Origin: Acidimicrobiales bacterium
Lineage (GTDB): Bacteria > Actinomycetota > Acidimicrobiia > Acidimicrobiales > Aldehydirespiratoraceae
DNA: 64,000 nt
Assembly (NCBI GenBank): GCA_033344915.1
Contig: JAWPML010000001.1
Span: 4,296,263-4,360,262 of the forward strand
Direction: 5' to 3'
Below the pieces are notes generated by a model. That model was given only the letters and a program-made list of their open reading frames with translations. It was not told where the DNA came from and ran no database searches. The translations under genes were made by a program, and so were the position numbers. This document shows, in pieces, positions 1 through 64,000 of this stretch (the stretch's first letter is position 1; every line of letters starts with the position of its first letter).

Positions 1-654
1 CATCGCATCGAAACCGACGCGGTCGATGCTGCGCTCCAGTCACTCGACCTGGGCACGACGCACCTCGGCGACGGCGGCGAGCTTGATGCTGTCGCCGACA
101 GTGGCCGTGAGCGGCCGGCGCTCGTGTTTGCGTTGGTTGTGAACGCGCTGTTCTTCGTCGGCGAGCTCACCGCAGGGCTGGTGAGCCGGTCGATGGGTCT
201 CGTGGCCGATGCCCTCGACATGGGTGCTGACGCTGCGGTCTATGCGTTGAGTCTTCTCGCTGTTGGCACGAGCACGGTTCGGAAGAACCGGCTCGCTCGA
301 ACAAGCGGCTACCTCCAGTTCGGCCTGGCCGTCGTCGGGCTCGGAGAAGTTGTCCGCAGGTTCGTGAGCGACGACGCGCTGCCCGAGGTCGGGCCGATGA
401 TCGTGGTGTCGCTTCTGGCGCTGGCAGGCAACGTCGCCACACTGGTGGTGTTGCGAAGAGTCCGCTCTAGCGAAGCTCACTTCCAAGCGAGCTGGATCTT
501 CACGGCCAACGACATCAAGGTCAACGCCCTCGTCATCTTCGCCGCGATCGTCGTGGCGTTCACCGACAGCTCGGCACCCGACCTGATCGCAGGAGCAATC
601 ATCTTCACCATCGTCGCCAACGGCGCCCGTCGGATCCTGAAACTGGCGAACTGA
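1..654 (+). CDS. Cation diffusion facilitator-type transporter, 5' end missing
   Basis: The frame is open from base 1, so the gene begins outside the window. The first ~40 visible residues look like the tail of a small HMA-like domain. The membrane part then follows, with the SMGLVADALDMGAD stretch typical of CDF proteins (the Asp pair is the metal site of the second helix) and a further Asp in the TANDIKVNA segment of a later helix. About five hydrophobic segments are visible and it ends RRILKLAN. CDF proteins export divalent metals (Zn, Cd, Co and others) by proton antiport at the cytoplasmic membrane; the exact metal cannot be read here. A GTG at 124 could be taken as a start but would cut off the conserved upstream part. 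It lies in the presumed mobile segment to the left of the tRNA remnant. Confidence 0.8.
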   Translation, partial: HRIETDAVDAALQSLDLGTTHLGDGGELDAVADSGRERPALVFALVVNALFFVGELTAGLVSRSMGLVADALDMGADAAVYALSLLAVGTSTVRKNRLARTSGYLQFGLAVVGLGEVVRRFVSDDALPEVGPMIVVSLLALAGNVATLVVLRRVRSSEAHFQASWIFTANDIKVNALVIFAAIVVAFTDSSAPDLIAGAIIFTIVANGARRILKLAN

Positions 655-825
655 CCCTCACGAGCCAGGGGGACCCCCGCTGCGCCAGTCGGCCGAGTTC
701 TCTTGGTCGCGAGCGTGATCAATCAGCTGCAGTTGGGCTTGCCCTTTCCGCGGACCGGAAGCGCACCGCCCGCGCTCACCTTCAAGCGTAGGACGCCGAG
801 CGCCGCGGCGCCGTACGATGGCAGC

Positions 826-1178
826 GTGAAGGTGTCGCTGCTCACTTCGATGATTGTCCGACCTGGCGGACTGCGGCGGACCGCCTGGGCCAACTCGCTG
901 ACGAGATCCCCGGCTTCGACGTCGAGCGAGTTCTCGTGGATACACCCGAGGCGGCCGAGCGGACCCGTTTCCGGGGTTCGCCCAGCATCCACGTCAACGG
1001 AACTGACCTGTTCGCCGATCCCGAGGCGCCGGTCGGTCTGTCCTGCCGCATCTACCAGACGCCCGATGGAGCAGCCGGGTCACCCACGATCGATCAACTC
1101 CGACGGGCGCTCGAATCAGCCCGTCTTTCGATGACGCCGCCCGGCAGCGGTTGCGTCGACAGGGCTGCCGACGGGTGA
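826..1178 (+). pseudogene. Thioredoxin-like small protein, frameshifted
   Basis: Translation from GTG 826 gives VKVSLLT. Reading then has to move by one base near 846-849 to continue as FDDCPTWRTAADRLGQL and on through RFRGSPSIHVNGTDLF and CRIYQTPDG to the stop at 1178. Joined across the shift, this matches the short thioredoxin-fold proteins common in mercury and metal resistance clusters (TxxDCPxW near the N terminus, GSPT/S...NG in the middle, GLxCRxY near the end). One T is missing relative to the expected ACTTTCGAT. Either the gene is dead or the assembly dropped a base. It lies close behind the cation transporter, fitting a metal-related mobile segment. Confidence 0.6.
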
Positions 1179-1433
1179 CCGATGCCGACTGACCTGGGCG
1201 ACGCCCTCGCCGCGATCGAGCGCTGTTGGCACTCTGAGTGGCCGACACCTGGAAGTGGCGGCTTGCCGCCGAGAACGGCATCCATGCAACACAGATGCAA
1301 CGGCATATCGGCAAACAGCGGAGAACAACGGTCACGGCCGCGCAGCAGCCCGAGCGTCACAAGCCCCGACCTGTCAGGCGAAACCCCGAAAATCGTTGAT
1401 CTGGCAAGGGTTGTGGAGAACAGTCTCAGAGGG
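1179..1433. other. Terminal non-coding part of the integrated element
   Basis: About 250 bases between the broken thioredoxin-like gene and the tRNA remnant. No convincing gene on either strand: open frames here have unconstrained composition and no family signature. I looked for the end of an integrase gene, often found beside such a site, and did not recognise one. Confidence 0.3.
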
Positions 1434-1478
1434 CTCATAACCCGAAGGTCGCAGGTTCAAATCCTGCCCCCGCCACCA
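1434..1478 (+). other. 3' half of a tRNA-Met-like gene, probable attachment site
   Basis: The segment has a CAT anticodon loop (CTCATAA, 1434-1440), the 3' side of the anticodon stem, a perfect 5-bp T-arm (GCAGG 1451-1455, loop TTCAAAT, CCTGC 1463-1467), a 7-nt acceptor strand CCCCGCC (1468-1474) and ACCA (1475-1478). The matching 5' half is absent: no GGCGGGG acceptor strand and no D-arm precede it, and only three anticodon-stem pairs form with the upstream bases. Tyrosine integrases commonly recombine at the anticodon or T-arm of tRNA genes and leave a 3' fragment at the far end of the island. The fragment is followed by a terminator, so the chromosome lies to the right and the island to the left. 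Confidence 0.7.
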
Positions 1479-1491
1479 AAGCTCCTGGTCA

Positions 1492-1519
1492 GAAGGGCCG
1501 CATCTCGGTGCGGCCCTTC
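1492..1519 (+). terminator. Hairpin terminator of the original tRNA gene
   Basis: Perfect 11-bp stem (GAAGGGCCGCA 1492-1502 with TGCGGCCCTTC 1509-1519) around a 6-nt loop, 14 nt after the CCA of the tRNA fragment. Its position suggests the native tRNA terminator, now separated from an intact tRNA. Confidence 0.65.
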
Positions 1520-1685
1520 GCCGCGTCCCGCGATCTCACACCCAGCCTGTTGAGATCCGTCGTCCGCACGGCTTCTGAACAGCAGATTCGTCCGCGACCT
1601 TCGGACTGGTTGCCCGACGAAACCGCGGCCCTCGGCTCTCCCAGCCACGTCGTCTGTCGTGGGCTGGGTCGCAGCGGGAGGGCGT

Positions 1686-1754
1686 CTACAGGAGCCCGGT
1701 GACGGGCGCCACCGTCGACGCCCAGGGGGATCCCGGTTCGATGAAGGCGGTCAT
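1686..1754 (-). pseudogene. 22-residue coupled fragment downstream of VOC gene
   Basis: A short frame begins ATG at 1754-1752, sharing the ATGA overlap with the stop of the upstream VOC gene and preceded by a strong GAGGAGG site. It reads MTAFIEPGSPWASTVAPVTG and stops after two more Leu. The excellent start signals for only 22 codons suggest the stump of a longer gene whose remainder was lost near the island border. A real small peptide cannot be excluded. Confidence 0.35.
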
Positions 1755-2272
1755 GACGGTGCCTCCTCGATGTCGGCCACGACAGTGCTGGCGGTGGGCA
1801 CGCCCGACCAGCGGGCGAGCTCGCCGGCGAGGTCGAGGTGCTCGACCGGGGCCGTGTGCTCGAACTCGCCCCAGGCGTCGCGGGGCAGCATCCACATCAG
1901 CTCGAACTCGTTGCCGTCAGGGTCGGCGCCGTAGATGCTCTTGGTGGCGCCGTGGCTGGACTCGCCGGTGTAGGCGCCGGCATCGAGCAGCGTTTGGCGG
2001 GCGGCGGCCAGCTCGTCGATGGTGTCGAGCTGCCAGGCCAGGTGGTAGAGGCCGTTGGCGCCGCGCCGCTTCGGACCGGACGCAGTGCCGACGCCGAACA
2101 GACCGAGGTCATGATGGTTCCCCGAACGCAAGGAACGAAGGAAAGCGGCGTTGGCGCGGGGCTCGCGGGCGATGACCTCCATCCCGAACACGTCGGTGTA
2201 GAAGCGCACCGACCGTTCGAGATCGGCGACGAAGAGCACTGCGTGGTTGAGGCGAACGGGGGAAACGGCCAT
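1751..2272 (-). CDS. VOC family protein (glyoxalase/dioxygenase fold)
   Basis: 173 residues starting at ATG 2272 (GAAAGGGG six bases upstream); in-frame codons further upstream lack a ribosome site. The N-terminal half has LNHAVLFVADLERSVRFYTD, the opening strand-helix of a VOC module with its metal-binding His, and the second half has YHLAWQLDT and DPDGNEFELMW with further His/Glu ligands. VOC proteins are metal-dependent lyases, isomerases or dioxygenases, or bind antibiotics; the substrate cannot be told from sequence. The stop overlaps a short coupled fragment. It is probably cytoplasmic. Confidence 0.8.
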   Translation of the reverse strand: MAVSPVRLNHAVLFVADLERSVRFYTDVFGMEVIAREPRANAAFLRSLRSGNHHDLGLFGVGTASGPKRRGANGLYHLAWQLDTIDELAAARQTLLDAGAYTGESSHGATKSIYGADPDGNEFELMWMLPRDAWGEFEHTAPVEHLDLAGELARWSGVPTASTVVADIEEAPS

Positions 2273-2356
2273 CGGATGGCCCCTTTCTGTGGAGTTGGGT
2301 GGACCGGGTGTCAGCCGGTCCACCGCAGTTGCTGTCGGCTGTCGGTTGTGCGTGGA

Positions 2357-3079
2357 TCACATGGTGTCGACCGCGAGACCGATGTGACTGAAGTAGTTGA
2401 ATGCGCCGAAGAGCAGGAAGATCCACCCAGCGATGCTCAGCGTCCAGCCCGCGATGACGCGAGCTCGATCATTGCCTGCGATCGCGCTCGGTGTGGCGAG
2501 AGCGCCGACGCTGGTGAGGGCGTAGAGGCCCGAGATGAACGTCGGCTCGAGCCATGGGTGAAGCCCGGCGACCCAGCCGCTCACCGGCTCTTGGGGCGGC
2601 GCCGTGAAGAGCTGGTTCGACATTCCGGCCGCCGCGATGGCCAGGAGCGACAGGCCAGCGCCGATGATGACCGGCGCCATCGGCCGAGCGATGGCCGCGG
2701 CTCGCGCGATCACATCACCGTCGTCGAGAAGCTGTCTGCCGCGACGCCACGCGAAGGTCGCGACCGCGAGCAGCATGAAGCCGAACAGAAGGGCCGGTTC
2801 TCCGAAGATGATGTTGTCGAAGGAGAAGTCCGGCGCCAAGGGCCACGTCAGGGTCATGTGCAGACCCGTGGTGACAAGGATCGAGCCGAGCACGCCGAAC
2901 GCCAGGGCATAGCCATCAGCGGAGGTGTCGGAGCGGTTGGTGAGCAGATCACGAGCGAGCCGGACGAGCAGGACGAGACCAGCCCCAGCGGCGAGCGCCA
3001 TGATCGTGTTGTAGGTCGGGAGGTTCTCCCAGTCGATGACGAGGTCGGACTGCGCCAGGACCGAGCCGCCAGTGCCAAT
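2357..3079 (-). CDS. DUF981-like multi-pass membrane protein
   Basis: Seven or so hydrophobic segments follow a conserved N-terminal IDWENLPTYNTIMALAAG, the signature opening of DUF981 membrane proteins (function unknown). Other landmarks are FGEPALLFGFML and LHPWLEPTFISGLYAL. The start is unresolved. The frame is open back to GTG 3136, but that codon lies inside the hairpin that ends the upstream gene. After the hairpin there is an AAAGGA site yet no ATG, GTG or TTG in frame; only ATT (3079) and CTG (3058) are available, and TTG 3078 is out of frame. The coordinates use the ATT and should be read as approximate at that end. Confidence 0.65.
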   Translation of the reverse strand: MGTGGSVLAQSDLVIDWENLPTYNTIMALAAGAGLVLLVRLARDLLTNRSDTSADGYALAFGVLGSILVTTGLHMTLTWPLAPDFSFDNIIFGEPALLFGFMLLAVATFAWRRGRQLLDDGDVIARAAAIARPMAPVIIGAGLSLLAIAAAGMSNQLFTAPPQEPVSGWVAGLHPWLEPTFISGLYALTSVGALATPSAIAGNDRARVIAGWTLSIAGWIFLLFGAFNYFSHIGLAVDTM

Positions 3080-3110
3080 TTCGTACCTGTCAGTTCCTTT
3101 CTCGGGGGCG

Positions 3111-3140
3111 GCGGGTGGAGCGGAGGCTCGCTCCACCCGC
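3111..3140 (-). terminator. Hairpin terminator after yceI-like gene
   Basis: A perfect 12-bp inverted repeat (GCGGGTGGAGCG / CGCTCCACCCGC) with a 6-nt loop starts eight bases after the YceI stop on the minus strand. There is no T-run, which is common in actinobacterial terminators. It separates the YceI gene from the DUF981 gene. Confidence 0.55.
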
Positions 3141-3147
3141 CTGGTGG

Positions 3148-3714
3148 TCAGTTGGCGTCGCTGATGCGGATGGCGGACACCTCGAACTCGAGGGTGACCT
3201 TCTCGCTGACGAGGACGCCGCCGGCTTCGAGGGGGGCGTTCCAGCTGAGGCCCCAGTCCTTGCGGTTGACCTTGGTGGCACCTTCGAGGCCGATACGGGT
3301 GTTGCCGAAGGGGTCGACGGCGGTGCCGGTGTACTCGAAGTCCACGGTGACGGGCTTGGTGACGCCCTTGATCGTCAGGTCGCCGGTGACCTGGTAGTTC
3401 TCGGCGTCGACCTGCTCGACGGCAGTGGAGGTGAACCGGATCTCGGGGTGGTTCTCCATGTCGAAGAAGTCGTTGCTCTTGAGGTGGCCGTCGCGATCGG
3501 CGTTGCGGGTGTCGATGCTCTCGGCCTTGATGGTCAGCTCGACGGTGGAGTTCTCGGGGTGCTCGGCGTCGAAGTAGCCGGAGCCGTCGAACTCGTTGAA
3601 GTTGCCGCGGACCTTGGTGACCATGGCGTGGCGGGCGACGAACCCGATCCGGCTGTGGGTCGGATCGATCGTGTAGCTGCCGGTCAGGCTGGCCGGGGCG
3701 GTGGTGGTGCTCAT
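3148..3714 (-). CDS. YceI family lipid-binding protein
   Basis: 188 residues from ATG 3714 (TGAGGAG upstream). The sequence is a full YceI domain: GSYTIDPTHSRIGFVARHAM at the start, SGYFDAEHPENSTVELTIKA, then HPEIRFTST and GDLTIKGVTKPVTVDFEY. YceI proteins form a lipocalin-like barrel that binds long polyprenoid lipids. There is no signal peptide here, so this one is cytoplasmic, unlike periplasmic E. coli YceI. It diverges from a MarR regulator across a region with a clear dyad, suggesting control by that regulator. Confidence 0.9.
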   Translation of the reverse strand: MSTTTAPASLTGSYTIDPTHSRIGFVARHAMVTKVRGNFNEFDGSGYFDAEHPENSTVELTIKAESIDTRNADRDGHLKSNDFFDMENHPEIRFTSTAVEQVDAENYQVTGDLTIKGVTKPVTVDFEYTGTAVDPFGNTRIGLEGATKVNRKDWGLSWNAPLEAGGVLVSEKVTLEFEVSAIRISDAN

Positions 3715-3736
3715 TGTCGTGTTCTCCTCAGTTGGT

Positions 3737-3791
3737 TGATGTCTCACCTAATTGGTGGACACATCATCTACTAACTCGGATGACATGTCAA
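3737..3791. promoter_or_regulatory. Divergent promoter region with MarR-type dyad
   Basis: A long imperfect dyad spans 3737-3766 (TGATGTCTCACC - TAATT - GGTGGACACATCA). A 10-bp palindrome TGACATGTCA sits at 3781-3790, and with 3791 it supplies a minus-strand TTGACA -35 (3786-3791). A weak minus-strand -10 falls inside the dyad at the usual distance. This fits a MarR repressor blocking its own gene and yceI. The -10 assignment is tentative. Confidence 0.45.
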
Positions 3792-3803
3792 CTATTCCGC
3801 GGT

Positions 3804-4301
3804 ATGGTGATTTCCATGGACGACGTCAAGTGGCTGAGCGAGCGTGAGGAGCAGGCGTGGCGGGGCCTGCAGTTGATGCAGATGCGCCTCGAGCGCGAGC
3901 TCGCCCGTCAGCTCGCCGTCGACTCTGGGCTCTCCTACCCGGACTATCTGGTAATGGTCGCGCTCACCGACCGGCCCGACGGGCGGATGCGGCTCTTCGA
4001 GCTGGGCAGCTTCCTCGGCTGGGAGAAGAGCCGGCTGTCCCACCACGTCGCCCGCATGGTCAAGCGTGAACTCGTGGACAAGGAGCCCTGCGATGACGAC
4101 CGCCGCGGCGCGTTCGTCGTGATCACCCACAAGGGCCGGGCAGAGATCGAAGCTGCCGCCCCCGGTCACCTCGCCACGGTTCGCCGTCTCTTCGTCGACC
4201 ACCTCGACACAGATCAGCTCGACCAGATCGCCGACATCGCCGAGACCGTGCTCGCATCCCTCGACCTCGACGAGTGCGACCCCACCAAGCGTGCGCACTG
4301 A
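3804..4301 (+). CDS. MarR family transcriptional regulator
   Basis: About 165 residues; ATG 3804 and ATG 3816 are both possible starts. The winged-helix domain is clear: LSYPDYLVMVAL, then LFELGSFLGWEKSRLSHHVARM as the recognition helix region, and DDDRRGAFVVITHKGRAEIEAA as the wing. MarR proteins bind palindromic operators as dimers and release DNA on binding small phenolic ligands or on oxidation. No Cys lies in the DNA-binding part, so ligand control is likelier. It is divergent from yceI and probably represses it and itself. Confidence 0.85.
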   Translation: MVISMDDVKWLSEREEQAWRGLQLMQMRLERELARQLAVDSGLSYPDYLVMVALTDRPDGRMRLFELGSFLGWEKSRLSHHVARMVKRELVDKEPCDDDRRGAFVVITHKGRAEIEAAAPGHLATVRRLFVDHLDTDQLDQIADIAETVLASLDLDECDPTKRAH

Positions 4302-4315
4302 GAAGGGAGCAAGAC

Positions 4316-4510
4316 GTGACCGGCACCGAACGATGGCCCTCGATCCTCGTCGGTGAGTGGCAGGACACTCGCGGCACGCTGCCGCTCTATCCCAGCAGGT
4401 GGTGGGCAAGATGTGACTTGCCAACGAGTCGCTCCTCAACGACTGGGTGGAACTCCAGCCGGTACCTGACCACCCGAGGGCTCTCGACGAGGTCGCTGCC
4501 GAGCTTGGGC
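4316..4510 (+). pseudogene. Degraded N-terminal part of a DUF5996-like gene
   Basis: GAAGGGAG precedes GTG 4316, which reads VTGTERWPSILVGEWQDTRG, the opening pattern of DUF5996 proteins (WPxLP...WxDT...TLHxxxQIVGK). The next conserved block, QVVGKM and LANESLLNDW, lies in a second frame. A third piece, SRYLTTRGLST, resembling the family's YVTARGLTTS, lies back in the first frame. No single frame carries all of it, and the rest of the family is missing before the convergent LuxR gene. I read it as a remnant with at least two frameshifts. Confidence 0.4.
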
Positions 4511-4514
4511 GCGG

Positions 4515-6692
4515 TCAGAGGAGACCGGCGTCGCGGGCGGCTTGGACGGCGGCCTTGCGGTCGCCGGTGCCGAGCTTGCGGTAGATCGCCCTGCAGTGGG
4601 TCTTCACGGTGTTGAGCGAGACGTAGAGCTCGTCGGCGATCTCGCGTTGGGACATCGCGGAGGGGAGATAGCGCAGGACGGCGAGTTCCCGGTCGGTCAG
4701 GTCCTCGACGAGCGCGGGCGCGACCGGTTGCGGTGTGCTGACCTGGTGACGGGCCTCGACGCGGGCGAGGTACCGGCCGGCGATGCCGGGGTCGGGGCAC
4801 TGGTCGATGACGCGTCTCGCCTCGGCGATGAGGTCGGCGCCGTCGGGATGGTCGTGGTGACAGAGCACGTCGCCGCCACTGGCGAGGGCGTAGGCGTGCG
4901 TGATGCGTTCGGGTGAGCGGCGGGCGAGTTCGACGCCCCGTCGGGCTGCGGTGACGGCGTCGTCGGCCTCGTCGGTGGTGCGGGCGACGACGCTGTGGGC
5001 GAGTGCGGTCTGGGTGAGATCGCCGAGCCCGTGTCGGGTGGCAACGTCGATGGCGCGTGCGGCCTCGGCATGCGCGGCCGAGGTGTCGTTGCGTTCGATG
5101 TGGGCGACGGCGGAAAGGACGGGGGCGACGGCTTGGACGAAGGAGTGCCCCTCGTCGGGCGCCGTGCGTTCGGCCTGCTCGAGGAATGGGCGGGCGCCGT
5201 CGAAGTCACCGGCCCAGACATAGGCCCCGCCGAGGGTCATGGCCTGGGTCGACTCGAACGGTTCGTCAGCGGCGCGAGCTTCGGCGAGCGCGTCGGCGAC
5301 GTTGCCGGTCGCCAGGTTGGTCATGATCGCGAGCGCAACGATGAGCCCGGCTTCGTCATCGCCGGGGTCCAGGCTGCGGGCCCGCTCCAGGCACCGATGC
5401 GACTCGGCGAAGCGTCCGGTGAAGAACGCGATGTAGCCCTGGACCACGAGCGCGCCGGCGTGTTCTTCGGCAAGGGGTCCGAGCCGGGCGACCTGGTCGG
5501 CGACGGTGCGGAGCTGGCCTCGGTTCATCAGGTCGGTGGCCTCGTCGTAGATGAGGTCGGCCGCGATGGCCAGCTCCCCGGCGGCGAGGTAGTGCTCGAC
5601 CGCGTCGTGGGCGTCGCCGTGCTCGTGATGCCATCGCGCGGCCTGCCGGTGGGCGTCGGTGAGGTCGAGGGACGATTGGTCGGCGTCGAGGCGGAGGACG
5701 TCGCCGAGGAGGTGGTGGTAGCGGAACCAGGTGCCGGTGCGGTCCAGGCTGATGAGCAACTGATTGTTCGCCGCCGTCTCGTGCAGCCATCGGGCGCCGT
5801 CGCTCGTGCCGCAGACGGCATCGATGAGCGGCCCGCACATGCGATCGAGAATCGCGGTGCGCATCATTCGCGTGCGGTCGCCTTCGTCGACCTGCGACAG
5901 GTACTCCTCGGTGAGGTAATCGACCACGAGACGGTCGTCGCCCTGGAACGCGTGCACGAAGTCGTCGTGGTCGTCGCTGGCCCGCAGCGACAGTCCGGCG
6001 AGCACCAGGCCGGCCGCCCAGCCTTCGGTGCGTTCACAGAGTGCGTCGGCGTGCTGAGCAGTGATGTCCGGGTCGGCGTCGCGGAGCAGCAGTTCGGCTT
6101 CGGTCGGCGCGAAGTTCAGCGCGTCGGCGCGCACTTCGACGAGCTGGGAACGCACCCGCAGCCTCGAGAGCCGGATCGAGGGATCGAGGCGGGTCGCCAG
6201 CACCAGCATGAACGTCGGTGGCGCCAGTTCGATCAGGGACTCGATCGCGTCGTCGATGGCCGGGTTCGCGACCAGGTGATAGTCGTCGATCACCAGGGTC
6301 GCCGGGTCTGCGCCGGCGAGGGCATTGACGAGCCGCTCCAGCAACGGCCCCGCGTCGCCGGCAGCGGACGCGACAGCTGGGCCGACCGTCTCGGCGATGT
6401 CGGGCACGAGGCCTGCGAGGGCACCGACAACGTGACCCCAGAAGCGGGCCGGATCCCGGTCGGCCGGGTCGGCCTGAAGCCACGCGCCGTCGTCTCTCGC
6501 CGCCTGCCAACCTGCGAGCAACGTCGACTTCCCGGATCCCGCCGGCGCACTGACCAGCACCACCCGAACCGCAGGATCGGCCACCGCAGCATCCAACACG
6601 GTGTGCAGCCGCGGCCGGGCGATCAGCTGCGCCGGCAAGGTCGGCGCGCTCAGCTTCGTCGCTACGAGATCGCTTCCACCGGCCGCCTCCAT
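4515..6692 (-). CDS. LAL/MalT-type LuxR transcriptional regulator with ATPase domain
   Basis: 725 residues. The N-terminal NTPase has a Walker A motif SAPAGSGKST (about residues 48-57) and a Walker B-like ATLVIDDYHLV. The middle is helical and Ala-rich, like the TPR-type sensor arm of MalT. The C terminus is a LuxR helix-turn-helix (LTDRELAVLRYLP...ISQREIADELYVSLNTVK pattern, ending near residue 725). LAL regulators hydrolyse ATP and bind an inducer through the TPR arm before activating transcription. It diverges from a gene set beginning with an 80-residue protein and DUF4386-like membrane genes. A 20-bp palindrome in the shared promoter region is a plausible target. Confidence 0.9.
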   Translation of the reverse strand: MEAAGGSDLVATKLSAPTLPAQLIARPRLHTVLDAAVADPAVRVVLVSAPAGSGKSTLLAGWQAARDDGAWLQADPADRDPARFWGHVVGALAGLVPDIAETVGPAVASAAGDAGPLLERLVNALAGADPATLVIDDYHLVANPAIDDAIESLIELAPPTFMLVLATRLDPSIRLSRLRVRSQLVEVRADALNFAPTEAELLLRDADPDITAQHADALCERTEGWAAGLVLAGLSLRASDDHDDFVHAFQGDDRLVVDYLTEEYLSQVDEGDRTRMMRTAILDRMCGPLIDAVCGTSDGARWLHETAANNQLLISLDRTGTWFRYHHLLGDVLRLDADQSSLDLTDAHRQAARWHHEHGDAHDAVEHYLAAGELAIAADLIYDEATDLMNRGQLRTVADQVARLGPLAEEHAGALVVQGYIAFFTGRFAESHRCLERARSLDPGDDEAGLIVALAIMTNLATGNVADALAEARAADEPFESTQAMTLGGAYVWAGDFDGARPFLEQAERTAPDEGHSFVQAVAPVLSAVAHIERNDTSAAHAEAARAIDVATRHGLGDLTQTALAHSVVARTTDEADDAVTAARRGVELARRSPERITHAYALASGGDVLCHHDHPDGADLIAEARRVIDQCPDPGIAGRYLARVEARHQVSTPQPVAPALVEDLTDRELAVLRYLPSAMSQREIADELYVSLNTVKTHCRAIYRKLGTGDRKAAVQAARDAGLL

Positions 6693-6740
6693 GACCGCAA
6701 GCGTATTGGGCGACAGGCGTGCGGAGCAGGCTCGGGGGTG

Positions 6741-6760
6741 GATCTCACCCGGGTGAGATC
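6741..6760. promoter_or_regulatory. 20-bp perfect palindrome between LAL regulator and divergent operon
   Basis: GATCTCACCC followed directly by its exact complement GGGTGAGATC. It lies about 50 bases from each start codon (6692 minus, 6809 plus). Position and symmetry suggest a dimeric regulator site. Confidence 0.5.
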
Positions 6761-6808
6761 GAGCGACGAGCGAAGACCCATCACCCCCTCCTCCATGACA
6801 GTGGCGCC

Positions 6809-7051
6809 ATGAACGAAACGATCACCTACGAGATCGTCATTCGAGGCAACGCCAGCGAACGAGTGCTCGGTGCCCTTCGGGACGACTTCACGATCGAAGC
6901 CACCGACGCCGGAACCACTCGGCTGACCGGCCCGATCCGTGATGCCGCCCACCTCCACGGCGTCGTCACCCATCTGACGTCGCTCGCGATCGACATCGTC
7001 AGCTTCTGGCCGACCGAACCCGACGTCCCCCAACCCGACCAATCCACCTGA
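6809..7051 (+). CDS. Small conserved-looking protein, 80 residues, function unknown
   Basis: It starts at ATG 6809 and reads MNETITYEIVIRGNASERVL, with alternating strand-like and helical stretches, and ends in a Pro/Asp-rich tail. There are no transmembrane segments or Cys. It sits first in a plus-strand operon, ten bases before the DUF4386-like gene and divergent from the LAL regulator. I do not recognise a named family. The ribosome site is weak. Confidence 0.55.
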   Translation: MNETITYEIVIRGNASERVLGALRDDFTIEATDAGTTRLTGPIRDAAHLHGVVTHLTSLAIDIVSFWPTEPDVPQPDQST

Positions 7052-7060
7052 AAGGAAACC

Positions 7061-7768
7061 ATGACCACCACCACCACCCACAACCCGACGAGCGAGCAGC
7101 TCGACTCGTCCCGAGCCGGCGCGATCGGCGCTCTCATCGCCGCCGCGACCTTCGTGTTCGGCATCGCCCTGCTCGTCACGAGCCTGAGCGGCTACACCGA
7201 AGGCGCCACCACGCCGGCCGAGTCCGTCGACTTCCTCGTCGGCCATCAGTCGACGCTCTTCGTCTGGTACCTCGTGATCTTCCTGGTGTTCGGCGTCGCC
7301 ATCATCCCGCTGGCCCGCACGCTGCATCGACGCCTCGCCGACATCAGCCCGCAACTCGCCGACATCGGCACCGTCTTCGCCTACATCTGGGCCGGCCTCA
7401 TGTTCGCCACCGGCATGATCTCCAACATCGGCATCACCGCCGTCGCCGACCTCGACGAAACCGACCCCGCCGCAGCCGAAGCGCTGTGGTCGAGCATCGA
7501 CACCGTCACCGACGGTCTCGGCGGCGGCAACGAGCTGGTCGGTGGGGTGTGGATTCTGCTGGTGAGCCTCGCTGCCTGGGGCACCAAGCGTCTCCCCACG
7601 GGACTCAACGTGCTGGGCATCGTCAGCGCCGCCGCCGGGCTCATCACGCTCGTCCCGGGCCTGTCCGATGTCGGGATTGTGTTCGGGCTCGGATCCATCG
7701 CATGGTTCGCCTGGACCGGCATCGTCCTGCTCCGCCAGCCGGAGCCAAGCCGGACCCTGACGGCCTGA
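7061..7768 (+). CDS. Multi-pass membrane protein (DUF4386-like)
   Basis: 235 residues from ATG 7061 with AAAGGA upstream. Six hydrophobic segments can be drawn (for example IGALIAAATFVFGIALLV and LFVWYLVIFLVFGVAIIPLA). The overall plan, with WILLVSLAAWGTKRLPTGLN late in the protein, resembles DUF4386 membrane proteins, whose function is unknown. The last codons (CCCTGACGGCCTGA) are the same as those of the second DUF4386 gene ending at 11247, and both are followed by a 2TM gene, so the two modules are related duplicates. Confidence 0.7.
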   Translation: MTTTTTHNPTSEQLDSSRAGAIGALIAAATFVFGIALLVTSLSGYTEGATTPAESVDFLVGHQSTLFVWYLVIFLVFGVAIIPLARTLHRRLADISPQLADIGTVFAYIWAGLMFATGMISNIGITAVADLDETDPAAAEALWSSIDTVTDGLGGGNELVGGVWILLVSLAAWGTKRLPTGLNVLGIVSAAAGLITLVPGLSDVGIVFGLGSIAWFAWTGIVLLRQPEPSRTLTA

Positions 7769-7814
7769 GACGCGATCGTCCGCGATGCGAACTCCCAACG
7801 AGAGGAACGAACCC

Positions 7815-8147
7815 ATGTCCACCGACGAACGAGAGGAAGCGGCCAGGCGGTACGTCGAGCAGCTTCTTGCGTTCCACGCCCACGCCGGCATGTTCGCCAT
7901 CGGCGTGCTCGTCATGTTCGCCGTGAACCTCCTCACCAACCTCTCCGCCGGGCTCGCCGGTGACTGGTCGGCCTGGTGGTCCGCCTGGGCCCTCATCGGC
8001 TGGGGCGCCGGGATAGCTGTCCATGGTCTCGTCGTCCGGCTCAATCGACCGTCGCTTGCGTCATCGACCTGGGAGCAGCGACTGATCCAGAATGGCGTTC
8101 CCCCGCTACGTGAGACAGGGGTGGTTGTCAGTTCATGCTGCTCGTGA
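7815..8147 (+). pseudogene. 2TM-domain protein, C terminus replaced by IS3 insertion
   Basis: It starts ATG 7815 (GAGAGGAACG upstream). EREEAARRYVEQLLAFHAHA leads into two membrane helices, the pattern of small 2TM-domain proteins. After LASSTWEQRLIQ the frame enters the inserted element and ends with foreign residues at 8147. Removing the insertion (8093-9337) and one GAA restores CAG AAG GTG CTC GAC GAA TGA, so the original protein ended QKVLDE, close to the DKVLGR of the intact copy at 11252-11581. Both membrane helices are intact, so some function may survive. Confidence 0.8.
7826..8087 (+). repeat. 262-bp perfect direct repeat, copy 1
   Basis: Identical base for base, by eye, to 11299-11560, an offset of 3473. 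It covers nearly all of the 2TM gene. Beyond the repeat the two loci remain partly alike: after removing the IS3 element, AAGGTGCTCG.CGA.TGACCGCC is shared, reaching the first codons of the SDR gene that follows copy 2. Confidence 0.95.
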
Positions 8148-8999
8148 GGCAGCGTAGGTCTCAGCGGGGGTGCGGTGCTCGAGCCCGGCCTGGTGCCGGG
8201 CTCGGTTGTAGAAGGTCTCGATGTAGTCGAACAGGATCGTGCGCAGTTCGGAGCGGGTGATCTGGCGCCAGTCGCCGTGAAGGTGTCGGATCTCGCGCTT
8301 GAGTGCGGCCCAGACCGACTCCATCGCTGCGTTGTCGAAGCAATCGCCGGTCGAGGAGTACGAGGCGCGCAGGCCCCAGTCGGCGAGACGGTTGGAGAAC
8401 TCCACCGCGGTGTATTGGGCGCCTCGGTCGGCGTGGTGGATCAGCTCGGCGTCGGGGTCTCTGCGGGCGAGCGCCATGACGAGTGCGTTGACGACGAGGT
8501 CGGTGGTTTGGCGTTCGCCCATCGACCAGCCGGCGATCCCTCGATCGTGCAGATCGACGATCCCCGCGAGGAACAGCTTGCCATCGAGGCAGCCGAACTC
8601 GGTGATGTCGGCGACCCAGCGCAGGTCTGACGCCTCGGCGGTGAAGTCCCGCTCGAGGAGATCTCCGGCCGGTGCCGTGTTCGCGCCGCGCCGCCACTTC
8701 TTGCGGCTGTGCGCGCCGACGAGGCCGAGCTCGGCCATGATCCGCGCGACCCGCTTCTCGCCGACGCGAATGCCGGCTCGGCGGAGCTGACCCCAGACTC
8801 TCGGTGAGCCGTAGGTGCCGCGGGACTGCCGGTAGATGTCGACGATCTCGTTGGCCAGGTAGGCGTCGTCAACGAGCCGATCCGACACGGCGCCGCCGGT
8901 CCAGCGATAGTAGGTCGCCCTCGGCAGCTCGACGAGCTCGCAGAGCTTGTTCACGTGATGGTCCGCTCGATGGTCGTCAACGAACCAGCAGCGGGTCAC
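8133..8999 (-). CDS. IS3-family transposase OrfB (DDE integrase core)
   Basis: 288 residues from GTG 8999. The N-terminal part has the LPRATYYRW and GSPRVWGQLRRAGIRVGEKRV blocks of the HTH_21-like region. The catalytic core follows, with Asp in WVADITEF, Asp in IHHADRGAQYT and Glu in AAMESVWAALKREI, completing the DDE triad. The end, FYNRARHQAGLEHRTPAE, is the standard IS3 tail. It overlaps orfA by four bases (GTGA), so it may be made by coupled translation rather than the -1 slip used in many IS3 members; I see no A-rich slippery heptamer at the junction. Confidence 0.95.
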   Translation of the reverse strand: MTRCWFVDDHRADHHVNKLCELVELPRATYYRWTGGAVSDRLVDDAYLANEIVDIYRQSRGTYGSPRVWGQLRRAGIRVGEKRVARIMAELGLVGAHSRKKWRRGANTAPAGDLLERDFTAEASDLRWVADITEFGCLDGKLFLAGIVDLHDRGIAGWSMGERQTTDLVVNALVMALARRDPDAELIHHADRGAQYTAVEFSNRLADWGLRASYSSTGDCFDNAAMESVWAALKREIRHLHGDWRQITRSELRTILFDYIETFYNRARHQAGLEHRTPAETYAASRAA

Positions 9000-9274
9000 C
9001 GGTTCGTCTCTCTCGCGAAATACTGCGCCGCCTTGCGAAGGATCTCCTTCTCCTCCTCGACCTCGACGACGCGTTTGCGGAGCCGGATCAGCTCCGCGCG
9101 TTCGTCCTCATCGAGGCCGCCCGCGTCACGAGCTTCGAACTCGTTGACCCAGGCGGCCAACGACCCATCGGCGATGCCGAGCGATCGCGCGATCTCGACT
9201 CGTGGCCGATCCGAGCGGCGATACAGCTGCACCGCCTCGCGACGGAACTCCTCAGGATATCGATGTGTGCCCAT
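8996..9274 (-). CDS. IS3-family transposase OrfA (helix-turn-helix)
   Basis: 92 residues: MGTHRYPEEFRREAVQLYRR, then VEIARSLGIADGSLAAWVNE as the helix-turn-helix, then a Glu/Arg-rich coiled coil (ELIRLRKRVVEVEEEKEILR) that acts as a leucine-zipper-like dimer segment, ending KAAQYFARETNR. It binds the element's ends. The stop overlaps the GTG of orfB. Confidence 0.95.
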   Translation of the reverse strand: MGTHRYPEEFRREAVQLYRRSDRPRVEIARSLGIADGSLAAWVNEFEARDAGGLDEDERAELIRLRKRVVEVEEEKEILRKAAQYFARETNR

Positions 9275-9449
9275 CGTGGACTCCTTCCCGGGAACAGTCT
9301 CCCAGGCTCAGATGCCTCACGAAACGGGGGAACTCCAGAAGGTGCTCGACGAATGACCGCCTGACTCTCTCCCTTTCAGGACCGAACCTGTCCGCAATGG
9401 TTCGTACCTTGATCTGCAGTTACCCATCAAGCGAATGAAGAGGAATGTC

Positions 9450-10442
9450 ATGACCGAACGAACCGATTTCCCCGCACCCACCATGATCCCGGTCAACGGG
9501 GTGGAACTCGAGGTCTTCGAAGCCGGCCGGGAGCACGCCGGCAACCCGATCGTGCTGTGTCACGGCTGGCCCGAGCACGCCTACTCGTGGCGCCATCAGA
9601 TCCCCGCCCTCGCCGCCGCCGGCTACCACGTCATCGCCCCCAACCAGCGGGGCTACGGCAACTCGTCACGGCCGGCCGAGGTCACCGCCTACGACCTCGA
9701 GCACCTCACGGGCGATCTCGTCGCCCTGCTCGATCACTACGGGTATGACGACGCAACCTTCGTCGGCCACGACTGGGGCGCCAACGTCGTGTGGGGGCTC
9801 GCCCAGCTACACCCCAGCCGCGTCCGCAGGATGATCAACCTGAGCCTGCCCTACCAGGAACGGGGAGAGCAGCCCTGGATCGAGTTCATGGAGACGGTCT
9901 TCGGTGACGACTTCTACTTCGTCCACTTCAACCGCCAGCCCGGTGTCGCCGACGCCGTCCTCGACGACAACGTGGAGCGATTCCTGAGGAACCTGTATCG
10001 CAAGAACGTGCCGGTCGCGGAGCCCGAGCCCGGGATGATGATGATCAACCTCGCCCGAGCCGAAGCGCCGCTGGGCGACCCGGTGATGAGCGACGACGAG
10101 CTGGCCGTGTTCGTCGCCGCCTTCGACGTCGCCGGGTTCACGGGCAGCATCAACTGGTACCGGAACATGGACCGGAACTGGCACCGCTTCGCCGACGTCG
10201 ATTCGGTCATGCATCAGCCGGCACTCATGATCTACGGGGACCGGGACTCGATTCCGCGGTCGGAGAACCTGTCCGACTTCGTACCGAACGTCGACATCAT
10301 CGGCCTGGACTGCGGTCACTGGATCCAGCAGGAGATGCCGCAGGAGACGACGGACGCGATCCTGGGCTGGCTACGACGTCAGGAGGACCGTCCGGTCGTC
10401 GAACCGGTCGCCTCGGCCTCAGCGGCCGGCGGTGGTCGGTAG
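9450..10442 (+). CDS. Epoxide hydrolase-like alpha/beta hydrolase
   Basis: 330 residues from ATG 9450, chosen over ATG 9435 because GAAGAGGAA is well spaced for it. The alpha/beta core shows HGWPEHAYSW (HGxP oxyanion motif), the nucleophile elbow GHDWGA with Asp as nucleophile, YGDRD as the acid region and DCGHW carrying the catalytic His. Cap-domain Tyr residues fit an epoxide hydrolase, though haloalkane dehalogenases share this plan. It lies between the IS3 element and a palindromic promoter. There is no signal peptide. Confidence 0.8.
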   Translation: MTERTDFPAPTMIPVNGVELEVFEAGREHAGNPIVLCHGWPEHAYSWRHQIPALAAAGYHVIAPNQRGYGNSSRPAEVTAYDLEHLTGDLVALLDHYGYDDATFVGHDWGANVVWGLAQLHPSRVRRMINLSLPYQERGEQPWIEFMETVFGDDFYFVHFNRQPGVADAVLDDNVERFLRNLYRKNVPVAEPEPGMMMINLARAEAPLGDPVMSDDELAVFVAAFDVAGFTGSINWYRNMDRNWHRFADVDSVMHQPALMIYGDRDSIPRSENLSDFVPNVDIIGLDCGHWIQQEMPQETTDAILGWLRRQEDRPVVEPVASASAAGGGR

Positions 10443-10450
10443 CGCGGTGG

Positions 10451-10497
10451 TTGACGTCGTACTTAGTACGGCTATAGTTGGTCGTACTAAGTACGAC
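10451..10497 (+). promoter_or_regulatory. Promoter with two near-identical palindromic operators
   Basis: TTGACG (10451-10456) and TATAGT (10473-10478) are 16 bp apart, a good sigma-70 type promoter. One operator (10456-10472, core CGTACTTAGTACG) fills the spacer. The second (10481-10497, GTCGTACTAAGTACGAC, perfect over 17 bp) covers the likely start point. Centres are 25 bp apart. This pattern suits a TetR-type repressor of the DUF4386 gene; no such regulator is adjacent. Confidence 0.75.
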
Positions 10498-10512
10498 ACG
10501 TGAGGAATGGCA

Positions 10513-11247
10513 ATGACCACAACGATCTCCCCCTCGAAAGCGAGCGAAGGTTCGATCAGCCGTCGAGGCGCCGCACTGACCGCCGGAGTCGGCTACGTGC
10601 TCCTGTTCGGGCTCGCGATCTTCGCCAACTTCTTCGTCCGAGAGGGCCTGGTCGTCAGCGACGATGCTGCGGCGACGGCGGCCAACATCGCCGAGTCGAA
10701 CACGTTGTTCCGATTCGGACTGCTGGCGTTCGTGGCCATCTTCCTGATCGACATCGTCGTCGCGTGGGCCATCCACATCGTGTTCCGGCGAACCCACCAC
10801 GACCTGTCGCTCGTGGCTGCATGGTCACGCCTCGTCTACACCGTGTTCCTGGGCGTCGCGGCAATCTTCTTCTTCCAGGCACTCGCGTTCTACGACGCCA
10901 CCGTCGTGGGCGATGTCATCGACGTTGCCGAACGCAACGCTCAGGCGCTCGTCGGACTCGAGCTGTTCAACGCCACCTGGCTCATCGGCCTCGCCGCCTT
11001 CGGGCTCCATCTCATCGTTCTCGGAACGCTCGTCGCCCGATCGACCGAGACGCCGCGCTGGCTCGGCCTCGTGATGATCGTCGCCGGCACCGCCTACATC
11101 GTCGACACCACCGCCTACACGGTGCTCGCCGATTACGCCGACCACGCCGACACCTTCCTCGCGATCGTGTCCGTGCCGTCGATCATCGCCGAAGGCTGGT
11201 TCGGTCTCTGGCTGCTCACCCGGGCCCGCCGAACCCTGACGGCCTGA
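10513..11247 (+). CDS. DUF4386 family membrane protein
   Basis: About 244 residues. ATG 10513 is preferred over 10507 because the TGAGG site is correctly spaced only for the later codon. Six membrane segments are visible (GVGYVLLFGLAIFANFFV, LLAFVAIFLIDIVVAWAI, LVYTVFLGVAAIFFFQAL, LIGLAAFGLHLIVLGTLV, LGLVMIVAGTAYIVDT, and a last one ending WLLTRARR). HLIVLGTLV and RWLGLVMIVAG blocks are typical of DUF4386, function unknown. It is the first gene of a module with 2TM and SDR genes, controlled by the double palindromic promoter upstream. Confidence 0.85.
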   Translation: MTTTISPSKASEGSISRRGAALTAGVGYVLLFGLAIFANFFVREGLVVSDDAAATAANIAESNTLFRFGLLAFVAIFLIDIVVAWAIHIVFRRTHHDLSLVAAWSRLVYTVFLGVAAIFFFQALAFYDATVVGDVIDVAERNAQALVGLELFNATWLIGLAAFGLHLIVLGTLVARSTETPRWLGLVMIVAGTAYIVDTTAYTVLADYADHADTFLAIVSVPSIIAEGWFGLWLLTRARRTLTA

Positions 11248-11251
11248 ACCG

Positions 11252-11581
11252 ATGTCCGCCCAACCCCATGCATCGAGTCCCCTCGATCACGCCCCCGTCG
11301 AACGAGAGGAAGCGGCCAGGCGGTACGTCGAGCAGCTTCTTGCGTTCCACGCCCACGCCGGCATGTTCGCCATCGGCGTGCTCGTCATGTTCGCCGTGAA
11401 CCTCCTCACCAACCTCTCCGCCGGGCTCGCCGGTGACTGGTCGGCCTGGTGGTCCGCCTGGGCCCTCATCGGCTGGGGCGCCGGGATAGCTGTCCATGGT
11501 CTCGTCGTCCGGCTCAATCGACCGTCGCTTGCGTCATCGACCTGGGAGCAGCGACTGATCGACAAGGTGCTCGGGCGATGA
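11252..11581 (+). CDS. 2TM-domain membrane protein, intact copy
   Basis: 109 residues from ATG 11252, four bases after the DUF4386 stop. The N-terminal 15 residues differ from the other copy; from EREEAARRYVEQLL on, the protein is identical up to EQRLI. It has two membrane helices around LLAFHAHAGMFAIGVLVM and SAWWSAWALIGWGAGIAVHG. It ends DKVLGR, with the stop overlapping the start of the SDR gene (ATGA). Small 2TM proteins are often fused to or encoded beside regulators; the role here is unknown. Confidence 0.85.
   Translation: MSAQPHASSPLDHAPVEREEAARRYVEQLLAFHAHAGMFAIGVLVMFAVNLLTNLSAGLAGDWSAWWSAWALIGWGAGIAVHGLVVRLNRPSLASSTWEQRLIDKVLGR
11299..11560 (+). repeat. 262-bp perfect direct repeat, copy 2
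   Basis: Second copy of the repeat at 7826-8087. The neighbouring DUF4386 genes are far less alike, so this stretch was either copied recently or kept identical by gene conversion. Recombination between the copies would delete 3473 bp, including the IS3 element and the epoxide hydrolase gene. Confidence 0.95.
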
Positions 11582-12315
11582 CCGCCCCGCGCTCGCACGG
11601 GCAGCAGAGCCGCCGTGCCCTGGTCACCGGCGCGGCCAGTGGGATCGGCCTCGCCCTGGCGACATTGCTGTCCCAGCGCCACCACCAACTCCATCTCGTC
11701 GACATCGATGCGGATGGGCTGGCAGCCGCAGCGGCAGCGACCTCAGCCGCAACGGCCACTCCTGGCAACGTCGCTGACGCCGCGACGATGCAGGACCTCG
11801 CAGACGAGATCGGCCCGGTGGATCTCCTCGGTCTGAACGCGGGCGTGATCAGCACGACGATGGGGGCGCCGTGGGAAGCGCCACCCGACGAATGGGATCG
11901 CGTCCTCGGGGTGAACCTCCTCGGGGTCGTCAACGGCCTGCGTTCGTTCGTGCCGTCGATGCTCGAGCGAGATACGCGAAGCAACATCCTGATCACGGCG
12001 TCGCTCGCGGGCGCCGCAACCTGGCCCGGTGGCGGTCCGTACGCCGCCTCCAAGCATGCGGTCCTCGCGGTCGCCGAACAAGCCGCCCTCAACCTGGCCG
12101 GGACCAACATCTCGGTAACCGTGCTGTGCCCTGCCCTGGTGCGCACGGGTATGTCCGCCGGCGGCGCCGACCCGGCCGAGGTGGCTGCCGAGGCCCTGCA
12201 GGCGGTCGAACAGGAGCGGTTCGCCGTCGTCCCCCTCGAGTGGACATCGGCTATCGAGCGCCGGGCGAAGACGTTGGGCGACGGAAGCCGTCCCACCGCA
12301 CCGGAACCGAGCTGA
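11578..12315 (+). CDS. Short-chain dehydrogenase/reductase
   Basis: 245 residues from ATG 11578, overlapping the 2TM stop by four bases. Rossmann motif VTGAASGIGLALA near residue 16, structural LNAGV, catalytic Ser in ILITASLAG and the YAASKHA Tyr-Lys pair are all present. Asp of LVDIDADG at the end of the second strand suggests NAD(H) preference. The substrate is unknown. Translational coupling to the 2TM gene suggests a joint role. Confidence 0.85.
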   Translation: MTAPRSHGQQSRRALVTGAASGIGLALATLLSQRHHQLHLVDIDADGLAAAAAATSAATATPGNVADAATMQDLADEIGPVDLLGLNAGVISTTMGAPWEAPPDEWDRVLGVNLLGVVNGLRSFVPSMLERDTRSNILITASLAGAATWPGGGPYAASKHAVLAVAEQAALNLAGTNISVTVLCPALVRTGMSAGGADPAEVAAEALQAVEQERFAVVPLEWTSAIERRAKTLGDGSRPTAPEPS

Positions 12316-12414
12316 CCGGTCTCGATCGAGAAGGCCTCGTCGTCCGCACGGGCGGCGGGTTTGGCGCGGTGCGAGCCGGGGTAGGCCGGGTGTCACCCGA
12401 ACGAGGAGGCCGAG

Positions 12415-12453
12415 ATGCGGACGTTCGCACGCAAGGCGATGGTGCGGCGATGA
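12415..12453 (+). CDS. Possible 12-codon leader peptide before DUF6328 gene
   Basis: GAGGAGG precedes ATG 12415, which reads MRTFARKAMVRR and stops in an ATGA overlap with the ATG of the next gene (12450). The DUF6328 gene has no ribosome site of its own as good as this one, so coupled translation is plausible. The peptide itself is Arg-rich and need not have a function. Confidence 0.35.
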   Translation: MRTFARKAMVRR

Positions 12454-12920
12454 AGGCAAGCCGCGAGGACGCCACCGACGACGACGTCGACGAACAGTTC
12501 CTGGCGCTGCTGGAAGGTCTGCGAACGTCACTCCCCGGGGTGCAGGTGCTCTTTGCCTTCCTGCTCACGGCACCGCTTCAGGGCAAGTTCTCCGAGCTGT
12601 CGGACGGGCAACGTGGCGTTTTCGCCACGGCGTTCTACGCCGCGGGTCTCTCCTCGGTACTGCTCATCGCGCCGAGCGTGCACCAGCGCATGCGAGCGCC
12701 CATTTCCGGGATCCGGCGCCGCACCCGACGCCATGTGGTCGTCGCCACCTGGCTGACGATCGTCGGAACCGGGTTCATGGGTGTGGCGGTTGCCGCGACG
12801 ACGTACCTCGTGTCGGATCTCGTCTTCGGGACAGCCACGAGCGTGCTCGCCACCACGGTTCTCAGCTCGACCCTGGTCTGGAGCTGGGTGTATCTGCCGC
12901 TCGTGGCGTTCCGCCGCTGA
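12450..12920 (+). CDS. DUF6328 family membrane protein
   Basis: 156 residues from ATG 12450. After an acidic N terminus (EDATDDDVDEQF) comes LLEGLRTSLPGVQVLFAFLL, which with LSDGQRGVFATAFYAAGLSS is typical of DUF6328. Four membrane helices are visible, with a basic loop (RMRAPISGIRRRTRRH) between the second and third. Function unknown. It is preceded by a short coupled leader frame and follows the SDR gene by 130 bases. Confidence 0.75.
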   Translation: MKASREDATDDDVDEQFLALLEGLRTSLPGVQVLFAFLLTAPLQGKFSELSDGQRGVFATAFYAAGLSSVLLIAPSVHQRMRAPISGIRRRTRRHVVVATWLTIVGTGFMGVAVAATTYLVSDLVFGTATSVLATTVLSSTLVWSWVYLPLVAFRR

Positions 12921-12980
12921 TGCGTGCGCCGGACGCCAGCGCAGCGTCGTGATGGAGGACCGGATGGCCGTCGGCGCGGG

Positions 12981-13394
12981 TCAGCTCACGGACGCGACGA
13001 ATTCGGGTGAGAGGTGGAAGAGTTCGAACTGGATGAGATCCGGATCCTTGAACGTGAGTACCGAGCCGTACTCGCGGTCGACGACGGGGGTGTGGGTGAC
13101 GCCGAGCCGCGCGAAGTGCTCCTGCCACTCGACGAGTTGGTCGCGGCTGTCGACTTCGAGGCCCATGTGGTCGAACCCGGTCCGCACCGGGTCGAAGGTC
13201 TCGCCGGCGTTGGCGTCGTGTTGCTGGAACTCGATGGCGTTGCCGTCGGGGAGCTCGAGGAGCACGGCTCGCCAGGTGTCCTCTTCGAGGGTCGTGAGTT
13301 GTGGGAGTCCGAACACCTCCTTCCACCAGGCTGCGGTCTTCTCGCAGTCCCGGACCGAGAACGAGATGTGGGACACGCCGTTGAAGGTTGGCAT
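12981..13394 (-). CDS. VOC family protein, single module
   Basis: 137 residues from ATG 13394 with GGAGG seven bases upstream. It has NGVSHISFSVRDCEKTAAWW at the start, FDHMGLEVDSRDQL in the middle and DPDLIQFELF at the end, giving the His/His/Glu metal set of VOC enzymes. It is divergent from a PadR regulator; two matching operators lie between them, so it is probably the regulator's target. Substrate unknown. Confidence 0.85.
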   Translation of the reverse strand: MPTFNGVSHISFSVRDCEKTAAWWKEVFGLPQLTTLEEDTWRAVLLELPDGNAIEFQQHDANAGETFDPVRTGFDHMGLEVDSRDQLVEWQEHFARLGVTHTPVVDREYGSVLTFKDPDLIQFELFHLSPEFVASVS

Positions 13395-13418
13395 CGGACC
13401 TCCGTGGTTGCAGACTTC

Positions 13419-13459
13419 CTCCGAATCGGAGCACCTGGGTAGTATGCTCCGAACCGGAG
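13419..13459. promoter_or_regulatory. Two PadR-type operators in a divergent promoter
   Basis: CTCCGAATCGGAG (13419-13431) and CTCCGAACCGGAG (13447-13459) are near-identical dyads with centres 28 bp apart, between the VOC and PadR genes. The second overlaps the PadR ribosome site (GGAGGAAA), which would give tight autorepression. Confidence 0.65.
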
Positions 13460-13469
13460 GAAAGAGCAA

Positions 13470-14069
13470 GTGGCTGAACTGACGACGACGTCCTACGCGA
13501 TTCTCTCGCTGCTCGGGATCCGCGACTGGACGACGTATCAGCTCGCTCAGCAGATGGATCGCAGCGTCGGTCGCATGTGGCCGCGGGCGGCGAGCGTCGT
13601 CTACGAGGAACCGAAACGACTCGTCCGCCTCGGCCTGGCCGAGTCGCGCAAGGAGTACACCGGCAAGCGGGCGAGCACGGTCTACTCGATCACCGCCGAC
13701 GGCCGCGACGCGCTCGCCGCGTGGCTGGCCTCTCCGGGTGCGGCGCCGAGCGTCGAGTTCGAAGCGTTGCTGAAGGTGGCCTTCGCCGACAACGGCTCGG
13801 TCGACGCCCTGCGCGCCAACCTCGCCGCGGTGCGAGCCCACGCCGAGGCCGAGGTCGAGTACGCCGACCAGCGTCGCCTGGAGTACCACGAGTCGGGGGG
13901 TCCGTTTCCGGACCGACTCCCCGTCATCGCGCTCGCCCATCGCTTCTTCCAGGAGCAGAACCTGGCCCTGCTGCGCTGGGTCGAGTGGGCGGAGACGGCG
14001 GTCGACGAGTGGTCGGGCGTCACGCCCGAGACCGGCGCGAGTGTGCCGCCGGGCGCGTTCGAGCGGTAG
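13470..14069 (+). CDS. PadR family transcriptional regulator
   Basis: 199 residues from GTG 13470 (GGAGGAAAG upstream). It opens with TTSYAILSLLGIRDWTTYQL, the PadR winged helix, with KRLVRLGLAESRK and YSITADGRDALAAWL as the wing. A C-terminal helical domain (about residues 95-180) provides the dimer arm, as in the AphA/VirR subgroup of PadR. PadR regulators repress detoxification or transport genes in response to small aromatic compounds. It probably controls the divergent VOC gene. Confidence 0.9.
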   Translation: MAELTTTSYAILSLLGIRDWTTYQLAQQMDRSVGRMWPRAASVVYEEPKRLVRLGLAESRKEYTGKRASTVYSITADGRDALAAWLASPGAAPSVEFEALLKVAFADNGSVDALRANLAAVRAHAEAEVEYADQRRLEYHESGGPFPDRLPVIALAHRFFQEQNLALLRWVEWAETAVDEWSGVTPETGASVPPGAFER

Positions 14070-14090
14070 CGCGCCCCGGCGCTCGCGTGC

Positions 14091-14891
14091 TCAGAAGTCG
14101 GCGGGTGGGGTCTCCGGCTGCATCACCGAGAAATTGCCGCCGGCGGGGTCGTGGGCGACCACCATCGTGCCCACGCCGGGGATCGGCATGGCCGGCATGA
14201 CGATGCTTCCGCCGGCCGCCTCGATCCGCCCGACCGTGGCGGCGACGTCGGCGACGCTGAAGTAGGTGGCCCAGTGGTTGGGCACCATCTCGGGCACCTC
14301 GGGGGCCATCTGCATGATGCCGCCGAGCCCCTCGTCGTTGGTGCCGCCCGCGATCAGGTGGTAGCCGGGCATGGCCGCGCCGGACTGGTACTCCCAACCG
14401 AAGACGGCGGCGTAGAACGGGAGTGCGGCATCGACATCGCGGGTGTTGAGCTCGGCCCAGCTGTAGGTGTTCTCGACATTGCCGACCTCGGCCCCGATGT
14501 GGTCGACGGGCTTCCACACGGAGAACGCGGCGCCTGTCGGGTCGGTGTAGATGGCCATCTCGCCGGCCGTCATCACCTGCATGCCCGGCATCATCACCGA
14601 CCCGCCGTTGGCGGTGACCTTCTCGGTGGTTTCGGCGACGTCGGCGGTGGTGATGTAGGTGTTCCACACGGCGGGCATCTCGCCCATGCCGGGCGGCTGC
14701 CCGCCCAGCCCGGCGACGGCCTTCCCGTCCTTGCGGAACATCACGTAGACCCGATTGCCGTCATCGTCGAGCTGATCCTCGGACTCCCAGCCGAACACCG
14801 ATGTGTAGAACTGCGCCGACGCGTCCACGTCGGGGCTCATCAGGTCGACCCACGACGGGGTACCGGGCTCGTGGGACGCGAAATCGACCAT
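14091..14891 (-). CDS. Two-module VOC family protein
   Basis: 266 residues from ATG 14891 (AGGAGCAC upstream). There are two VOC modules: residues ~1-120 (GTPSWVDLMSPDVDASAQFY...YTDPTGAAFSVWKP) and ~130-260 (NTYSWAELNTRDVDAALPFY...AHDPAGGNFSVMQ). The PSWVDLxxPDxxxAxxFY opening is typical of the actinobacterial group related to hydroxylase/glyoxalase-like proteins such as CFP-30B. A clear role is not known. It is divergent from a DsbA-like gene. Confidence 0.85.
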   Translation of the reverse strand: MVDFASHEPGTPSWVDLMSPDVDASAQFYTSVFGWESEDQLDDDGNRVYVMFRKDGKAVAGLGGQPPGMGEMPAVWNTYITTADVAETTEKVTANGGSVMMPGMQVMTAGEMAIYTDPTGAAFSVWKPVDHIGAEVGNVENTYSWAELNTRDVDAALPFYAAVFGWEYQSGAAMPGYHLIAGGTNDEGLGGIMQMAPEVPEMVPNHWATYFSVADVAATVGRIEAAGGSIVMPAMPIPGVGTMVVAHDPAGGNFSVMQPETPPADF

Positions 14892-15002
14892 GGGGGTGCT
14901 CCTGGGTGAAGGGGGTGTGGCGTCAGCCTGCCGAAGGGGTGTGACATCCGCAAGGGCAACGCGCCGATGTTTCAGTCGGCGCATTCCGGGAACAACGAGA
15001 AC

Positions 15003-15722
15003 ATGGACGACATCACGCCCGACCCCGCTCGCCGCCCGGTCGACCACGCGATCGTGGTCTACAGCGACATCGCCTGCCCGTGGGCCCACGTTCTCGTCCA
15101 CCGCCTCGACGAAGCACGTCGTGAACTCGGGGTCGACACCGAGGTCGCCGTCGACCATCGGGCGTTCCCGCTGGAGCTGTTCAACCGTCAACCGACGCAG
15201 AAGGCGCTGCTCGATGCCGAGATCCCCGTGCTGGCGGAGCTCGTGCCGGCCGCCGGGTGGTCGCCGGACGGCGCCGAGCCCTGGACCTATCCGGTGTCCA
15301 CCCTGGCCGCGCTCGAGGCCGTGCAGGCCGCCAAGGCCCAGGGCCGTGAGCTCAGCGTCGCGCTCGATCTCGCCCTGCGCCGCGCCTTCTTCGAGGCGTG
15401 GGCGTGTGTCGGCGTCCACGGTGTCGTCATGGACATCGCGGCGGGCGTCGACGGCCTCGATCAGGAGAAACTCTGGTCCGACCTCGGTCGGCCGGGGCCG
15501 CGTTCGGAGGTCTGGGACAGCTTCCGGGTCGCCCGGGAGTCCGCTGACATCGCCGGCAGCCCGACGCTCGTCCTTCCCGACGGCACGATCCATCACAACC
15601 CCGGGATCGACTTCGAATGGGACGGCGAAGACCCCGATCGCGAACTGCGGATCCTCGAGCATGATCCCGACGCGGTGCGCCGGCTGGTGGAACAGGCCGC
15701 CGCCACGAGAACCGTCGACTGA
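15003..15722 (+). CDS. DsbA/FrnE-like thioredoxin-fold protein with a single active-site Cys
   Basis: 239 residues from ATG 15003 (ATG 14967 is an alternative without a better ribosome site). The N terminus has VYSDIACPWAH, the strand and helix start of the DSBA domain; the C-terminal side has the cis-Pro loop AGSPTLVLPDG. FrnE-type enzymes usually carry CPWC or SPxC; here the second Cys is Ala, so simple disulphide exchange is unlikely and a glutathione- or mycothiol-linked isomerase role is possible. No signal peptide. Confidence 0.75.
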   Translation: MDDITPDPARRPVDHAIVVYSDIACPWAHVLVHRLDEARRELGVDTEVAVDHRAFPLELFNRQPTQKALLDAEIPVLAELVPAAGWSPDGAEPWTYPVSTLAALEAVQAAKAQGRELSVALDLALRRAFFEAWACVGVHGVVMDIAAGVDGLDQEKLWSDLGRPGPRSEVWDSFRVARESADIAGSPTLVLPDGTIHHNPGIDFEWDGEDPDRELRILEHDPDAVRRLVEQAAATRTVD

Positions 15723-15763
15723 CCAGCGCGACAAGACACAAGCCACGAGCAAGGAGCACCCGC

Positions 15764-16021
15764 ATGGCACCCCCGACCGATCACGGTCCCTCCATCAAGG
15801 ACGACGAGCAGTACGAGAGTCTGCGTGAGGACGGCATGAGCAAGTCCAAGGCCGCGGCGATCGCGAACAGCGACCGTGAGGAGACGGCCCGCAAGGGCGG
15901 CGAATCGCCCCCGTACGAGGAGTGGACCAAGGAGGAGCTCTACGACCGAGCTCGCGAGCTCGACGTCGACGGACGGTCCGACATGACGAAGGACGAACTC
16001 ATCGACGCGCTCAGGAGCTGA
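15764..16021 (+). CDS. DUF7218/Rho-N-like small protein
   Basis: 85 residues with AAGGAG upstream of ATG 15764. The first part (HGPSIKDDEQYESLREDGMS and KSKAAAIANS) matches a small actinobacterial family. The second part (YEEWTKEELYDRARELDVDG...MTKDELIDALR) is a Rho N-terminal/SAP-like helical module that usually binds nucleic acid. Highly charged and probably cytoplasmic. Often stress-related in relatives, but no function is shown here. Confidence 0.7.
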   Translation: MAPPTDHGPSIKDDEQYESLREDGMSKSKAAAIANSDREETARKGGESPPYEEWTKEELYDRARELDVDGRSDMTKDELIDALRS

Positions 16022-16082
16022 TCGCGACGTCGCGCGCGGCGCGCGGTTGAAGCGGTCGACGGTCGCCCGGTACGTTCCGAGC

Positions 16083-16961
16083 GTGCCTCAGGCCCGCCGT
16101 GTCGCCACTGTCGTCGTCAGCTTCCTCGCCGTGGCGCTGATCGCGACGGCGTGTGACCCGAACCCGGAGCCCGAGACGGCGTGCACGGTCGGCGCGAACG
16201 GGGGCAACCCCGTGATCGTCGTCGGCGGCACGTTCAGCCCCGGCTTCGCCAACGAGGCGTTCCTCGGGAACAGCCTCGAGGCCGCAGGGTTCACCCATTG
16301 CATCTTCGAGCTCAAGGGCGACGACGACCTCGGCAATCTCCCGGGCACGATGCCGATCGAGATCTCCGGCTATGCGCTGAAGCTCTTCATCGAGGACGTG
16401 CTGGACTGGTCCGGTGCCGATCAGGTCGACCTCGTCGGCCATTCGCAGGGAGCGCTCGCGGCACGCGCCGCGGTCGCGCTCTACGGCGCGGAGGACGACG
16501 TCGACAAGCTGATCTCGTTGGCGGGGCCGAACACCGGCACCGACGCCGCCGCCCTCGTCGAGCTGCTCGTCGGCCCAGTCCTCGCGCCGTTCGGTGTCGA
16601 CTGTGACGACGTGGCCCCCTGCCATCAGATGCAACAGGAGTCGGACTTCATCGAGATGCTCAACGCGGGCGGCCTCACGCCGGGCGATGTCGACTACTAC
16701 GCGTTCACCACCGACAACGACGAGCTCGTCTGGTACTGGGGCACCGGCCCGCTCGGGCTCCCCGTGGTCCGTCACGACAATGCCGAGCTCGGCCCGGGGG
16801 CGACCAACCTCGACGTCGACGACATGTGCCTCGTCCGCGTCGTCGGGCACCTCGGGATGATCGTCGATCCTGTGCCGATCCACATGGTGATCGACGCGCT
16901 GAACGGTGACCCGATCGACGTCCCGCTCGCCACCTGCCTCCTGCCGCCGGTCGTGATCTGA
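16083..16961 (+). CDS. Secreted lipase/esterase-like lipoprotein
   Basis: About 292 residues from GTG 16083 (TTG 16047 is possible but gives an unusually long n-region). A signal peptide (basic QARR, then VATVVVSFLAVALIATAC) ends at a lipobox-like Cys. The mature part has VIVVGGTFSP, then the nucleophile elbow LVGHSQGALAAR, and a late His in VRVVGHLGMI that may complete the triad; this is the class 2 lipase plan. Four further Cys could form disulphides, fitting an exported protein. Substrate unknown. Confidence 0.7.
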   Translation: MPQARRVATVVVSFLAVALIATACDPNPEPETACTVGANGGNPVIVVGGTFSPGFANEAFLGNSLEAAGFTHCIFELKGDDDLGNLPGTMPIEISGYALKLFIEDVLDWSGADQVDLVGHSQGALAARAAVALYGAEDDVDKLISLAGPNTGTDAAALVELLVGPVLAPFGVDCDDVAPCHQMQQESDFIEMLNAGGLTPGDVDYYAFTTDNDELVWYWGTGPLGLPVVRHDNAELGPGATNLDVDDMCLVRVVGHLGMIVDPVPIHMVIDALNGDPIDVPLATCLLPPVVI

Positions 16962-16963
16962 CC

Positions 16964-17872
16964 ATGCCCGCCACGGGAGAGGCGGCGCGCGCGCGGCGGT
17001 TGGGAGCGGCGCTCGAACCGGTGATCGGGCAGGTCTACTTCTCTCCGGAATGTCATGCCCGGTACGGGCTGCTCGGCTTCGATCCGTCGCCGGGCGAGGC
17101 GAACGGCGTGGCGCTGCCCGATGGCCCGGCGTACTTCACGAGCCGGGGGTCGGTGATGGGGCAGGTGCGCGGCGAGGTCGTGGCGTCCGCGTTCGGGGTC
17201 TTCGACCCTCGTGTCGTGATCCCCGCCGTCGAGCGGGGCTGGTCACTCACCGACGCGGACACGATCTGTGAGGCCCGCGACGCCGGGGCGCTCGACCAGC
17301 TCGAGCGGATCCTCGGCCCGGACCCGGTCGGCCGCGAGCGCGTGGAGGTCCTTCTCCTCCGGGCGACGAACGACCTGCGGATCGGTGGCCGCCCGCTGGC
17401 CGCAGGCCTCGTGGGTCTCGCCGACCCCGACCATCCGCTGGGGACGGTGTGGCGCCGCGGCGACCTGCTGCGGGAGTTCCGGGGCGACAGTCATACGGCT
17501 GCGTGGGTGAGCGCCGGTCTCGATGCGGTTCAGATCGGGCTGCTGACGGAGCTCTACTGGGGGCTGCCGATGCGCAGCTACGCGCGCACCCGCGGGTGGG
17601 CCGACGCCGACTTCGACACCGCGTTCGACGCGCTCCGTTCGAGCGGCGACATCGACGCCGACGGGCGGTTCACCGACCGGGGACGTGAGCGACGCGAGGA
17701 GATCGAGCGCCGAACCGATGAGCAGATGGTCCCGGTGCTCGACGTGCTCGGCGACGACATCGACGAACTGATCGCGTTGCTCGAGCCGTGGGGTCGCGCG
17801 ATCCGGGCGGCGGCGGGCTATCTGGCGGCGGGTCCCCACGATCTCGCCGCCCAGACCGGCGCGGCCGAGTAG
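16964..17872 (+). CDS. SCO6745-like protein (helix-turn-helix type)
   Basis: 302 residues starting three bases after the lipase stop. Landmarks are VYFSPECHARYGLLGFDPSP near the N terminus, YFTSRGSVMGQVRGEVVASA, then RGDLLREFRGDSHTAAWVSAG and a C-terminal helical wing (FDALRSSGDIDADGRFTDRG). This matches the widespread actinobacterial SCO6745-type family, whose C-terminal part looks like a winged helix. No biochemical role is established. Confidence 0.8.
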   Translation: MPATGEAARARRLGAALEPVIGQVYFSPECHARYGLLGFDPSPGEANGVALPDGPAYFTSRGSVMGQVRGEVVASAFGVFDPRVVIPAVERGWSLTDADTICEARDAGALDQLERILGPDPVGRERVEVLLLRATNDLRIGGRPLAAGLVGLADPDHPLGTVWRRGDLLREFRGDSHTAAWVSAGLDAVQIGLLTELYWGLPMRSYARTRGWADADFDTAFDALRSSGDIDADGRFTDRGRERREEIERRTDEQMVPVLDVLGDDIDELIALLEPWGRAIRAAAGYLAAGPHDLAAQTGAAE

Positions 17873-17879
17873 ACGACGG

Positions 17880-19880
17880 CTACGCGGGTCGGAGGTCGAG
17901 TCGGCGGAGAAGCTGCGCGTTGGCCGCGACGACGATCGTGGAGGCGCTCATCGCGAGGGCAGCCGCCGCCGGGGGCAAGCTGATTCCGGCGAACGAGAAT
18001 GCGCCGGCGGCGATGGGGATGGCGAGCAGGTTGTAGGCGGTCGCCCAGACCAGGTTCTGGACCATCTTGCGGTAGCTGGCGGTCGAGAGGTCGATGACCC
18101 CGGTGACCCCGCGTGGGTCGTTGGAGGCGAGCACGACACCGGCCGATTCGATCGCGACGTCGGTTCCGGCGCCGATCGCGATCCCGACGTCGGCTCGGGC
18201 GAGCGCGGGGGCGTCGTTGACGCCGTCGCCCACCATGGCGACGGTCAATCCGCGGCTCTGGAGCTCGGCGACCTTGGAGTCCTTGTCCTGGGGCAGGACT
18301 TCGGCGAACACCTCGTCGATCTCGAGCTGGGCGGCAACGCCGTCGGCCACCTGTCGGGCGTCGCCGGTGATGAGCACGACGCGTTTGCCCTGTCGATGCA
18401 GCGTCTCGATCGCGATCCGCGACTCGGGCCGGATCTCGTCGGCGAGGGTCAGCGCGCCGGCGACGCGGCCGTCGTCCAGGACGTAGAGGACGGAGCCGCC
18501 GTCGTTTCGCCATCGGATGAGGGTCGGGCCGAGCTCCGGGGGTTCGGGAGCGCCGGACGACTCGAGCAGTGCCGGTCCCCCGACCTGGATCTCGTGGCCG
18601 TCGACCATTCCCCGCACGCCGCGCCCGCTCGACGCGGTGAGGTCGGTGGCTGCCGGCAGGTCTTCGCGGGCGGGCCCCGCCGTGATGATGGCTCGCGCGA
18701 TCGGGTGCTCGCTCTCGATCTCCACCGCAGCCGCCAGGGCCAGGACCTGCTCTGCGCTCCAGCCGTCGGCTGCCGCGTGGTCGACGACCGCGTGGTTGCC
18801 CTTGGTCAACGTGCCCGTCTTGTCGAACAGGATGGCGTCGACCGTGCGCATCCGCTCCAGCGCCAGCCGGTTCTTGACCAGGATGCCGGCCCGTGCCGAT
18901 GTCGCCGTCGAGATGGCGATCACCAGCGGGATCGCGAGTCCGAGCGCATGGGGGCAGGCGATGACCAGAACGGTGACGGTTCGGATCACACCCTCGGCGG
19001 GGTCGCCGGCCACGAGCCATGCGGCGAAGGTCACCACGGCGGAGCCGGCGGCGAGATAGAAGAGCGCCGCCGCGGCGCGATCGGCGAGGGCCTGGGTGCG
19101 GGATTGGGAGGACTGTGCGTCGGCGACGAGCCGCTGGATGCCGGCCAGGGCGGTGTCGTCACCCACCGCGTCGATGCGGACGCGTATCGACGAGTCCGTC
19201 GACACCGTGCCGGCCACGACTCGGTCTCCCTCGCCGCGGGCGGCGGGTCGGGACTCGCCGGTGATCATGGACTCGTCGAGCGCAGCGCGGCCGTCGACGA
19301 TGATCCCGTCGGCCGGCACCCGGGATCCGGGCCGAACGAGGACGACGTCGTCGACGACCAGGTCGGCGATCGCCACCTCCTCGACCGCGTCGTCGGACAC
19401 CCGCTCCGCTCGATCCGGTAGCAGTGCCGCGAGCGCGGCGAGCGCGCCCTGGGCCTGACCGATCGCCTTCATCTCCTGCCAATGGCCCAGCAGCATGACG
19501 ACGATGAGGGCGGCGAGTTCCCACCAGAAATCGAGCTCGCCCCAGCCGAGCGACGACGCCAGCGACGACCCGTAGGCGACCGTGATCGCCAACGAGATCA
19601 GGAGCATCATCCCCGGCTGCCGGTTCCGGAGCTCCGCGACGCCACCGGTGAGGAAGGGTCGGCCGCCCTGGACGTAGATGACGGTGCCGATCAGCGGAGG
19701 TATCCACGATGCCCACGGCGCGTCGATCTCGTAGCCGAACCATTCCTGGATCTGAACGGAGAACACCAGCACGGGCACGGCCAGCGCGAGGTTCCGCCAG
19801 AACAGACGTCGGAACACGTCCGGATCGTGTCCGGCATGGCGGTCGTGGTGATGGTGATCGTGGTGGTCGTGGTCGTTCAT
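17880..19880 (-). CDS. CopB-like heavy-metal P-type ATPase (CPH type)
   Basis: About 666 residues from ATG 19880. An upstream ATG (19937) falls inside the MerR-type promoter and is rejected. A His-rich N terminus (NDHDHHDHHHHDRHAGHD) replaces the usual Cys metal domain. Motifs in order: TGES (actuator), VIACPHALGLA (membrane metal site, CPH), DKTGTLTKG (phosphorylated Asp), ESEHPIARA and GDGVNDAPALARAD. CPH pumps export Cu or Ag from the cytoplasm. The stop lies close to, and convergent with, the SCO6745 gene. Very probably metal-induced through the MerR-type site. Confidence 0.92.
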   Translation of the reverse strand: MNDHDHHDHHHHDRHAGHDPDVFRRLFWRNLALAVPVLVFSVQIQEWFGYEIDAPWASWIPPLIGTVIYVQGGRPFLTGGVAELRNRQPGMMLLISLAITVAYGSSLASSLGWGELDFWWELAALIVVMLLGHWQEMKAIGQAQGALAALAALLPDRAERVSDDAVEEVAIADLVVDDVVLVRPGSRVPADGIIVDGRAALDESMITGESRPAARGEGDRVVAGTVSTDSSIRVRIDAVGDDTALAGIQRLVADAQSSQSRTQALADRAAAALFYLAAGSAVVTFAAWLVAGDPAEGVIRTVTVLVIACPHALGLAIPLVIAISTATSARAGILVKNRLALERMRTVDAILFDKTGTLTKGNHAVVDHAAADGWSAEQVLALAAAVEIESEHPIARAIITAGPAREDLPAATDLTASSGRGVRGMVDGHEIQVGGPALLESSGAPEPPELGPTLIRWRNDGGSVLYVLDDGRVAGALTLADEIRPESRIAIETLHRQGKRVVLITGDARQVADGVAAQLEIDEVFAEVLPQDKDSKVAELQSRGLTVAMVGDGVNDAPALARADVGIAIGAGTDVAIESAGVVLASNDPRGVTGVIDLSTASYRKMVQNLVWATAYNLLAIPIAAGAFSFAGISLPPAAAALAMSASTIVVAANAQLLRRLDLRPA

Positions 19881-19921
19881 GTCGCTCACCGCCCGATGGG
19901 TCTCGTCGCCGTTGTCTCCCG

Positions 19922-19953
19922 GTTGTACACCTTCCATCCAACTAGAAGGTCAA
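19922..19953 (-). promoter_or_regulatory. MerR/CueR-type promoter of the copper ATPase
   Basis: On the minus strand, TTGACC (-35) is followed by a dyad ACCTTC-N10-GAAGGT and TACAAC (-10) after a 19-20 bp spacer. The over-long spacer with the dyad inside it is the hallmark of promoters twisted open by MerR-family activators. No MerR gene is found in the window. Confidence 0.75.
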
Positions 19954-19997
19954 GCGCGGAGAAACGACGCCACGGTGGGCGCTGACGGACGAACGAG

Positions 19998-20297
19998 TCA
20001 GGTCGGCAGCGAACGGATGACGGCGATGTCGTCGGCCGACACCGCGGCTCCGTAGGCGGCGGCGTAGAGACCCCGGTGCCCGCCGCCGGCGTCGAGCGCA
20101 TAGAGGATGGCTTCATCGCCGGGGTCACTCGCGCCCTCGAACCGGACGATCTCGTCGACGTGCATCGCCGACGGCTCGTAGACCGCGCCGCATTCGTCGC
20201 ACTCCAGGAGCTGCTGGTCGTTGGCGCGATAGTCGATGTGGTACCCGGCGTCGCGCAGTCGGTCGATTGCCTGGCTCAGTGTCTCCATCGGTGCCAT
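19998..20297 (-). CDS. Small conserved protein with CxxC, function unknown
   Basis: 99 residues from ATG 20297 (AGGAGG seven bases before). It reads METLSQAIDRLRDAGYHIDY after three residues, then LLECDECGAVYEP (possible metal ribbon), VDEIVRFEGASDPGDEAILY and HRGLYAAAYGAA. Homologues of this pattern in Bacteroidetes are often labelled phosphoribosylpyrophosphate synthetase, which looks like a carried-over mislabel: none of the PRPP synthetase motifs is present. It follows the ferredoxin gene by 20 bases. Confidence 0.7.
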   Translation of the reverse strand: MAPMETLSQAIDRLRDAGYHIDYRANDQQLLECDECGAVYEPSAMHVDEIVRFEGASDPGDEAILYALDAGGGHRGLYAAAYGAAVSADDIAVIRSLPT

Positions 20298-20317
20298 CGA
20301 GCCACCTCCTGGCGTGC

Positions 20318-20635
20318 TCAGACGCCGCGGGCGTCGATCGACGCCTGGTTGAACGGTTCGAGCATGATGCACTCGCCGGGGCATTCCTCCGCGGCCTCGA
20401 CGGCATCGCCGATGAGCGCGTCCGGAACCCGCGCGACCCCCGCCGCCATGTCGGGGCCGTGCCCCTCGCCGGACTCGCCGTCGAACACGATCCGCTTGTC
20501 GAAGTGGGCGGCTTCCTCCTTCACGACCCACAGACCGTCGTCGCGCGCCTCGAACACATCGGGACAGATCTCCGAACAGATGCCGTCGCCGGTGCAGAGG
20601 TCCTGATCGATCCAGACCATCAAGGTGGTTTCCAT
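20318..20635 (-). CDS. Single-cluster ferredoxin
   Basis: 105 residues from ATG 20635. Cluster ligands are C14-xx-D17-xx-C20-xxx-C24-P, with a last Cys in EECPGEC. Asp replaces the second Cys, the arrangement of 3Fe-4S or Asp-ligated 4Fe-4S ferredoxins such as those serving P450s. A middle acidic insert (GESGEGHGPDMA) lengthens the protein. No P450 or reductase gene is adjacent. It shares an operon with the small CxxC protein downstream. Confidence 0.9.
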   Translation of the reverse strand: METTLMVWIDQDLCTGDGICSEICPDVFEARDDGLWVVKEEAAHFDKRIVFDGESGEGHGPDMAAGVARVPDALIGDAVEAAEECPGECIMLEPFNQASIDARGV

Positions 20636-20771
20636 GGTTCCTGTTCTGGTCGGCGTCGAGCGGCCGATCCGGTCCCATTCTGGTGCCGTTTCGGTGCATT
20701 GTCAGGCCGCGCCGCCGAGGACGCCGCTTCGGGCGGATCGGCCGTCGGCGGCGCCTTGGTAGTGTCGCCCC

Positions 20772-21131
20772 GTGAACGTCTTCTGGTCCGGCGCCCGTAG
20801 TGCGAGAGACGCACTGGTCGAGGACCAACACCGGCCGCTTCCGTGCCGGGCCCCGTTGTGGCGCCTGATCCTCGAGGAGATCGCCCTCCTCGCTCGGCGG
20901 ATCGGCCGCTGGAAGGTGTGGTCGGCGGCGGGAGCGGTGTTCGTGGTGGTGCTGGTCGTCGAGGTCGCCCTGTCGAGCGAGACGCCCGGGCCGGAACTCG
21001 CCGACTGGTGGCGCTGGTCGCTCGCCGCGGCGCTCTCGGTGGTCACCCTGTGCGTGTGGGCTGTCGTCCACGCGGTCCGTCGGACGCGCTCGGCGCCGGT
21101 GACGCCCGCGGAGCGAACCGGTGGGCGTTGA
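20772..21131 (+). CDS. Hypothetical two-helix membrane protein
   Basis: 119 residues from GTG 20772. A basic N-terminal half (LWRLILEEIALLARRIGRWK) leads into two membrane helices (VWSAAGAVFVVVLVVEVALS and WSLAAALSVVTLCVWAVVHA) and a short basic tail. It lies 15 bases before the fumarase gene. I do not recognise a family; confidence rests on hydrophobic pattern and position. Confidence 0.5.
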   Translation: MNVFWSGARSARDALVEDQHRPLPCRAPLWRLILEEIALLARRIGRWKVWSAAGAVFVVVLVVEVALSSETPGPELADWWRWSLAAALSVVTLCVWAVVHAVRRTRSAPVTPAERTGGR

Positions 21132-21146
21132 TCGGGAGGAGACGCG

Positions 21147-22484
21147 ATGTCGGAACTCTGGGGCGGCGAAACGCGAAAGGCGATCAACAACTTCCCCATC
21201 TCGGGGGAGTCGGTGCCGACGGCGGTCGTCCGCTGGCTCGGGCGCCTGAAGTCCGCCGCCGCGACCGTCAACGCCGAGTTGGGCCTGCTGGACGGCGACA
21301 TCGCGCGGCGGGTGTCCGCCGCGGCTGACGAGATCAGCGCCGGGCACCACGACGACCAGTTCCCCGTCGACGTCTTCCAGACCGGGTCGGGCACGTCGAC
21401 GAACATGAACGTCAACGAGGTGATCGCAACGCTCGCCGGGCCGGACGTGCACCCGAACGACCACGTCAATCTGGGGCAGAGCTCGAACGACGTGTTCCCG
21501 ACCGCCGTGCATCTCGCCGCAGTGGACGCGGCGACGACGGAACTGATTCCGGCCTTGCGTTCGCTCGAGCGATCGCTCGCCGCGAAGTCGGCGGAGTTCG
21601 GCGATCTCGCCAAGGCCGGGCGGACCCATCTCATGGACGCCGTGCCCATCACCCTCGGGCAGGAGTTCGGGGCGTTCGCCCAACAGATCCGGCTCGGCAT
21701 CGACCGGGTCGAGGCCGTGCTCTCGCGCGTGGCCGCGGTCCCGTTGGGCGGCACCGCCGTCGGCACCGGGCTCAACACCCATCCTGATTTCGCCGCCCGG
21801 GTGCGAGAGACACTGGCGACCCGGACGGGGATCGAGTCGACCGAACCGGCCGATCGGTTCGAGGCGCAGAGCAGCCGGGATTCGCTGGTCGAGCTCTCCG
21901 GCGCGCTCAAGGTCGTGGCCGTCTCGCTGACCAAGATCGCGAACGATCTCGCCCTCCTGGCGAGCGGGCCGCGCGCCGGGCTCGGCGAGATCACGCTGCC
22001 CGAGCTCCAGAAGGGGTCATCGATCATGCCGGGCAAGGTGAACCCGGTGATTCCCGAGGTGGTGCTCCAGGTGGCGGCCCAGGTGATCGGCAACGACACC
22101 GCCATCTCGATCGGGGGCATGCAGGGGAACTTCCAGCTCAACGCCCGCGTTCCCCTGATCGCCCGGAACCTGTTGGGCTCGATGCGGATCCTGTCGAGCG
22201 CGTCGAGCATTCTCGCGTCGCGCTGCGTCGACGGGATCGTGGCCAACCCGGCGCGGCTGGAATGGCTGGCCGACCACACACTGGCATCGGCGACGGCGCT
22301 GAATCCGATCGTGGGGTACGACGTGGCGAGCGAGATCGTCGCCCTGGCCGAGCGGGATGACCTGTCACTGCGGGAGGCCGCGCTCGCGTTCGACCTGACC
22401 GCGGCGCAGGTCACCGATCTGCTGGACGCGCGCCGGATCGCTCGGGGCAACCAGGTCGACGAGCCGGGAGATGCGAACGAATGA
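21147..22484 (+). CDS. fumC: Class II fumarate hydratase (fumarase/aspartase superfamily)
   Basis: 445 residues with GGGAGGAG upstream. Family signature GSSIMPGKVNPV, substrate-site QTGSGTSTNMNVNE, NLGQSSNDVFPTA, KAGRTHLMDAVPITLGQE and GGTAVGTGLNTHP are all present. QTGSGT and QSSNDVFPTA point to fumarase, which hydrates fumarate to malate in the citric acid cycle. Some stretches (NPVIPEVV...QVIGND) are more like aspartate ammonia-lyase, so that activity is a less likely alternative. The stop overlaps the psuG start by ATGA. No iron-sulphur ligands, as expected for class II. Confidence 0.8.
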   Translation: MSELWGGETRKAINNFPISGESVPTAVVRWLGRLKSAAATVNAELGLLDGDIARRVSAAADEISAGHHDDQFPVDVFQTGSGTSTNMNVNEVIATLAGPDVHPNDHVNLGQSSNDVFPTAVHLAAVDAATTELIPALRSLERSLAAKSAEFGDLAKAGRTHLMDAVPITLGQEFGAFAQQIRLGIDRVEAVLSRVAAVPLGGTAVGTGLNTHPDFAARVRETLATRTGIESTEPADRFEAQSSRDSLVELSGALKVVAVSLTKIANDLALLASGPRAGLGEITLPELQKGSSIMPGKVNPVIPEVVLQVAAQVIGNDTAISIGGMQGNFQLNARVPLIARNLLGSMRILSSASSILASRCVDGIVANPARLEWLADHTLASATALNPIVGYDVASEIVALAERDDLSLREAALAFDLTAAQVTDLLDARRIARGNQVDEPGDANE

Positions 22485-23413
22485 ACATCCCGATCGCCGG
22501 CCCCCACCCCGACCTCGTGATCGCCGACGAGGTGGCCGCAGCCCTGAAGGACGGCGCGCCGGTCGTCGCGCTCGAGAGCACCATCATCAGCCACGGCATG
22601 CCGTTCCCCCAGAACGTCGAGATGGCCACCGAGGTCGAGCGGATCATCCGCGCCGGCGGTGCCGTCCCCGCGACGATCGCCGTGCTCGACGGGCGGCCCC
22701 GGATCGGGCTGTCCGCCGACGACCTGCACCTCCTCGCCACGAGCGCCGACGTCGCCAAGGTCAGCACCCGTGACCTGCCCTATGCGATCGCCCGGGGCAT
22801 CCATGGCGCCACGACCGTGGCCTCCACCATGCGGCTCGCGGCGCTCGCCGGCATCTCGGTGTTCGTGACCGGCGGCCTGGGCGGCGTGCACCGCGGCGCC
22901 GAGCGGACCTACGACGTCAGCGCCGATCTGACCGAGCTGTCGCGGACGAACGTCGCCGTGGTGTCGGCCGGCGTGAAGTCGATCCTCGACATCGGCCTCA
23001 CCCTGGAGGCACTCGAGACGCTGGCGGTGCCGGTGGTGGCCTTCGGTACCGACGAGTTCCCGGCGTTCTTCTCGCGAGCCAGCGGCCACGCGGCACCGAT
23101 GACCCTCGATTCGCCCGCCGATCTTGCCGCGCTCATGGCGGCCAAGTGGCGGCTCGGCCTCGACGGCGGCGTGGCGATCGTGAACCCGATCCCGGTCGCC
23201 GACGAGATCCCGGCCGAGGAGATCGGCGTGATCATCGAGCAGGCGCTGGTCGACATGGAGGCGAACGGCATCCACGGCAAGGATGCCACCCCCTTCCTGC
23301 TCGGCCGCATCGTCGAGATCACCGCAGGGGCGAGCCTCACCGCGAACATCGCGCTCGTCGACAACAACGCCCGCCTCGGCGCCCAGGTCGCCTGCGAGTA
23401 CGCCGCCCTCTGA
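22481..23413 (+). CDS. psuG: Pseudouridine-5'-phosphate glycosidase
   Basis: 310 residues overlapping fumC by four bases. Family blocks: VVALESTIISHGMPFPQNVE, GAVPATIAVLDGRPRIGL, KVSTRDLPYAIARG, TTVASTMRLAALAGI, VFVTGGLGGVHRGAE and GKDATPFLLGRI. The enzyme splits pseudouridine 5'-phosphate into uracil and ribose 5-phosphate. The usual partner kinase PsuK is not adjacent, so either it is elsewhere or pseudouridine phosphate is obtained directly. Length matches the family. Confidence 0.93.
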   Translation: MNIPIAGPHPDLVIADEVAAALKDGAPVVALESTIISHGMPFPQNVEMATEVERIIRAGGAVPATIAVLDGRPRIGLSADDLHLLATSADVAKVSTRDLPYAIARGIHGATTVASTMRLAALAGISVFVTGGLGGVHRGAERTYDVSADLTELSRTNVAVVSAGVKSILDIGLTLEALETLAVPVVAFGTDEFPAFFSRASGHAAPMTLDSPADLAALMAAKWRLGLDGGVAIVNPIPVADEIPAEEIGVIIEQALVDMEANGIHGKDATPFLLGRIVEITAGASLTANIALVDNNARLGAQVACEYAAL

Positions 23414-23437
23414 CCCTCCCCCCTTGCGTTCTCCCCC

Positions 23438-23496
23438 CCTTGCGTTCTGGGTGAACGGGGGCGAATTCCAGCCCTCCGTTCACCCAGAACGCAAGG
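23438..23496. repeat. Palindromic intergenic repeat, copy A
   Basis: A 21-bp perfect stem (CCTTGCGTTCTGGGTGAACGG 23438-23458 with its complement 23476-23496) and a 17-nt loop, between the convergent psuG and patatin genes. It can act as a two-way terminator. The core CGTTCTGGGTGAACGG and its complement recur at 43395-43445, so it is also a dispersed repeat. A partial extra copy of CCCTTGCGTTCT precedes it. Confidence 0.75.
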
Positions 23497-23525
23497 TTCC
23501 AACGCCAGAACGAGAGGGGAGGGCC

Positions 23526-24404
23526 TCAGGCGTTGGCGTCGCTCTTCGGCGCGTGATGGCGGTGCAGGGAGAGGAACCGCTCCGGATCAGGAAGGTGGTG
23601 GTTGCCGCTCTCGAACCAGTCGCGGGTGACGAACTGAGCGCGGGTGATCAGTTCGTCGGCGTGGCCGAAGTCCGTCGAACTCACGGTGAGCGGGCACAGG
23701 GGAGGGACGACGATCATCTCGACCCGGTCCGACAACTGAGCGACCTCGACGATGAGCCGCTGCTCGAGCATCAGGGTGAGGGCATGCGTCGCGGCCGTGA
23801 GCGGCGATCTCGGTGCATGGTCCAGGGCGCACGCGAATCCCGCCGGGACGATGACCACGCGGTCGGCACCCAACGCCACGGCCTGGGACACGGCGGTGTT
23901 GTCGGCCACCCCGCCGTCCATGAGCGTGCGCCCTTCCCGTTCGACTGGCGGAAACACTGCGGGCAGCGCCGCACTCGCCAGCACAGCGGACACCGCGTCA
24001 CCGGTGGACAGCAAGACTTCTTCGCCGCTCAGTACGTCGGTCGCGATGACATGGATGGGCAGTGCCGCGTCCTCGAGGTGGCGGATCCGCAACTGGGTGT
24101 CGATCAGGCGGCGCAGTGGTCCTGCGGAGCAGAGCGATGCCCGTCGCCCGGCCAGCGCGAGCGCGTGCCGGAGCGGCGAGAGCGGGAACACGCTCGATCG
24201 ATCGAGGTTGCGCCAGATGGCTCCGAGTCGGTCGATCGCCGAGGGGGTGAACCCCTCGGCGGCCACATAGGCGGCGTTCAGCGCGCCGGCCGACGTTCCG
24301 ACGAGGAAGTCGGGGCGGATCCGTTGCTCGTGGAGGGCGGCCAGCATGCCGACCTGCACGGCGCCGAGACTGCCACCCCCGGAGAGGACGAATGCGGTGG
24401 GCAT
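23526..24404 (-). CDS. Patatin-like phospholipase
   Basis: 292 residues from ATG 24404. N-terminal AFVLSGGGSLGAVQVGML is the glycine-rich oxyanion loop, FLVGTSAGALNA the serine elbow (GxSxG) and LMDGGVADN the catalytic Asp (DGG/A), so the Ser-Asp dyad is complete. Bacterial patatins hydrolyse acyl lipids. No signal peptide or membrane segment. It precedes the repeat hairpin. Confidence 0.9.
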   Translation of the reverse strand: MPTAFVLSGGGSLGAVQVGMLAALHEQRIRPDFLVGTSAGALNAAYVAAEGFTPSAIDRLGAIWRNLDRSSVFPLSPLRHALALAGRRASLCSAGPLRRLIDTQLRIRHLEDAALPIHVIATDVLSGEEVLLSTGDAVSAVLASAALPAVFPPVEREGRTLMDGGVADNTAVSQAVALGADRVVIVPAGFACALDHAPRSPLTAATHALTLMLEQRLIVEVAQLSDRVEMIVVPPLCPLTVSSTDFGHADELITRAQFVTRDWFESGNHHLPDPERFLSLHRHHAPKSDANA

Positions 24405-24434
24405 CGTCGGAGCTGCTCCCTCGTCGGTGCGGGC

Positions 24435-24899
24435 TCAGCGCCGAGCAGCCGCGGGGAACGCCTGAGCCAGGCGAGCCAGGGTGAGGGCGGCGAGCAGGAG
24501 GCCGAAGTCCCGCAGCGCGACGTCGTAGTGGTCGGCCAGCATCAACAGGTTGACGATGATGCCGCCGAGCCATGCCGCGACGAGGTAGCCGCCGAATCGC
24601 GGTCGCAGGGCCACGACGAGTCCGGCGACGATCTCGATCGCACCGACGACGTACATGAGGGTGTGCGCATCGGCGTTGAACAGGTCGGCGAACTCCGGCG
24701 CGAGGTACACGTCCCAGTCGACGAGCACGTGGGCGAACTTGTCGAGTCCGAACGCGATCGGGGCGACGATGAACCCGAGTCGGAGCAACCAGAACGCCTG
24801 ATAGGCCGGATCGCTCAGCGCCCGGCTCCGCTCGGGCGGGCGGGCGTGATCGGCGGCGTTCCCGCCGCGTTCGTTGCTGGTGATGGTCGGGGTACTCAT
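24435..24899 (-). CDS. DoxX-like small membrane protein
   Basis: 154 residues from ATG 24899 (GAGAGGA upstream). A hydrophilic N terminus is followed by four membrane helices, with LRLGFIVAPIAFGLDKFAHV, YVVGAIEIVAGLVVALRPR and LGGIIVNLLMLADHYDVALRD, fitting the DoxX/tetraspan group. Some DoxX proteins are part of oxidoreductase or thiol-stress systems. It is divergent from a Cys-containing HTH regulator, its probable controller. It ends 30 bases from the patatin start. Confidence 0.65.
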   Translation of the reverse strand: MSTPTITSNERGGNAADHARPPERSRALSDPAYQAFWLLRLGFIVAPIAFGLDKFAHVLVDWDVYLAPEFADLFNADAHTLMYVVGAIEIVAGLVVALRPRFGGYLVAAWLGGIIVNLLMLADHYDVALRDFGLLLAALTLARLAQAFPAAARR

Positions 24900-24995
24900 G
24901 GCGAATCCTCTCTATAACAAGTGACTGTTTGTGATAGTAGGCGGGTCGGAAATGTAAAGCAAGTAAATCTTCGTATTAGAAGCTACGCTGGCGGG

Positions 24996-25712
24996 GTGAA
25001 CGAACACACCGATGACGTCGATCCGCTGTTCGCGCTGCGAGCGTTGGCTGAGCCGAAACGGCGGGCGCTCTACGACTATGTGGTTGCCGCGGGCACCTGG
25101 GTCGGCCGCGACGAAGCGGCTGATGCCACCGGTCTCCAGCGGGGTCTGTCGGCCCATCACCTCGATCGCCTGGCACTCGACGGTCTCCTGGAGGTCGACT
25201 ACCAGCGCCTGAGCGGCCGCACCGGGCCGGGCGCCGGTCGACCCGCGAAGGTCTACCGCCGCACCCGCAGGGACTTCAGCGTCACGCTCCCGCCGCGCCA
25301 CTACGAGTACGCCGGCCGCATCCTCGCCGACGCGATCGTCGAGGCCCAGACGTCGGGCCGTGATGTCTCCGACACCGTGGCGGCGGCAGCACGCGCGGCC
25401 GGCCGCCAACTCGGGGCTGCGATCCGACAGCGTGTCGACGAGACCGGGTCGTCAGGCGCGGGCAGGGCCGTCGTGCTCGACGTGCTTCGCGAACACGGCT
25501 TCGAGCCGGAGCAACAAGACGATGGCGTCGTGCGCCTCCGCAACTGTCCGTTCCATCAGCTCGCGCAGCGACAGACCGATCTCATCTGCGGCATGAACCA
25601 TCTCCTCATCGACGCCGCGCTGACCGAGGCGAACGTCGGAGGCTTCAACGCCGTGCTCCAACCGGATCCCGACACGTGCTGCGTCCACCTCACCAACACC
25701 GCCAACGGCTGA
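24996..25712 (+). CDS. HTH regulator with SufR-like C-terminal Cys set
   Basis: 238 residues from GTG 24996. Winged-helix N terminus: LFALRALAEPKRRALYDYVV and RGLSAHHLDRLALDGLLEV; then GRPAKVYRRTRR, a wing often seen in SufR/ArsR-like proteins. The C-terminal part carries C in RNCPFHQLAQ, C in DLICGMNH and CC in DPDTCCV, spacing Cx13Cx29CC. SufR binds a 4Fe-4S cluster with a similar layout, so an Fe-S or redox sensor is likely. It is divergent from the DoxX-like gene across an AT-rich promoter region. The stop codon abuts the IS481 target site. Confidence 0.8.
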   Translation: MNEHTDDVDPLFALRALAEPKRRALYDYVVAAGTWVGRDEAADATGLQRGLSAHHLDRLALDGLLEVDYQRLSGRTGPGAGRPAKVYRRTRRDFSVTLPPRHYEYAGRILADAIVEAQTSGRDVSDTVAAAARAAGRQLGAAIRQRVDETGSSGAGRAVVLDVLREHGFEPEQQDDGVVRLRNCPFHQLAQRQTDLICGMNHLLIDAALTEANVGGFNAVLQPDPDTCCVHLTNTANG

Positions 25713-26687
25713 CTAGCTGTGCTCCGCGGGGAGGTTGTCCCTGAGGTTTGAGGCTGGGGTTGCCCAGCCGAGTGCTCCGTGGGATCGGTGGTGATTGTAG
25801 AAGTGGATGAACCCGCGGTAGTAGGTGGCGCGTTGGGTCTCTGAGGTCCAGGGCCGGATGTAGGCCCATTCCTCGAGCAGGATGCGGTGGAAGCGTTCGA
25901 TCTTGCCGTTGGTTTGCGGTCGCCTTGGGCGCGTCTTCTTCACCGTGGTGCCGGTGGTGTCGCATGCGGTGTGCCAGAGCTGTGAGCGGTAGCAGGGTCC
26001 GTTGTCGGTGATGACGCGTTCGCATTCGATGCCGGCGCGGTTGAACCAGTGGTTGGCGCGCAGCCAGAACTCGGCGGCGGTGAGGGCTTGTTCGTCGTCG
26101 TGGATCTCGGAGTAGACGAGCCGGGTGCGGTCATCGATGGCGGAGTGGATGTAGCGGTAACCGACGCCGGAATGGCCGCGAGTGGTGTCGTTGCCTCGGC
26201 CGTGGATGCGCCAGCCGCCGCCGTCGGGGATCGCGGCGATCTTCTTGATGTCGACGTGGATGAGCTCGCCTGGCCGGTCGCGTTGATAGCGAATGACCGG
26301 TTCGGCGCTGGCTCGGTCGCCTCGATCGAGTCGGCCCAGCCCCTCAGCTCGCAGGATGTTCTGCACCGTTGACGCGGCCAGACCCGTCTCATGCGCTATG
26401 TGATCGGCGCCCCACCGCCGCTTCTTGCGAAGACGGATCACTTCACGACGTCCCCGCGGGGACGTTTTGTTCGGTGATCGGTGAGGTCGCGATGAACGGT
26501 CCCGCAGACCACCGGGTCCTTCGGTCAGGAACCGGTCGCGCCATTTGCGCACCGTCTTCGCGTCGACCTGGAACCGCTGCGCAGTCGCCTCGATCGACCA
26601 GCCCTCTTCAAGCACACAGCCGACCATTCGGCGCCGACCATTCGGGGTCATCACCGCGTTCGGGTGCTGGGTTCTAGCGTGACTCAT
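25713..26687 (-). CDS. IS481-family transposase
   Basis: 324 residues from ATG 26687 (GGAGGG upstream). Two N-terminal helix-turn-helix units (WSIEATAQRFQVDAKTVRKW and WGADHIAHETGLAASTVQNIL) are followed by the rve core: Asp in LIHVDIKKI, Asp in VITDNGPCY and Glu in NGKIERFHRILLEEW. The tail HRSHGALGWATPASNL is typical of the family. The TAG stop is formed by the CTAG target site itself. Confidence 0.95.
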   Translation of the reverse strand: MSHARTQHPNAVMTPNGRRRMVGCVLEEGWSIEATAQRFQVDAKTVRKWRDRFLTEGPGGLRDRSSRPHRSPNKTSPRGRREVIRLRKKRRWGADHIAHETGLAASTVQNILRAEGLGRLDRGDRASAEPVIRYQRDRPGELIHVDIKKIAAIPDGGGWRIHGRGNDTTRGHSGVGYRYIHSAIDDRTRLVYSEIHDDEQALTAAEFWLRANHWFNRAGIECERVITDNGPCYRSQLWHTACDTTGTTVKKTRPRRPQTNGKIERFHRILLEEWAYIRPWTSETQRATYYRGFIHFYNHHRSHGALGWATPASNLRDNLPAEHS

Positions 26688-26805
26688 AGAGCCCTCCGGT
26701 TGAGATGTGAGTGGTGGAACACCCACAGCCTCACTCGGAGGGCTCAACCCATCGGTGGATCACCCCACCCCATCAACCCAGGGACAACGTCCCCGGTCGT
26801 CACAA
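25717..26805 (-). mobile_element. IS481-family insertion sequence, 1089 bp
   Basis: Ends match as imperfect inverted repeats: 20 of the first 27 positions agree, including GGGGA and GTTGTCCCTG. CTAG lies immediately outside both ends (25713-25716 and 26806-26809), consistent with a 4-bp target duplication and with the known CTAG preference of IS481. It sits directly after the stop of the HTH regulator gene, so no gene is visibly broken. Confidence 0.88.
26689..26745 (-). promoter_or_regulatory. Hairpin hiding the transposase ribosome site
   Basis: A 10-bp perfect stem pairs GAGCCCTCCG (26745-26736 on the minus strand) with CGGAGGGCTC (26698-26689). The second arm contains the GGAGGG ribosome site two bases before ATG 26687. 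Read-through RNA from outside would fold and hide the site; RNA started inside the loop would not. This matches known IS control by sequestration. Confidence 0.6.
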
Positions 26806-26952
26806 CTAGCCACGGCAGTGGTCGTGGGTGGCCGTGCTCGTCCGGTGCGCGTGAGCGCGGCGCCATCGGACCGGGGTTGATCGAATGAGGGGGTCAGCGT
26901 CGTCGCCGGCCACGCTCTCCTCGGGTGGTGGTGGGTCCGGCGGCATGCTCGA

Positions 26953-27354
26953 TCAGGCAACCGGGTCCTCAAGGGAGTCGCACACGCCGAGCTGGCTGGC
27001 ATGGACGCGCGCGACGTTGCGGGCCAACGTGCGGGCCCGGTCGGTGTTGGGCCCGACCCACCCGGCGTCGAGCGTGTGTTCGAACAACGTGAGCCAGCGG
27101 GCGAAGTGGTCGGTGGAGAGGGGAGCGACCGAGTGGACGGTGGCGTGGCGGGCGAAGGGATTGCCGGTGTAGCCCTCGAGTCCGAGGAGGGCGCGGACCC
27201 AGAAGGCGGTGATCTTGGGGAGATGGTCGTCCCAGTCGACCCGAGCAACGTCGTTGAAGACGGGCCCCAGAAGATCGTCCCGATCGACGTCCCCGTAGAA
27301 GCGGCGGACCATCTCGGCGATCTGGCCGACGGTGTCGAGGTCGGGCGTGCTCAT
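26953..27354 (-). CDS. Group III truncated haemoglobin
   Basis: 133 residues from ATG 27354, overlapping the VOC stop by ATGA. Group III pattern: IAEMVRRFYGDVDRDDLLGP, FNDVARVDWDDHLPKITAFW, NPFARHATVHSVAPLSTDHF and FARWLTLFEHTLDAGWVGP. The proximal His is in TDHFARWL. These haem proteins are linked to NO or oxygen chemistry. A 21-bp Rrf2-type palindrome lies upstream of the VOC-globin operon, matching one at the nsrR-like gene, so joint NO-responsive control is likely. The 143 bases downstream to the IS481 end hold nothing recognisable. Confidence 0.92.
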   Translation of the reverse strand: MSTPDLDTVGQIAEMVRRFYGDVDRDDLLGPVFNDVARVDWDDHLPKITAFWVRALLGLEGYTGNPFARHATVHSVAPLSTDHFARWLTLFEHTLDAGWVGPNTDRARTLARNVARVHASQLGVCDSLEDPVA

Positions 27355-27731
27355 GTCGTGAGGCTCCAGAGTTCGATGCGGTTGCCCTCGGGGTCATGGA
27401 ACTCGACATAGTCGGTGCCCCATCGCCGGGCGATGTCGCTGACGGGGATTTCGATCTTGCGGAGCGTCGCGCGGGCGGCTGCGAGATCGGGAACCTGCCA
27501 GCTGAGCGTGATGCCTGCGCCGTGACCGGCCTCGATGCTGGCCCGGGCGGCATCGGCGAGGCTGAGGTGGGCGGCGTCCCCGAGCGACACCTCGACGAAC
27601 CAGTCGGTTCGGTGGGTGACGCTCAGGCCCAGCGTGTCGGCATAGAAGGCAACGGTGTCGGCCCACCGGTCGCAGTACAGGATCGTATTCGTCCTGACAA
27701 TGGTCAGCGTCGACGTCGGGTCTCCTTGCAT
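27351..27731 (-). CDS. VOC family protein co-transcribed with globin
   Basis: 126 residues from ATG 27731, chosen over ATG 27737 because GGAAGG is then eight bases away. It reads LTIVRTNTILYCDRWADTVA, a VOC opening with Cys/Tyr in place of the usual first metal ligand; the middle has the ITLSWQVPDLAAA strand and the end DPEGNRIELWS. The absent first His suggests a changed or missing metal site. First gene of a two-gene operon with a truncated globin, divergent from the Rrf2 regulator. Confidence 0.75.
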   Translation of the reverse strand: MQGDPTSTLTIVRTNTILYCDRWADTVAFYADTLGLSVTHRTDWFVEVSLGDAAHLSLADAARASIEAGHGAGITLSWQVPDLAAARATLRKIEIPVSDIARRWGTDYVEFHDPEGNRIELWSLTT

Positions 27732-27756
27732 CGGCATTGCCTTCCGGGCTGGGGAG

Positions 27757-27777
27757 CAGTCTCATAGTATGGGACTG
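27757..27777. promoter_or_regulatory. Rrf2-type palindrome upstream of VOC-globin operon
   Basis: AGTCTCATAGTATGGGACT (27758-27776) differs from the motif at 27913-27933 by one internal base. The likeness continues for about seven bases (GAAGTT), so besides being an operator it might be a remnant of a duplicated Rrf2 gene start. It lies about 25 bases before the VOC start. Confidence 0.6.
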
Positions 27778-27912
27778 GAAGTTGTAGGCAAACGTGGTTC
27801 CCGAGGGTGGAGTCGGCGCGGCTGGCCTCAACGTTGCTCGCCGTCGCGCCGCGACCAGAACCGCTGATCGGAATCAATCGGCCCGGCTGCTTGCCTTCAG
27901 AACCGATCGGAG

Positions 27913-27933
27913 TAGTCTCATAGTATGCGACTA
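27913..27933. promoter_or_regulatory. Rrf2-type palindrome overlapping the regulator's start codon
   Basis: TAGTCTCATA-G-TATGCGACTA, a 21-bp dyad with one mismatched pair, contains the ATG (27925) of the Rrf2 gene. The arrangement fits autoregulation with a very short or no leader. Confidence 0.65.
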
Positions 27934-28332
27934 GAAGTTACCCGGAAGAGCGATCTCGCAGTGCGCTCGTTGCACGCGCTCGCGACGAGCCCCGACCGGC
28001 TGAAGGGTCCGGCCCTGGCCGAGGCGGTCGGATCCACACCCGGGTTCGTCTCGCAGGTGTTGACGCCGTTGGTGCGGGCGGGGTGGGTGCGTTCCGACCC
28101 CGGTCCGGCCGGGGGATACTCCCTGACCGCGGATCTCGACCAGGTCACGGTGCTGGACGTGATCGAGACGATCGAGGGCCCCACGGACTCGGGCCGGTGT
28201 GTGCTCGCCGACCGCCGCTGCAACGAGGGTGGGACCTGCGCGCTGCACTTCCCCTGGCTGCGGGCCCGGGCCCAGCTGTTGAGCCAGCTGGAGGCCGTGT
28301 CGGTCGCCGAGGCCTCGGTGCTCACGTCATGA
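27925..28332 (+). CDS. Rrf2 family Fe-S regulator, NsrR-like
   Basis: 135 residues from ATG 27925. It has MRLEVTRKSDLAVRSLHALA, the Rrf2 winged-helix opening, then VGSTPGFVSQVLTPLVRAGW, GPAGGYSLTADLDQVTVLDV and the cluster-binding loop C-x6-C-x5-C (GRCVLADRRC, GGTCALH). NsrR with a 4Fe-4S cluster senses nitric oxide; IscR senses Fe-S status. Context (Ric repair protein, globin, nitrate reductase-like genes) favours NO sensing. It starts a long plus-strand operon, with its stop overlapping the YwiC-like gene. I leave the symbol blank because NsrR and other Rrf2 members cannot be separated by eye. Confidence 0.9.
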   Translation: MRLEVTRKSDLAVRSLHALATSPDRLKGPALAEAVGSTPGFVSQVLTPLVRAGWVRSDPGPAGGYSLTADLDQVTVLDVIETIEGPTDSGRCVLADRRCNEGGTCALHFPWLRARAQLLSQLEAVSVAEASVLTS

Positions 28333-29162
28333 CCACGACCGAGTCCAGCGCGCCCGAATCTCTGGCGACGACGTCCGATCCCCCCAGTCGCCCGGGCCGT
28401 GTCTCGTGGAAGTCGGTCGCCCTGCCGACCGAACACGGTGGTTGGAGTCTGACAGCCGAGCCGGCGTTGCTCGGTCTCCTCGTGGCGTGGTCGTGGCCGG
28501 GAGTGGCGTTGGGTGTCGCCGCCATGGTCGCTTTCCTCGCCCGCACGCCGCTGAAGCTCGTCCTGGTCGACCGCTTCCGCAGGCGCTGGCTTCCCCGGAC
28601 CCGGCTCGCGGCGCAGATCGCCGCCGTCGAGGTGCTGCTCCTCGCCGGCTTCGTGGGGTATGCCGCGTTCGCGGCCGAACCGTTCTGGCTGCCGCTCGCG
28701 GTGGCTGCGCCGCTGGTCGCACTGGAGTTGTGGTTCGACATGCGCAGCCGCGGTCGCCGCCTCATCCCCGAGTTGGCCGGATCGATCGGCATCGGGTCCG
28801 TCGCGACAGCGATCGCCCTCGCCGATGGCGCGTCGACACGTGTGGCATGGGGCCTGTGGGTCGTGATCGCGGCCCGATCTGCGGCCGCCATCCCCTACGT
28901 GCGCACCCAGGTCCTGCGGACGAGATCGTCCGGCGCGCCGAACTGGCACAGCGACGCCGCCCAACTCGCCGCGGCCGCGGCGACGACGGTCGGCTGGGCG
29001 TTCGATCTCTTGCCGACCGCTGCGCTCGTCACAATCGTGGTGCTGATCGGCGTCAATCTGGTGGCCCTCCGCCTGGCGCCCAAGCCCCCGGCGGTGATCG
29101 GTACGCAACAGATGATCTTCGGCATGGCCGTGATCCTCACCACCGCCCTCGCCCTGAGCTGA
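28329..29162 (+). CDS. YwiC-like membrane protein
   Basis: 277 residues overlapping the Rrf2 stop by four bases. SVALPTEHGGWSLTAEPALL is the signature start of YwiC-like proteins, followed by seven or eight membrane helices, WFDMRSRGRRLIPELAGSI and HSDAAQLAAAAA. In Bacillus subtilis ywiC lies beside the nitrate respiration genes; biochemical function is unknown. Its place here in a nitrate/NO operon repeats that association across phyla. Confidence 0.85.
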   Translation: MTTTESSAPESLATTSDPPSRPGRVSWKSVALPTEHGGWSLTAEPALLGLLVAWSWPGVALGVAAMVAFLARTPLKLVLVDRFRRRWLPRTRLAAQIAAVEVLLLAGFVGYAAFAAEPFWLPLAVAAPLVALELWFDMRSRGRRLIPELAGSIGIGSVATAIALADGASTRVAWGLWVVIAARSAAAIPYVRTQVLRTRSSGAPNWHSDAAQLAAAAATTVGWAFDLLPTAALVTIVVLIGVNLVALRLAPKPPAVIGTQQMIFGMAVILTTALALS

Positions 29163-29186
29163 CCCCCGAACCAAGGAGCCGTCCTG

Positions 29187-29909
29187 ATGTCGACCATCGA
29201 TTCCCACCTCACACTGGCCGAACTGGTCACCACCCACCCCGAGTTCGCCGCACCCCTCGACGCGCTCGGTCTCGATTTCTGCTGCGGCGGACAACAGCGC
29301 CTCGACGAGGCGGTCTTCGAGGCCGGACTCGATCTGGAAGCCGTCACGGCCGAGTTGGCCGCGACCGTTCCGACGACGGTGGCCGGAGCCGAACCCGAGT
29401 GGGAAGGCATGGCGGGACTGGTCGACCATCTCGAATCGACCCACCACGCCTACCTGCGTGTCGCGTTACCGCGGCTCGCCGCGTTGGCCGACAAGGTTGC
29501 CGGCGTGCACGGAGCGAACCATCCGGAGCTGGTCGAGGTCGTTTCTCTCGTCCGCGAGATACGCGCGGATCTGGAGCCACACCTCGGCAAGGAGGAGCAG
29601 GTGCTGTTCCCCATGATCCGGGAGCTCGCGGCGGCCACGACCGCACCGGCATTTCACTGCGGCTCGTTGGCCAACCCCGTGCGGGTGATGCTGGACGACC
29701 ACGATCGAGTTGGTGACCTCCTGGCCGCGATCCGGGCCGCCACCGGTCAGTACCGGGTTCCCGACGATGGCTGCGGCAGCTATCACGCCCTCTACTCCGG
29801 ACTCGCCGAGCTCGAAGCGGACACCCACATCCACGTCCACAAGGAGAACAACGAGCTGTTCCCGATGGTGCTCGAGGCCGAGAACGCGTTGACCGCGGCG
29901 GCCCGATGA
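29187..29909 (+). CDS. Iron-sulphur cluster repair di-iron protein (Ric/ScdA/YtfE type)
   Basis: 240 residues. The N-terminal ScdA domain (DUF542) has LDALGLDFCCGGQQRLDEA with C32-C33. Then comes a hemerythrin-like four-helix bundle with His/Glu ligands in LVDHLESTHHAYL, ADLEPHLGKEEQVLFPMI, VMLDDHDRVGDLL and THIHVHKENNELFPM. Ric proteins rebuild Fe-S clusters damaged by NO and peroxide and may reduce NO. Cytoplasmic. It overlaps the cupin gene by ATGA. The full ligand set suggests an active protein. Confidence 0.95.
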   Translation: MSTIDSHLTLAELVTTHPEFAAPLDALGLDFCCGGQQRLDEAVFEAGLDLEAVTAELAATVPTTVAGAEPEWEGMAGLVDHLESTHHAYLRVALPRLAALADKVAGVHGANHPELVEVVSLVREIRADLEPHLGKEEQVLFPMIRELAAATTAPAFHCGSLANPVRVMLDDHDRVGDLLAAIRAATGQYRVPDDGCGSYHALYSGLAELEADTHIHVHKENNELFPMVLEAENALTAAAR

Positions 29910-30334
29910 GTGGCGGCGAGCTCGGCGGCGACCCGCCATGCTGGGCTCACCTCCTCGACGACGACGCCGGTGAGGACGCGCTGGTCGTAGATCTCGGAGC
30001 GGAACCCTCGCGCTCGGGCGGGGCGGTGTGGAGCCTGCCCCACGGCGGTGACCTGGACGCCAATCTCGTCCGGCTCGACGCCGGCGAGGAGATCGGTGCC
30101 CATGTGAACCGTGAGGTCGACGTGCTGATCGTCGTCCGAGGCGGTGACGGCGAACTCGTGGTGGACGGTCGGCGGCGGCGGCTGGGCCCCGACCATCTTG
30201 CCCTGGTCCCGAAGGGATCGATGCGGTCGATCGTGGCCGAGGACACCGGGATCGTGTATCTCAGCGTGCATCGACGACGCGGCCCGCTCGGCATCACACC
30301 GCGGCCCGAGAAGGAGGATCCTGATGAACCCTGA
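29906..30334 (+). CDS. Cupin-domain protein
   Basis: 142 residues. LPHGGDLDANLVRLDAGEEI then GAHVNREVDVLIVVRGGDGE and LALVPKGSMRSI form the two cupin boxes, with only part of the usual His ligand set (His in GAHVN, Glu in REVD). The single visible His in box 1 and loss of the box 2 His suggest altered metal binding. A HxR-type end (SVHRRRGPLGI) follows. It overlaps both neighbours, so it is made together with Ric and the PAS protein. Confidence 0.75.
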   Translation: MSGGELGGDPPCWAHLLDDDAGEDALVVDLGAEPSRSGGAVWSLPHGGDLDANLVRLDAGEEIGAHVNREVDVLIVVRGGDGELVVDGRRRRLGPDHLALVPKGSMRSIVAEDTGIVYLSVHRRRGPLGITPRPEKEDPDEP

Positions 30335-30758
30335 ACCCTGGCCTGACGACCGAACGCTCGGGCAACTCGTCCACGGACTCGCCGATGCCGTGATCATCTG
30401 TGATCCCGATGGTGTGATCGTCTACTGGAACGATGCCGCCGAGCGGATCTTCGGTTGGCCGGCGAGCGAAGCGCTCGGCGAGTCCCTGGACCTCATCATC
30501 CCCGAGAAGCAACGTCGCGCCCATTGGGACGGCTACGAGCGGGTGATGGCCAGCGGCGAGACCCGCTACGGCGGTGATCTGCTGCGGGTGCCGTCGCTGC
30601 ACGCCGATGGTGAGCGCCGCTCCATCGCGTTCACCGTCAGCCTGATGAAGAACGCGACGGGCGCCGTGACGGGGATCGCCGCCGTCGTGCGCGACGAGAC
30701 CGAGCGATGGGCGGAGGAACGAGAACTCCGTCGGCAATTGCGCGAAGGTGGAGGCTGA
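30324..30758 (+). CDS. Small stand-alone PAS protein, FixL-like haem-binding features
   Basis: 144 residues from ATG 30324 (GGAGG upstream), starting ten bases inside the cupin gene. It is one PAS domain (ADAVIICDPDGVIVYWNDAA, FGWPASEALGESLDLIIP) plus a C-terminal coiled helix. The helix RRAHWDGYERVMASGETRYG carries H67 and Y71 in the RxxHxxY arrangement that holds haem in FixL-type oxygen sensors. There is no kinase or output domain. A gas-sensing subunit acting on a neighbour is an inference. Confidence 0.8.
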   Translation: MNPEPWPDDRTLGQLVHGLADAVIICDPDGVIVYWNDAAERIFGWPASEALGESLDLIIPEKQRRAHWDGYERVMASGETRYGGDLLRVPSLHADGERRSIAFTVSLMKNATGAVTGIAAVVRDETERWAEERELRRQLREGGG

Positions 30759-31866
30759 TGACCACCGTGGCGGACTCGCCGGCGAAACCGACCCACCGTG
30801 CCGGCCGATCCTCGCTGCTCGACGACGAGGTCGACGCCGGCTCGGTCGCCTGGGGTCTCGCGGCGGTGTCGCTCCTGCTGGTCGGCGTCTACTTCGGGTC
30901 CGGCGGGATGCGCTGGTTCGACGCTGCGCTGTCGGGCTATCTCCTCGGCGTGCTGTTGGCGACCTTCGCTGTGGTCTACCGGTACCGCGTCTGGCTGCAA
31001 CGGCCACCGACGAGGTTGCTGAACCGGCGCGGATGGCAGGCCCTCACCCGCCGCGGCAAGCGAGCCTCCAACACTGCGGCACTCGGCGGGCTCGTCGCCA
31101 CGAACCTGGCCGGCCAGCGGTTCATCCGTCATCGCTCGACCAGCCGGTGGATGGCTCACCAGCTGGTGTTCTGGGGATGCATCCTCGCCGGGCTGGTGAC
31201 CTTTCCGCTGACGTTCGGGTGGCTGCATTTCGAGTCGGTCGGTCAGGACTCCGAGCGCTATCGGGCCTACGTCTTCGACATCGGCACGATGGACTTCGGC
31301 TCTCGGAGCCTTCTCGGGTTCGTGGTGTTCCACCTCCTCAACATCTCGGCTGTGTTGGTCATCGCCGGCGTCGTCGTGTTCCTCTACCGGCGGCTCAACG
31401 ACCCTGGCGCAATCGCGGTGGAGCGCGCCGGTGACTTCGCGGCCCTCGCCGGACTGTTCGCGGTGTCGGTCACTGGCCTGTTCCTCACCGCGTCGAGCCT
31501 CTGGCTCGAAGGCCGGGGCTACGTCTTCTTGAACACGGTGCACGCCCTTACGGTGATCCTCGGGCTGATGTACATCCCGTTCGGCAAGCTGTTCCACATC
31601 TTCCAGCGCCCCGCGAACATCGGTGTGCACTTCTACCGACGAGAAGCCGAGGAGGGGGAGGCGCAGACCTGTCGTCGTTGTGGCGAGGGGTTCGCTTCGC
31701 AGCTGCAGATGGACGATCTCAAGCTCGTGCTGCCGCAGGTCGGGTTCGACTACTCCATCCCCGAGACGGCGGATCGTCCGGGCGGGAACTGGCAGGACAC
31801 CTGTCCGCGCTGCCGCCGCCGCGATGTGGCGTTGACCCAGACGAGCAGAGTGGACGGATTCGGCTG

Positions 31867-31867
<1 letters not shown>
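30758..31867 (+). CDS. NarI-like membrane cytochrome b with C-terminal CxxC pair
   Basis: 369 residues sharing one base with the PAS stop (TGATG). Five or six membrane helices carry His at 134 ([10 protein letters not shown]), 192 (FVVFHLLNI), 262 ([10 protein letters not shown]) and 280 ([11 protein letters not shown]); the last motif is typical of the NarI/DsrM superfamily, which takes electrons from quinol through two haems b. Unusually, a soluble tail of ~85 residues has CRRC (305-308) and CPRC (349-352), a likely zinc- or Fe-binding ribbon. It is probably the quinol-oxidising anchor of the Mo enzyme encoded next. Confidence 0.8.
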
Positions 31868-34115
<2,248 letters not shown>

Positions 34116-34119
<4 letters not shown>

Positions 34120-34724
34120 TCGGCGGCCAGATGTTCGTCATCGACCAGAGCCGCTGTATCGGCTGCGAGGCTTGTGTGCACGCGTGCGCGGAGTGCGGCA
34201 CCCACCGCGGCACCTCGTTGATCCATCTCGAGCCGGTCGACCCGGGCGTCTCGACCCAGACTGCACCGATGGTGTGCATGCACTGCGAGGACCCGACCTG
34301 CGCCAAGGTATGCCCGGCCGACGCGATCAAACAGAACGAAGCGGGAGTGGTGCAATCGGCGCTCAAGCCCCGCTGCATCGGCTGTTCGAATTGTGTCCTC
34401 GCCTGCCCGTTCGGGGTGCCGCGCTACTTCCCTGAACCCGACCAGATGATGAAATGCGACATGTGCTTCGACCGCACGTCGCAGGGGCTCGCCCCGATGT
34501 GTGCGTCCGTCTGTCCGTCCGAGGCGCTCTGGTACGGCACACCCGAGGAGTTCGCCGAGCGACGGCCGGGGCAGCTGACGAACGACTTCCGATTCGGCAA
34601 CCAGGACGTCCGGACACACGTCGCCACCGTCGTCAACGACCGCAACCGGGGCCCGTTGGACGTCGCGACAATGACTGTGCGCGAGCGGTGGCAGGACGAC
34701 CCGTTCGGGCTCGGAGCCGGGTAG
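34116..34724 (+). CDS. Four-cluster ferredoxin subunit of the Mo enzyme
   Basis: 202 residues overlapping the catalytic gene by ATGA. Cys blocks in order: [39 protein letters not shown] and [11 protein letters not shown] plus CASVCPS, enough for four 4Fe-4S clusters, as in NrfC/HybA/NarH-like electron-transfer subunits. It would connect the membrane cytochrome with the catalytic subunit. No Tat signal, so the complex should face the cytoplasm. Confidence 0.92.
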
Positions 34725-34738
34725 GAGAGGAGACGCCG

Positions 34739-35260
34739 ATGTCCACATCGCCACAACCGGGACCCGACGAACAGGACGCCGGCACCCCCGTCTGGCTGAA
34801 CGACTTCCCGCACACCGCCGCAGGCGAGGAGGCGGTCACCCGCCGGGCGTTCACCCGCTACCTCGTCGCCGGTTCCGGCGTCTTCGCCGCGGCCACGGTC
34901 GGCGCAGCCGCCTGGACCTCGTTGCGTGACCTCGATGACGGCACGCCGCAAGCAATCGTCGAGCTCGACCAGGTCCCCGAGAACGGCGCCCATCTGTTCC
35001 GTTACCCCGGGCCCCACGACCCCGCGGTGCTGATCCGTCTTCCCGAGGGTGAGCTCGTCGCGTACAGCCAGAAATGCACCCACCTCGGTTGCGTCGTGTT
35101 TTATGAACCCGACGAGACCGAGCTCGTGTGCCCGTGTCACGAGGGGATCTTCGATGCCGCCACGGGCGCCGCGATCGCCGGGCCGCCCGAACGGGCCCTT
35201 CCGACCATCGAGGTCGAGGTTCGTGACGGCACCGTCTGGGCGATCGGAGTGACGCGATGA
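34739..35260 (+). CDS. Rieske 2Fe-2S protein with Tat-type signal anchor
   Basis: 173 residues from ATG 34739 (GGAGAGGAG upstream). A twin-Arg signal (VTRRAFTRYLVAGSGVFAAA) precedes the Rieske fold with CTHLGC (113-118) and CPCHEG (131-136). The high-potential cluster domain would sit outside the membrane, opposite the catalytic subunit. In haloarchaeal nitrate reductase operons a Rieske protein and a cytochrome b accompany the enzyme, so a role in quinol oxidation is plausible. The stop overlaps the next gene. Confidence 0.92.
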   Translation: MSTSPQPGPDEQDAGTPVWLNDFPHTAAGEEAVTRRAFTRYLVAGSGVFAAATVGAAAWTSLRDLDDGTPQAIVELDQVPENGAHLFRYPGPHDPAVLIRLPEGELVAYSQKCTHLGCVVFYEPDETELVCPCHEGIFDAATGAAIAGPPERALPTIEVEVRDGTVWAIGVTR

Positions 35261-35466
35261 CGAGCATCGGCACCGGGGAGACCAAACGCACCAGCGCCGT
35301 CTTCGTCTATGTCGTGCTGATCCTCGCGCTCCAGGTGTTCCTGCTTGTGGTGTCGCTCGAGGCGTTCCAGGCCGACGACGAGGCACTCGCCTGGCCGGCC
35401 GCGGCGCTCTCGGTCGGGCTGTTCGCCACCACCCTTGCCTTCGCTCGGCTGCTGCGGCGTGACTGA
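35257..35466 (+). CDS. Small two-helix membrane protein of the operon
   Basis: 69 residues overlapping the Rieske stop by ATGA. Two membrane helices (SAVFVYVVLILALQVFLLVV and LAWPAAALSVGLFATTLAFA) are joined by an acidic loop (QADDEA), with a basic end LLRRD. It resembles the single small accessory subunits found beside cytochrome complexes in hydrophobic plan only. The overlap with both neighbours supports it being real. Confidence 0.7.
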   Translation: MTSIGTGETKRTSAVFVYVVLILALQVFLLVVSLEAFQADDEALAWPAAALSVGLFATTLAFARLLRRD

Positions 35467-36091
35467 ACCCGAGCGACCCGGACTCGGACCGGCCAGCCCC
35501 GGACCCATCGGTGGGGACATGGCGGCGATCCTGTGGGGCCTCGCCCGCCGGTTCCGCATCCCTGTGCTCACCGATCGCCACGACAACACGAAGGTCATGG
35601 GCCTGTTCGCCGGGGTCAACGGTCTGATCGCGATCGCGATCATGTCGGCGGTCGCGTTCGTCACCGGGCAACCCTTCATCTTCCCGTCGCTCGGCCCGAC
35701 CGCGTTCCTGCTCTTCTACACGCCGACCAACCCGGCAGCGTCGCCCCGCAACACGATCATCGGGCATGCCGTGGGGGCCGCAGCGGGCTATGTCTCCCTC
35801 GTGGCTTTCGGCCTCACCGACGACGCGCCGGCGCTCGCGACCGAGGTCACCGGTGGCCGTATCGGTGCCGCGGCGCTGTCGCTCGCGCTGACGAGCGCGT
35901 TCATGGTCTGGCTGCGCGCTCCGCACCCACCGGCCGGCGCAACCACGCTCATCGTGTCGCTCGGGATCCTGCGCGAACCGGACCAGCTCGCCATCCTCAT
36001 GCTCGCCGTCGCGGTCCTCACGCTCCAGGGTTTTGCGATCAACCGACTTGCCGGAATCGACTACCCGGCCTGGCGAACGGTCTCGTCATGA
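35459..36091 (+). CDS. HPP family membrane protein
   Basis: About 210 residues from GTG 35459, overlapping the previous gene by eight bases; ATG 35519 is a later alternative. HPP signature APHPPAGATTLIV and QPFIFPSLGPTAFLLFYTP are clear, with five membrane helices. HPP proteins of cyanobacteria and chloroplasts move nitrite, which would suit a nitrate-reducing operon by exporting or importing nitrite. That function is carried over from the family, not shown here. Confidence 0.88.
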   Translation: MTEPERPGLGPASPGPIGGDMAAILWGLARRFRIPVLTDRHDNTKVMGLFAGVNGLIAIAIMSAVAFVTGQPFIFPSLGPTAFLLFYTPTNPAASPRNTIIGHAVGAAAGYVSLVAFGLTDDAPALATEVTGGRIGAAALSLALTSAFMVWLRAPHPPAGATTLIVSLGILREPDQLAILMLAVAVLTLQGFAINRLAGIDYPAWRTVSS

Positions 36092-36507
36092 GCCGCACGC
36101 GCCCCAATACCCACCGCGGCCGTGATCTCGACACGCGGGCCGAGGTCGCCGAGTTCGTCACCCGCTTCTATCGGGAGATCGCGCAGGACGAACGCTTCCA
36201 TCTGTACTTCGAGACCCTCGCCCGGGTCGACTGGCACGCGCACACGCTGGAGCTCACGGATTTCTGGGCCGGGTTGCTGCTCGGCGAGCCGTACGGCCCC
36301 GCCGAAGACGTCATCGAAGCCCACCGTTGGCTCCACGACAGCGAGGCGTTCGACGCGGATCTGTTCGGTCGATGGCTCGAGATCCTCTACTCGACGCTCG
36401 ACGAGGGCTGGACCGGACCGGTGGCGGAGTTGGCCCGCAAGCGCGGCCGGGGCTTCGTCCGGGCGATGGCGAAACGGTTCGGCGATGTCGACCTCCAGGC
36501 CGGCTGA
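36088..36507 (+). CDS. Group III globin-like protein lacking proximal His
   Basis: 139 residues overlapping the HPP stop by ATGA. The globin plan matches the globin at 26953-27354: VAEFVTRFYREIAQDERFHL, VDWHAHTLELTDFWAGLLLG and DLFGRWLEILYSTLDEGW. Where the other copy has TDHFARWL with the haem-ligating His, this one has ADLFGRWL, so His is replaced by Leu. Haem binding through another residue (His in EAHRWLHDSEAF) or loss of haem are both possible. Last gene of the operon, convergent with a monooxygenase gene. Confidence 0.8.
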   Translation: MSRTRPNTHRGRDLDTRAEVAEFVTRFYREIAQDERFHLYFETLARVDWHAHTLELTDFWAGLLLGEPYGPAEDVIEAHRWLHDSEAFDADLFGRWLEILYSTLDEGWTGPVAELARKRGRGFVRAMAKRFGDVDLQAG

Positions 36508-36550
36508 GCGGGTCTCGCGCCCTGGCGGGTGACGTCGTCGGCCGCCCTGT

Positions 36551-36871
36551 TCATCCGAACAGTGGTCGTACATCGGCGACCTCGTAGCGCGAGAACTCCG
36601 GTTGGCCGTCCAGGACATCGCCCAGCAGCTCCGAGAAGGCGAGGAAGTGAGGCGCTGCGAAGTGTCGCTCCAACGACTCGCTCGACTCCCAGTGCTCGAA
36701 GATCCGGACGGTATTCGGATCCTCGATGTCGATCGAGAAGCGATAGTCGACGCAGCCGGGTTCGTCGCGTGACGCCTCCGCCATGCGGCTCGCCGCTTCG
36801 AGCGCGGCGTCCAGCCGGTCGGCTCTGACTCGGGCACTTCCAGCGATCACGATCATCATCCACTGTTGCAC
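36551..36871 (-). CDS. ABM-domain quinol monooxygenase-like protein
   Basis: 106 residues from GTG 36871 (ATG 36859 is possible). It has MMIVIAGSARVRADRLDAAL, then EPGCVDYRFSIDIEDPNTVR, FEHWESSESLERHFAAPHF, the single-module ABM fold that dimerises and oxidises quinols without a cofactor. Small cytoplasmic protein at the end of a minus-strand group with SDR, MarR and redoxin genes. Confidence 0.85.
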   Translation of the reverse strand: MQQWMMIVIAGSARVRADRLDAALEAASRMAEASRDEPGCVDYRFSIDIEDPNTVRIFEHWESSESLERHFAAPHFLAFSELLGDVLDGQPEFSRYEVADVRPLFG

Positions 36872-36908
36872 AATCGTGCGCGGTCAAACCGAAGAGGACG
36901 GGGCGGCG

Positions 36909-37679
36909 CTACTGCCCCGCGGTGACCGGAAGGGCGACGCCCGTGATGCAGCGGGCCCGTTCGCTGCTGAGGAAGAGCGCCGCTTCCGCGATGTCGGCGG
37001 GGTCCACGTGTCGCTTCAGTGAGGCCGTCGATGCCATCCGTTCGGAGACGACGGCGGGGTCCTCGCCGGTGGTTTCCGCCGAATGGGCCACCAGCCTGTC
37101 GAGCCCCTCTCCGGTGATGTAGCCCGGAACGACGATGTTGACCCGCACACCGGACGGTCCGACCTCCTTCGCGAGGGTCATCGACGCGCTCTCCATGGCC
37201 TGTTTGGTGGAGGTGTAGGCGGCTTGTCGCTTCGGCAGCGAGCGGGCCCCGAGGGTGCTGATCTGCACGATGGTGCCGGCTCTACGATCGGCCATGCTCC
37301 GGGCCGCCGACCGGCTGAGTTCGAGGGTGCCGATCACGTTGGCTTCGAATGCCTGCCGCCACCCGTCGAGGTCCGCGGTGTCGAGGGCTCCGCCACCGCC
37401 GCCGGCCGCGGCGACGTTGACGAGATGGTCGACGCCCCCGATCGCCTCCTCGACATCGGCGATGAGGGCGCGGCACGACGACGCGTCGGTGAGATCAAAG
37501 CACCGGGTGTCGACCGTGGCACCGGGAAATGAGGCCCGGAGGTCGGCTGCCAGCGCGGCGAGCCGAGCTTCGTCGCGGGCGGCGATCACCACGTCCGCCC
37601 CCTCGCGGCAGAACGCCTCGGCGCAGGCGCGCCCCACCCCCGGACCGGTTCCGGTCACGACCGCGACATGTCCATGCAT
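36909..37679 (-). CDS. Short-chain dehydrogenase/reductase
   Basis: 256 residues from ATG 37679. NAD(P) loop VVTGTGPGVGRACAEAF, Arg in IAARDEARL after strand 2 favouring NADP(H), LVNVAAAGG in place of NAG, catalytic YTSTKQAM with Tyr-x3-Lys, and the PGYITGEGLD loop. It ends ITGVALPVTAGQ, usual for the family. Probably co-transcribed with the MarR-like gene 35 bases upstream. Substrate unknown. Confidence 0.88.
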   Translation of the reverse strand: MHGHVAVVTGTGPGVGRACAEAFCREGADVVIAARDEARLAALAADLRASFPGATVDTRCFDLTDASSCRALIADVEEAIGGVDHLVNVAAAGGGGGALDTADLDGWRQAFEANVIGTLELSRSAARSMADRRAGTIVQISTLGARSLPKRQAAYTSTKQAMESASMTLAKEVGPSGVRVNIVVPGYITGEGLDRLVAHSAETTGEDPAVVSERMASTASLKRHVDPADIAEAALFLSSERARCITGVALPVTAGQ

Positions 37680-37714
37680 CCGTCGAGTATCCCTCTCTCG
37701 TCTGTCGTCTCTCG

Positions 37715-38293
37715 TCACGGTGCCGCAGGTTCGTATTCGGGGCAGTCGACTCGTAGGTCCTCGTCGCGGAGAGTCGTCTCGAGCAGGAGACACCACGCCG
37801 GGTCCGTCGCGTCGGTCGCGTCGTAGTGGCGACAGCCGAGGCAGCTGCGGTTGATCGTGATGACCCCCGCCCGCTGGAGGCGGGAGATCTCGGCGAGGAG
37901 GATCCGCAGGGTGACGGCGCGCTCCACCGTCGTGCCGCTCTCGACGGCAAGGAGAGGGCGGAGTTCACCTTCGACTGCGGTGGCGACAGCAGCGCCGCGG
38001 CCGCTCAGGGTAACGAGGGTGCTGCGGAGATCGACGGGGTCTCGTTCGCGCACGAGCAGGCCGCGGCGGTGAAGCGCCGTCACCGCGTCGCTGACAGTGG
38101 GTTGGGAGACGTGGAGTTCGGCTGCGAGCGCTCCGATACGCCGGGGGCGACCGTCGGAAAGGATCTCGATGGTGCTGAGTCCGAGCAGGGAGAGCCCGTG
38201 GTGGGTTGCGGACCGTTGACGCGCAGCGCGCAGCGCTCGGCCGAGTCGCTCGACGGCGGCGAGCACGCGACGGTCGAGGGTTTGGTCGCTCAC
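37715..38293 (-). CDS. MarR-type regulator with C-terminal Cys cluster
   Basis: 192 residues from GTG 38293. The winged helix shows LSLLGLSTIEILSDGRPRRI, LAAELHVSQPTVSDAVTALH and a wing VDLRSTLVTLSGRG. After the helical dimer arm, the last ~45 residues contain SCLGCRHYDAT, WCLLLE and RVDCPEYEP: four Cys and a His spaced to hold an Fe-S cluster or zinc. This tail is unusual for plain MarR proteins and suggests redox sensing. It follows the redoxin gene by seven bases, so it likely controls that operon. Confidence 0.82.
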   Translation of the reverse strand: MSDQTLDRRVLAAVERLGRALRAARQRSATHHGLSLLGLSTIEILSDGRPRRIGALAAELHVSQPTVSDAVTALHRRGLLVRERDPVDLRSTLVTLSGRGAAVATAVEGELRPLLAVESGTTVERAVTLRILLAEISRLQRAGVITINRSCLGCRHYDATDATDPAWCLLLETTLRDEDLRVDCPEYEPAAP

Positions 38294-38300
38294 CGGCCGT

Positions 38301-38846
38301 TCACTCGCCACCCGCCGGGACCGGACATCCCTGGTCGGGAGTGCATTCCAGGGACTCCGGCGGCTCGTCGACGAGGCGGGCGAGCGCCGCTCCCACCGCG
38401 AGATCGTCGGCTTGGCCGAACGCGTTGAGCCGCACTCGCCCCGCACGATCGATGAGGACCAGGCTCGGCGTGCCCCGCAGTCGAAAGCGGCGCATGGTGA
38501 TCGGCATCCCGCCCGGCTCGTCGTGGGCGTCGACGCCGACCGGGAACGTGATGCGGTATTCGTGCAGGAACGCCTCGAGTGACACCGGACGCATCGCGTC
38601 ATGGTGCTCGAACACCGTGTGGAGACCGAGAACGGTCACCTCGCCGGCGAAGTGCCGCTCGATGCGCTGGGCCTGGGGCAGCCCGTGGCTGACGCAACCC
38701 GGACACAACATCTGGAAGGCTTCGATCGCCAGGACCTGGCCCCGGAGGTGTTCGAGACTGAGCGGCAGGTCGGTGTTGAACCACTCCGAGACTTCCAACT
38801 CGGGTGCGGGTTGCACGTTCCCCGTCGGGAGGTGTGGATTTTGCAT
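38301..38846 (-). CDS. TlpA/peroxiredoxin-like thioredoxin-fold protein
   Basis: 181 residues from ATG 38846. AIEAFQMLCPGCVSHGLPQA holds the CPGC active site; FPVGVDAHDEPG and RLRGTPSLVLIDRAGRVRL, with cis-Pro, complete the redoxin fold. No signal peptide, unlike exported TlpA. The tail has two more Cys (ECTPDQGCP). First gene of the operon with the Cys-rich MarR gene, read from a strong promoter with almost no leader. Confidence 0.82.
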   Translation of the reverse strand: MQNPHLPTGNVQPAPELEVSEWFNTDLPLSLEHLRGQVLAIEAFQMLCPGCVSHGLPQAQRIERHFAGEVTVLGLHTVFEHHDAMRPVSLEAFLHEYRITFPVGVDAHDEPGGMPITMRRFRLRGTPSLVLIDRAGRVRLNAFGQADDLAVGAALARLVDEPPESLECTPDQGCPVPAGGE

Positions 38847-38885
38847 AGGAATACTATGTATAGGTCCGTCCCTTGGCTCTGTCAA
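38844..38885 (-). promoter_or_regulatory. Near-leaderless promoter with dyad over the start codon
   Basis: On the minus strand, TTGACA (38885-38880) and TATACA (38862-38857) are 17 bp apart. The start point should fall near 38850, four or so bases before the redoxin ATG at 38846. A dyad CATAG-N5-CTATG (38844-38858) covers the start codon and touches the -10, a likely site for the downstream MarR-type regulator. Confidence 0.75.
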
Positions 38886-39078
38886 GCGACGAACTGTTCG
38901 CTGAGGCCGGCGCCGCCCCCTCCGCGAGCCGGTGACCGACGACGCCTACCTCGCGACCTGTCGTGAGTCGCGCGGGCGCGGCGGCACCCCGTGAGGCCGA
39001 CGCCTACCAGACGGACATGACCCACAACGTCCATCTGGTGTCGTTCTGTGCGGTGTGCTCGACATCGCCGAGATCCAT

Positions 39079-39098
39079 GCGTAGGCGGATGCCTACGC
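39079..39098. promoter_or_regulatory. Palindrome upstream of acyl-CoA ligase
   Basis: GCGTAGGC-GGAT-GCCTACGC, a perfect 8-bp dyad 50 bases before the GTG start at 39148. TetR-family regulators of acyl-CoA genes often use such sites. No adjacent TetR gene. The 260-base gap between the redoxin and ligase genes shows nothing else recognisable. Confidence 0.5.
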
Positions 39099-39147
39099 GC
39101 TCGTGTGTCGCCGTGCATCGGCTCGTCGACTCTGCGACGATCAGATC

Positions 39148-40707
39148 GTGCGGTTCCACGATCTGATCGAGTTCCATGGCCGAGACCAACCCGACGCGGT
39201 CGCGTTGCGAGACGGTGAACGGTCCGTGACCTACGGGCAGCTGCTTGCGGAGTCACGTTCGGTTGCCGACGCGTTGACGGACTCCGGCCTCGGGCCGGGC
39301 GATCGCTTCGGTGTGCTCGCCGGCAACTGCCTCGAGTACTTCTCGTGCTACCTCGGTGCCGCGATGGCGAACGTGGTCACGGTGCCTCTCAACCCACGGC
39401 TGGCCCCGGCCGAGTGGCATTACATCGTCGGCGATGCCGGTTGTCGACTCGTTGTCGTCCGCAACGAGTTGATCGAGCCGTTCCTGACGGTGCGCGATGA
39501 ACTCGACCGGGTCGGGACGTGCGTGGCCATCGGGGCCGCCCCGGATGGATGGACCAGCTGGGAGTCCTGGCTCGCCGATGCCCCTCCGCGCCCTGCGGGC
39601 GGGGCGCCGATCGAGCTGAGCGATGCAACCGTACAGATGTACACCAGCGGCACGACCGGGCGACCGAAAGGTGCCGTTCTGACGCACGGTTCGTTGACTG
39701 CGGCGATGGCTCAGAACCTCGCCCCGCTCGTCGAGGGAGCGAAGGGTTGCACCCACATCGTGGCGCCGCTGGCCCATATCGGTTCGGCGTTGGCCGGCAT
39801 GCAGAACCTCTTCGCCGGCGGGAGCGTTTACGTGCAGGAGCATTTCGACCTGGAGGAGGTCGTACGGATTCTCGACGAGGAGGGGGTCAACCGCACGATG
39901 CTCGTACCGGCGATGATCCAGGCGCTGTTGGTGATGGTGCCCGGGATCGAGGATCGGAAGTTCGCGGACCTGGACCAGATCGGCTACGGGGCTTCACCGA
40001 TCGCGGCGGCGACACTGCGCCAGGCCATCGATGTGTTCGGCTGCGAGTTCGTCCAGGGTTTCGGCCAGACGGAGTCATCCGGCGGTGTGACCATGCTGAC
40101 CAGGGCCGATCATCGGCGAGCGCTCGACGGCCACGAGCATTTGCTGCGCTCGGCCGGCCGGGCCTGCTTCGGCACCGAGGTACGGGTGGTGGACCCCGAC
40201 GGCAACGACTGTGCAGCGGGCGAGATCGGCCACATCATCGCCCGAGGACCGCAGCTGATGGCCGGTTACTGGAACCTTCCCGCCGAGACCGCCGAGGTGT
40301 TGCGGGACGGCTGGCTGTATCTCGGCGACGCCGGCACATTCGACGAGGAAGGCTACCTCTACGTGAAGGACCGCATAAAGGACATGGTTGTGTCGGGCGG
40401 CGAGAACGTGTACCCGGCCGAGGTCGAGCAGGTGTTGTTCGCCCACCCCGATGTCGCCGATGCGGCAGTGATCGGGGTGCCCGACGAGACATGGGGTGAA
40501 GCCGTGAAGGCCTGCGTCGTGCTTCGTGACGGCGCCGAGGTCGGCGAGGCCGGGCTCATCGAGTTCTGTCGCGAGAAGATCGCCGGCTTCAAGGTGCCCA
40601 AGTCGATCGACTGGTATGCCGAGTTGCCCCGCAACGCGTCGATGAAGGTACTCAAGACCGAGCTGCGCGCGCCGTACTGGGCCGACGAGGGGCGCTCGGT
40701 CAGCTGA
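39148..40707 (+). CDS. AMP-dependent acyl-CoA synthetase/ligase
   Basis: 519 residues from GTG 39148. Adenylate-forming motifs: MYTSGTTGRPKGAVLTH (P-loop-like A3), GFGQTESSGG (A5), DGWLYLGDAGTFDEEGYLYV (A7), VKDRIKDMVVSGGENVYPAEVE (hinge A8) and a C-terminal Lys in ASMKVLKTELR (A10). It joins a carboxylic acid to CoA through an acyl-AMP. Chain length is not evident. Probably controlled through the palindrome upstream. Confidence 0.92.
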   Translation: MRFHDLIEFHGRDQPDAVALRDGERSVTYGQLLAESRSVADALTDSGLGPGDRFGVLAGNCLEYFSCYLGAAMANVVTVPLNPRLAPAEWHYIVGDAGCRLVVVRNELIEPFLTVRDELDRVGTCVAIGAAPDGWTSWESWLADAPPRPAGGAPIELSDATVQMYTSGTTGRPKGAVLTHGSLTAAMAQNLAPLVEGAKGCTHIVAPLAHIGSALAGMQNLFAGGSVYVQEHFDLEEVVRILDEEGVNRTMLVPAMIQALLVMVPGIEDRKFADLDQIGYGASPIAAATLRQAIDVFGCEFVQGFGQTESSGGVTMLTRADHRRALDGHEHLLRSAGRACFGTEVRVVDPDGNDCAAGEIGHIIARGPQLMAGYWNLPAETAEVLRDGWLYLGDAGTFDEEGYLYVKDRIKDMVVSGGENVYPAEVEQVLFAHPDVADAAVIGVPDETWGEAVKACVVLRDGAEVGEAGLIEFCREKIAGFKVPKSIDWYAELPRNASMKVLKTELRAPYWADEGRSVS

Positions 40708-40751
40708 GTCCGCCTGCCTGCCCCGCGCGGCGGAGCGGAGTCCGACGCCGT

Positions 40752-42254
40752 CTACCCGGGGAAAACGGCGTCGGCGAGTACCGCCTCGCGGTCGTCGGCC
40801 AGAATGAACCCGGATTCGACGGCACGGTCGAGGGCTGCCGCGAACGTGGCGAGATAGTCGTCCTCGGACGGGTAGAGCCGGGCGATCGTCTCGGGCGCGA
40901 ACGGCGTCGTCGAACCAATCAACGACGTGCCTTCGCCGGTCAGCGTGGCGACGGGGACGTCGACATGGGGGGTACGAATTCCGCCCCGTGCGTTGCCGTG
41001 CTCGTCGCGGACGATGGCGCCGTCGGCGGTCGTGATCGGGTCGGCGGTCGGCGGCACGCTGGTACCCGACGCCCACGCTCGGAGCTCGCGGAGCGCCGCT
41101 TTGGCGATCCAGTGCTGGGGACCGTTGTTGGCGATGGGCACGACGCCTGTGAGGTCGAGGAAGGAGTCGAAGTTCTGGGTCCCCTGTTCGTAGAGGGATG
41201 CGAGATAGTGGGCGTCCGCGTGGGCGGTGCCGGCCATCTCCCAGGTGCGAATCGTGTCGGTGTCGGGCTGTCGTGCCTCCGGGAACGGCGCCGTCGGACG
41301 CAGGCCGTAGAGGTCGGTCTCCGACACCAGCTGCAGCACGGGAACGGTGAGGTCGTCGCGGACCGCGCTGACCCCCGGGACGTCGACGCCGGCGGCGAGC
41401 GGCGCGCCGCCGCCGTCGCGGCTGTGGATCAGGAACCCGTCGTAGACGTCGGCGAGCGGATGGACCGCGTTGACGTAGGTGAGCAGTCGGAACGCCGACT
41501 GGGACTCACCGATGGCGAGCACCTGCTCCACGTCGAAATCGGCGAGCAGATCGGACCCGGCGGGGTTGCGCACGGCCTCGCCGGCCCGGCTGAAGATGTC
41601 GTAGGAGAAGGCATCGCCGGGGTGTTCGAGCTCGCCGTAGCGCTCGGGGTCCCACGCGACGAGGCCGAGGGCATCCGCACCGAAGTCGCCCCCCTCGCTG
41701 CTCGTGATCCCGATCTCCTGGGCCGACACCCCGACCCAGACATCGCCGCTCCTGAGGATCTCCTCGGCAACGAACCCGAACTCGACGTCGACGTCGACGT
41801 TGGAGGAGACGTTGAACCACTCGACGAGCACGGTGCCGCTGAAACCGGTCGCGTCGGCGGGTCGGCGCACGAGCAGCCGCGTCGTGAAGGCGGCCTCCTC
41901 GTCCTGCTCCACGGTCCAGTCACCTTCCGGTCCGAACTCGCCGTCGGGGCGGTACGACACCGCCTCGCCGCTGAGCAGGAACTCCTCCTCGATGTAGCCG
42001 GCCCCCTCGAGATCGAACGGTGTCGCCGTCGACGGTCCGCCACGCGAACCCGCGGTGATCGGGCCGGTGATGACCAGGTCGCTGATCGGTGCCGTGCTCG
42101 TCGTGGTCGTCGAGACGGCCGCCGTCGTCGACGGCACGGTCGACGTGGATGGCGCGGCCGACGTCGAGGCGGTCGGTGCTGCGCCGTCATCGGAGCCGCT
42201 GCACGCAACGGCCAGAACGAGAACGACGCCAACGGGAAGGAGCTTCAACCACAC
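40752..42254 (-). CDS. Secreted lipoprotein with alpha/beta hydrolase domain
   Basis: 500 residues from GTG 42254. A signal peptide with lipobox (KLLPVGVVLVLAVACSG) is followed by a Ser/Thr/Ala-rich linker of about 40 residues, then a large hydrolase domain with the elbow AIGESQSAFRL, an Asp/Glu region QLVSETDLYG and a late His in GTAHADAHYL or GPQHWIAK. The domain resembles the alpha/beta hydrolase family often annotated simply as such in actinobacteria. It is anchored on the cell surface and its substrate is unknown. Confidence 0.8.
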   Translation of the reverse strand: MWLKLLPVGVVLVLAVACSGSDDGAAPTASTSAAPSTSTVPSTTAAVSTTTTSTAPISDLVITGPITAGSRGGPSTATPFDLEGAGYIEEEFLLSGEAVSYRPDGEFGPEGDWTVEQDEEAAFTTRLLVRRPADATGFSGTVLVEWFNVSSNVDVDVEFGFVAEEILRSGDVWVGVSAQEIGITSSEGGDFGADALGLVAWDPERYGELEHPGDAFSYDIFSRAGEAVRNPAGSDLLADFDVEQVLAIGESQSAFRLLTYVNAVHPLADVYDGFLIHSRDGGGAPLAAGVDVPGVSAVRDDLTVPVLQLVSETDLYGLRPTAPFPEARQPDTDTIRTWEMAGTAHADAHYLASLYEQGTQNFDSFLDLTGVVPIANNGPQHWIAKAALRELRAWASGTSVPPTADPITTADGAIVRDEHGNARGGIRTPHVDVPVATLTGEGTSLIGSTTPFAPETIARLYPSEDDYLATFAAALDRAVESGFILADDREAVLADAVFPG

Positions 42255-42367
42255 GGGGCAGTGCCTAGCCGCGAATCCGGCCCAGGGGCAAAGAGCCGAC
42301 TGTCCGAGGCATCACCCTTCTCGACATGGCTATTGACACCTCGTGGACATCGCGGTTTCACTCTGGC

Positions 42368-42724
42368 ATGTCTGCTGATCGTCACCTCGGCCGGCTGAGG
42401 GCGGCGCTCGGTTCGATCGAGACCGCCGCGCAGGACAACGCCTCCCGCAGCCTCGAGGTCCAGCGCCGGGCCAGGGCGCAGCGGGAGCGGCTCGAGCGGG
42501 GCGAGTCGCTCGTGGATCTGGTGGAGCAGGAGGAGTCCCCACGGGTCGTGGAGCTCCTTTCGACGAACATGTCGATGCTCGAGACCGCGGGGTCGGAGCT
42601 GCGCGCCGCCCAGGCGCTGGCGCTCCGGGCGGAGGGGCTGACGATCGAGCGGATCGCCGAACTCTTCGGCGTGACCCGCCAGCGCATCTCGGCGCTGCTG
42701 CGGCAGAAGGCCGCCGAGGTCTGA
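42368..42724 (+). CDS. Hypothetical helix-turn-helix protein
   Basis: 118 residues from ATG 42368 (ATG 42326 would overlap a TTGACA box at 42333). The N-terminal two thirds is charged and helical, probably coiled coil (SLEVQRRARAQRERLERGES). The end ALRAEGLTIERIAELFGVTR plus QRISALLRQK is a clear helix-turn-helix. Similar small proteins with a C-terminal HTH occur in actinobacteria without known roles. No ligand-binding domain. Confidence 0.65.
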   Translation: MSADRHLGRLRAALGSIETAAQDNASRSLEVQRRARAQRERLERGESLVDLVEQEESPRVVELLSTNMSMLETAGSELRAAQALALRAEGLTIERIAELFGVTRQRISALLRQKAAEV

Positions 42725-42770
42725 GCTCGGGCCACGCTGTACGCATCAACAGCCGCTGCCGCAATAGCTA

Positions 42771-42798
42771 TTGACAGAGAACCGTGCGGGCGTATGAT
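42771..42798 (+). promoter_or_regulatory. Promoter of the hypothetical membrane-anchored protein
   Basis: TTGACA (42771-42776), 16-bp spacer, TATGAT (42793-42798), about 50 bases before ATG 42847. The bases before it (ATAGCTATTGACA) nearly repeat those before the HTH gene (ATGGCTATTGACA at 42326-42338), hinting at shared control. Confidence 0.65.
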
Positions 42799-42846
42799 GC
42801 GCACAGCGCGATCACCGTGACCGCCCCAAAAGGCGACGCCCAAGCC

Positions 42847-43383
42847 ATGAACACAGCACTCGAAACCGCGACGCCTCCCTCGTCGGAGCAGTCCTCGAAT
42901 CGGGGAGCCTCGCGCGGCAACGGTGGCGAAGGTCAGACCCTGCGATGGCTCCTGACCGCCATCCTCGTTGGTGTCATCGCCAGTGCCCTGTTCGCCGCGA
43001 TCCTTGCCGCCTTCCTCGTTGCCGGTGACGACGCGGGCACGCTCGACCCCGGGGTCGTGAGCGCCGAGGGGCCCGCCGAGACCATGAGCAGCGCGGACCG
43101 CCTGGTGGCGTTCGGCGCGGCGTGGGACCACGGCGACTGGGATGCGCTGTCCGCGCTGGCGAGTCCTGCCGCCGTCGCAACGGCCCAGGAGTGGTTCGAG
43201 GCGGGCGGGAACGCCTCGGACGGCCTTGCGTTCGTGGCGGACAGTTGCGCCGATTCGGCGAGCTGCCAGATCGTCTACGCCCCGCCGGCCGGCTTCGGTC
43301 TGCTCTTCGATCTGACGCTCGGCACGAACGCGGAGGGGGCACTCGTCGTCACGGAACTCACCTTCGGCGGCGACACCGGCTGA
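42847..43383 (+). CDS. Hypothetical protein with one membrane anchor
   Basis: 178 residues from ATG 42847. A cytoplasmic N terminus rich in Ser/Gly is followed by one membrane helix (LLTAILVGVIASALFAAILA) and an outer domain with SADRLVAFGAAWDHGDWDAL (SnoaL/NTF2-like in feel), two Cys (DSCADSASCQIVY) that may pair, and a final strand region. I do not recognise a family; the extracellular domain could bind a small molecule. Confidence 0.55.
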   Translation: MNTALETATPPSSEQSSNRGASRGNGGEGQTLRWLLTAILVGVIASALFAAILAAFLVAGDDAGTLDPGVVSAEGPAETMSSADRLVAFGAAWDHGDWDALSALASPAAVATAQEWFEAGGNASDGLAFVADSCADSASCQIVYAPPAGFGLLFDLTLGTNAEGALVVTELTFGGDTG

Positions 43384-43394
43384 GCCCCCCGGGT

Positions 43395-43445
43395 CGTTCT
43401 GGGTGAACGGAGGCGCGGTTTCCGTGCATATGTTCACCCAGAACG
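43395..43445. repeat. Palindromic intergenic repeat, copy B
   Basis: CGTTCTGGGTGAAC (43395-43408) pairs perfectly with GTTCACCCAGAACG (43432-43445) around a 23-nt loop. The arms and the following GG.GGCG match the repeat at 23438-23496; the loops differ. It lies between the hypothetical gene and putA and may also end transcription of the former. Confidence 0.75.
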
Positions 43446-43504
43446 AGGAGGAGGAGGGGGGCGCTTGTCGGTGGCGGCCACCGCCGGTGTCGCATACTTG
43501 CGGG

Positions 43505-46500
43505 ATGGCCGATCCCGCCGATGACTGCCTCGTGGCCGCAGAGCACGCGGTCGAGTTGGTCGCGAGGTGGGTGGGCGCAGCCGCCGAGCTGCAGACGGCG
43601 GAGGAGCGGCGGACCGCCGATCGCCTCGATGGGGTCGTCGCCGATCCCGACGGGGTGGCGTTCGCGATGGCGTTCGTGGACCGGGTGATCCGGGCCGAGG
43701 ATCCGGTCGTCGCGGCCGGTCAGCTCGCCCACCTGGTCCGCGGCCGGCCGTTGCCGGCGTTCCTGTCGACGGTCGATCGCCTGTTGTTGCGGGCCGGCGC
43801 GCGGCTCGCCCCGCTGCTTCCGCGGGTCGTGGTCCCCCTCGCGCAGCGCCGGCTCCGCCAGCTCGTCGGGCACCTCGTCGTCGACGCGGAGATCGCCGGG
43901 CTCCGCAAGCATCTCGCCGCCCGCCGCGGTGCGGGGTTCGGTCTGAACGTCAACCTGCTCGGGGAGGCGGTGCTCGGTGAACGGGAGGCCCAACGCCGCT
44001 ACGACGAGGCGCTTCGCCTCCTCGACGAGCCCGATGTCGACTATGTCTCCGTCAAGCTCTCCGCCCTCGTGCCCCACCTGAACTACTGGGACTACGACGG
44101 TTGTGTCGAGAAGGTGAGCGAACGACTTCGCAGCCTCTTCGAACATGCGGCGCACACGGCACCGCCGACGTTCGTCAATCTCGACATGGAGGAGTACCAC
44201 GACCTCGAGCTGACCCTGACCGCGTTCATGGCGGTGCTCGACGAGCCGCCGCGGCGCGGGGTGAGCGCGGGGATCGTGCTCCAGGCGTATCTCCCCGACA
44301 GCTTCGAGGCGCTCCAGAAGCTGGTCGCCTGGGCGAGCGCACGACGGACGGCGGCTGGGGAGGGCGCGGCCGGCGAGATCAAGGTGCGGTTGGTGAAGGG
44401 CGCCAACCTCGCGATGGAGCGGGTCGAGGCAGCCATCCACGGCTGGGAGCAGGCGCCCTACGACACCAAGGCCGAGACGGACGCCAACTACAAGCGTTGT
44501 CTCGACTGGCTGCTCACGCCGGAGCACACGGCGGCCGTTCGGGTCGGCGTGGCGAGCCACAATCTGTTCGACGTGGCGTGGAGCCTCGCCCTCGCGGATC
44601 GGCGCGGCGTGAGCGACCGGGTCGAGGTCGAGATGCTCGAGGGCATGGCCCCCACCCATGCCCGGCTGCTCGGGCAACGCGGGCGGCACCCGTTGCTCTA
44701 CACGCCGGTGGTCGCGGCGGCGGACTTCGACGTCGCGATCAGCTACCTGTTCCGGAGGCTGGAGGAGAACTCGTCGGAGGAGAACTTCATCCACCACCTG
44801 TTCGGGCTCCGGCCGGGCACGGCGGCGTTCGCCGCCGAGGCCGAGAAGTTCCGGCGGGCCGTCGCGGCGCGGGCCGAGGTCGCCTCGGGTCCGCATCGGA
44901 CCCAGGACCGCACCGCACCCGAGCCCGGCGTCGACCCGGGAGCCCCGTTCCGCAACGAACCGGACTCCGACCCGGCGCTGCCCGCCGTCCGAGCATGGGC
45001 CCGCGACGTCGTCACCGGGCCCCTGCCCGGTGCGCTGCCGGAGATGGTCGACGCCGTCGATGCGGTCGACGCGGCGGTCGCGCGGGCCCGCAACGCGCAG
45101 ACGTCCTGGGCGGCTCGCAGCACCGCGGATCGCCAGGCCGTTCTCCACGCCGTCGCCGACGAGTTGGCGCGACGGCGGGGCGATCTGATCGCGGTGATGG
45201 TGCACGAGGGTCGCAAGACGTTCGGTCAGGCCGATCCCGAAGTGTCCGAGGCGGTCGACTTCGCCCGCTGGTACGGCGATCGGGCCCGTGACCTCGACCG
45301 CAGCGACGGCGCGTCCTTCGAGCCGCTCGGCGTGATCACGGTGGCGCCGCCCTGGAACTTCCCGGTCGCGATCCCCGCCGGCGGCGTGCTGGCCGCGCTC
45401 GCCGCCGGCAACAGCGTCATCCTGAAGCCGGCGCCCGAGGTCCCGCGGTGCGCGGCGATCGTGGCCGAGTGCTGCTGGGCCGCCGGTGTGCCCACGGATG
45501 TCCTCCAGCTGGTGCGGGCGCCGGACACCGAGGTCGGACAGCGGCTCATCACCCACCCGCACGTCGACGCCGTCATCCTCACGGGGGGCTACGAGACCGC
45601 CGACCTCTTCCGGTCGTGGCGGCCCGATCTGCGGCTCTTCGCGGAGACATCGGGCAAGAACGCGCTGGTCATCACCCCGAGTGCCGACATCGATCTCGCG
45701 GTCGCGGATCTCGTCGCCTCCGCCTTCGGGCACTCCGGACAGAAGTGTTCGGCGGCGAGCCTGGCCATCTGTGTCGGGCAGGCCTACGAGTCCCCGAGGC
45801 TCCGCCGCCAACTCGTCGACGCCGTCACCAGCCTCGAGGTCGGCGGGCCGACGGATCTGGCGTCGGACACCGGACCGCTCATCGGCCGGCCGACCGGCAA
45901 GCTCGCCCGGGCCCTCGGCGACCCCGATCCGGGGGAGGACTGGCTGGTCGAACCCCAGCGGATCGCCGACGACGTGTGGCGACCCGGCGTCCGTCTGGGT
46001 GTCCGCCCCGAAAGCTGGTTCCACACCACCGAGTGTTTCGGACCGGTGCTCGGGCTCATGCACGCGGCGACGCTGGATGACGCCATCGAGATGCAGAACG
46101 CGACGCCGTTCGGCCTCACGGGCGGTATCCATTCCCTCGACACCGCGGAGACCGAGCGTTGGGTCGACGACGTGCAGGTCGGCAACGCCTACGTGAACCG
46201 GGGCACGACCGGCGCCATCGTCCGCCGCCAACCCTTCGGCGGATGGAAACGCTCGGTTATCGGTCCGGGGGCCAAGGCCGGCGGACCGAACTATGTCGCC
46301 CGCCTCGGCACCTGGCGCCCGGTCGACGAGCAGCGTGACGGCGACTGGCTCGCCGCGGCCGAACGGTCCGACCAGCGAGCCTGGGCCGAGGAGTTCGGGG
46401 TCGAGCACGACCCGACGGGCCTGTTCTGCGAGTCCAACGTGTTCCGCTACCGGCCGCTGGCGGCGATCGCCGTCCGGGCGGAGGCCGGAGCCGACGAGAC

Positions 46501-46792
46501 GGAGCTCGCCCGGGTCCGTGCGGCCGCCCGGCGCTGTGGTGTGGCGGTCGTCGAGTCGGGTGCCTTGACGGAATCAGCAGAGGCGTTCGCGGCCCGGCTC
46601 CCGAGCCTCGGGGTCGACCGCGTCCGGGTGCTCGGTCCCGTCGACTCGGCGCTGCGCGCCGCCGCCAACGACCACAATCTCCACGTGGCCGACGATCCGG
46701 TCACCCGTGACGGACGGATCGAGTTGCAGCACTATGTGCGCGAACAGGCGGTCAGCACGACGCTGCACCGCTACGGCAACCTCATCACCTGA
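43505..46792 (+). CDS. putA: Bifunctional proline dehydrogenase/glutamate-semialdehyde dehydrogenase
   Basis: 1095 residues from ATG 43505. The PRODH barrel (about residues 90-460) has VKLSALVPHLNYWDYD, VNLDMEEYHDLEL, IKVRLVKGANLAMER and VGVASHNLFDVAW. The ALDH part (about 500-960) has VAPPWNFPVAIPAGG, FAETSGKNALVITP and the catalytic Cys in GHSGQKCSAASL. A ~130-residue tail follows. It oxidises proline through pyrroline-5-carboxylate to glutamate, passing electrons to FAD/quinone and NAD. No N-terminal DNA-binding domain, so unlike E. coli PutA it is not its own repressor. A terminator lies 14 bases after the stop. Confidence 0.95.
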   Translation: MADPADDCLVAAEHAVELVARWVGAAAELQTAEERRTADRLDGVVADPDGVAFAMAFVDRVIRAEDPVVAAGQLAHLVRGRPLPAFLSTVDRLLLRAGARLAPLLPRVVVPLAQRRLRQLVGHLVVDAEIAGLRKHLAARRGAGFGLNVNLLGEAVLGEREAQRRYDEALRLLDEPDVDYVSVKLSALVPHLNYWDYDGCVEKVSERLRSLFEHAAHTAPPTFVNLDMEEYHDLELTLTAFMAVLDEPPRRGVSAGIVLQAYLPDSFEALQKLVAWASARRTAAGEGAAGEIKVRLVKGANLAMERVEAAIHGWEQAPYDTKAETDANYKRCLDWLLTPEHTAAVRVGVASHNLFDVAWSLALADRRGVSDRVEVEMLEGMAPTHARLLGQRGRHPLLYTPVVAAADFDVAISYLFRRLEENSSEENFIHHLFGLRPGTAAFAAEAEKFRRAVAARAEVASGPHRTQDRTAPEPGVDPGAPFRNEPDSDPALPAVRAWARDVVTGPLPGALPEMVDAVDAVDAAVARARNAQTSWAARSTADRQAVLHAVADELARRRGDLIAVMVHEGRKTFGQADPEVSEAVDFARWYGDRARDLDRSDGASFEPLGVITVAPPWNFPVAIPAGGVLAALAAGNSVILKPAPEVPRCAAIVAECCWAAGVPTDVLQLVRAPDTEVGQRLITHPHVDAVILTGGYETADLFRSWRPDLRLFAETSGKNALVITPSADIDLAVADLVASAFGHSGQKCSAASLAICVGQAYESPRLRRQLVDAVTSLEVGGPTDLASDTGPLIGRPTGKLARALGDPDPGEDWLVEPQRIADDVWRPGVRLGVRPESWFHTTECFGPVLGLMHAATLDDAIEMQNATPFGLTGGIHSLDTAETERWVDDVQVGNAYVNRGTTGAIVRRQPFGGWKRSVIGPGAKAGGPNYVARLGTWRPVDEQRDGDWLAAAERSDQRAWAEEFGVEHDPTGLFCESNVFRYRPLAAIAVRAEAGADETELARVRAAARRCGVAVVESGALTESAEAFAARLPSLGVDRVRVLGPVDSALRAAANDHNLHVADDPVTRDGRIELQHYVREQAVSTTLHRYGNLIT

Positions 46793-46806
46793 CGCCCCAA
46801 CGCGAA

Positions 46807-46837
46807 GAGCGTGGCATCCCGCCCGGATGCCACGCTC
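46807..46837 (+). terminator. Terminator between putA and pilA
   Basis: A 13-bp perfect stem (GAGCGTGGCATCC / GGATGCCACGCTC) with a 5-nt loop, lying between the convergent putA and pilin genes; it can serve both. Confidence 0.85.
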
Positions 46838-46882
46838 TCGCCGTTGTGTTCGACTCAGTGAGTTGGATCACTCAGGGTCGGA

Positions 46883-47362
46883 TCACCAACCGGTCGACCG
46901 GGCCCGGCTCAGGGCCTGGTTGCCCGTGCAGGACGCCGACGACGAGCTGCCGTACAGCGTCGTGCCGCTCTCGCGGAGACGGATGTAGAAGCAGGTGCCC
47001 GAGTCGGACATCGCCGCGGCGCCCCACTCGGTGCCGTTGGACCGGGTGGCGACGCTGATGCGGTTGTCGTCGTTCGACGCCGAGTTGGCGGACAGCCAGG
47101 TGAAGCCCGGCTCCACGGTCCGCAGTTCGCGAACCGTCACGTCCCGGAAGTCGGCCTCGTCCGTGTAGATGACGAGTGCCGCCGACTGTGCGGTGCGCAC
47201 GCTCGACTGAGCGGAGCGATCCTGCGCCCGCTCCCGCGCCCCGAGGTAGGTCGGGACGCCGATCGCGAGGAGAACGCCGATGATCAGGACGACGACCATG
47301 ACCTCGATGAGGGTGAAGCCTCCGTCCCGCTTAGAGGTGTGTGCCTTCGTATTCCTGTTCAT
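46883..47362 (-). CDS. pilA: Type IV major pilin-like prepilin
   Basis: 159 residues from ATG 47362. A short basic leader ends at KRDGG, then FTLIEVMVVVLIIGVLLAIG, the classic class III signal with cleavage before Phe and Glu at +5. The globular part has two Cys near the end (GTCFYIRL and SASCTGNQ) forming the probable D-region loop. Cleaved by a PilD peptidase (not in window) and assembled by PilB/PilC. It lies 88 bases after pilC. Confidence 0.93.
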   Translation of the reverse strand: MNRNTKAHTSKRDGGFTLIEVMVVVLIIGVLLAIGVPTYLGARERAQDRSAQSSVRTAQSAALVIYTDEADFRDVTVRELRTVEPGFTWLSANSASNDDNRISVATRSNGTEWGAAAMSDSGTCFYIRLRESGTTLYGSSSSASCTGNQALSRARSTGW

Positions 47363-47450
47363 GATTCACTGTGCTCCTGGTATGCCGGGTGGCAGGTCTG
47401 TTGCCATTCCTTCGGCAGGGACCAAGTGCCTCACAAGATGCCGATGGTCA

Positions 47451-48707
47451 CTATTGGACTAGGTCGATCACCCTGAACATCGGGAGATACAGGGCAATGA
47501 CCATGCCTCCGACCAGCAGGCCGATCAGCGCCATCATCACGGGTTCGATGACCGCCGAGAAGCCGGAAACGGCGGTTTCGACCTCCTCCTCGAAGGAGGT
47601 CGCCACGATCTCGAACATCTGATCGAGGGCGCCGGTTTCCTCACCGACGGCGATCAGCTGGACGGCCATCGTCGGGAAGACGGGTGATTTGCCGAGATTC
47701 TGGGCGAGCGGCTCGCCGTCGCGCACGGCCTCCCGCGTGTCGAGCAGGGCCCGGGCGAACACGGCGTTGCCGACGGTGCCGGACGCGATACGCAGCGTCT
47801 CCAGCACGGGGACGCCCGACTTCGTGAGCACGGCCATGGTCCGGCCGAACCGCGCCACACTGCTCTTCAGCAGCAGGTTGCCGACGAGCGGAACCCGCAG
47901 CATCAGCCAGTCCCACCGATAGCGGCCCGACTCGGTCCGCTTCCACTGGCGGAGGGCGAACGCGGAGCCGACCCCCACGAGAATGATGAGCGGCAGATGG
48001 CCGGTGAGTGCGGCGGACACGTTGACGAGCGCCTGGGTCGGTGCCGGCAGCGGGCCACCGAGATCGTCGTAGATCCCGGCGAAGGTCGGCACCACGAAGA
48101 GCAGCATGATCGTGATCACACCGACGACCATCACCGACACGGCGATCGGGTAGGCGAGCGCGGAGCGGATCTTCTGGCGGGTCGAGACCGCCTGCTCGAG
48201 CGTGGCCGCGAGCTGGAGGAGGACGCTGTCGAGCGCGCCGGCGGTCTCGCCGGCTCGGACCATCGACACGAAGAGCGTGTCGAACACCTTCGGATGACGG
48301 CCGATCGCGTTGCTCAACGACTCGCCGCTCTCGACGTCGAAGCGCACCTGGCCGAGCGTCGACGCCAGCAGGGGACTGGTCGACTGCGAGGTCAGGACCT
48401 CGAGGGTGCGCAGCATGGGCACCCCGGCGTTGATCATCGTGGCGAACTGGCGGGCCATGACCGCGAGGTCACGACCCTTGACCCGGGGGCCGAAGCCGGG
48501 CATCGAATACTCACGCCCGAGGGCGGAGGCACGGGTCTCCTTGATCGACACCGGGCGCAGGCCGAGTCGGCGGAGGCGACTGATGGCCTCGTCCTTGGAT
48601 CGGGACCCGAGTTCGCCCGTCTGCATCGTGCCCGTCTCGTCCAACGCCTTGTACGAGTACGTGGCGTCGGGCTGCGTATCGCTCCGGGGCTCGGCGATCG
48701 CGGTCAT
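47451..48707 (-). CDS. pilC: Type IV pilus inner-membrane platform protein PilC (T2SF family)
   Basis: 418 residues from ATG 48707, one base after the pilT stop. Two T2SF repeats are visible: MARQFATMINAGVPMLRTLE with VFDTLFVSMVRAGETAGALD, and RFGRTMAVLTKSGVPVLETL with MAVQLIAVGEETGALDQMFE. Three membrane helices lie around IRSALAYPIAVSVMVVGVIT and the C terminus. It holds the pilin-polymerising machine in the membrane. Confidence 0.95.
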   Translation of the reverse strand: MTAIAEPRSDTQPDATYSYKALDETGTMQTGELGSRSKDEAISRLRRLGLRPVSIKETRASALGREYSMPGFGPRVKGRDLAVMARQFATMINAGVPMLRTLEVLTSQSTSPLLASTLGQVRFDVESGESLSNAIGRHPKVFDTLFVSMVRAGETAGALDSVLLQLAATLEQAVSTRQKIRSALAYPIAVSVMVVGVITIMLLFVVPTFAGIYDDLGGPLPAPTQALVNVSAALTGHLPLIILVGVGSAFALRQWKRTESGRYRWDWLMLRVPLVGNLLLKSSVARFGRTMAVLTKSGVPVLETLRIASGTVGNAVFARALLDTREAVRDGEPLAQNLGKSPVFPTMAVQLIAVGEETGALDQMFEIVATSFEEEVETAVSGFSAVIEPVMMALIGLLVGGMVIALYLPMFRVIDLVQ

Positions 48708-48708
48708 C

Positions 48709-49917
48709 TCATCGGCCCATCAACGATTCGAGGTTGGCGGCGCTGGAGGCCACGGTGCGGGCCACGAGCGGATCGACGGCGCCGCGGCGAACGAGGCCGG
48801 CGAGGGATTGGTCGAACGTGTGCATGCCGTCGTCGCCCCCGGTCTCGAGGATCGACGGCAGCTGGTGCACCTTGTCCGAGCGGATCAGGTTGCGAACGGC
48901 GGAGGTCGCCGTCATCACCTCGGTGGCGGGCACGAGGCTCTCTGACGTGGAGGGGACGAGACGCTGGCTGATCGAACCCTCCAGCGAGAGCGCGAGCTGG
49001 GAACGGATCTGCGCCTGTTGGTCGCCCGGGAAGACGTCGATGATGCGGTTGACCGCGCTGGTGGCGTCGCTGCTGTGGAGCGTGGCGAACACCACATGGC
49101 CGGTCTCCGCCGCGGTGAGTGCCACCCGGATGGTGTCGAGATCGCGGAGCTCGCCGATCAGGATCACGTCGGGGTCCTGGCGCAGCGCGCCCCGCAGGGC
49201 GGCCACATAGCTCTCCGTGTCGCCGCCGACCTCGCGCTGTTGGATGACGGACTGGAGCGGCACGTGGCGATACTCGATCGGATCCTCGATCGTGACGATG
49301 TGCGAGCGCGTCGACTGGTTGATCTCCTGGATCATGCTGGCGAGCGTCGTGGACTTGCCGCTGCCGGTCGGCCCGGTGACCAGGACGAGGCCGCTCGTGA
49401 GGGCGGTGAACCGGCGGACGGCGGCGGGGAGGCCGAGGTCGTCGAGGGCCGGGATCGTGTCGGGGACCAGCCGGATCGCCGCCGCGAGGCTGCCCGACTG
49501 ACGGAAGATGCTCGCCCGGAACCGTCGGTTGCCGGGGTTGGTCCCGCTGAGGTCCAGGGCGGTGTCGAGGTCGCCGCGGGCGCTGAGCAGTTGCCGTTGG
49601 TCGAGCGAGAGCGGGGCGTTCAGCATCGTCGCCAGATCCGCCGCCGCGAGCGGCGTGCTTCCGGCCAGCGGGCGGAGTTCGCCGCGCACGCGCACGTGGG
49701 GCACGGTGCCCGCGCTGAGATGCAGGTCCGATGCGTCGGCCGCGAGCGCGGCGTCGAGCAGCTCGGTCAATCGGCCGTCCGTCGGTTCGCCGGTTCCCGC
49801 CAGGGCGTCGGCGAGAAAGGCTCGTCCGTCGTCGTCGAGCGTCCGCCAGTCTTCGTCGATGTCGTTGTGCACGGTGTGCCGGTCGGCCCCCTCGGGGAGG
49901 AGTTGAGCCTTCGTCAC
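48709..49917 (-). CDS. pilT: Pilus retraction ATPase PilT
   Basis: 402 residues from GTG 49917. After an acidic N-terminal extension of about 45 residues comes the PilT body: LLDAALAADASDLHLSAG, Walker A VTGPTGSGKSTTLASMI, Asp box VTIEDPIEYRH, Walker B QDPDVILIGELRD and His box TGHVVFATLHSSD. The AIRLVP-type motif is altered to AAIRLVPDT. It powers pilus retraction by ATP hydrolysis at the PilC base. The open frame runs far upstream antisense to pilB, but that part is shadow. Confidence 0.93.
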   Translation of the reverse strand: MTKAQLLPEGADRHTVHNDIDEDWRTLDDDGRAFLADALAGTGEPTDGRLTELLDAALAADASDLHLSAGTVPHVRVRGELRPLAGSTPLAAADLATMLNAPLSLDQRQLLSARGDLDTALDLSGTNPGNRRFRASIFRQSGSLAAAIRLVPDTIPALDDLGLPAAVRRFTALTSGLVLVTGPTGSGKSTTLASMIQEINQSTRSHIVTIEDPIEYRHVPLQSVIQQREVGGDTESYVAALRGALRQDPDVILIGELRDLDTIRVALTAAETGHVVFATLHSSDATSAVNRIIDVFPGDQQAQIRSQLALSLEGSISQRLVPSTSESLVPATEVMTATSAVRNLIRSDKVHQLPSILETGGDDGMHTFDQSLAGLVRRGAVDPLVARTVASSAANLESLMGR

Positions 49918-49962
49918 TCGACGTGACCTCAAGAGGAGCGACGCTCGGCCGATGGCTGGGGC

Positions 49963-51681
49963 ATGGCACAGCTCGCGGTCGCCACGCGCCGCCGAATCGG
50001 CGAGATCCTCGTCGAACTCGAGATCGTCACCGAGGCGCAGATCTCCGCCGCGCTCGAAACCCAACGATCCAGCGGGAAGCGGCTCGGCGAGGTACTCCTC
50101 GAGGAAGGCCTCGTACGGCCGGGTGACCTCGTGCGGGCTCTGGCCGTCCAGTTCGATCTCGAGTTCGTCGACCTCAACGACCACCCGATCGACGTCGAGT
50201 TGGCGCAGCTCATCCCTCAGCAGATGGCGACCCGTCACCGGGCCCTCCCGGTCTGGCGTGCCGACGATCAAATCGTCGTGGCGATGGCCAACCCGGTCGA
50301 CGTGCTCGCACTGGACGACATCCATGCCCTGGTCGGCCGGCAGGTCAAGCCGGTCATGGCTGAGGCGGCCCAGATCCTCAATGCCATCGAGCGCCTCGGC
50401 CACAGCGACTCGCGGGTACGCGAGACGATCCAGGCGGCGGTCGGAGAGAACCGGCAGTACGCCGAGATCGCCGACGTCTCGATCGCGTCGGACAACGACA
50501 GCGACGCCCCGATCGTGCAGTTCATCGATCTCCTGCTCGCCAAGGCGGTGCAGGAGAACGCGTCGGACATCCATGTCGAGCCGAGTTCCGACGATCTGCG
50601 CATCCGGTTCCGCGTCGACGGCGTGCTCCACGAGGCGATGTCACCGCCGAGTTCGCTGCGGGCCGGCATCATCAGCCGCATCAAGGTGATGGCGGACATC
50701 GACATCGCCGAGCGTCGCGTTCCCCAGGACGGTCGGTTGACCGCCCGGGTGAACGGCGAGGACTTCGACGTCCGTGTCGCGACGATTCCGACCGTGCACG
50801 GCGAGGCCGCCGTGCTCCGGATCCTGCACAGCACGGCCCGGGGCGGCGGTATCGGCACCATCGGTTTCCTTCCCGACCAGCTCGAACGCTTCAAGGAGGC
50901 CTACGAGCGTCCCTGGGGCGCCATCCTCGTGACGGGTCCGACCGGTTCGGGCAAGTCGACGACCCTCTACGCCACGATCGAGGAACTCCGCGACCCGACG
51001 CGCAACATCATCACCATCGAGGATCCCGTCGAGTACCGCATGGACGGCATCAAGCAGGTCCAGGTCAACCAGAAGTCGGGCATGACGTTCGCCCGGGCGC
51101 TGCGATCCTTCCTGCGGGCCGACCCCGACATCATGCTCGTCGGCGAGATCCGCGACGGCGAGACCGCGACGATCGCGATCGAAGCGTCCCTGACCGGTCA
51201 CCTCGTCCTCTCGACGTTGCACACGAACAGCAGCGCGGCGGCGCCGATGAGGCTCGTCGAGATGGGCGTGGAACCCTTCCTCGTCGCGTCGTCGGTCTCC
51301 GCGGTCATGGCGCAGCGTCTTGCTCGCCGGCTCTGCGAGAAGTGTCGCGAACCCCGCGAAGTGCATCTCGACCAACTCGGTCTCGACGACAACGAGCTCT
51401 CGCTCCTGTCCCCCGACCTGCGGGCCGAGCAATCGTTCGAGGGTTTCCGGTCGGTGGGGTGCGAAGCCTGCTCGGACACCGGGTACCGCGGCCGGTTCGC
51501 CGTCCACGAGGTCATGCCGATGTCGAGCGAGATCTCGGATCTCGTCCTCGCTCATGCCCGGGCCGAGGAGGTCGAACGGGTCGCGGTCGATCACGGCATG
51601 GTGACGCTGCGCTCCGACGGTCTCCGCAAGGTCAAAATGGGGCTGACGACCGTCGAAGAGCTCTTCCGCGTCATCACCTGA
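49963..51681 (+). CDS. pilB: Pilus extension ATPase PilB
   Basis: 572 residues from ATG 49963, divergent from pilT. The N-terminal MshEN-type domain (RIGEILVELEIVTEAQISAA) is followed by DIHVEPSSDDLRIRFRVDG, Walker A VTGPTGSGKSTTLYATI, IITIEDPVEY, Walker B DPDIMLVGEIRDGETA, the His box TGHLVLSTLHTN and a zinc site CEKC...CEAC. It drives pilin assembly. The MshEN domain can bind c-di-GMP in some relatives; I did not check the ligand residues further. Confidence 0.95.
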   Translation: MAQLAVATRRRIGEILVELEIVTEAQISAALETQRSSGKRLGEVLLEEGLVRPGDLVRALAVQFDLEFVDLNDHPIDVELAQLIPQQMATRHRALPVWRADDQIVVAMANPVDVLALDDIHALVGRQVKPVMAEAAQILNAIERLGHSDSRVRETIQAAVGENRQYAEIADVSIASDNDSDAPIVQFIDLLLAKAVQENASDIHVEPSSDDLRIRFRVDGVLHEAMSPPSSLRAGIISRIKVMADIDIAERRVPQDGRLTARVNGEDFDVRVATIPTVHGEAAVLRILHSTARGGGIGTIGFLPDQLERFKEAYERPWGAILVTGPTGSGKSTTLYATIEELRDPTRNIITIEDPVEYRMDGIKQVQVNQKSGMTFARALRSFLRADPDIMLVGEIRDGETATIAIEASLTGHLVLSTLHTNSSAAAPMRLVEMGVEPFLVASSVSAVMAQRLARRLCEKCREPREVHLDQLGLDDNELSLLSPDLRAEQSFEGFRSVGCEACSDTGYRGRFAVHEVMPMSSEISDLVLAHARAEEVERVAVDHGMVTLRSDGLRKVKMGLTTVEELFRVIT

Positions 51682-52720
51682 CGCGACGCAGGCTCACGAT
51701 CCGCCAGGCCGTCGAGCCGAGCGACTCGAGCGACGTGTCCGGGCTGATGGCGACGCGGCCACGGCGGGGGACGGTAAGGGCGTCGACGGTGAGCGATCCG
51801 ACGATGTCGAGGTCGTCGCTGCGGATCGACCGGCCCGGTGCGTAGACGAGCCCGTCGAGACGGGTGTCGGTGGCGCTGATGTCGGAGACGGCATCGGTGT
51901 TGGTGCCGTCGACGAAGAGCTGGAAGTCCGCCGCCGGCCCGGGCCGGTTGATGCGCGCGGTGTCGAGCACGAGCGGCACCTCGGCGCCGACGTGCACGAT
52001 CAGGGGCGGGTTCACGATCGTGACGTCACCGACGAATTCGACGTCGGTACCCCGATCGTCACACACCACGGCGACCCCCGACCGACCGTCGACGACGCCG
52101 GTGAACGTGCCGTCGGTGGGGCACGGCTGGGTGGGCCCGGTCGGAGCCTCGACGGGCTCGACCGCCCGGGGGCCGTCGAGCGTCGTCGCGTTGGCGCAGC
52201 CGCGGCAGGTGCCGTCGGGTCGGTACAGCTCCTGTTGGCTGCCGGGGGACGGACCGGTGACGGTCATGGCGCCGTTGGTGCCGACCCGGCCGGTGATCCG
52301 GCCGGTGTTTCGGTCGAACGTCGAGTCGCCGACGACGAAGAGGCTGTGGGCGTGTTGGGGTTCGCGGCTGATGACCGCGGCGAGTGAACGGGTGAAATCG
52401 GTGCTCGTGGCCTCGGCCGCGATGTCCCACGAGGCGGCGCTGCGCGGGGAGGCGATGTACTCGTAGTCGGTGCCGTCCAGGGAGCCCGATCCGCTGAACC
52501 GGGTGGTCTCGCCCGCGTCGATGCGGGCGAAGGCCTCGTGCACGGCGAGCTCGGCGGCCGCGGTGGCCCGGGCGTCGTCGGTGTCGGTCCGGCTGCGGTC
52601 CAGGGCCAGGTGCGACCGGGCGAACATCGCGGCGGCGAGGAGGACGATGACCATGAGAACCGGCATCGTCAACAGCACGTTGCCGCGGTCCCTCGCCTGC
52701 GGGGTCGGTCGGGTCAGCAT
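51674..52720 (-). CDS. PilX-like minor pilus protein
   Basis: 348 residues from ATG 52720. The short N terminus has DRGNVLLTMPVLMVIVLLAA, a hydrophobic segment similar to PilX (which lacks a strict GFTLxE), followed by helical RTDTDDARATAAAELAVHEA and a large beta-rich outer domain with a pair of Cys (GTCRGCANA) and another set (PCPTDG, VVCDDRG). PilX-type proteins initiate pilus assembly in a minor-pilin complex. Its 3' end overlaps pilB by eight bases, convergent. It follows the pilW-like gene. Confidence 0.7.
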   Translation of the reverse strand: MLTRPTPQARDRGNVLLTMPVLMVIVLLAAAMFARSHLALDRSRTDTDDARATAAAELAVHEAFARIDAGETTRFSGSGSLDGTDYEYIASPRSAASWDIAAEATSTDFTRSLAAVISREPQHAHSLFVVGDSTFDRNTGRITGRVGTNGAMTVTGPSPGSQQELYRPDGTCRGCANATTLDGPRAVEPVEAPTGPTQPCPTDGTFTGVVDGRSGVAVVCDDRGTDVEFVGDVTIVNPPLIVHVGAEVPLVLDTARINRPGPAADFQLFVDGTNTDAVSDISATDTRLDGLVYAPGRSIRSDDLDIVGSLTVDALTVPRRGRVAISPDTSLESLGSTAWRIVSLRRVR

Positions 52721-53300
52721 CCGTTCCCCCGGGGGCGCGGGACCGGATCGCCACGTCGGTCGACGCGACTTCGGTGTCGGTGCCGGTCGGCATCGCGAGC
52801 GTGATGCGAACGAGGGTCGTGCAGTTCGCGACCGTTGCCGCCGGGAGCGTGGTCGGATCGAGGGTCGATCCGTCCGCGCCGACATAGACGAACGGGGCGG
52901 TCGTGCCGTCCGCGGCGATGTCGGCGACGACGACCGACCGTCGACGCTGACGCAGCGTCGCGGGGTCGTAGGTGGTCCGTTCGAGTCCGCCCGAGGCGAC
53001 CCGCCAATGGACCAGCTCTTCCGTGCCGAACTCGTCGACGACGGACAGCGGCAGGGTGTCGGTCATGCGGGCGCCGACGCGGGGCCGGTCGGTGGGTGTA
53101 CCCGACCGAAGGTCCTCGGTGAGCAGCGTGAGCGCCCAGTCGAGCTCTGCGCGCGCGTCGACCCGGTTCGCCTGGGTTCGCTCGACCCGATTGGCGGTGC
53201 CGAGGATCGCGACGAGCGGCAGGGCGAGGACGCCCGTGATCGCCAGGACGACCATGACCTCCGTGATCGAGGTCCCTCGGTCGGTTCGGCGCTCAGCCAT
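52714..53300 (-). CDS. PilW-like minor pilin; stop missing at expected place
   Basis: Starts ATG 53300: RRTDRGTSITEVMVVLAITG VLALP is a prepilin N terminus with Glu at +5 after Gly. The outer domain runs to DVAIRSRAPGG near 52730, where pilX starts. As written, the frame has no stop there and continues to 52059 in Arg/His/Pro-rich, shadow-like sequence inside pilX. One extra G in the C5G5 run at 52726-52735 would create TGC TGA directly at the pilX start. I therefore place the true end near 52714. Either a real frameshift or an assembly error. Confidence 0.6.
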
Positions 53301-53796
53301 CGTCGGCGGGTCGGTAGAGACCCGTGTCCTGACGGATCGTGTGGTCGCCGACGCTGTCGTCCCACGTGACGGTGATCGTGACGAGCTTGTAGCCCTCGGG
53401 GATGCGGGTCGCGCCCACCGTGATGCTCGCCCAGGTCACGTCGCGCCGGATGTCGTAGGTGATCCCGTCGACGACGACGCTGGCCCGGGCCTCGACCCGT
53501 GCGCCGCCGCTGGTCACCGTCGGCCGGCCCTCGAACGAGCGACGAAAGCCGCGGCTTCCCGAGCTGATCCCGACGTCGTCGTAGGGCTGGGCCCGCATCG
53601 CCTCGATCTCGGAGCTGGCGACGCGCACGCCGGTGCTGCGGTTGTCGGCGACCGCGGTGGTCGTCGTCGCCGTGTTCATCGACACGAGCACGGCGAGGAT
53701 TCCGACGCTCAGGAGCATGGTCGCGACGATCATTTCGACGACCGTCGTTCCCCGATCGGTCGTCGCACGGTCGCGGAGCGCGGGTGAGGACGTCAT
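53293..53796 (-). CDS. PilV-like minor pilin
   Basis: 167 residues from ATG 53796, with eight bases overlapping the next gene. DRGTTVVEMIVATMLLSVGI is the prepilin helix with Gly before the cleavage site and Glu at +5. The outer domain is mostly strands (VTSGGARVEARASVVVDG, TYDIRRDVTWASI). No Cys. First of three minor pilin genes in a minus-strand operon, divergent from pilMN. Confidence 0.8.
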   Translation of the reverse strand: MTSSPALRDRATTDRGTTVVEMIVATMLLSVGILAVLVSMNTATTTTAVADNRSTGVRVASSEIEAMRAQPYDDVGISSGSRGFRRSFEGRPTVTSGGARVEARASVVVDGITYDIRRDVTWASITVGATRIPEGYKLVTITVTWDDSVGDHTIRQDTGLYRPADDG

Positions 53797-53882
53797 TGAG
53801 GTTCCTATCGGCGCCGATGCTCACCGGGTGAGAACTTTCGGCCCGAGGCTCAATCGCCGCTCCGGATCCCCGATAGGTGCTG

Positions 53883-53948
53883 ATGGCATTGCGTCGTACG
53901 GACTTCGGTCCGTCCTCCCTCCGCCCCGGCGGGCAGTCCCGTGGCTGA
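53883..53948 (+). CDS. Possible 21-residue coupled leader frame before pilMN
   Basis: AGGTG precedes ATG 53883, which reads MALRRTDFGPSSLRPGGQSRG and stops eight bases past the GTG start of pilMN. That GTG has no good ribosome site of its own. Within it, ACGGAC-TTCG-GTCCGT (53898-53913) makes a stable UUCG hairpin. Translation coupling is plausible but unproven. Confidence 0.3.
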   Translation: MALRRTDFGPSSLRPGGQSRG

Positions 53949-55572
53949 ACGAGTCGTCGGCCTCGCGCTCGATGACCGGGTGCTGCGCGGCGTCGAACTC
54001 CGCCCCGCCTCACGCCTGCGTCGACGGGGGCCCGAGGTGGTGCGCGCCGGCGAGCTGGAGATGCCGGTCGGCGTGGTCGACCATGGCGAGATCCTCGACG
54101 TCGAGGCCTTTTCCCGCCACATCAAGGACCTGTGGAAACGGGCCGGATTCCGGTCGAAGCAGCTCGCGATCGGCATCGACGCCCGATCTGCCGTGATCCG
54201 GCGAGCGACGCTGCCGGCTCTGGCGCCGACTGAACTCCGCCAGGCGGCGGCGTACGAGATCAGCGATCTGCTCAGCTACCCGCTCGACGACGCACTCGTC
54301 TCGTTCCAGGAGGTCGGCCGGACCACCGGCGAGGACGGCGAATCCGTCCATGCTCTCACCCTCGCGATCAGACAGCAGACCCTCGTCGACGTCCATGGCG
54401 CGATCCGCGGTGCCGGACTGCGGGTGGCGCACAGCCAGCTGACCCAGTCCGCCCTCGTCGCCGCGATCAACGAGCAGGGCCTGTGTCCCGACGACACGGT
54501 CGGCCTGATCGTGGACGTCAGCCAGGACGTGACCAATGTCGTCCTGCACGACAACGACGGTCTCCTGTTGTCGCGCGTCGTGACCGCGGGCGTCGGCACC
54601 GAGTCATCGCTGTCCGACCAGCTCCAGGTCGAGCTCGACATCCTGAGCGGCTATGGGAACAGCTCCGGCGATCCGGCCGCGACCACTGCGGGGTCGGCCG
54701 GCCTGACGACGCTGATGCAGGGCATCCGGCGCACTGTCGACTACTACCGCAGCGAGATCGACGACCGCCCCATCGATCGCGTCGTACTGTGCGGTGAGCA
54801 GTCGAGCGCCGCCGGCCTCGCCCAGGGCATCGCTGAGTCGTTTCCCGAGGCCGATGTGCTCCGTCACGAGCGGCCATCGGTCGGTGAGGAGGGCAGCGAA
54901 TACGACGACTCCTACGCGGTCGCGCTGGCTGCGACGGGCCCGGCCGCGAAACGGCGTTTCGATCTCGTCCCGACGGTGCATCGTGAGCAGCGGGCGACGC
55001 GCGCCAGGGTTGCCGTCGGCGTCGTCGGTGCCCTCGCCATCGCACCCCTGCTGTACGCCGACATCGAGGACCGGCAGGGCATCGCCGACGAACAGGCGCA
55101 GATCGCCCTCGGTGTCGAACGCCGGGTCGACACGTTGCGTCTCGAGCTCGAAGCCTTCGACGATCAGCTGTCCGTCGAGAGTCTCGCCCGTCGCCAGACG
55201 GCGCGCGTCGAGGATCTCCTCGCCGCGGAGTACCCGGTCGCCACTGCGCTTCGCCAGCTCGCCGAGGCGATGCCGGCCGACACGTTCCTCATCTCGGCCC
55301 GGGTCCAGCGGGCCGCACCGGGCGAGACGTCCACCGGCTACGACGGCCCCGCCCCGCTCGCGATGCTGACCCTCACGGGTGTCGCGCCGGACATCGATGG
55401 TGTCGGACGATGGGTCGAGGCGGCCGAGACGGTTCCGCTGCTCGACGGTATCTGGCTCGCCCAGTCCGCGATCGGACCGTTCGACGCCACGGAGCGGGTC
55501 GGCGCGGTGTTCACCGTCGACGCCGTTCTCGTGGCCCCGACGTTCCCCGATGACACGGAGGCGGACGGATGA
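53941..55572 (+). CDS. Fused PilM-PilN type IV pilus assembly protein
   Basis: 543 residues from GTG 53941. Residues ~1-330 are a PilM actin-like domain: VVGLALDDRVLRGVEL, AIGIDARSAVIRR, YEISDLLSYPLDDALVSFQE, LIVDVSQDVTNVVL and VVLCGEQSSAAG. Near 350-370 comes one membrane helix (RVAVGVVGALAIAPLLYADI), then a coiled coil and a PilN-like end with LAEAMPADTFLISARV and LLDGIWLAQSAIGPF. PilM and PilN are separate proteins in Pseudomonas and Thermus, bound by the short PilN N-terminal tail; here they are one chain. PilO follows with ATGA overlap. Confidence 0.85.
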   Translation: MAERVVGLALDDRVLRGVELRPASRLRRRGPEVVRAGELEMPVGVVDHGEILDVEAFSRHIKDLWKRAGFRSKQLAIGIDARSAVIRRATLPALAPTELRQAAAYEISDLLSYPLDDALVSFQEVGRTTGEDGESVHALTLAIRQQTLVDVHGAIRGAGLRVAHSQLTQSALVAAINEQGLCPDDTVGLIVDVSQDVTNVVLHDNDGLLLSRVVTAGVGTESSLSDQLQVELDILSGYGNSSGDPAATTAGSAGLTTLMQGIRRTVDYYRSEIDDRPIDRVVLCGEQSSAAGLAQGIAESFPEADVLRHERPSVGEEGSEYDDSYAVALAATGPAAKRRFDLVPTVHREQRATRARVAVGVVGALAIAPLLYADIEDRQGIADEQAQIALGVERRVDTLRLELEAFDDQLSVESLARRQTARVEDLLAAEYPVATALRQLAEAMPADTFLISARVQRAAPGETSTGYDGPAPLAMLTLTGVAPDIDGVGRWVEAAETVPLLDGIWLAQSAIGPFDATERVGAVFTVDAVLVAPTFPDDTEADG

Positions 55573-56210
55573 CCCCGCGCTCCATCGCCCAGGTCCTCGC
55601 GCCGACCGCCGTGGCCATCGCCGCGTGGTTCGCGGTCGGTTGGCTTCCGTCGCAGTCCGCGTCCGCGCAGGACGCGGAGGCCGAGGCCCAGGCGGAGTTC
55701 GCCCTGCTGGCCGCCGAACTGGCCGACGCCCGCGCCCTCGGCGCGGAACTCGATGCCCTCGAAGCGGACATCGAAGCCGCGGAGAAGGCGGTGCCGGCCC
55801 AGCGGGAGGTCGGCACATTCGTTCGGTTCGCCCACTCGGCTGCGACCGAGTCGGGGGTCGTGCTCGATCAGATCGCACCGCTCGCGGTGTCCTCCGACAC
55901 GGACCCGGACAGCGAAGCCCCGCTCCCGTCGGGCACCTCCTCGATCCTGATCAGCATCGGCGCGACCGGCAGCTACCTGGATCTCATGTCGTTCATCGAC
56001 GCGCTGGTCGCGGCCGACCGCCTCGTGCTCGTCGACGGCGTGGAGATGCGGGCCGACGAGTCGGACTCGGCGATCGTGATCCTCGATGTCGAGGTTCGGA
56101 TCTTCACCACGGAGAGCCTCGTCGGCGTTCCCGATCTCGGCTTCGACGACGAGTTCCTCGACGATCCGGTCGACGATCCGGTCGACGAGCCGATCGAGGG
56201 GGAGGCCTGA
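55569..56210 (+). CDS. pilO: PilO-like pilus alignment protein
   Basis: 213 residues overlapping pilMN by ATGA. One N-terminal membrane helix (VLAPTAVAIAAWFAVGWLPS), then an Ala/Glu-rich coiled coil (AEAEAQAEFALLAAELADAR) and a ferredoxin-like end with GSYLDLMSFIDALVAADRLV. This is the PilO plan, pairing with PilN outside the membrane. The C terminus has acidic DDPVDDPVDEP repeats not usual for the family. Confidence 0.85.
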   Translation: MTPRSIAQVLAPTAVAIAAWFAVGWLPSQSASAQDAEAEAQAEFALLAAELADARALGAELDALEADIEAAEKAVPAQREVGTFVRFAHSAATESGVVLDQIAPLAVSSDTDPDSEAPLPSGTSSILISIGATGSYLDLMSFIDALVAADRLVLVDGVEMRADESDSAIVILDVEVRIFTTESLVGVPDLGFDDEFLDDPVDDPVDEPIEGEA

Positions 56211-56488
56211 TGCCCGCCACCGGCGCCACCGCACCCTCGCGCAAGCTGCTTGCCGTGCTCGCCATGACGCTCGTGTTGGCGGCGGCAACCGTCGGCCGGT
56301 CGTTCGTGAGTCCTGGGGACGACGGGGATCCGGACGACTACTTCGACACGTTCGACTTCGTCGACGACGGCACCGAACGGATCGTCCTCGATCCGTGGGA
56401 GCCGCCGACCGAGCCGCGCGACCCCTTCCTGCAGGTGGACCTCGGGTTCGCCACGCCCGAGGACGACCTCGGCGAGACCGCGCCCTGA
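56210..56488 (+). CDS. Small PilP-like anchored protein
   Basis: 92 residues sharing one base with the pilO stop (TGATG). One membrane helix (LLAVLAMTLVLAAATVGRSF), then an acidic segment and EPRDPFLQVDLG near the end; a DPF motif after a disordered stretch is a mark of PilP, but the PilP beta domain that docks on the secretin is absent. With no pilQ found, a shortened PilP makes sense for a one-membrane cell. Family assignment is tentative. Confidence 0.55.
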   Translation: MPATGATAPSRKLLAVLAMTLVLAAATVGRSFVSPGDDGDPDDYFDTFDFVDDGTERIVLDPWEPPTEPRDPFLQVDLGFATPEDDLGETAP

Positions 56489-56507
56489 CCGCTCCGGGCG
56501 GCGGGGG

Positions 56508-57563
56508 TCACGAGCCGGTTCTGCCGACGTCCCCGTTGATGAGCCCCTGCGCATCCCGCGGCCGCAGCATCGCCCCCACATCGTCGGTCGGGCCGCGCTC
56601 GCCCGTCTTCGGCAGGATGACCGGAGCTCCGCCCTTCGCCAGGGTGGCGTGGATGAGGGCATCGACGACGCGCACGCCGCCCTCGGCGATCTCGTCGCCT
56701 TCCTCGGCGGTGTCGACCGGGACGATCGTCGTGTTGTCGCGCAGTTCGGCGCGGCGATGGTCGTCCGGGTCGGCGTTGGCGAGCAGCGTTGCGATGGCGC
56801 CGCGGTTCGCGGCGTCCACCACGTCGTCCACCCCGTCGACCGCGCGACCGTGCGACTTCTCGAAGCGGAACTCCGTGAGGAGTCGCACCTTCCGCTCGGC
56901 CACGACGCTGGCGGTGTGACGAACGACAGCGTCGGCGAGTGCGTCGTCGCCGTCGTCGGCAACGCGTTCGACGTGACAGCTCGACGGGAGCCGCTGGGCC
57001 AGGATCAGATCGAGGAGTCGAGCGTGGATGCCGTCCAGCTCGGCCCCGGCCACGAACACAGCGTGGGGCTGATGGCGCACCAGGAGCTCCTCGACGTCCG
57101 ACGAATTGTCGCCGCCGGACATGCCGGCCCGCGCCGACGTGGAGCCGTCCGCGCCGAAGATCACGACGTCGACGCGACCGCTCACGCCTTCGCGCACGAT
57201 GGCGTGGGTGATCATCTGTTGGCTCCACTCGATGATCGGGCCCAGGCGGGGTACGGGTTCGTAGGTGCCGACATCGCGGCGCAACGGTTCGGGCGAGGTG
57301 GAGACGACGTACCGTCCGTCGTTCGACGCGACGATGCCCATGGCCGAACGGTTGGGGGGCGGTGCGAGGAACGGCGTGGTGGTTCGCTCCACGAGGGCGG
57401 GAGGGGCACCGAGCTCCCGCAGGCCGTCGGCGATCGCGGCGATGCGGGCGACGAGCGTGTCGCGGCGCGTCGGCGCCATGTCGATGTAGATGGAGACGAA
57501 TGGTCCATCGCCGGCGGCGAGGACCTGGAGTTCGTCGAGTGTGACGGGTGGTGGGTGCTGCAC
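56508..57563 (-). CDS. baeRF2-type (eRF1/Vms1-like) protein
   Basis: 351 residues from ATG 57563. It opens with FVSIYIDMAPTRRDTLVARI, then VVSTSPEPLRRDVGTYEPVP, ELLVRHQPHAVFVAGAELDG and SVVAERKVRLLTEFRFEKSH, ending with a third domain VRVVDALIHATLAKGGAPVI. This matches the Rv2629-like group of bacterial release-factor-like proteins, thought to act on ribosome-bound tRNA or hibernating ribosomes. The catalytic GGQ loop of eRF1 is not seen. It ends ten bases from the usp gene on the same strand, fitting stress co-expression. Confidence 0.8.
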   Translation of the reverse strand: MQHPPPVTLDELQVLAAGDGPFVSIYIDMAPTRRDTLVARIAAIADGLRELGAPPALVERTTTPFLAPPPNRSAMGIVASNDGRYVVSTSPEPLRRDVGTYEPVPRLGPIIEWSQQMITHAIVREGVSGRVDVVIFGADGSTSARAGMSGGDNSSDVEELLVRHQPHAVFVAGAELDGIHARLLDLILAQRLPSSCHVERVADDGDDALADAVVRHTASVVAERKVRLLTEFRFEKSHGRAVDGVDDVVDAANRGAIATLLANADPDDHRRAELRDNTTIVPVDTAEEGDEIAEGGVRVVDALIHATLAKGGAPVILPKTGERGPTDDVGAMLRPRDAQGLINGDVGRTGS

Positions 57564-57572
57564 GGCCGCCCC

Positions 57573-58022
57573 TTACCGGGCGGAGCGGACGACGAGAACA
57601 GGGCAGGACGCGTCACGGAGGACGCCGGCGCTGACGGACGGGTTCAACAGGCGTGAGAGCCAGGAGCGGTCACCGGTACCCACGACGATGAGGTCCGCCC
57701 CGATCTCCTCGGCCACCTCGACGATCGTGGTCGCCGGATCGCCGGTGGCGGTGCGAGCGGCGCCGTCGGTGGTGGCCGCCGCCCGCGCCGCGATCTCGCG
57801 CGCCTCCCGGTAGATCCGCCCCTGTTCGGCGCGGAGGGCGGGGAGCGCCACGACGGGATAGCCGAGTCCGCCGATCACCGCCGGGGTGGCCGGGGCGGTG
57901 GACGGCGCGACGGCGCCGACGTGGAGGGCGACGACGGACGCGTCGTCCGGAAACCAGTCGGACACGATCAGAGCCGCCTCGTAGCTGGCGGCATCGTCGT
58001 CTGCAGCGAGGAGGATCTTCAT
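57573..58022 (-). CDS. Universal stress protein
   Basis: 149 residues from ATG 58022. MKILLAADDDAASYEAALIV is the UspA opening; GADLIVVGTGDRSWLSRLLN and PSVSAGVLRDASCPVLVVR carry the ATP-binding G-2x-G-9x-G(S/T)-like region in altered form. Cytoplasmic dimer, stress-induced in relatives. Between the antiporter and baeRF genes on the same strand. Confidence 0.9.
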   Translation of the reverse strand: MKILLAADDDAASYEAALIVSDWFPDDASVVALHVGAVAPSTAPATPAVIGGLGYPVVALPALRAEQGRIYREAREIAARAAATTDGAARTATGDPATTIVEVAEEIGADLIVVGTGDRSWLSRLLNPSVSAGVLRDASCPVLVVRSAR

Positions 58023-58108
58023 CGGTCGGCCTTTCGTCGGAGGTTGCGTCTGTCGTGGGCGTACCCAGCGCGACGCCGGGACAAACACCCGGGTGCGGCG
58101 GGCCGGCG

Positions 58109-59866
58109 TCAGATGGGTTCCGGGGCGGGCTCGGGGAACATCCCGGGACCGACCTGCACCTCCACTTCGCCGGCCTTCTCGTCGGCGTCGGGATCGAACC
58201 CGACCGTGCCCTGCGGCCCGACGCGACAGACGGTCAACCAGCCGTCGCCGCGGGCCCGCTTCGGCCCGGTGATCCTGACCTGTGCGCCGTTGCGCACGGC
58301 TTCGCTCAGCCGTTCGGAGGTGTAGCCCACCGGGAGCACCGGTCGGGGCGCGACCGTCTGGGCGACGCCGGCTTCGGCGTCGAGGTCGGGATCATCGAGC
58401 CCGTAGATGTTCGCCGAGCCGACGATCTCCGCCAGTCTGGTCGTGGCGAACGCGTCGAGGTGATCGGTGCCGGAGAGGGCGAGCACGTGGGCGATCCCCA
58501 CGGCCTCGACCGCTTCGGCGAACTCCTCGGTGTCCATCCGGCCCCGGAACGCCAGCTGGCCGACGGCGGCGGCGCGCTCCGCCTCGTGCTCGCTCAGCCC
58601 GACGTGCAGTGTCGGCACGTGCAGGCGGTTCAGGGCGTCGGCGATGGCGATGCCGAACTCCCCACCGCCGATCAGCGCGACCCCGGAGGGGTCGGGCTCC
58701 GCGACGCGTAGGCGGCTCGCGAGGAGGCGGGCGGTGGTGCCGGCGATGAGCACGGTGCCCGTCACGACCGTGAAGACGACCGGGACCAGCGGTCCGGGGT
58801 CGACCCCGGCGTGGTCGAGTTCGTGGGCGAAGAGACTGGCGACCGCGGCAGCCACGACGCCGCGCGGGGCGAGCGTCATGAGGAACAGACGGTCGCGTGG
58901 ACCGACATCGCTTCCGAGCGTCGAGGCGAGGACACTGAGCGGCCGGGCGATCAGCACCAGGACGGCCACGATCACGAGGCTGGGGACGAGGTACTCCGTG
59001 ACCTCCGCCAGCTCGACGCGGGCGCCCAGCACGAGGAAGAGAACGCCGAGCACCGACGTTCCGAGGTGCTCGTTGAAGGCGGCGATGTGCGCGGCCGGCG
59101 CGGCCCGTTGGTTGGCGAAGGCCATCCCGAGCACGGTCACGGCCAACAGGCCGGCCTCGGGGCGGACGGTGTTCGCCGCGGCGTAGGAGCCGACGACGGC
59201 GGCCAGCGTGACCGCGACCTGAAGATGATCCGCGACCAGCTGACGACGCAGGAGGACGATCAACGCGAGGCTGACGAGCAGGCCGACGGCGAGCCCGGCG
59301 CCGAACGTCGTCAGCACGCGGGCGACGATGGCGGAGCCGGCCCGGTCCTCGATGATCGCGTCGAGCACGACGATCGCGAGCGCCGCGCCGATCGGATCGA
59401 TTACGATTCCCTCCCACCGGAGCACAGATCGGGTGGGTTCTCGGGGCCGGACGACGCGCAACAACGGGATGACGACGGTCGGGCCCGAGACGATCAGGAT
59501 CGCGCCGAGCAGAACGGCGAGCTCCGTGTCGATGTCGAGGACCAGTCCGGAGACGACGGCGCCGGCGGCCCACGCGATCGCCGCGCCGATGGTGACCAGT
59601 CGGATGACGGTCGATCGTCCGGTGTGGAGTCGCCGCCACCGGAGGCTCGTGCCGCCTTCGAACAGGAGGATCGCGACCCCGAGCCCGATGCCGGCGAACA
59701 GCAGGTCCTCGCCGAACACCTCGTCGGGATCGATGACCGGACTGAGCGACACGCCGGCGACGAGCAGCAGGAGGACGGACGGAATCCGGATGCGATCAGC
59801 GGCCCATTGGCACGCGGCCGCGAGGACGAGGACGATCGCCAGCGCCTCGAGCGGATCCGTCACCAT
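58109..59866 (-). CDS. Cation:proton antiporter (CPA1-like) with C-terminal Rossmann domain
   Basis: 585 residues from ATG 59866. About 12 membrane helices occupy residues ~1-390, with LLFEGGTSLRWRRLHTGRST and the VIDPIGAALAIVV ion-site region typical of NhaP/NhaK antiporters. The remaining third has a TrkA-N-like nucleotide fold (GVALIGGGEFGIAIADALNR). It exchanges Na or K for protons. The cytoplasmic domain may sense nucleotides. Likely starts the minus-strand group with the usp and baeRF genes. Confidence 0.9.
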   Translation of the reverse strand: MVTDPLEALAIVLVLAAACQWAADRIRIPSVLLLLVAGVSLSPVIDPDEVFGEDLLFAGIGLGVAILLFEGGTSLRWRRLHTGRSTVIRLVTIGAAIAWAAGAVVSGLVLDIDTELAVLLGAILIVSGPTVVIPLLRVVRPREPTRSVLRWEGIVIDPIGAALAIVVLDAIIEDRAGSAIVARVLTTFGAGLAVGLLVSLALIVLLRRQLVADHLQVAVTLAAVVGSYAAANTVRPEAGLLAVTVLGMAFANQRAAPAAHIAAFNEHLGTSVLGVLFLVLGARVELAEVTEYLVPSLVIVAVLVLIARPLSVLASTLGSDVGPRDRLFLMTLAPRGVVAAAVASLFAHELDHAGVDPGPLVPVVFTVVTGTVLIAGTTARLLASRLRVAEPDPSGVALIGGGEFGIAIADALNRLHVPTLHVGLSEHEAERAAAVGQLAFRGRMDTEEFAEAVEAVGIAHVLALSGTDHLDAFATTRLAEIVGSANIYGLDDPDLDAEAGVAQTVAPRPVLPVGYTSERLSEAVRNGAQVRITGPKRARGDGWLTVCRVGPQGTVGFDPDADEKAGEVEVQVGPGMFPEPAPEPI

Positions 59867-59998
59867 GCGGGAGGCCTACCCACCCGGCAGTGCCCCGAAA
59901 CCACCATGTCGTCGGATCCCGATGTTTGGAACTCGGTCGCACGGGGTACGGACACGAGTACAGCACCTTCCGCAACTGCCTTGGAAAGGGTGATTCAC

Positions 59999-60409
59999 GT
60001 GCTGTTCCGATTCGACCCCTTCGACCAGCTTCACCGCTCTGAGCGCACCCCTGGTCTGCTCGCCATGGACGCGGTCCGCAAGGACGACACGGTGTTCGTC
60101 TACTTCGACGCCCCCGGCGTCGAGCGCGACGACATCGAGCTCACCACCGAGAAGAACTCGATCACGGTCGAGACCACCCGCCGGTGGTACGACGTCGAGA
60201 GCGACACGCTGGTGAACGAACGTCCGCAGGGCACCTTCCGACGCCATGTCCAGTTCGGCGACGAGGTCGACATCGATTCCATCGACGCCGTCCTCGAGAA
60301 CGGGGTGCTCACGCTCGCGCTCCCGTTGAAGGAGGACGCCACGGCACGCAGCATCGACATCCGGACGAGCTCGAACTCCGCCGAGGAGCTCGAGCCCGCG
60401 TCGAGCTGA
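59999..60409 (+). CDS. Small heat-shock protein Hsp20
   Basis: 136 residues from GTG 59999 with AAAGGG upstream. Alpha-crystallin core: MDAVRKDDTVFVYFDAPGVE, RDDIELTTEKNSITVETTRR, QGTFRRHVQFGDEVDIDSID and NGVLTLALPLKEDA. The N-terminal arm FRFDPFDQLHR is usual. It prevents protein aggregation without ATP. Divergent from the antiporter gene. Confidence 0.92.
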   Translation: MLFRFDPFDQLHRSERTPGLLAMDAVRKDDTVFVYFDAPGVERDDIELTTEKNSITVETTRRWYDVESDTLVNERPQGTFRRHVQFGDEVDIDSIDAVLENGVLTLALPLKEDATARSIDIRTSSNSAEELEPASS

Positions 60410-60461
60410 CGCCACCCGTCCTTCTCAAGGGCGGTGCGCGGCGGTGCTAGCTTCCGGGCCG

Positions 60462-61781
60462 ATGCCTGGATCCGTCGCCCCCGACTGCTCGGCACCGTTC
60501 GACCCGGACTGGACGCTCGAACGGCTCTCGCGGGCCGGGCTCGCCCGGCTGTGCCGCGAGTACCAGATGCTGTCGATGTTCCACGACCGCGCCCTCATGC
60601 CCCACGTCGCCGGCGTGGGGGGCACCGAGGGCACCGTCACGCTGGCGGACGGCGAGTGGATGGGGTCCAGCCCGATCTACACCCGTCGGAACCTCGCCAA
60701 CATCGGGGCGACCGGGGAGACGGTGTCCTCGATCGCGAAGGGTGTCCAGTTCGACATCGGCGGCCCGGATCACTTCCTCGACTTCCGTTTCGAGGTGGTG
60801 AGCGACACCGAGCTGTTCTTCTACACGGAGTTCTGCGGGCCCCATGATCACCTGGTGCGCATGACCGGCAACGACCACGACACGGTCAAGCTGATGTGTC
60901 ACGACATGGAGGACCGCACGTTCGACGCCACCTTCTCGGCGACGAATCCGCGGGCGCGTTGCGAGCCGGTCTACCGTCCGCCCCGCCCCGACGACTTCAC
61001 CGGACACCATTGTCGCTGGCGCCTCTGGGTCGACGAGGAGGCCGCCGGCGCGCCGCCACCGAACCCGAGCCTCGCGTTCATGGAGACGACCCGCGCCGCC
61101 GCAATGGACTTCGCGATCGGGGAGTCACACGAGCCGGGCGGACTCGTCGACTATTCGGGTCCGCTGCTCGACTGGTTCCGGCTCGAGGAGTTCGGCCACG
61201 CCTTCCTGGTCCGCCAGGCGAAGGAGTACGCCCTCGACGTGCACCTCCTCATGCGCGCGGCGTACTGGACGGTCGAGCAGCACTGGGGCGCCGACTTCCT
61301 CGCCGATGCCGCGCCCCAGCACCGCGCCGCGTTCGCCCCCGGTCTCGTCACTCGCCTCCGGGACGCGATGGGGATCGTCGGCGACGACATCGAGGCGATC
61401 GCGAAGATCATCCAGATCGACCCGGTCCACGTGCCCGACTACACCGCGTTCCGGGTGGAGGTCGAGGACGGAGAGATCCTCGTCGCGCTGGGGGAGTGCG
61501 AGGCGCTCCACGACGATCCCCGCAGCCCGCTCGGGCTGCTCACGTCCACACCGGACCGGCCCGGCTTCGAGCACATGGCCCAAGCGGTGAACCCGCGGGC
61601 GCAGGTGTGCGTCGACACGCCGCCGGACGGTGCGGTGGCCGCGTGGCGGGTGTGGATCGATCCCGCCGCCGATCCGGTCGAGCCCCACCCGTTGGTCGAT
61701 ATGGTCAACCTCAACGACATCACGACGTTCGACCTGTCGGCCCGGCCGGCGACCCCCGTCGAGATCACGCCGAGAGGGTAG
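60462..61781 (+). CDS. Conserved-looking protein of unknown family, 439 residues
   Basis: It starts ATG 60462 (reads MPGSVAPDCSAPFDPDWTLE). Landmarks: LARLCREYQMLSMFHDRALM, FDIGGPDHFLDFRFEVVSDT, LFFYTEFCGPHDHLVRMTGN and LSAFMETTRAAAMDFAIG-like stretches, a middle helical part with EEFGHAFLVRQAKEYALDVH, and two similar beta-rich parts near residues 90-200 and 330-430. Several His and Glu pairs could bind metal. No membrane segments or signal. I do not recognise the family; codon use and length say it is a real gene. Confidence 0.75.
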   Translation: MPGSVAPDCSAPFDPDWTLERLSRAGLARLCREYQMLSMFHDRALMPHVAGVGGTEGTVTLADGEWMGSSPIYTRRNLANIGATGETVSSIAKGVQFDIGGPDHFLDFRFEVVSDTELFFYTEFCGPHDHLVRMTGNDHDTVKLMCHDMEDRTFDATFSATNPRARCEPVYRPPRPDDFTGHHCRWRLWVDEEAAGAPPPNPSLAFMETTRAAAMDFAIGESHEPGGLVDYSGPLLDWFRLEEFGHAFLVRQAKEYALDVHLLMRAAYWTVEQHWGADFLADAAPQHRAAFAPGLVTRLRDAMGIVGDDIEAIAKIIQIDPVHVPDYTAFRVEVEDGEILVALGECEALHDDPRSPLGLLTSTPDRPGFEHMAQAVNPRAQVCVDTPPDGAVAAWRVWIDPAADPVEPHPLVDMVNLNDITTFDLSARPATPVEITPRG

Positions 61782-61787
61782 GTAGCG

Positions 61788-62738
61788 ATGGCAGGCGGAC
61801 TGGTCGGGCTCCTCGACGACGTTGCGGCGCTCGCGAAACTCGCGGCGGCCTCGATCGATGACGTCGGCGCGGCCGCCGGGCGGGCGAGCATGAAGGCCGC
61901 CGGCGTGGTCGTCGACGACACCGCCGTCACGCCCACGTACGTGAAGGGCATCGCCGCGGACCGCGAGCTGCCGATCATCAAGCGGATCGCCACCGGATCG
62001 ATCAGGAACAAGCTCCTGTTCATCCTCCCCGCCGCGCTGCTCCTCAGCGAGATCGCGCCGACCCTGGTCGAGATCATCCTGCTCGGCGGGGGCACGTTCC
62101 TCTGCTACGAGGGCGGCCACAAGATCCTCCACGCGATCAAGGGCGACGACCACGACCACGACGTGCCCGCCGCAGTGCTCGGGCCGGAGGCGGAGGAGGC
62201 AACGACCAAGGGGGCGATCCGGACCGACTTCATCCTGTCGGCGGAGATCATGGTGATCTCGCTCAAGGAAGTCATCGACGAGGGGCTGCTGCAGCGGGCG
62301 ATCATCCTCGCGGTGGTCGCGGTGTTCATCACGATCGTCGTCTACGGGCTCGTTGCGCTGATCGTGAAGATGGACGACGTCGGCCTCTCGCTCGTCCAGT
62401 CGGGATCCGATGCGATGAAGCGGGTCGGCCGAGCTCTGGTGACCGGCATGCCGAAGCTCCTGACGGGTCTGTCGATCGTCGGCACCGCGGCGATGGTCTG
62501 GGTCGGCGGACACATCCTGCTCGTGGGCGCCGATGAACTCGGCTGGCACTGGCCCTATGACCTGGTGCACGACGCCGAGCACGCGGTGCACGACACCGGC
62601 TCGTTGTCGGGCGTGCTCGAGTGGCTGGTGAACACGGGGATCTCGGCCGTGGTCGGACTGGCGTGGGGCCTCATCGTCGTGACCGTGGTCGCGGCGTTGC
62701 CGTTCGGGTCCGACGACGAGGGCGCCGGCGCCCACTGA
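61788..62738 (+). CDS. DUF808 family membrane protein
   Basis: 316 residues, six bases after the previous stop. AGGLVGLLDDVAALAKLAAA, VVDDTAVTPTYVKGIAADRE, IIKRIATGSIRNKLLFILPA and CYEGGHKILHAIKG are hallmark DUF808 (YedI) blocks, followed by EIMVISLKEVIDEGLLQRAI and several helices. The family is widespread and its function unknown. A His/Asp-rich loop (GDDHDHDVPAA) may bind metal. Confidence 0.9.
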   Translation: MAGGLVGLLDDVAALAKLAAASIDDVGAAAGRASMKAAGVVVDDTAVTPTYVKGIAADRELPIIKRIATGSIRNKLLFILPAALLLSEIAPTLVEIILLGGGTFLCYEGGHKILHAIKGDDHDHDVPAAVLGPEAEEATTKGAIRTDFILSAEIMVISLKEVIDEGLLQRAIILAVVAVFITIVVYGLVALIVKMDDVGLSLVQSGSDAMKRVGRALVTGMPKLLTGLSIVGTAAMVWVGGHILLVGADELGWHWPYDLVHDAEHAVHDTGSLSGVLEWLVNTGISAVVGLAWGLIVVTVVAALPFGSDDEGAGAH

Positions 62739-62791
62739 GTTCGCCGTCGGCGGCCTTGCTACGGTCGCGATCTCGTCCAGGAGGGATCCCG

Positions 62792-63208
62792 ATGGAAGTC
62801 GTGAACGAAGTCATGCCGGCGAGCGCCGAGCGCGTGGAGCAGATGCTCGAGCCCGGCCCCGACGGGCCGATCTTCATGGTGAACCTCCTGAAGTTCAAGG
62901 AGAAGGCCGAGTACGAGGACGGACGCGAGACGGACCTGACCGGACGGGAGGCCTACCAGCTCTACGGCCGCGCCGTCTCGCAGCTCATCACGGAGTACGG
63001 CGGCGAGGTCACCTTCGTCGGCGACGTGACCTTCCTCGCGCTGGGGCAGGTCGAGGAGCTCTGGGACGAGATCGCGATCGCCAAGTACCCGACCCGCCGC
63101 GACCTGTTCGACATGTCCTCGTCCGCTGAGTGGCAGGAGGCCGCCGTGCACCGCGCCGCCGGTCTGGCCGGTCAGCTCAACATCGAGACGGTCGGCAACC
63201 CGTTCTGA
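62792..63208 (+). CDS. DUF1330-like protein
   Basis: 138 residues from ATG 62792 (AGGAGGG upstream). It has GPIFMVNLLKFKEKAEYEDG, then GREAYQLYGRAVSQLITEYG and GDVTFLALGQVEELWDEIAI, with the conserved YPTRRDLFDM. This is the ferredoxin-like DUF1330 fold related to monooxygenase dimers. The function is unknown. Its stop abuts the convergent ligase gene. Confidence 0.8.
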   Translation: MEVVNEVMPASAERVEQMLEPGPDGPIFMVNLLKFKEKAEYEDGRETDLTGREAYQLYGRAVSQLITEYGGEVTFVGDVTFLALGQVEELWDEIAIAKYPTRRDLFDMSSSAEWQEAAVHRAAGLAGQLNIETVGNPF

Positions 63209-64000
63209 TCAGTCCAGCTCGCGGAACTGCTTGCGGAGCAGGTGGCGGCTGATCTTGCCGGCATCCGTGCGCGGAATCGCGTCGACGAACTCGACGCGAC
63301 GGGGCACCTTGAACGCGGCGAGGCGCTCCCGACAGTGCGCCCGGATCTCGTCGGCCAGACCGTCGCTCGGGGCCACGCCGTCGCGGAGCTCGACCACCGC
63401 GAGCACGCGCTCGCCCCACTCGTCGTCGGGCACGCCGACCACGGAACCGTCGCCGACCGCGGGGTGGGTGAGGAGGACGGCATCGATCTCGGCGGGGTAG
63501 ATGTTCACGCCGCCGGAGATGATCAGGTTCGACGACCGGTCCGTCAGGAACAGGAATCCATCGTCGTCCAGATAGCCGAGGTCGCCGAGCGTGAAGAACC
63601 CGGCCTTGCGGAACGTCGAGGCGGTCTTGTCGGGGTCGCCGTGGTAGGCGAACGCGCCGTCGGGTGCCTGGATGTAGATCAGGCCGATCTGGCCGGTGGG
63701 AAGGGGCTCCCCCTCCTCGGTGCCGATCGACACCGAGCCCGGCGGTGGCTGACCGACCGTGCCCGGGCGGGTGAGCCATGTCGCGCTGTCGACCCGGCTG
63801 CCACCGCCCTCCGTCGAGGCGTAGTACTCGATGATCACCGGCCCGAACCAGTCGATCATGGCGTGCTTCACATGCACCGGACACGGCGCCGCGCCATGGT
63901 GCACGGCCTTCAGTGAGCTGACGTCGGCGCTCGCCCGCACCTCCTCGGGAAGGGCGAGGAGCCGGTGGAACATGGTGGGGACGAAATGGGCGTGGGTGAC
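63209..64000 (-). CDS. Acyl-CoA synthetase, C-terminal part, runs off the window
   Basis: The frame is open to the right edge; 264 residues are visible. THAHFVPTMFHRLLALP, EYYASTEGGG (A5-like), FFTLGDLGYLDDDGFLFLTD (A7), RSSNLIISGGVNIYPAEID (A8) and a C-terminal Lys in RTDAGKISRHLL (A10) mark an adenylate-forming fatty acyl or aryl CoA ligase. The N-terminal half with the ATP P-loop lies outside. Confidence 0.9.
   Translation of the reverse strand, partial: VTHAHFVPTMFHRLLALPEEVRASADVSSLKAVHHGAAPCPVHVKHAMIDWFGPVIIEYYASTEGGGSRVDSATWLTRPGTVGQPPPGSVSIGTEEGEPLPTGQIGLIYIQAPDGAFAYHGDPDKTASTFRKAGFFTLGDLGYLDDDGFLFLTDRSSNLIISGGVNIYPAEIDAVLLTHPAVGDGSVVGVPDDEWGERVLAVVELRDGVAPSDGLADEIRAHCRERLAAFKVPRRVEFVDAIPRTDAGKISRHLLRKQFRELD

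What the first reader, a model, noticed from the sequence alone, without database searches (positions are those of the whole stretch)
27757..36507. Rrf2-headed operon joining a quinol-linked Mo reductase with nitric-oxide defence genes
Twelve plus-strand genes with nearly continuous stop/start overlaps combine a NsrR-like regulator, YwiC, Ric, cupin, PAS, NarI-like cytochrome, Nas/Nap-type Mo subunit (Cys as likely Mo ligand), ferredoxin, Tat-Rieske, a 2TM peptide, HPP and a globin-like protein. The catalytic part lacks a Tat signal while the Rieske has one, so an assimilatory-type enzyme seems attached to a respiratory quinol pathway with the sensor and NO repair built in. I know of the parts but not of this combination.
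Basis: partly seen in the sequence, partly recalled or inferred. Interest (0 to 1): 0.78.

Follow-up and report, generated by a model that had tools for sequence, protein, structure and literature searches.

The report
Widespread undescribed quinol-linked nitrate reductase operon
A bacterium carries twelve tightly packed genes that most likely let it breathe nitrate through an unusual membrane enzyme while protecting itself from toxic nitric oxide; the enzyme's gene set recurs in many bacterial phyla, and our literature searches found no description of it.

Summary
The twelve genes are real and nearly all overlap. They join two separable cassettes. Cassette A (rrf2-ywiC-ric-cupin) also occurs without the reductase in two related genomes. 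Cassette B (NarI-fold cytochrome b, Nas-type Mo subunit, ferredoxin, Tat-Rieske, DUF6755) is widespread: 42 of 46 well-flanked loci have all four partners, labelled as eight phyla, plus a Deinococcus plasmid. The Mo subunit has Cys-Met and TGQxNGQGxRE in 83 of 83 module sequences and no Tat signal; it forms a clade with a NasA that sits beside nirBD, apart from formate dehydrogenases. The Rieske twin-arginine is kept in 64 of 64 complete copies. In 37 of 46 loci exactly one of three unrelated anion transporters accompanies it, in none two. So the substrate is very probably nitrate, reduced inside. New: a palindrome AGTCnCATAnTATGnGACT spans the rrf2 start codon; it occurs only twice in the genome, both here, and recurs at orthologous starts, with the palindrome kept where the start codon is GTG. 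The regulator is Rrf2-family but fails the NsrR model. Activity, electron route and NO response are inferred.

The parts
27758..27776 (.). operator-like palindrome 1, AGTCTCATAGTATGGGACT, between the divergent glyoxalase gene and rrf2; lies in a partial duplicate of the rrf2 5' end
   Evidence: with palindrome 2 the only sites in the 4.48 Mb genome at up to 2 mismatches
27914..27932 (.). operator-like palindrome 2, AGTCTCATAGTATGCGACT, overlapping the rrf2 start codon
   Evidence: recurs at the starts of rrf2 orthologues
27925..28332 (+). Rrf2-family regulator with C-x6-C-x5-C-x-L-H (likely Fe-S)
28329..29162 (+). YwiC-like membrane protein
   Evidence: PF14256, 75.2 bits
29187..29909 (+). Ric/YtfE/ScdA-type di-iron iron-sulfur cluster repair protein
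   Evidence: TIGR03652 over cut-off
29906..30334 (+). cupin-like protein; relatives occupy the same place in the stand-alone cassettes
30324..30758 (+). single PAS-domain protein
30758..31867 (+). NarI-fold cytochrome b subunit with invariant H134, H262, H280 and a C-terminal CxxC...CPxC domain
31867..34119 (+). Nas-type Mo catalytic subunit, no Tat signal, Cys-Met at the Mo site
34116..34724 (+). NarH/DmsB-type ferredoxin subunit with conserved Cys for about four [4Fe-4S] clusters
34739..35260 (+). Rieske protein with conserved twin-arginine N-terminus
35257..35466 (+). DUF6755 two-helix membrane peptide
   Evidence: PF20540 over cut-off; relatives
35459..36091 (+). HPP-family membrane protein, probable nitrite/nitrate transporter
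   Evidence: PMC7438415 passages
36088..36507 (+). truncated-haemoglobin-like protein (group III kin)
27351..27737 (-). divergent glyoxalase-fold protein, possibly under palindrome 1
26953..27354 (-). second truncated haemoglobin (group III kin); its start overlaps the end of the glyoxalase gene

Best explanation
The operon encodes a membrane-bound, quinol-linked nitrate reductase whose Nas-type Mo subunit works in the cytoplasm. Electrons from (mena)quinol pass through the NarI-fold cytochrome b and the ferredoxin subunit to the Mo site; an exported Rieske protein and DUF6755 are regular parts of the complex. HPP moves nitrite or nitrate across the membrane. The enzyme, and nitrite chemistry by a NirK-like protein elsewhere in the genome, yields NO. 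An Rrf2 regulator with a likely Fe-S cluster binds a palindrome over its own start codon; when NO damages the cluster, repression lifts and Ric (cluster repair) and truncated globins (NO removal) are made together with the reductase. Shown: gene content, conservation, palindrome, tree, fold, transporter association. Inferred: nitrate as substrate (about 0.88), quinol as donor (0.75), cytoplasmic active site (0.8), NO as signal (0.6).
For: Cys-Met and TGQxNGQGxRE in 83 of 83 module sequences; 6 of 8 nitrate reductase references have Cys-Met, while the five formate dehydrogenase references have Cys-His, Sec-His or Cys-Gln with RGQ/RGH. Module clade 100/100; with D. grandis NasA (between nirBD and narK) and one further protein 100/100; formate dehydrogenases separate, 100/100. 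One of SLAC1 (14), NarK-like (13) or HPP (10) within 7 kb in 37 of 46 loci, none with two. NirB lies just upstream of the module in L109, NirK directly upstream of cytb in L068. NarI fold Z 10.6-11.2; H262/H280 spacing of 18 equals NarI H187/H205 (recalled). Rieske twin-arginine 64 of 64. Of 16 module genomes one has NarG over cut-off and two NirB. Ric within 6 kb in 9 of 26 and 4 of 33 loci. Palindrome: two sites in the own genome; 15 sites in 16 other module genomes vs 6 for the reversed control, 9 of the 15 at rrf2, ywiC or cytb starts, four of these nine not known when the pattern was made.
Against: No activity, transcript or binding data. The Mo subunit is below the NasC cut-off (789 vs 1100 bits). 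Two annotated actinobacterial nitrate reductases (L129, L131) have Cys-Thr, so Cys-Met is not universal among nitrate enzymes. Nine of 46 loci have none of the three transporters. The NarK name rests on one representative under the TIGR00886 cut-off (191.5 vs 311.7). Ric is absent near the module in 17 of 26 and 29 of 33 loci, so NO defence is an add-on. A Rieske outside and a Mo site inside is hard to wire: Rieske potentials are usually above those of b hemes (recalled). The regulator fails the NsrR model. The right half of the palindrome is coding in rrf2 copies, several sites pair only at 5-7 of 9 positions, and the pattern was drawn from sites that are then counted.
Confidence: 0.68

Rival explanations
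1. Arsenite-oxidase-like export: the Mo and ferredoxin subunits lack their own signal but ride out with the Tat-bearing Rieske, so nitrate (or another oxyanion) is handled on the outside. (The odds of these rivals overlap with each other and are not meant to sum to one.)
For: In Aio-type enzymes the Rieske subunit carries the Tat signal and the large subunit does not (recalled). Rieske twin-arginine invariant, Mo subunit without one. Aio Rieske chains are among the PDB matches.
Against: Inner-membrane anion transporters accompany the module in 37 of 46 loci, needless for an outside enzyme, above all in monoderm Actinomycetota. The cytochrome has the NarI fold with a C-terminal CxxC domain, placed on the inner side if it is oriented like NarI. 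Mo subunit far below the AioA cut-off (140.9 vs 359).
Confidence: 0.13
2. Assimilatory nitrate reductase that merely takes electrons from quinol; nitrite goes to ammonium.
For: Closest reference is a NasA beside nirBD; NirB lies just upstream of the module in L109; NirB over cut-off in 2 of 16 module genomes, plus a fragment at a contig end in G065.
Against: No NirB over cut-off in 14 of 16 module genomes, own included; the own genome has a single NIR_SIR protein, possibly a sulfite reductase; NO-repair genes and a NirK neighbour (L068) point to dissimilation.
Confidence: 0.15
3. A formate dehydrogenase or other Mo oxidoreductase unrelated to nitrate.
For: Formate dehydrogenase structures are the best PDB matches; TIGR01591 scores 606 bits.
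Against: Cys-Met rather than Cys/Sec-His; separate clade; NasC model scores higher (789); nitrate-type neighbours.
Confidence: 0.04
4. Chance neighbourhood: a nitrate reductase transferred beside an unrelated stress cassette, with no functional link.
For: Each cassette occurs alone; no close relative of the module's Mo gene was found in the 36 genus and family relatives searched; an IS481-like transposase gene (name by recall) lies at 25713-26747.
Against: rrf2, ywiC and ric lie upstream of the module on the same strand in L035, L053, L058 and L060; Ric near the module in Armatimonadota and Acidobacteriota loci too; unbroken overlaps in the window.
Confidence: 0.12

Closest known systems
Assimilatory NasC/NasA (Bacillus/Deinococcus type)
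   Same: Catalytic subunit type, Cys-Met site, no export signal, transporter nearby
   Different: Known Nas take electrons from ferredoxin, flavodoxin or NAD(P)H proteins (recalled); here a cytochrome b, NarH/DmsB-type ferredoxin, Rieske and DUF6755 are regular partners. Scores below the NasC cut-off.
NarGHI respiratory nitrate reductase
   Same: NarI-like quinol cytochrome, multi-cluster ferredoxin, cytoplasmic Mo site, NarK
   Different: Catalytic subunit is Nas-type with Cys, not NarG with Asp (Asp recalled); extra Tat-Rieske and DUF6755; CxxC domain on the cytochrome
Bradyrhizobium narK-bjgb-flp-nasC operon (PMC4724949; outline and section 25 read)
   Same: Nas-type reductase, NarK and a NO-detoxifying globin in one operon
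   Different: That system is for assimilation, with Flp proposed as an NAD(P)H-linked donor and regulation by NasS-NasT (section heading); the operon name lists no membrane cytochrome, Rieske, Ric or Rrf2
Haloarchaeal Nar with Rieske and cytochrome b partners (recalled)
   Same: Rieske plus cytochrome b feeding a nitrate reductase
   Different: NarG-type enzyme on the outer side; a different catalytic subunit
NsrR / IscR / RsrR regulators
   Same: Rrf2 family, three-Cys motif near the C-terminus; best PDB match is annotated only as an Rrf2 regulator (6y45; RsrR by recall)
   Different: Fails the NsrR and IscR cut-offs; Cys spacing C-x6-C-x5-C; a different palindrome from the E. coli and Streptomyces NsrR sites (recalled)

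Membership tests
NasC (NCBIfam NF047855) | score over curated cut-off 1100 | tested here: not met
   789 bits; D. psychrotolerans module 796; D. grandis NasA beside nirBD only 649
Nas/Nap nitrate reductases | Cys followed by Met at the Mo site and a TGQ...GxRE segment | tested here: met
   83 of 83 module sequences; 6 of 8 nitrate references share both, L129 and L131 do not
Formate dehydrogenase alpha | TIGR01591 cut-off; Sec/Cys-His at the Mo site | tested here: not met
   605.8 vs 666 bits; Cys-Met; separate clade
NapA | cut-off and Tat signal | tested here: not met
   271.8 vs 930.6 bits; no Tat-like N-terminus (1 of 83 has an RR, mid-segment)
NarG | TIGR01580 cut-off | tested here: not met
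   67.7 vs 1084 bits; best NarG match in the own genome is this gene, E 4.4e-8
NarI fold | heme b membrane subunit fold | tested here: met
   NarGHI chains C lead Foldseek (E 0.03-0.1, prob 0.97-1.00) and score Z 10.6-11.2; M. smegmatis EtfD ties, Z 11.4; sequence just under the Pfam cut-off. These Z lie under the about 13 that the tool advises for helical bundles
NsrR | NCBIfam NF008240 cut-off | tested here: not met
   22.8 vs 182 bits
NsrR | Fe-S cluster that reacts with NO | not testable with these tools
   C-x6-C-x5-C-x-L-H kept in the window and the seven orthologues compared
RIC iron-sulfur repair | TIGR03652 cut-off | tested here: met
   213.0 vs 204.7
Group III truncated haemoglobin | sequence kinship to a solved member | tested here: met
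   P0013 E 2.8e-12, P0007 E 2e-4 to 2ig3; P0007 has no Pfam match
Aio arsenite oxidase | AioA cut-off | tested here: not met
   140.9 vs 359
HPP nitrite transporter | nitrite transport | not testable with these tools
   PF04982 met; transport role in cyanobacteria and chloroplasts reported in PMC7438415, which cites Maeda 2014 (passages)

The most novel reading that the evidence does not exclude
The complex is a split quinol oxidase: as in bc1, one quinol electron goes through the b hemes to nitrate inside and the other through the exported Rieske to an outside acceptor such as a copper nitrite reductase, so two denitrification steps on opposite membrane faces are driven from one quinol, under a self-repressing NO-sensing Rrf2 switch.
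Probability: 0.08. Interest if true: 0.88.

Novelty: new variant of a known kind. Interest (0 to 1): 0.63.

Why it matters
If true, nitrate reduction in Acidimicrobiia, Holophagaceae, Acidobacteriaceae, Armatimonadota and others may be under-counted, because surveys look for narG and napA (PMC8100337 passages is one example) and treat Nas as assimilatory (PMC10100899 passages). That is inference. It would offer a candidate for a reported puzzle: Granulicella mallensis reduces nitrate without nar or nap but with a 'nasA' (PMC5900883 passages); its genome was not examined here. Against over-reading: the same paper reports a narG operon in Geothrix fermentans, so not every carrier lineage lacks a classical enzyme. 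It also offers a new electron route (Tat-Rieske plus NarI-type cytochrome to a Nas enzyme) and a simple regulator-palindrome pair to test.

Tried and rejected
NsrR label: rejected by model score. Formate dehydrogenase: rejected by site residues and tree. Uniqueness of the combination: rejected; the module is widespread and both cassettes occur alone. Sigma-70 promoter and terminator scan of 27250-36700: 0 promoters, 4 terminators vs 3.0 expected; no use. PDB sequence search with the cytochrome: nothing up to E 1. Literature on DUF6755: no paper; for YwiC 553 papers matched the string, and the 12 listed looked unrelated.

The first tree (101 rows) contained one wrong row: for L035 my script took a longer paralogue; it sat on a very long branch. 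The second tree (43 rows) dropped it and used 26 of the 83 remaining module rows. Both trees are unrooted, so whether the module is nearer to formate dehydrogenases or to Nap is not settled; D. grandis NasA is a long branch and the program warns that it meets another long branch, L007.

My gene caller misses or mislabels genes in GC-rich loci; the partner, transporter and Ric counts use direct matches instead. Those counts use the 46 of 81 loci with over 3.5 kb on both sides (the other 35 dropped as too short), and for Ric the 59 with over 4 kb upstream. In one search the weak 'NirK' rows (24-73 bits) are probably matches to a regulator fused by my open-frame reading to the L161 query; only L068 passes 100 bits. 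The distance of 59 bases between NirB and Mo in L109 printed is due to an over-long Mo frame; the cytochrome lies between. One search counted 28 RR among 83 Mo open frames because frames ran on upstream of the true start; one search restricted it to the N-terminus (1 of 83).

Operator: in the scan of 1.38 Mb (81 loci and window) there were 8 hits against 1 in the reversed sequences, one of the 8 (L068) not at a relevant start. Six of the 15 sites found in 16 genomes lie elsewhere, as many as the control gave; four of these were read (L153-L156) and two (G053:C89, G067:C54) were not. Five of the nine relevant ones were already known when the pattern was made. Only the best 80 of 415 related loci were kept by the tool.


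Full report
What is there. Between 27925 and 36507 the window holds twelve + strand genes: rrf2, ywiC, ric, a cupin, a PAS protein, a NarI-like cytochrome b, a Mo subunit, a ferredoxin subunit, a Rieske protein, a two-helix peptide, an HPP protein and a globin-like protein. Nine of eleven junctions overlap; the two gaps are 14 and 24 bp. Families were checked with Pfam and NCBIfam: the two-helix peptide is DUF6755, Ric passes its curated cut-off, and the last gene is kin to group III truncated haemoglobins, as is a second globin on the other strand at 26953-27354. The window lies in a 4.48 Mb single-contig genome, 96% complete.

Distribution. Sixty-one genomes, own included, were searched with the Mo subunit. 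Relatives at 77-90% identity occur in three genomes of other families of the same order and in none of the 36 genomes of the same genus or family, so the gene is patchy. In named genomes the tool found 415 related stretches and kept the best 80. Titles and tree labels place them in Actinomycetota (mostly Acidimicrobiia), Acidobacteriota (Geothrix, Holophagaceae, Acidobacteriaceae), Armatimonadota, Omnitrophota, Binatota, Myxococcota, Chloroflexota and Bacillota; most are metagenome bins, so single odd phyla may be mis-binned. A plasmid of Deinococcus psychrotolerans carries the same row, annotated as MFS (the cytochrome), molybdopterin oxidoreductase, 4Fe-4S, Rieske, DUF6755, MFS. Of 81 loci (80 and one from an unnamed relative) 46 have over 3.5 kb on both sides of the Mo gene; 42 of these 46 have cytochrome, ferredoxin, Rieske and DUF6755 matches within 6 kb, and the four exceptions are L097, L104, L105 and L115. 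Gene order varies outside Actinomycetota.

What the enzyme is. The Mo subunit scores 789 bits on NasC (cut-off 1100), 606 on formate dehydrogenase (666), 272 on NapA (931) and 68 on NarG (1084). In 83 of 83 module sequences the Mo ligand segment is D-(Y/F)-N-G-R-x-C-M and a second segment is TGQxNGQGxREx(G). Of eight nitrate reductase references six have Cys-Met and a TGQ...GxRE segment; two annotated actinobacterial ones (L129, L131) have Cys-Thr and NGQ. The five formate dehydrogenase references have Cys-His, Sec-His or Cys-Gln with R-G-Q/H. A careful tree of 43 rows puts the 26 module rows in one clade (100/100) and joins it with D. grandis NasA, which lies between nirBD and narK, and one protein from a relative (100/100); the five formate dehydrogenases form their own clade (100/100). 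The tree is unrooted and the D. grandis branch is long.

Substrate from company. Of the 46 well-flanked loci, 14 have a SLAC1-type anion channel within 7 kb, 13 a NarK-like MFS protein, 10 an HPP protein, none two of these, and 9 none (families of one representative each of SLAC1 and NarK; NarK under its cut-off). The window has HPP, a family with a role in nitrite transport in cyanobacteria and chloroplasts according to PMC7438415 (passages read). Three unrelated families taking turns argue for a shared anion, nitrate or nitrite, and for an inside active site. In L109 a NirB frame ends just before the cytochrome on the same strand; in L068 a copper nitrite reductase over its curated cut-off ends directly before the cytochrome. 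Of 16 module-bearing genomes, own included, one has NarG over cut-off, two NirB, with a further fragment at a contig end, and 14 a NirK-like match of 143 bits or more, one of them over the cut-off. Own: no NarG, no NirB, a NirK-like match of 252 bits (cut-off 296) far from the window, and a single NIR_SIR protein. The other Mo enzymes found in the own genome with this protein or the NasC model score 401 bits or less, the best of them with an in-frame TGA as in Sec formate dehydrogenases. So this is probably the only nitrate reductase of the cell.

Wiring. The cytochrome model (52 sequences, mean pLDDT 90.7) matches NarI of NarGHI: chains C lead the Foldseek list with modest E-values (0.03-0.1) but probability 0.97-1.00, and Z is 10.6-11.2, with M. 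smegmatis EtfD at 11.4; these lie under the 13 that the tool advises for helical bundles, but the next row falls to 7.4. H134, H262 and H280 are invariant in the aligned rows (75 of 75, 77 of 77, 77 of 77), H192 is His in 66 of 76; four Cys form CxxC and CPxC pairs at the C-terminus (72 or more of 77). That domain resembles a piece of 7z0t chain F (52 residues, Z 6.2). The ferredoxin keeps its cluster Cys in 71 of 71. The Rieske keeps its twin-arginine in 64 of 64 complete copies; one further copy, L088, begins too late to show it. The Mo subunit has no Tat-like N-terminus. The sequence therefore shows an inside-type catalytic subunit with an outside-type Rieske; how the Rieske takes part is unknown.

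Regulation. A 19-bp palindrome AGTCnCATAnTATGnGACT lies at 27914-27932 over the rrf2 start codon and again at 27758-27776. With up to two mismatches these are the only sites in the genome. In other Actinomycetota a related site lies over the start of rrf2 orthologues (L035, L053, L058, L060, L149, L150, L151), over a ywiC start (L152) and just upstream of cytb where no rrf2 match is near (L064). In L058 and L060 the start codon is GTG and the upstream half has changed with it, so 8 of 9 pairs are kept. In 16 other module genomes there are 15 sites against 6 for the reversed pattern; nine of the 15 are the above kind, of which four were new. Three cautions: the pattern was drawn from some of these sites; the right half is also coding in rrf2; and several sites pair poorly (5-7 of 9). 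The upstream copy in the window sits in a partial duplicate of the rrf2 5' end (30 of 41 aligned bases equal). The regulator keeps C-x6-C-x5-C-x-L-H in the window and seven orthologues but is not NsrR by model.

Two cassettes. In G063 (two places) and G070 the set rrf2-ywiC-ric-cupin stands in stretches of 6-9 kb with no match to the module's own genes, in one case with a globin after it and in another with a NirK-like gene (150 bits, cut-off 296) further on, beyond a mraY-like gene (by eye). Both genomes carry the module elsewhere (L060, L048). In L035, L053, L058 and L060 rrf2, ywiC and ric lie upstream of the module on the same strand, in three of them with a globin between ric and cytb; L061 has ywiC, ric and a globin there but too little flank to show rrf2. 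Ric occurs within 6 kb in 9 of 26 Actinomycetota-type loci (L035-L071) and 4 of 33 others with over 4 kb upstream; the cupin in none of the 59. The window thus fuses an NO-defence cassette with the reductase; a PAS match above 60 bits occurs in one other locus, L047.

Literature. Searches for DUF6755, nitrate reductase with Rieske, molybdopterin and Geothrix, Geothrix and nitrate reductase, NasC, Rieske and quinol, Acidimicrobi- with Rieske, Desertimonas flava and nitrate, 'novel nitrate reductase' with Rieske and a wider one showed no listing that describes this enzyme; for only 20 of 81 papers were listed. It is an open-access library, and I read only: PMC10100899 passages (NasC/NasA treated as exclusively assimilatory), PMC5900883 passages, PMC8100337 passages, PMC7438415 passages, PMC4724949 outline and section 25. 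The nearest concept is the last: a Nas operon with an NO-detoxifying globin.

Verdict. Observation confirmed. The enzyme is best read as a quinol-linked, Nas-type nitrate reductase, a new variant of known nitrate reductases, widely spread and not described in what I could search; activity, electron path and NO response remain to be tested.

Noticed in passing
window 24921-25712 (+): Winged-helix regulator-like protein with a Cys-rich C-terminal part and no Pfam or NCBIfam match; relatives (cluster c25) lie next to the cytochrome or Mo gene in L039, L046 and L047 and several kb upstream in L038, and by eye similar proteins flank the NirK genes of L157 and L161. Perhaps a second redox regulator.
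   Followed up: partly
window 25713-26747 (-): IS481-like transposase gene (name by recall) close to the 5' side of the operon, fitting the patchy distribution.
   Followed up: no
window 27750-27790: Partial duplicate of the rrf2 5' end that carries the first palindrome.
   Followed up: yes
window 36551-36871 (-): Small protein that looks like an antibiotic-biosynthesis-monooxygenase fold (by eye), convergent with the operon end.
   Followed up: no
L157 (G063 contig 123) 1845-15000: Cassette rrf2-ywiC-ric-cupin followed by mraY-like, NirK-like and regulator genes and, further on, a NarG-like frame: an N-oxide island with another reductase.
   Followed up: partly
L127 5591-6181: FmdE-family gene and a second MFS gene on the opposite strand just upstream of the module on the Deinococcus plasmid.
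   Followed up: no
L072, L075, L076, L078, L079, L081: Geothrix and Holophagaceae modules without any of the three transporters within 7 kb; five of the six have an Rrf2 gene of another kind directly upstream of cytb, L079 shows none.
   Followed up: no
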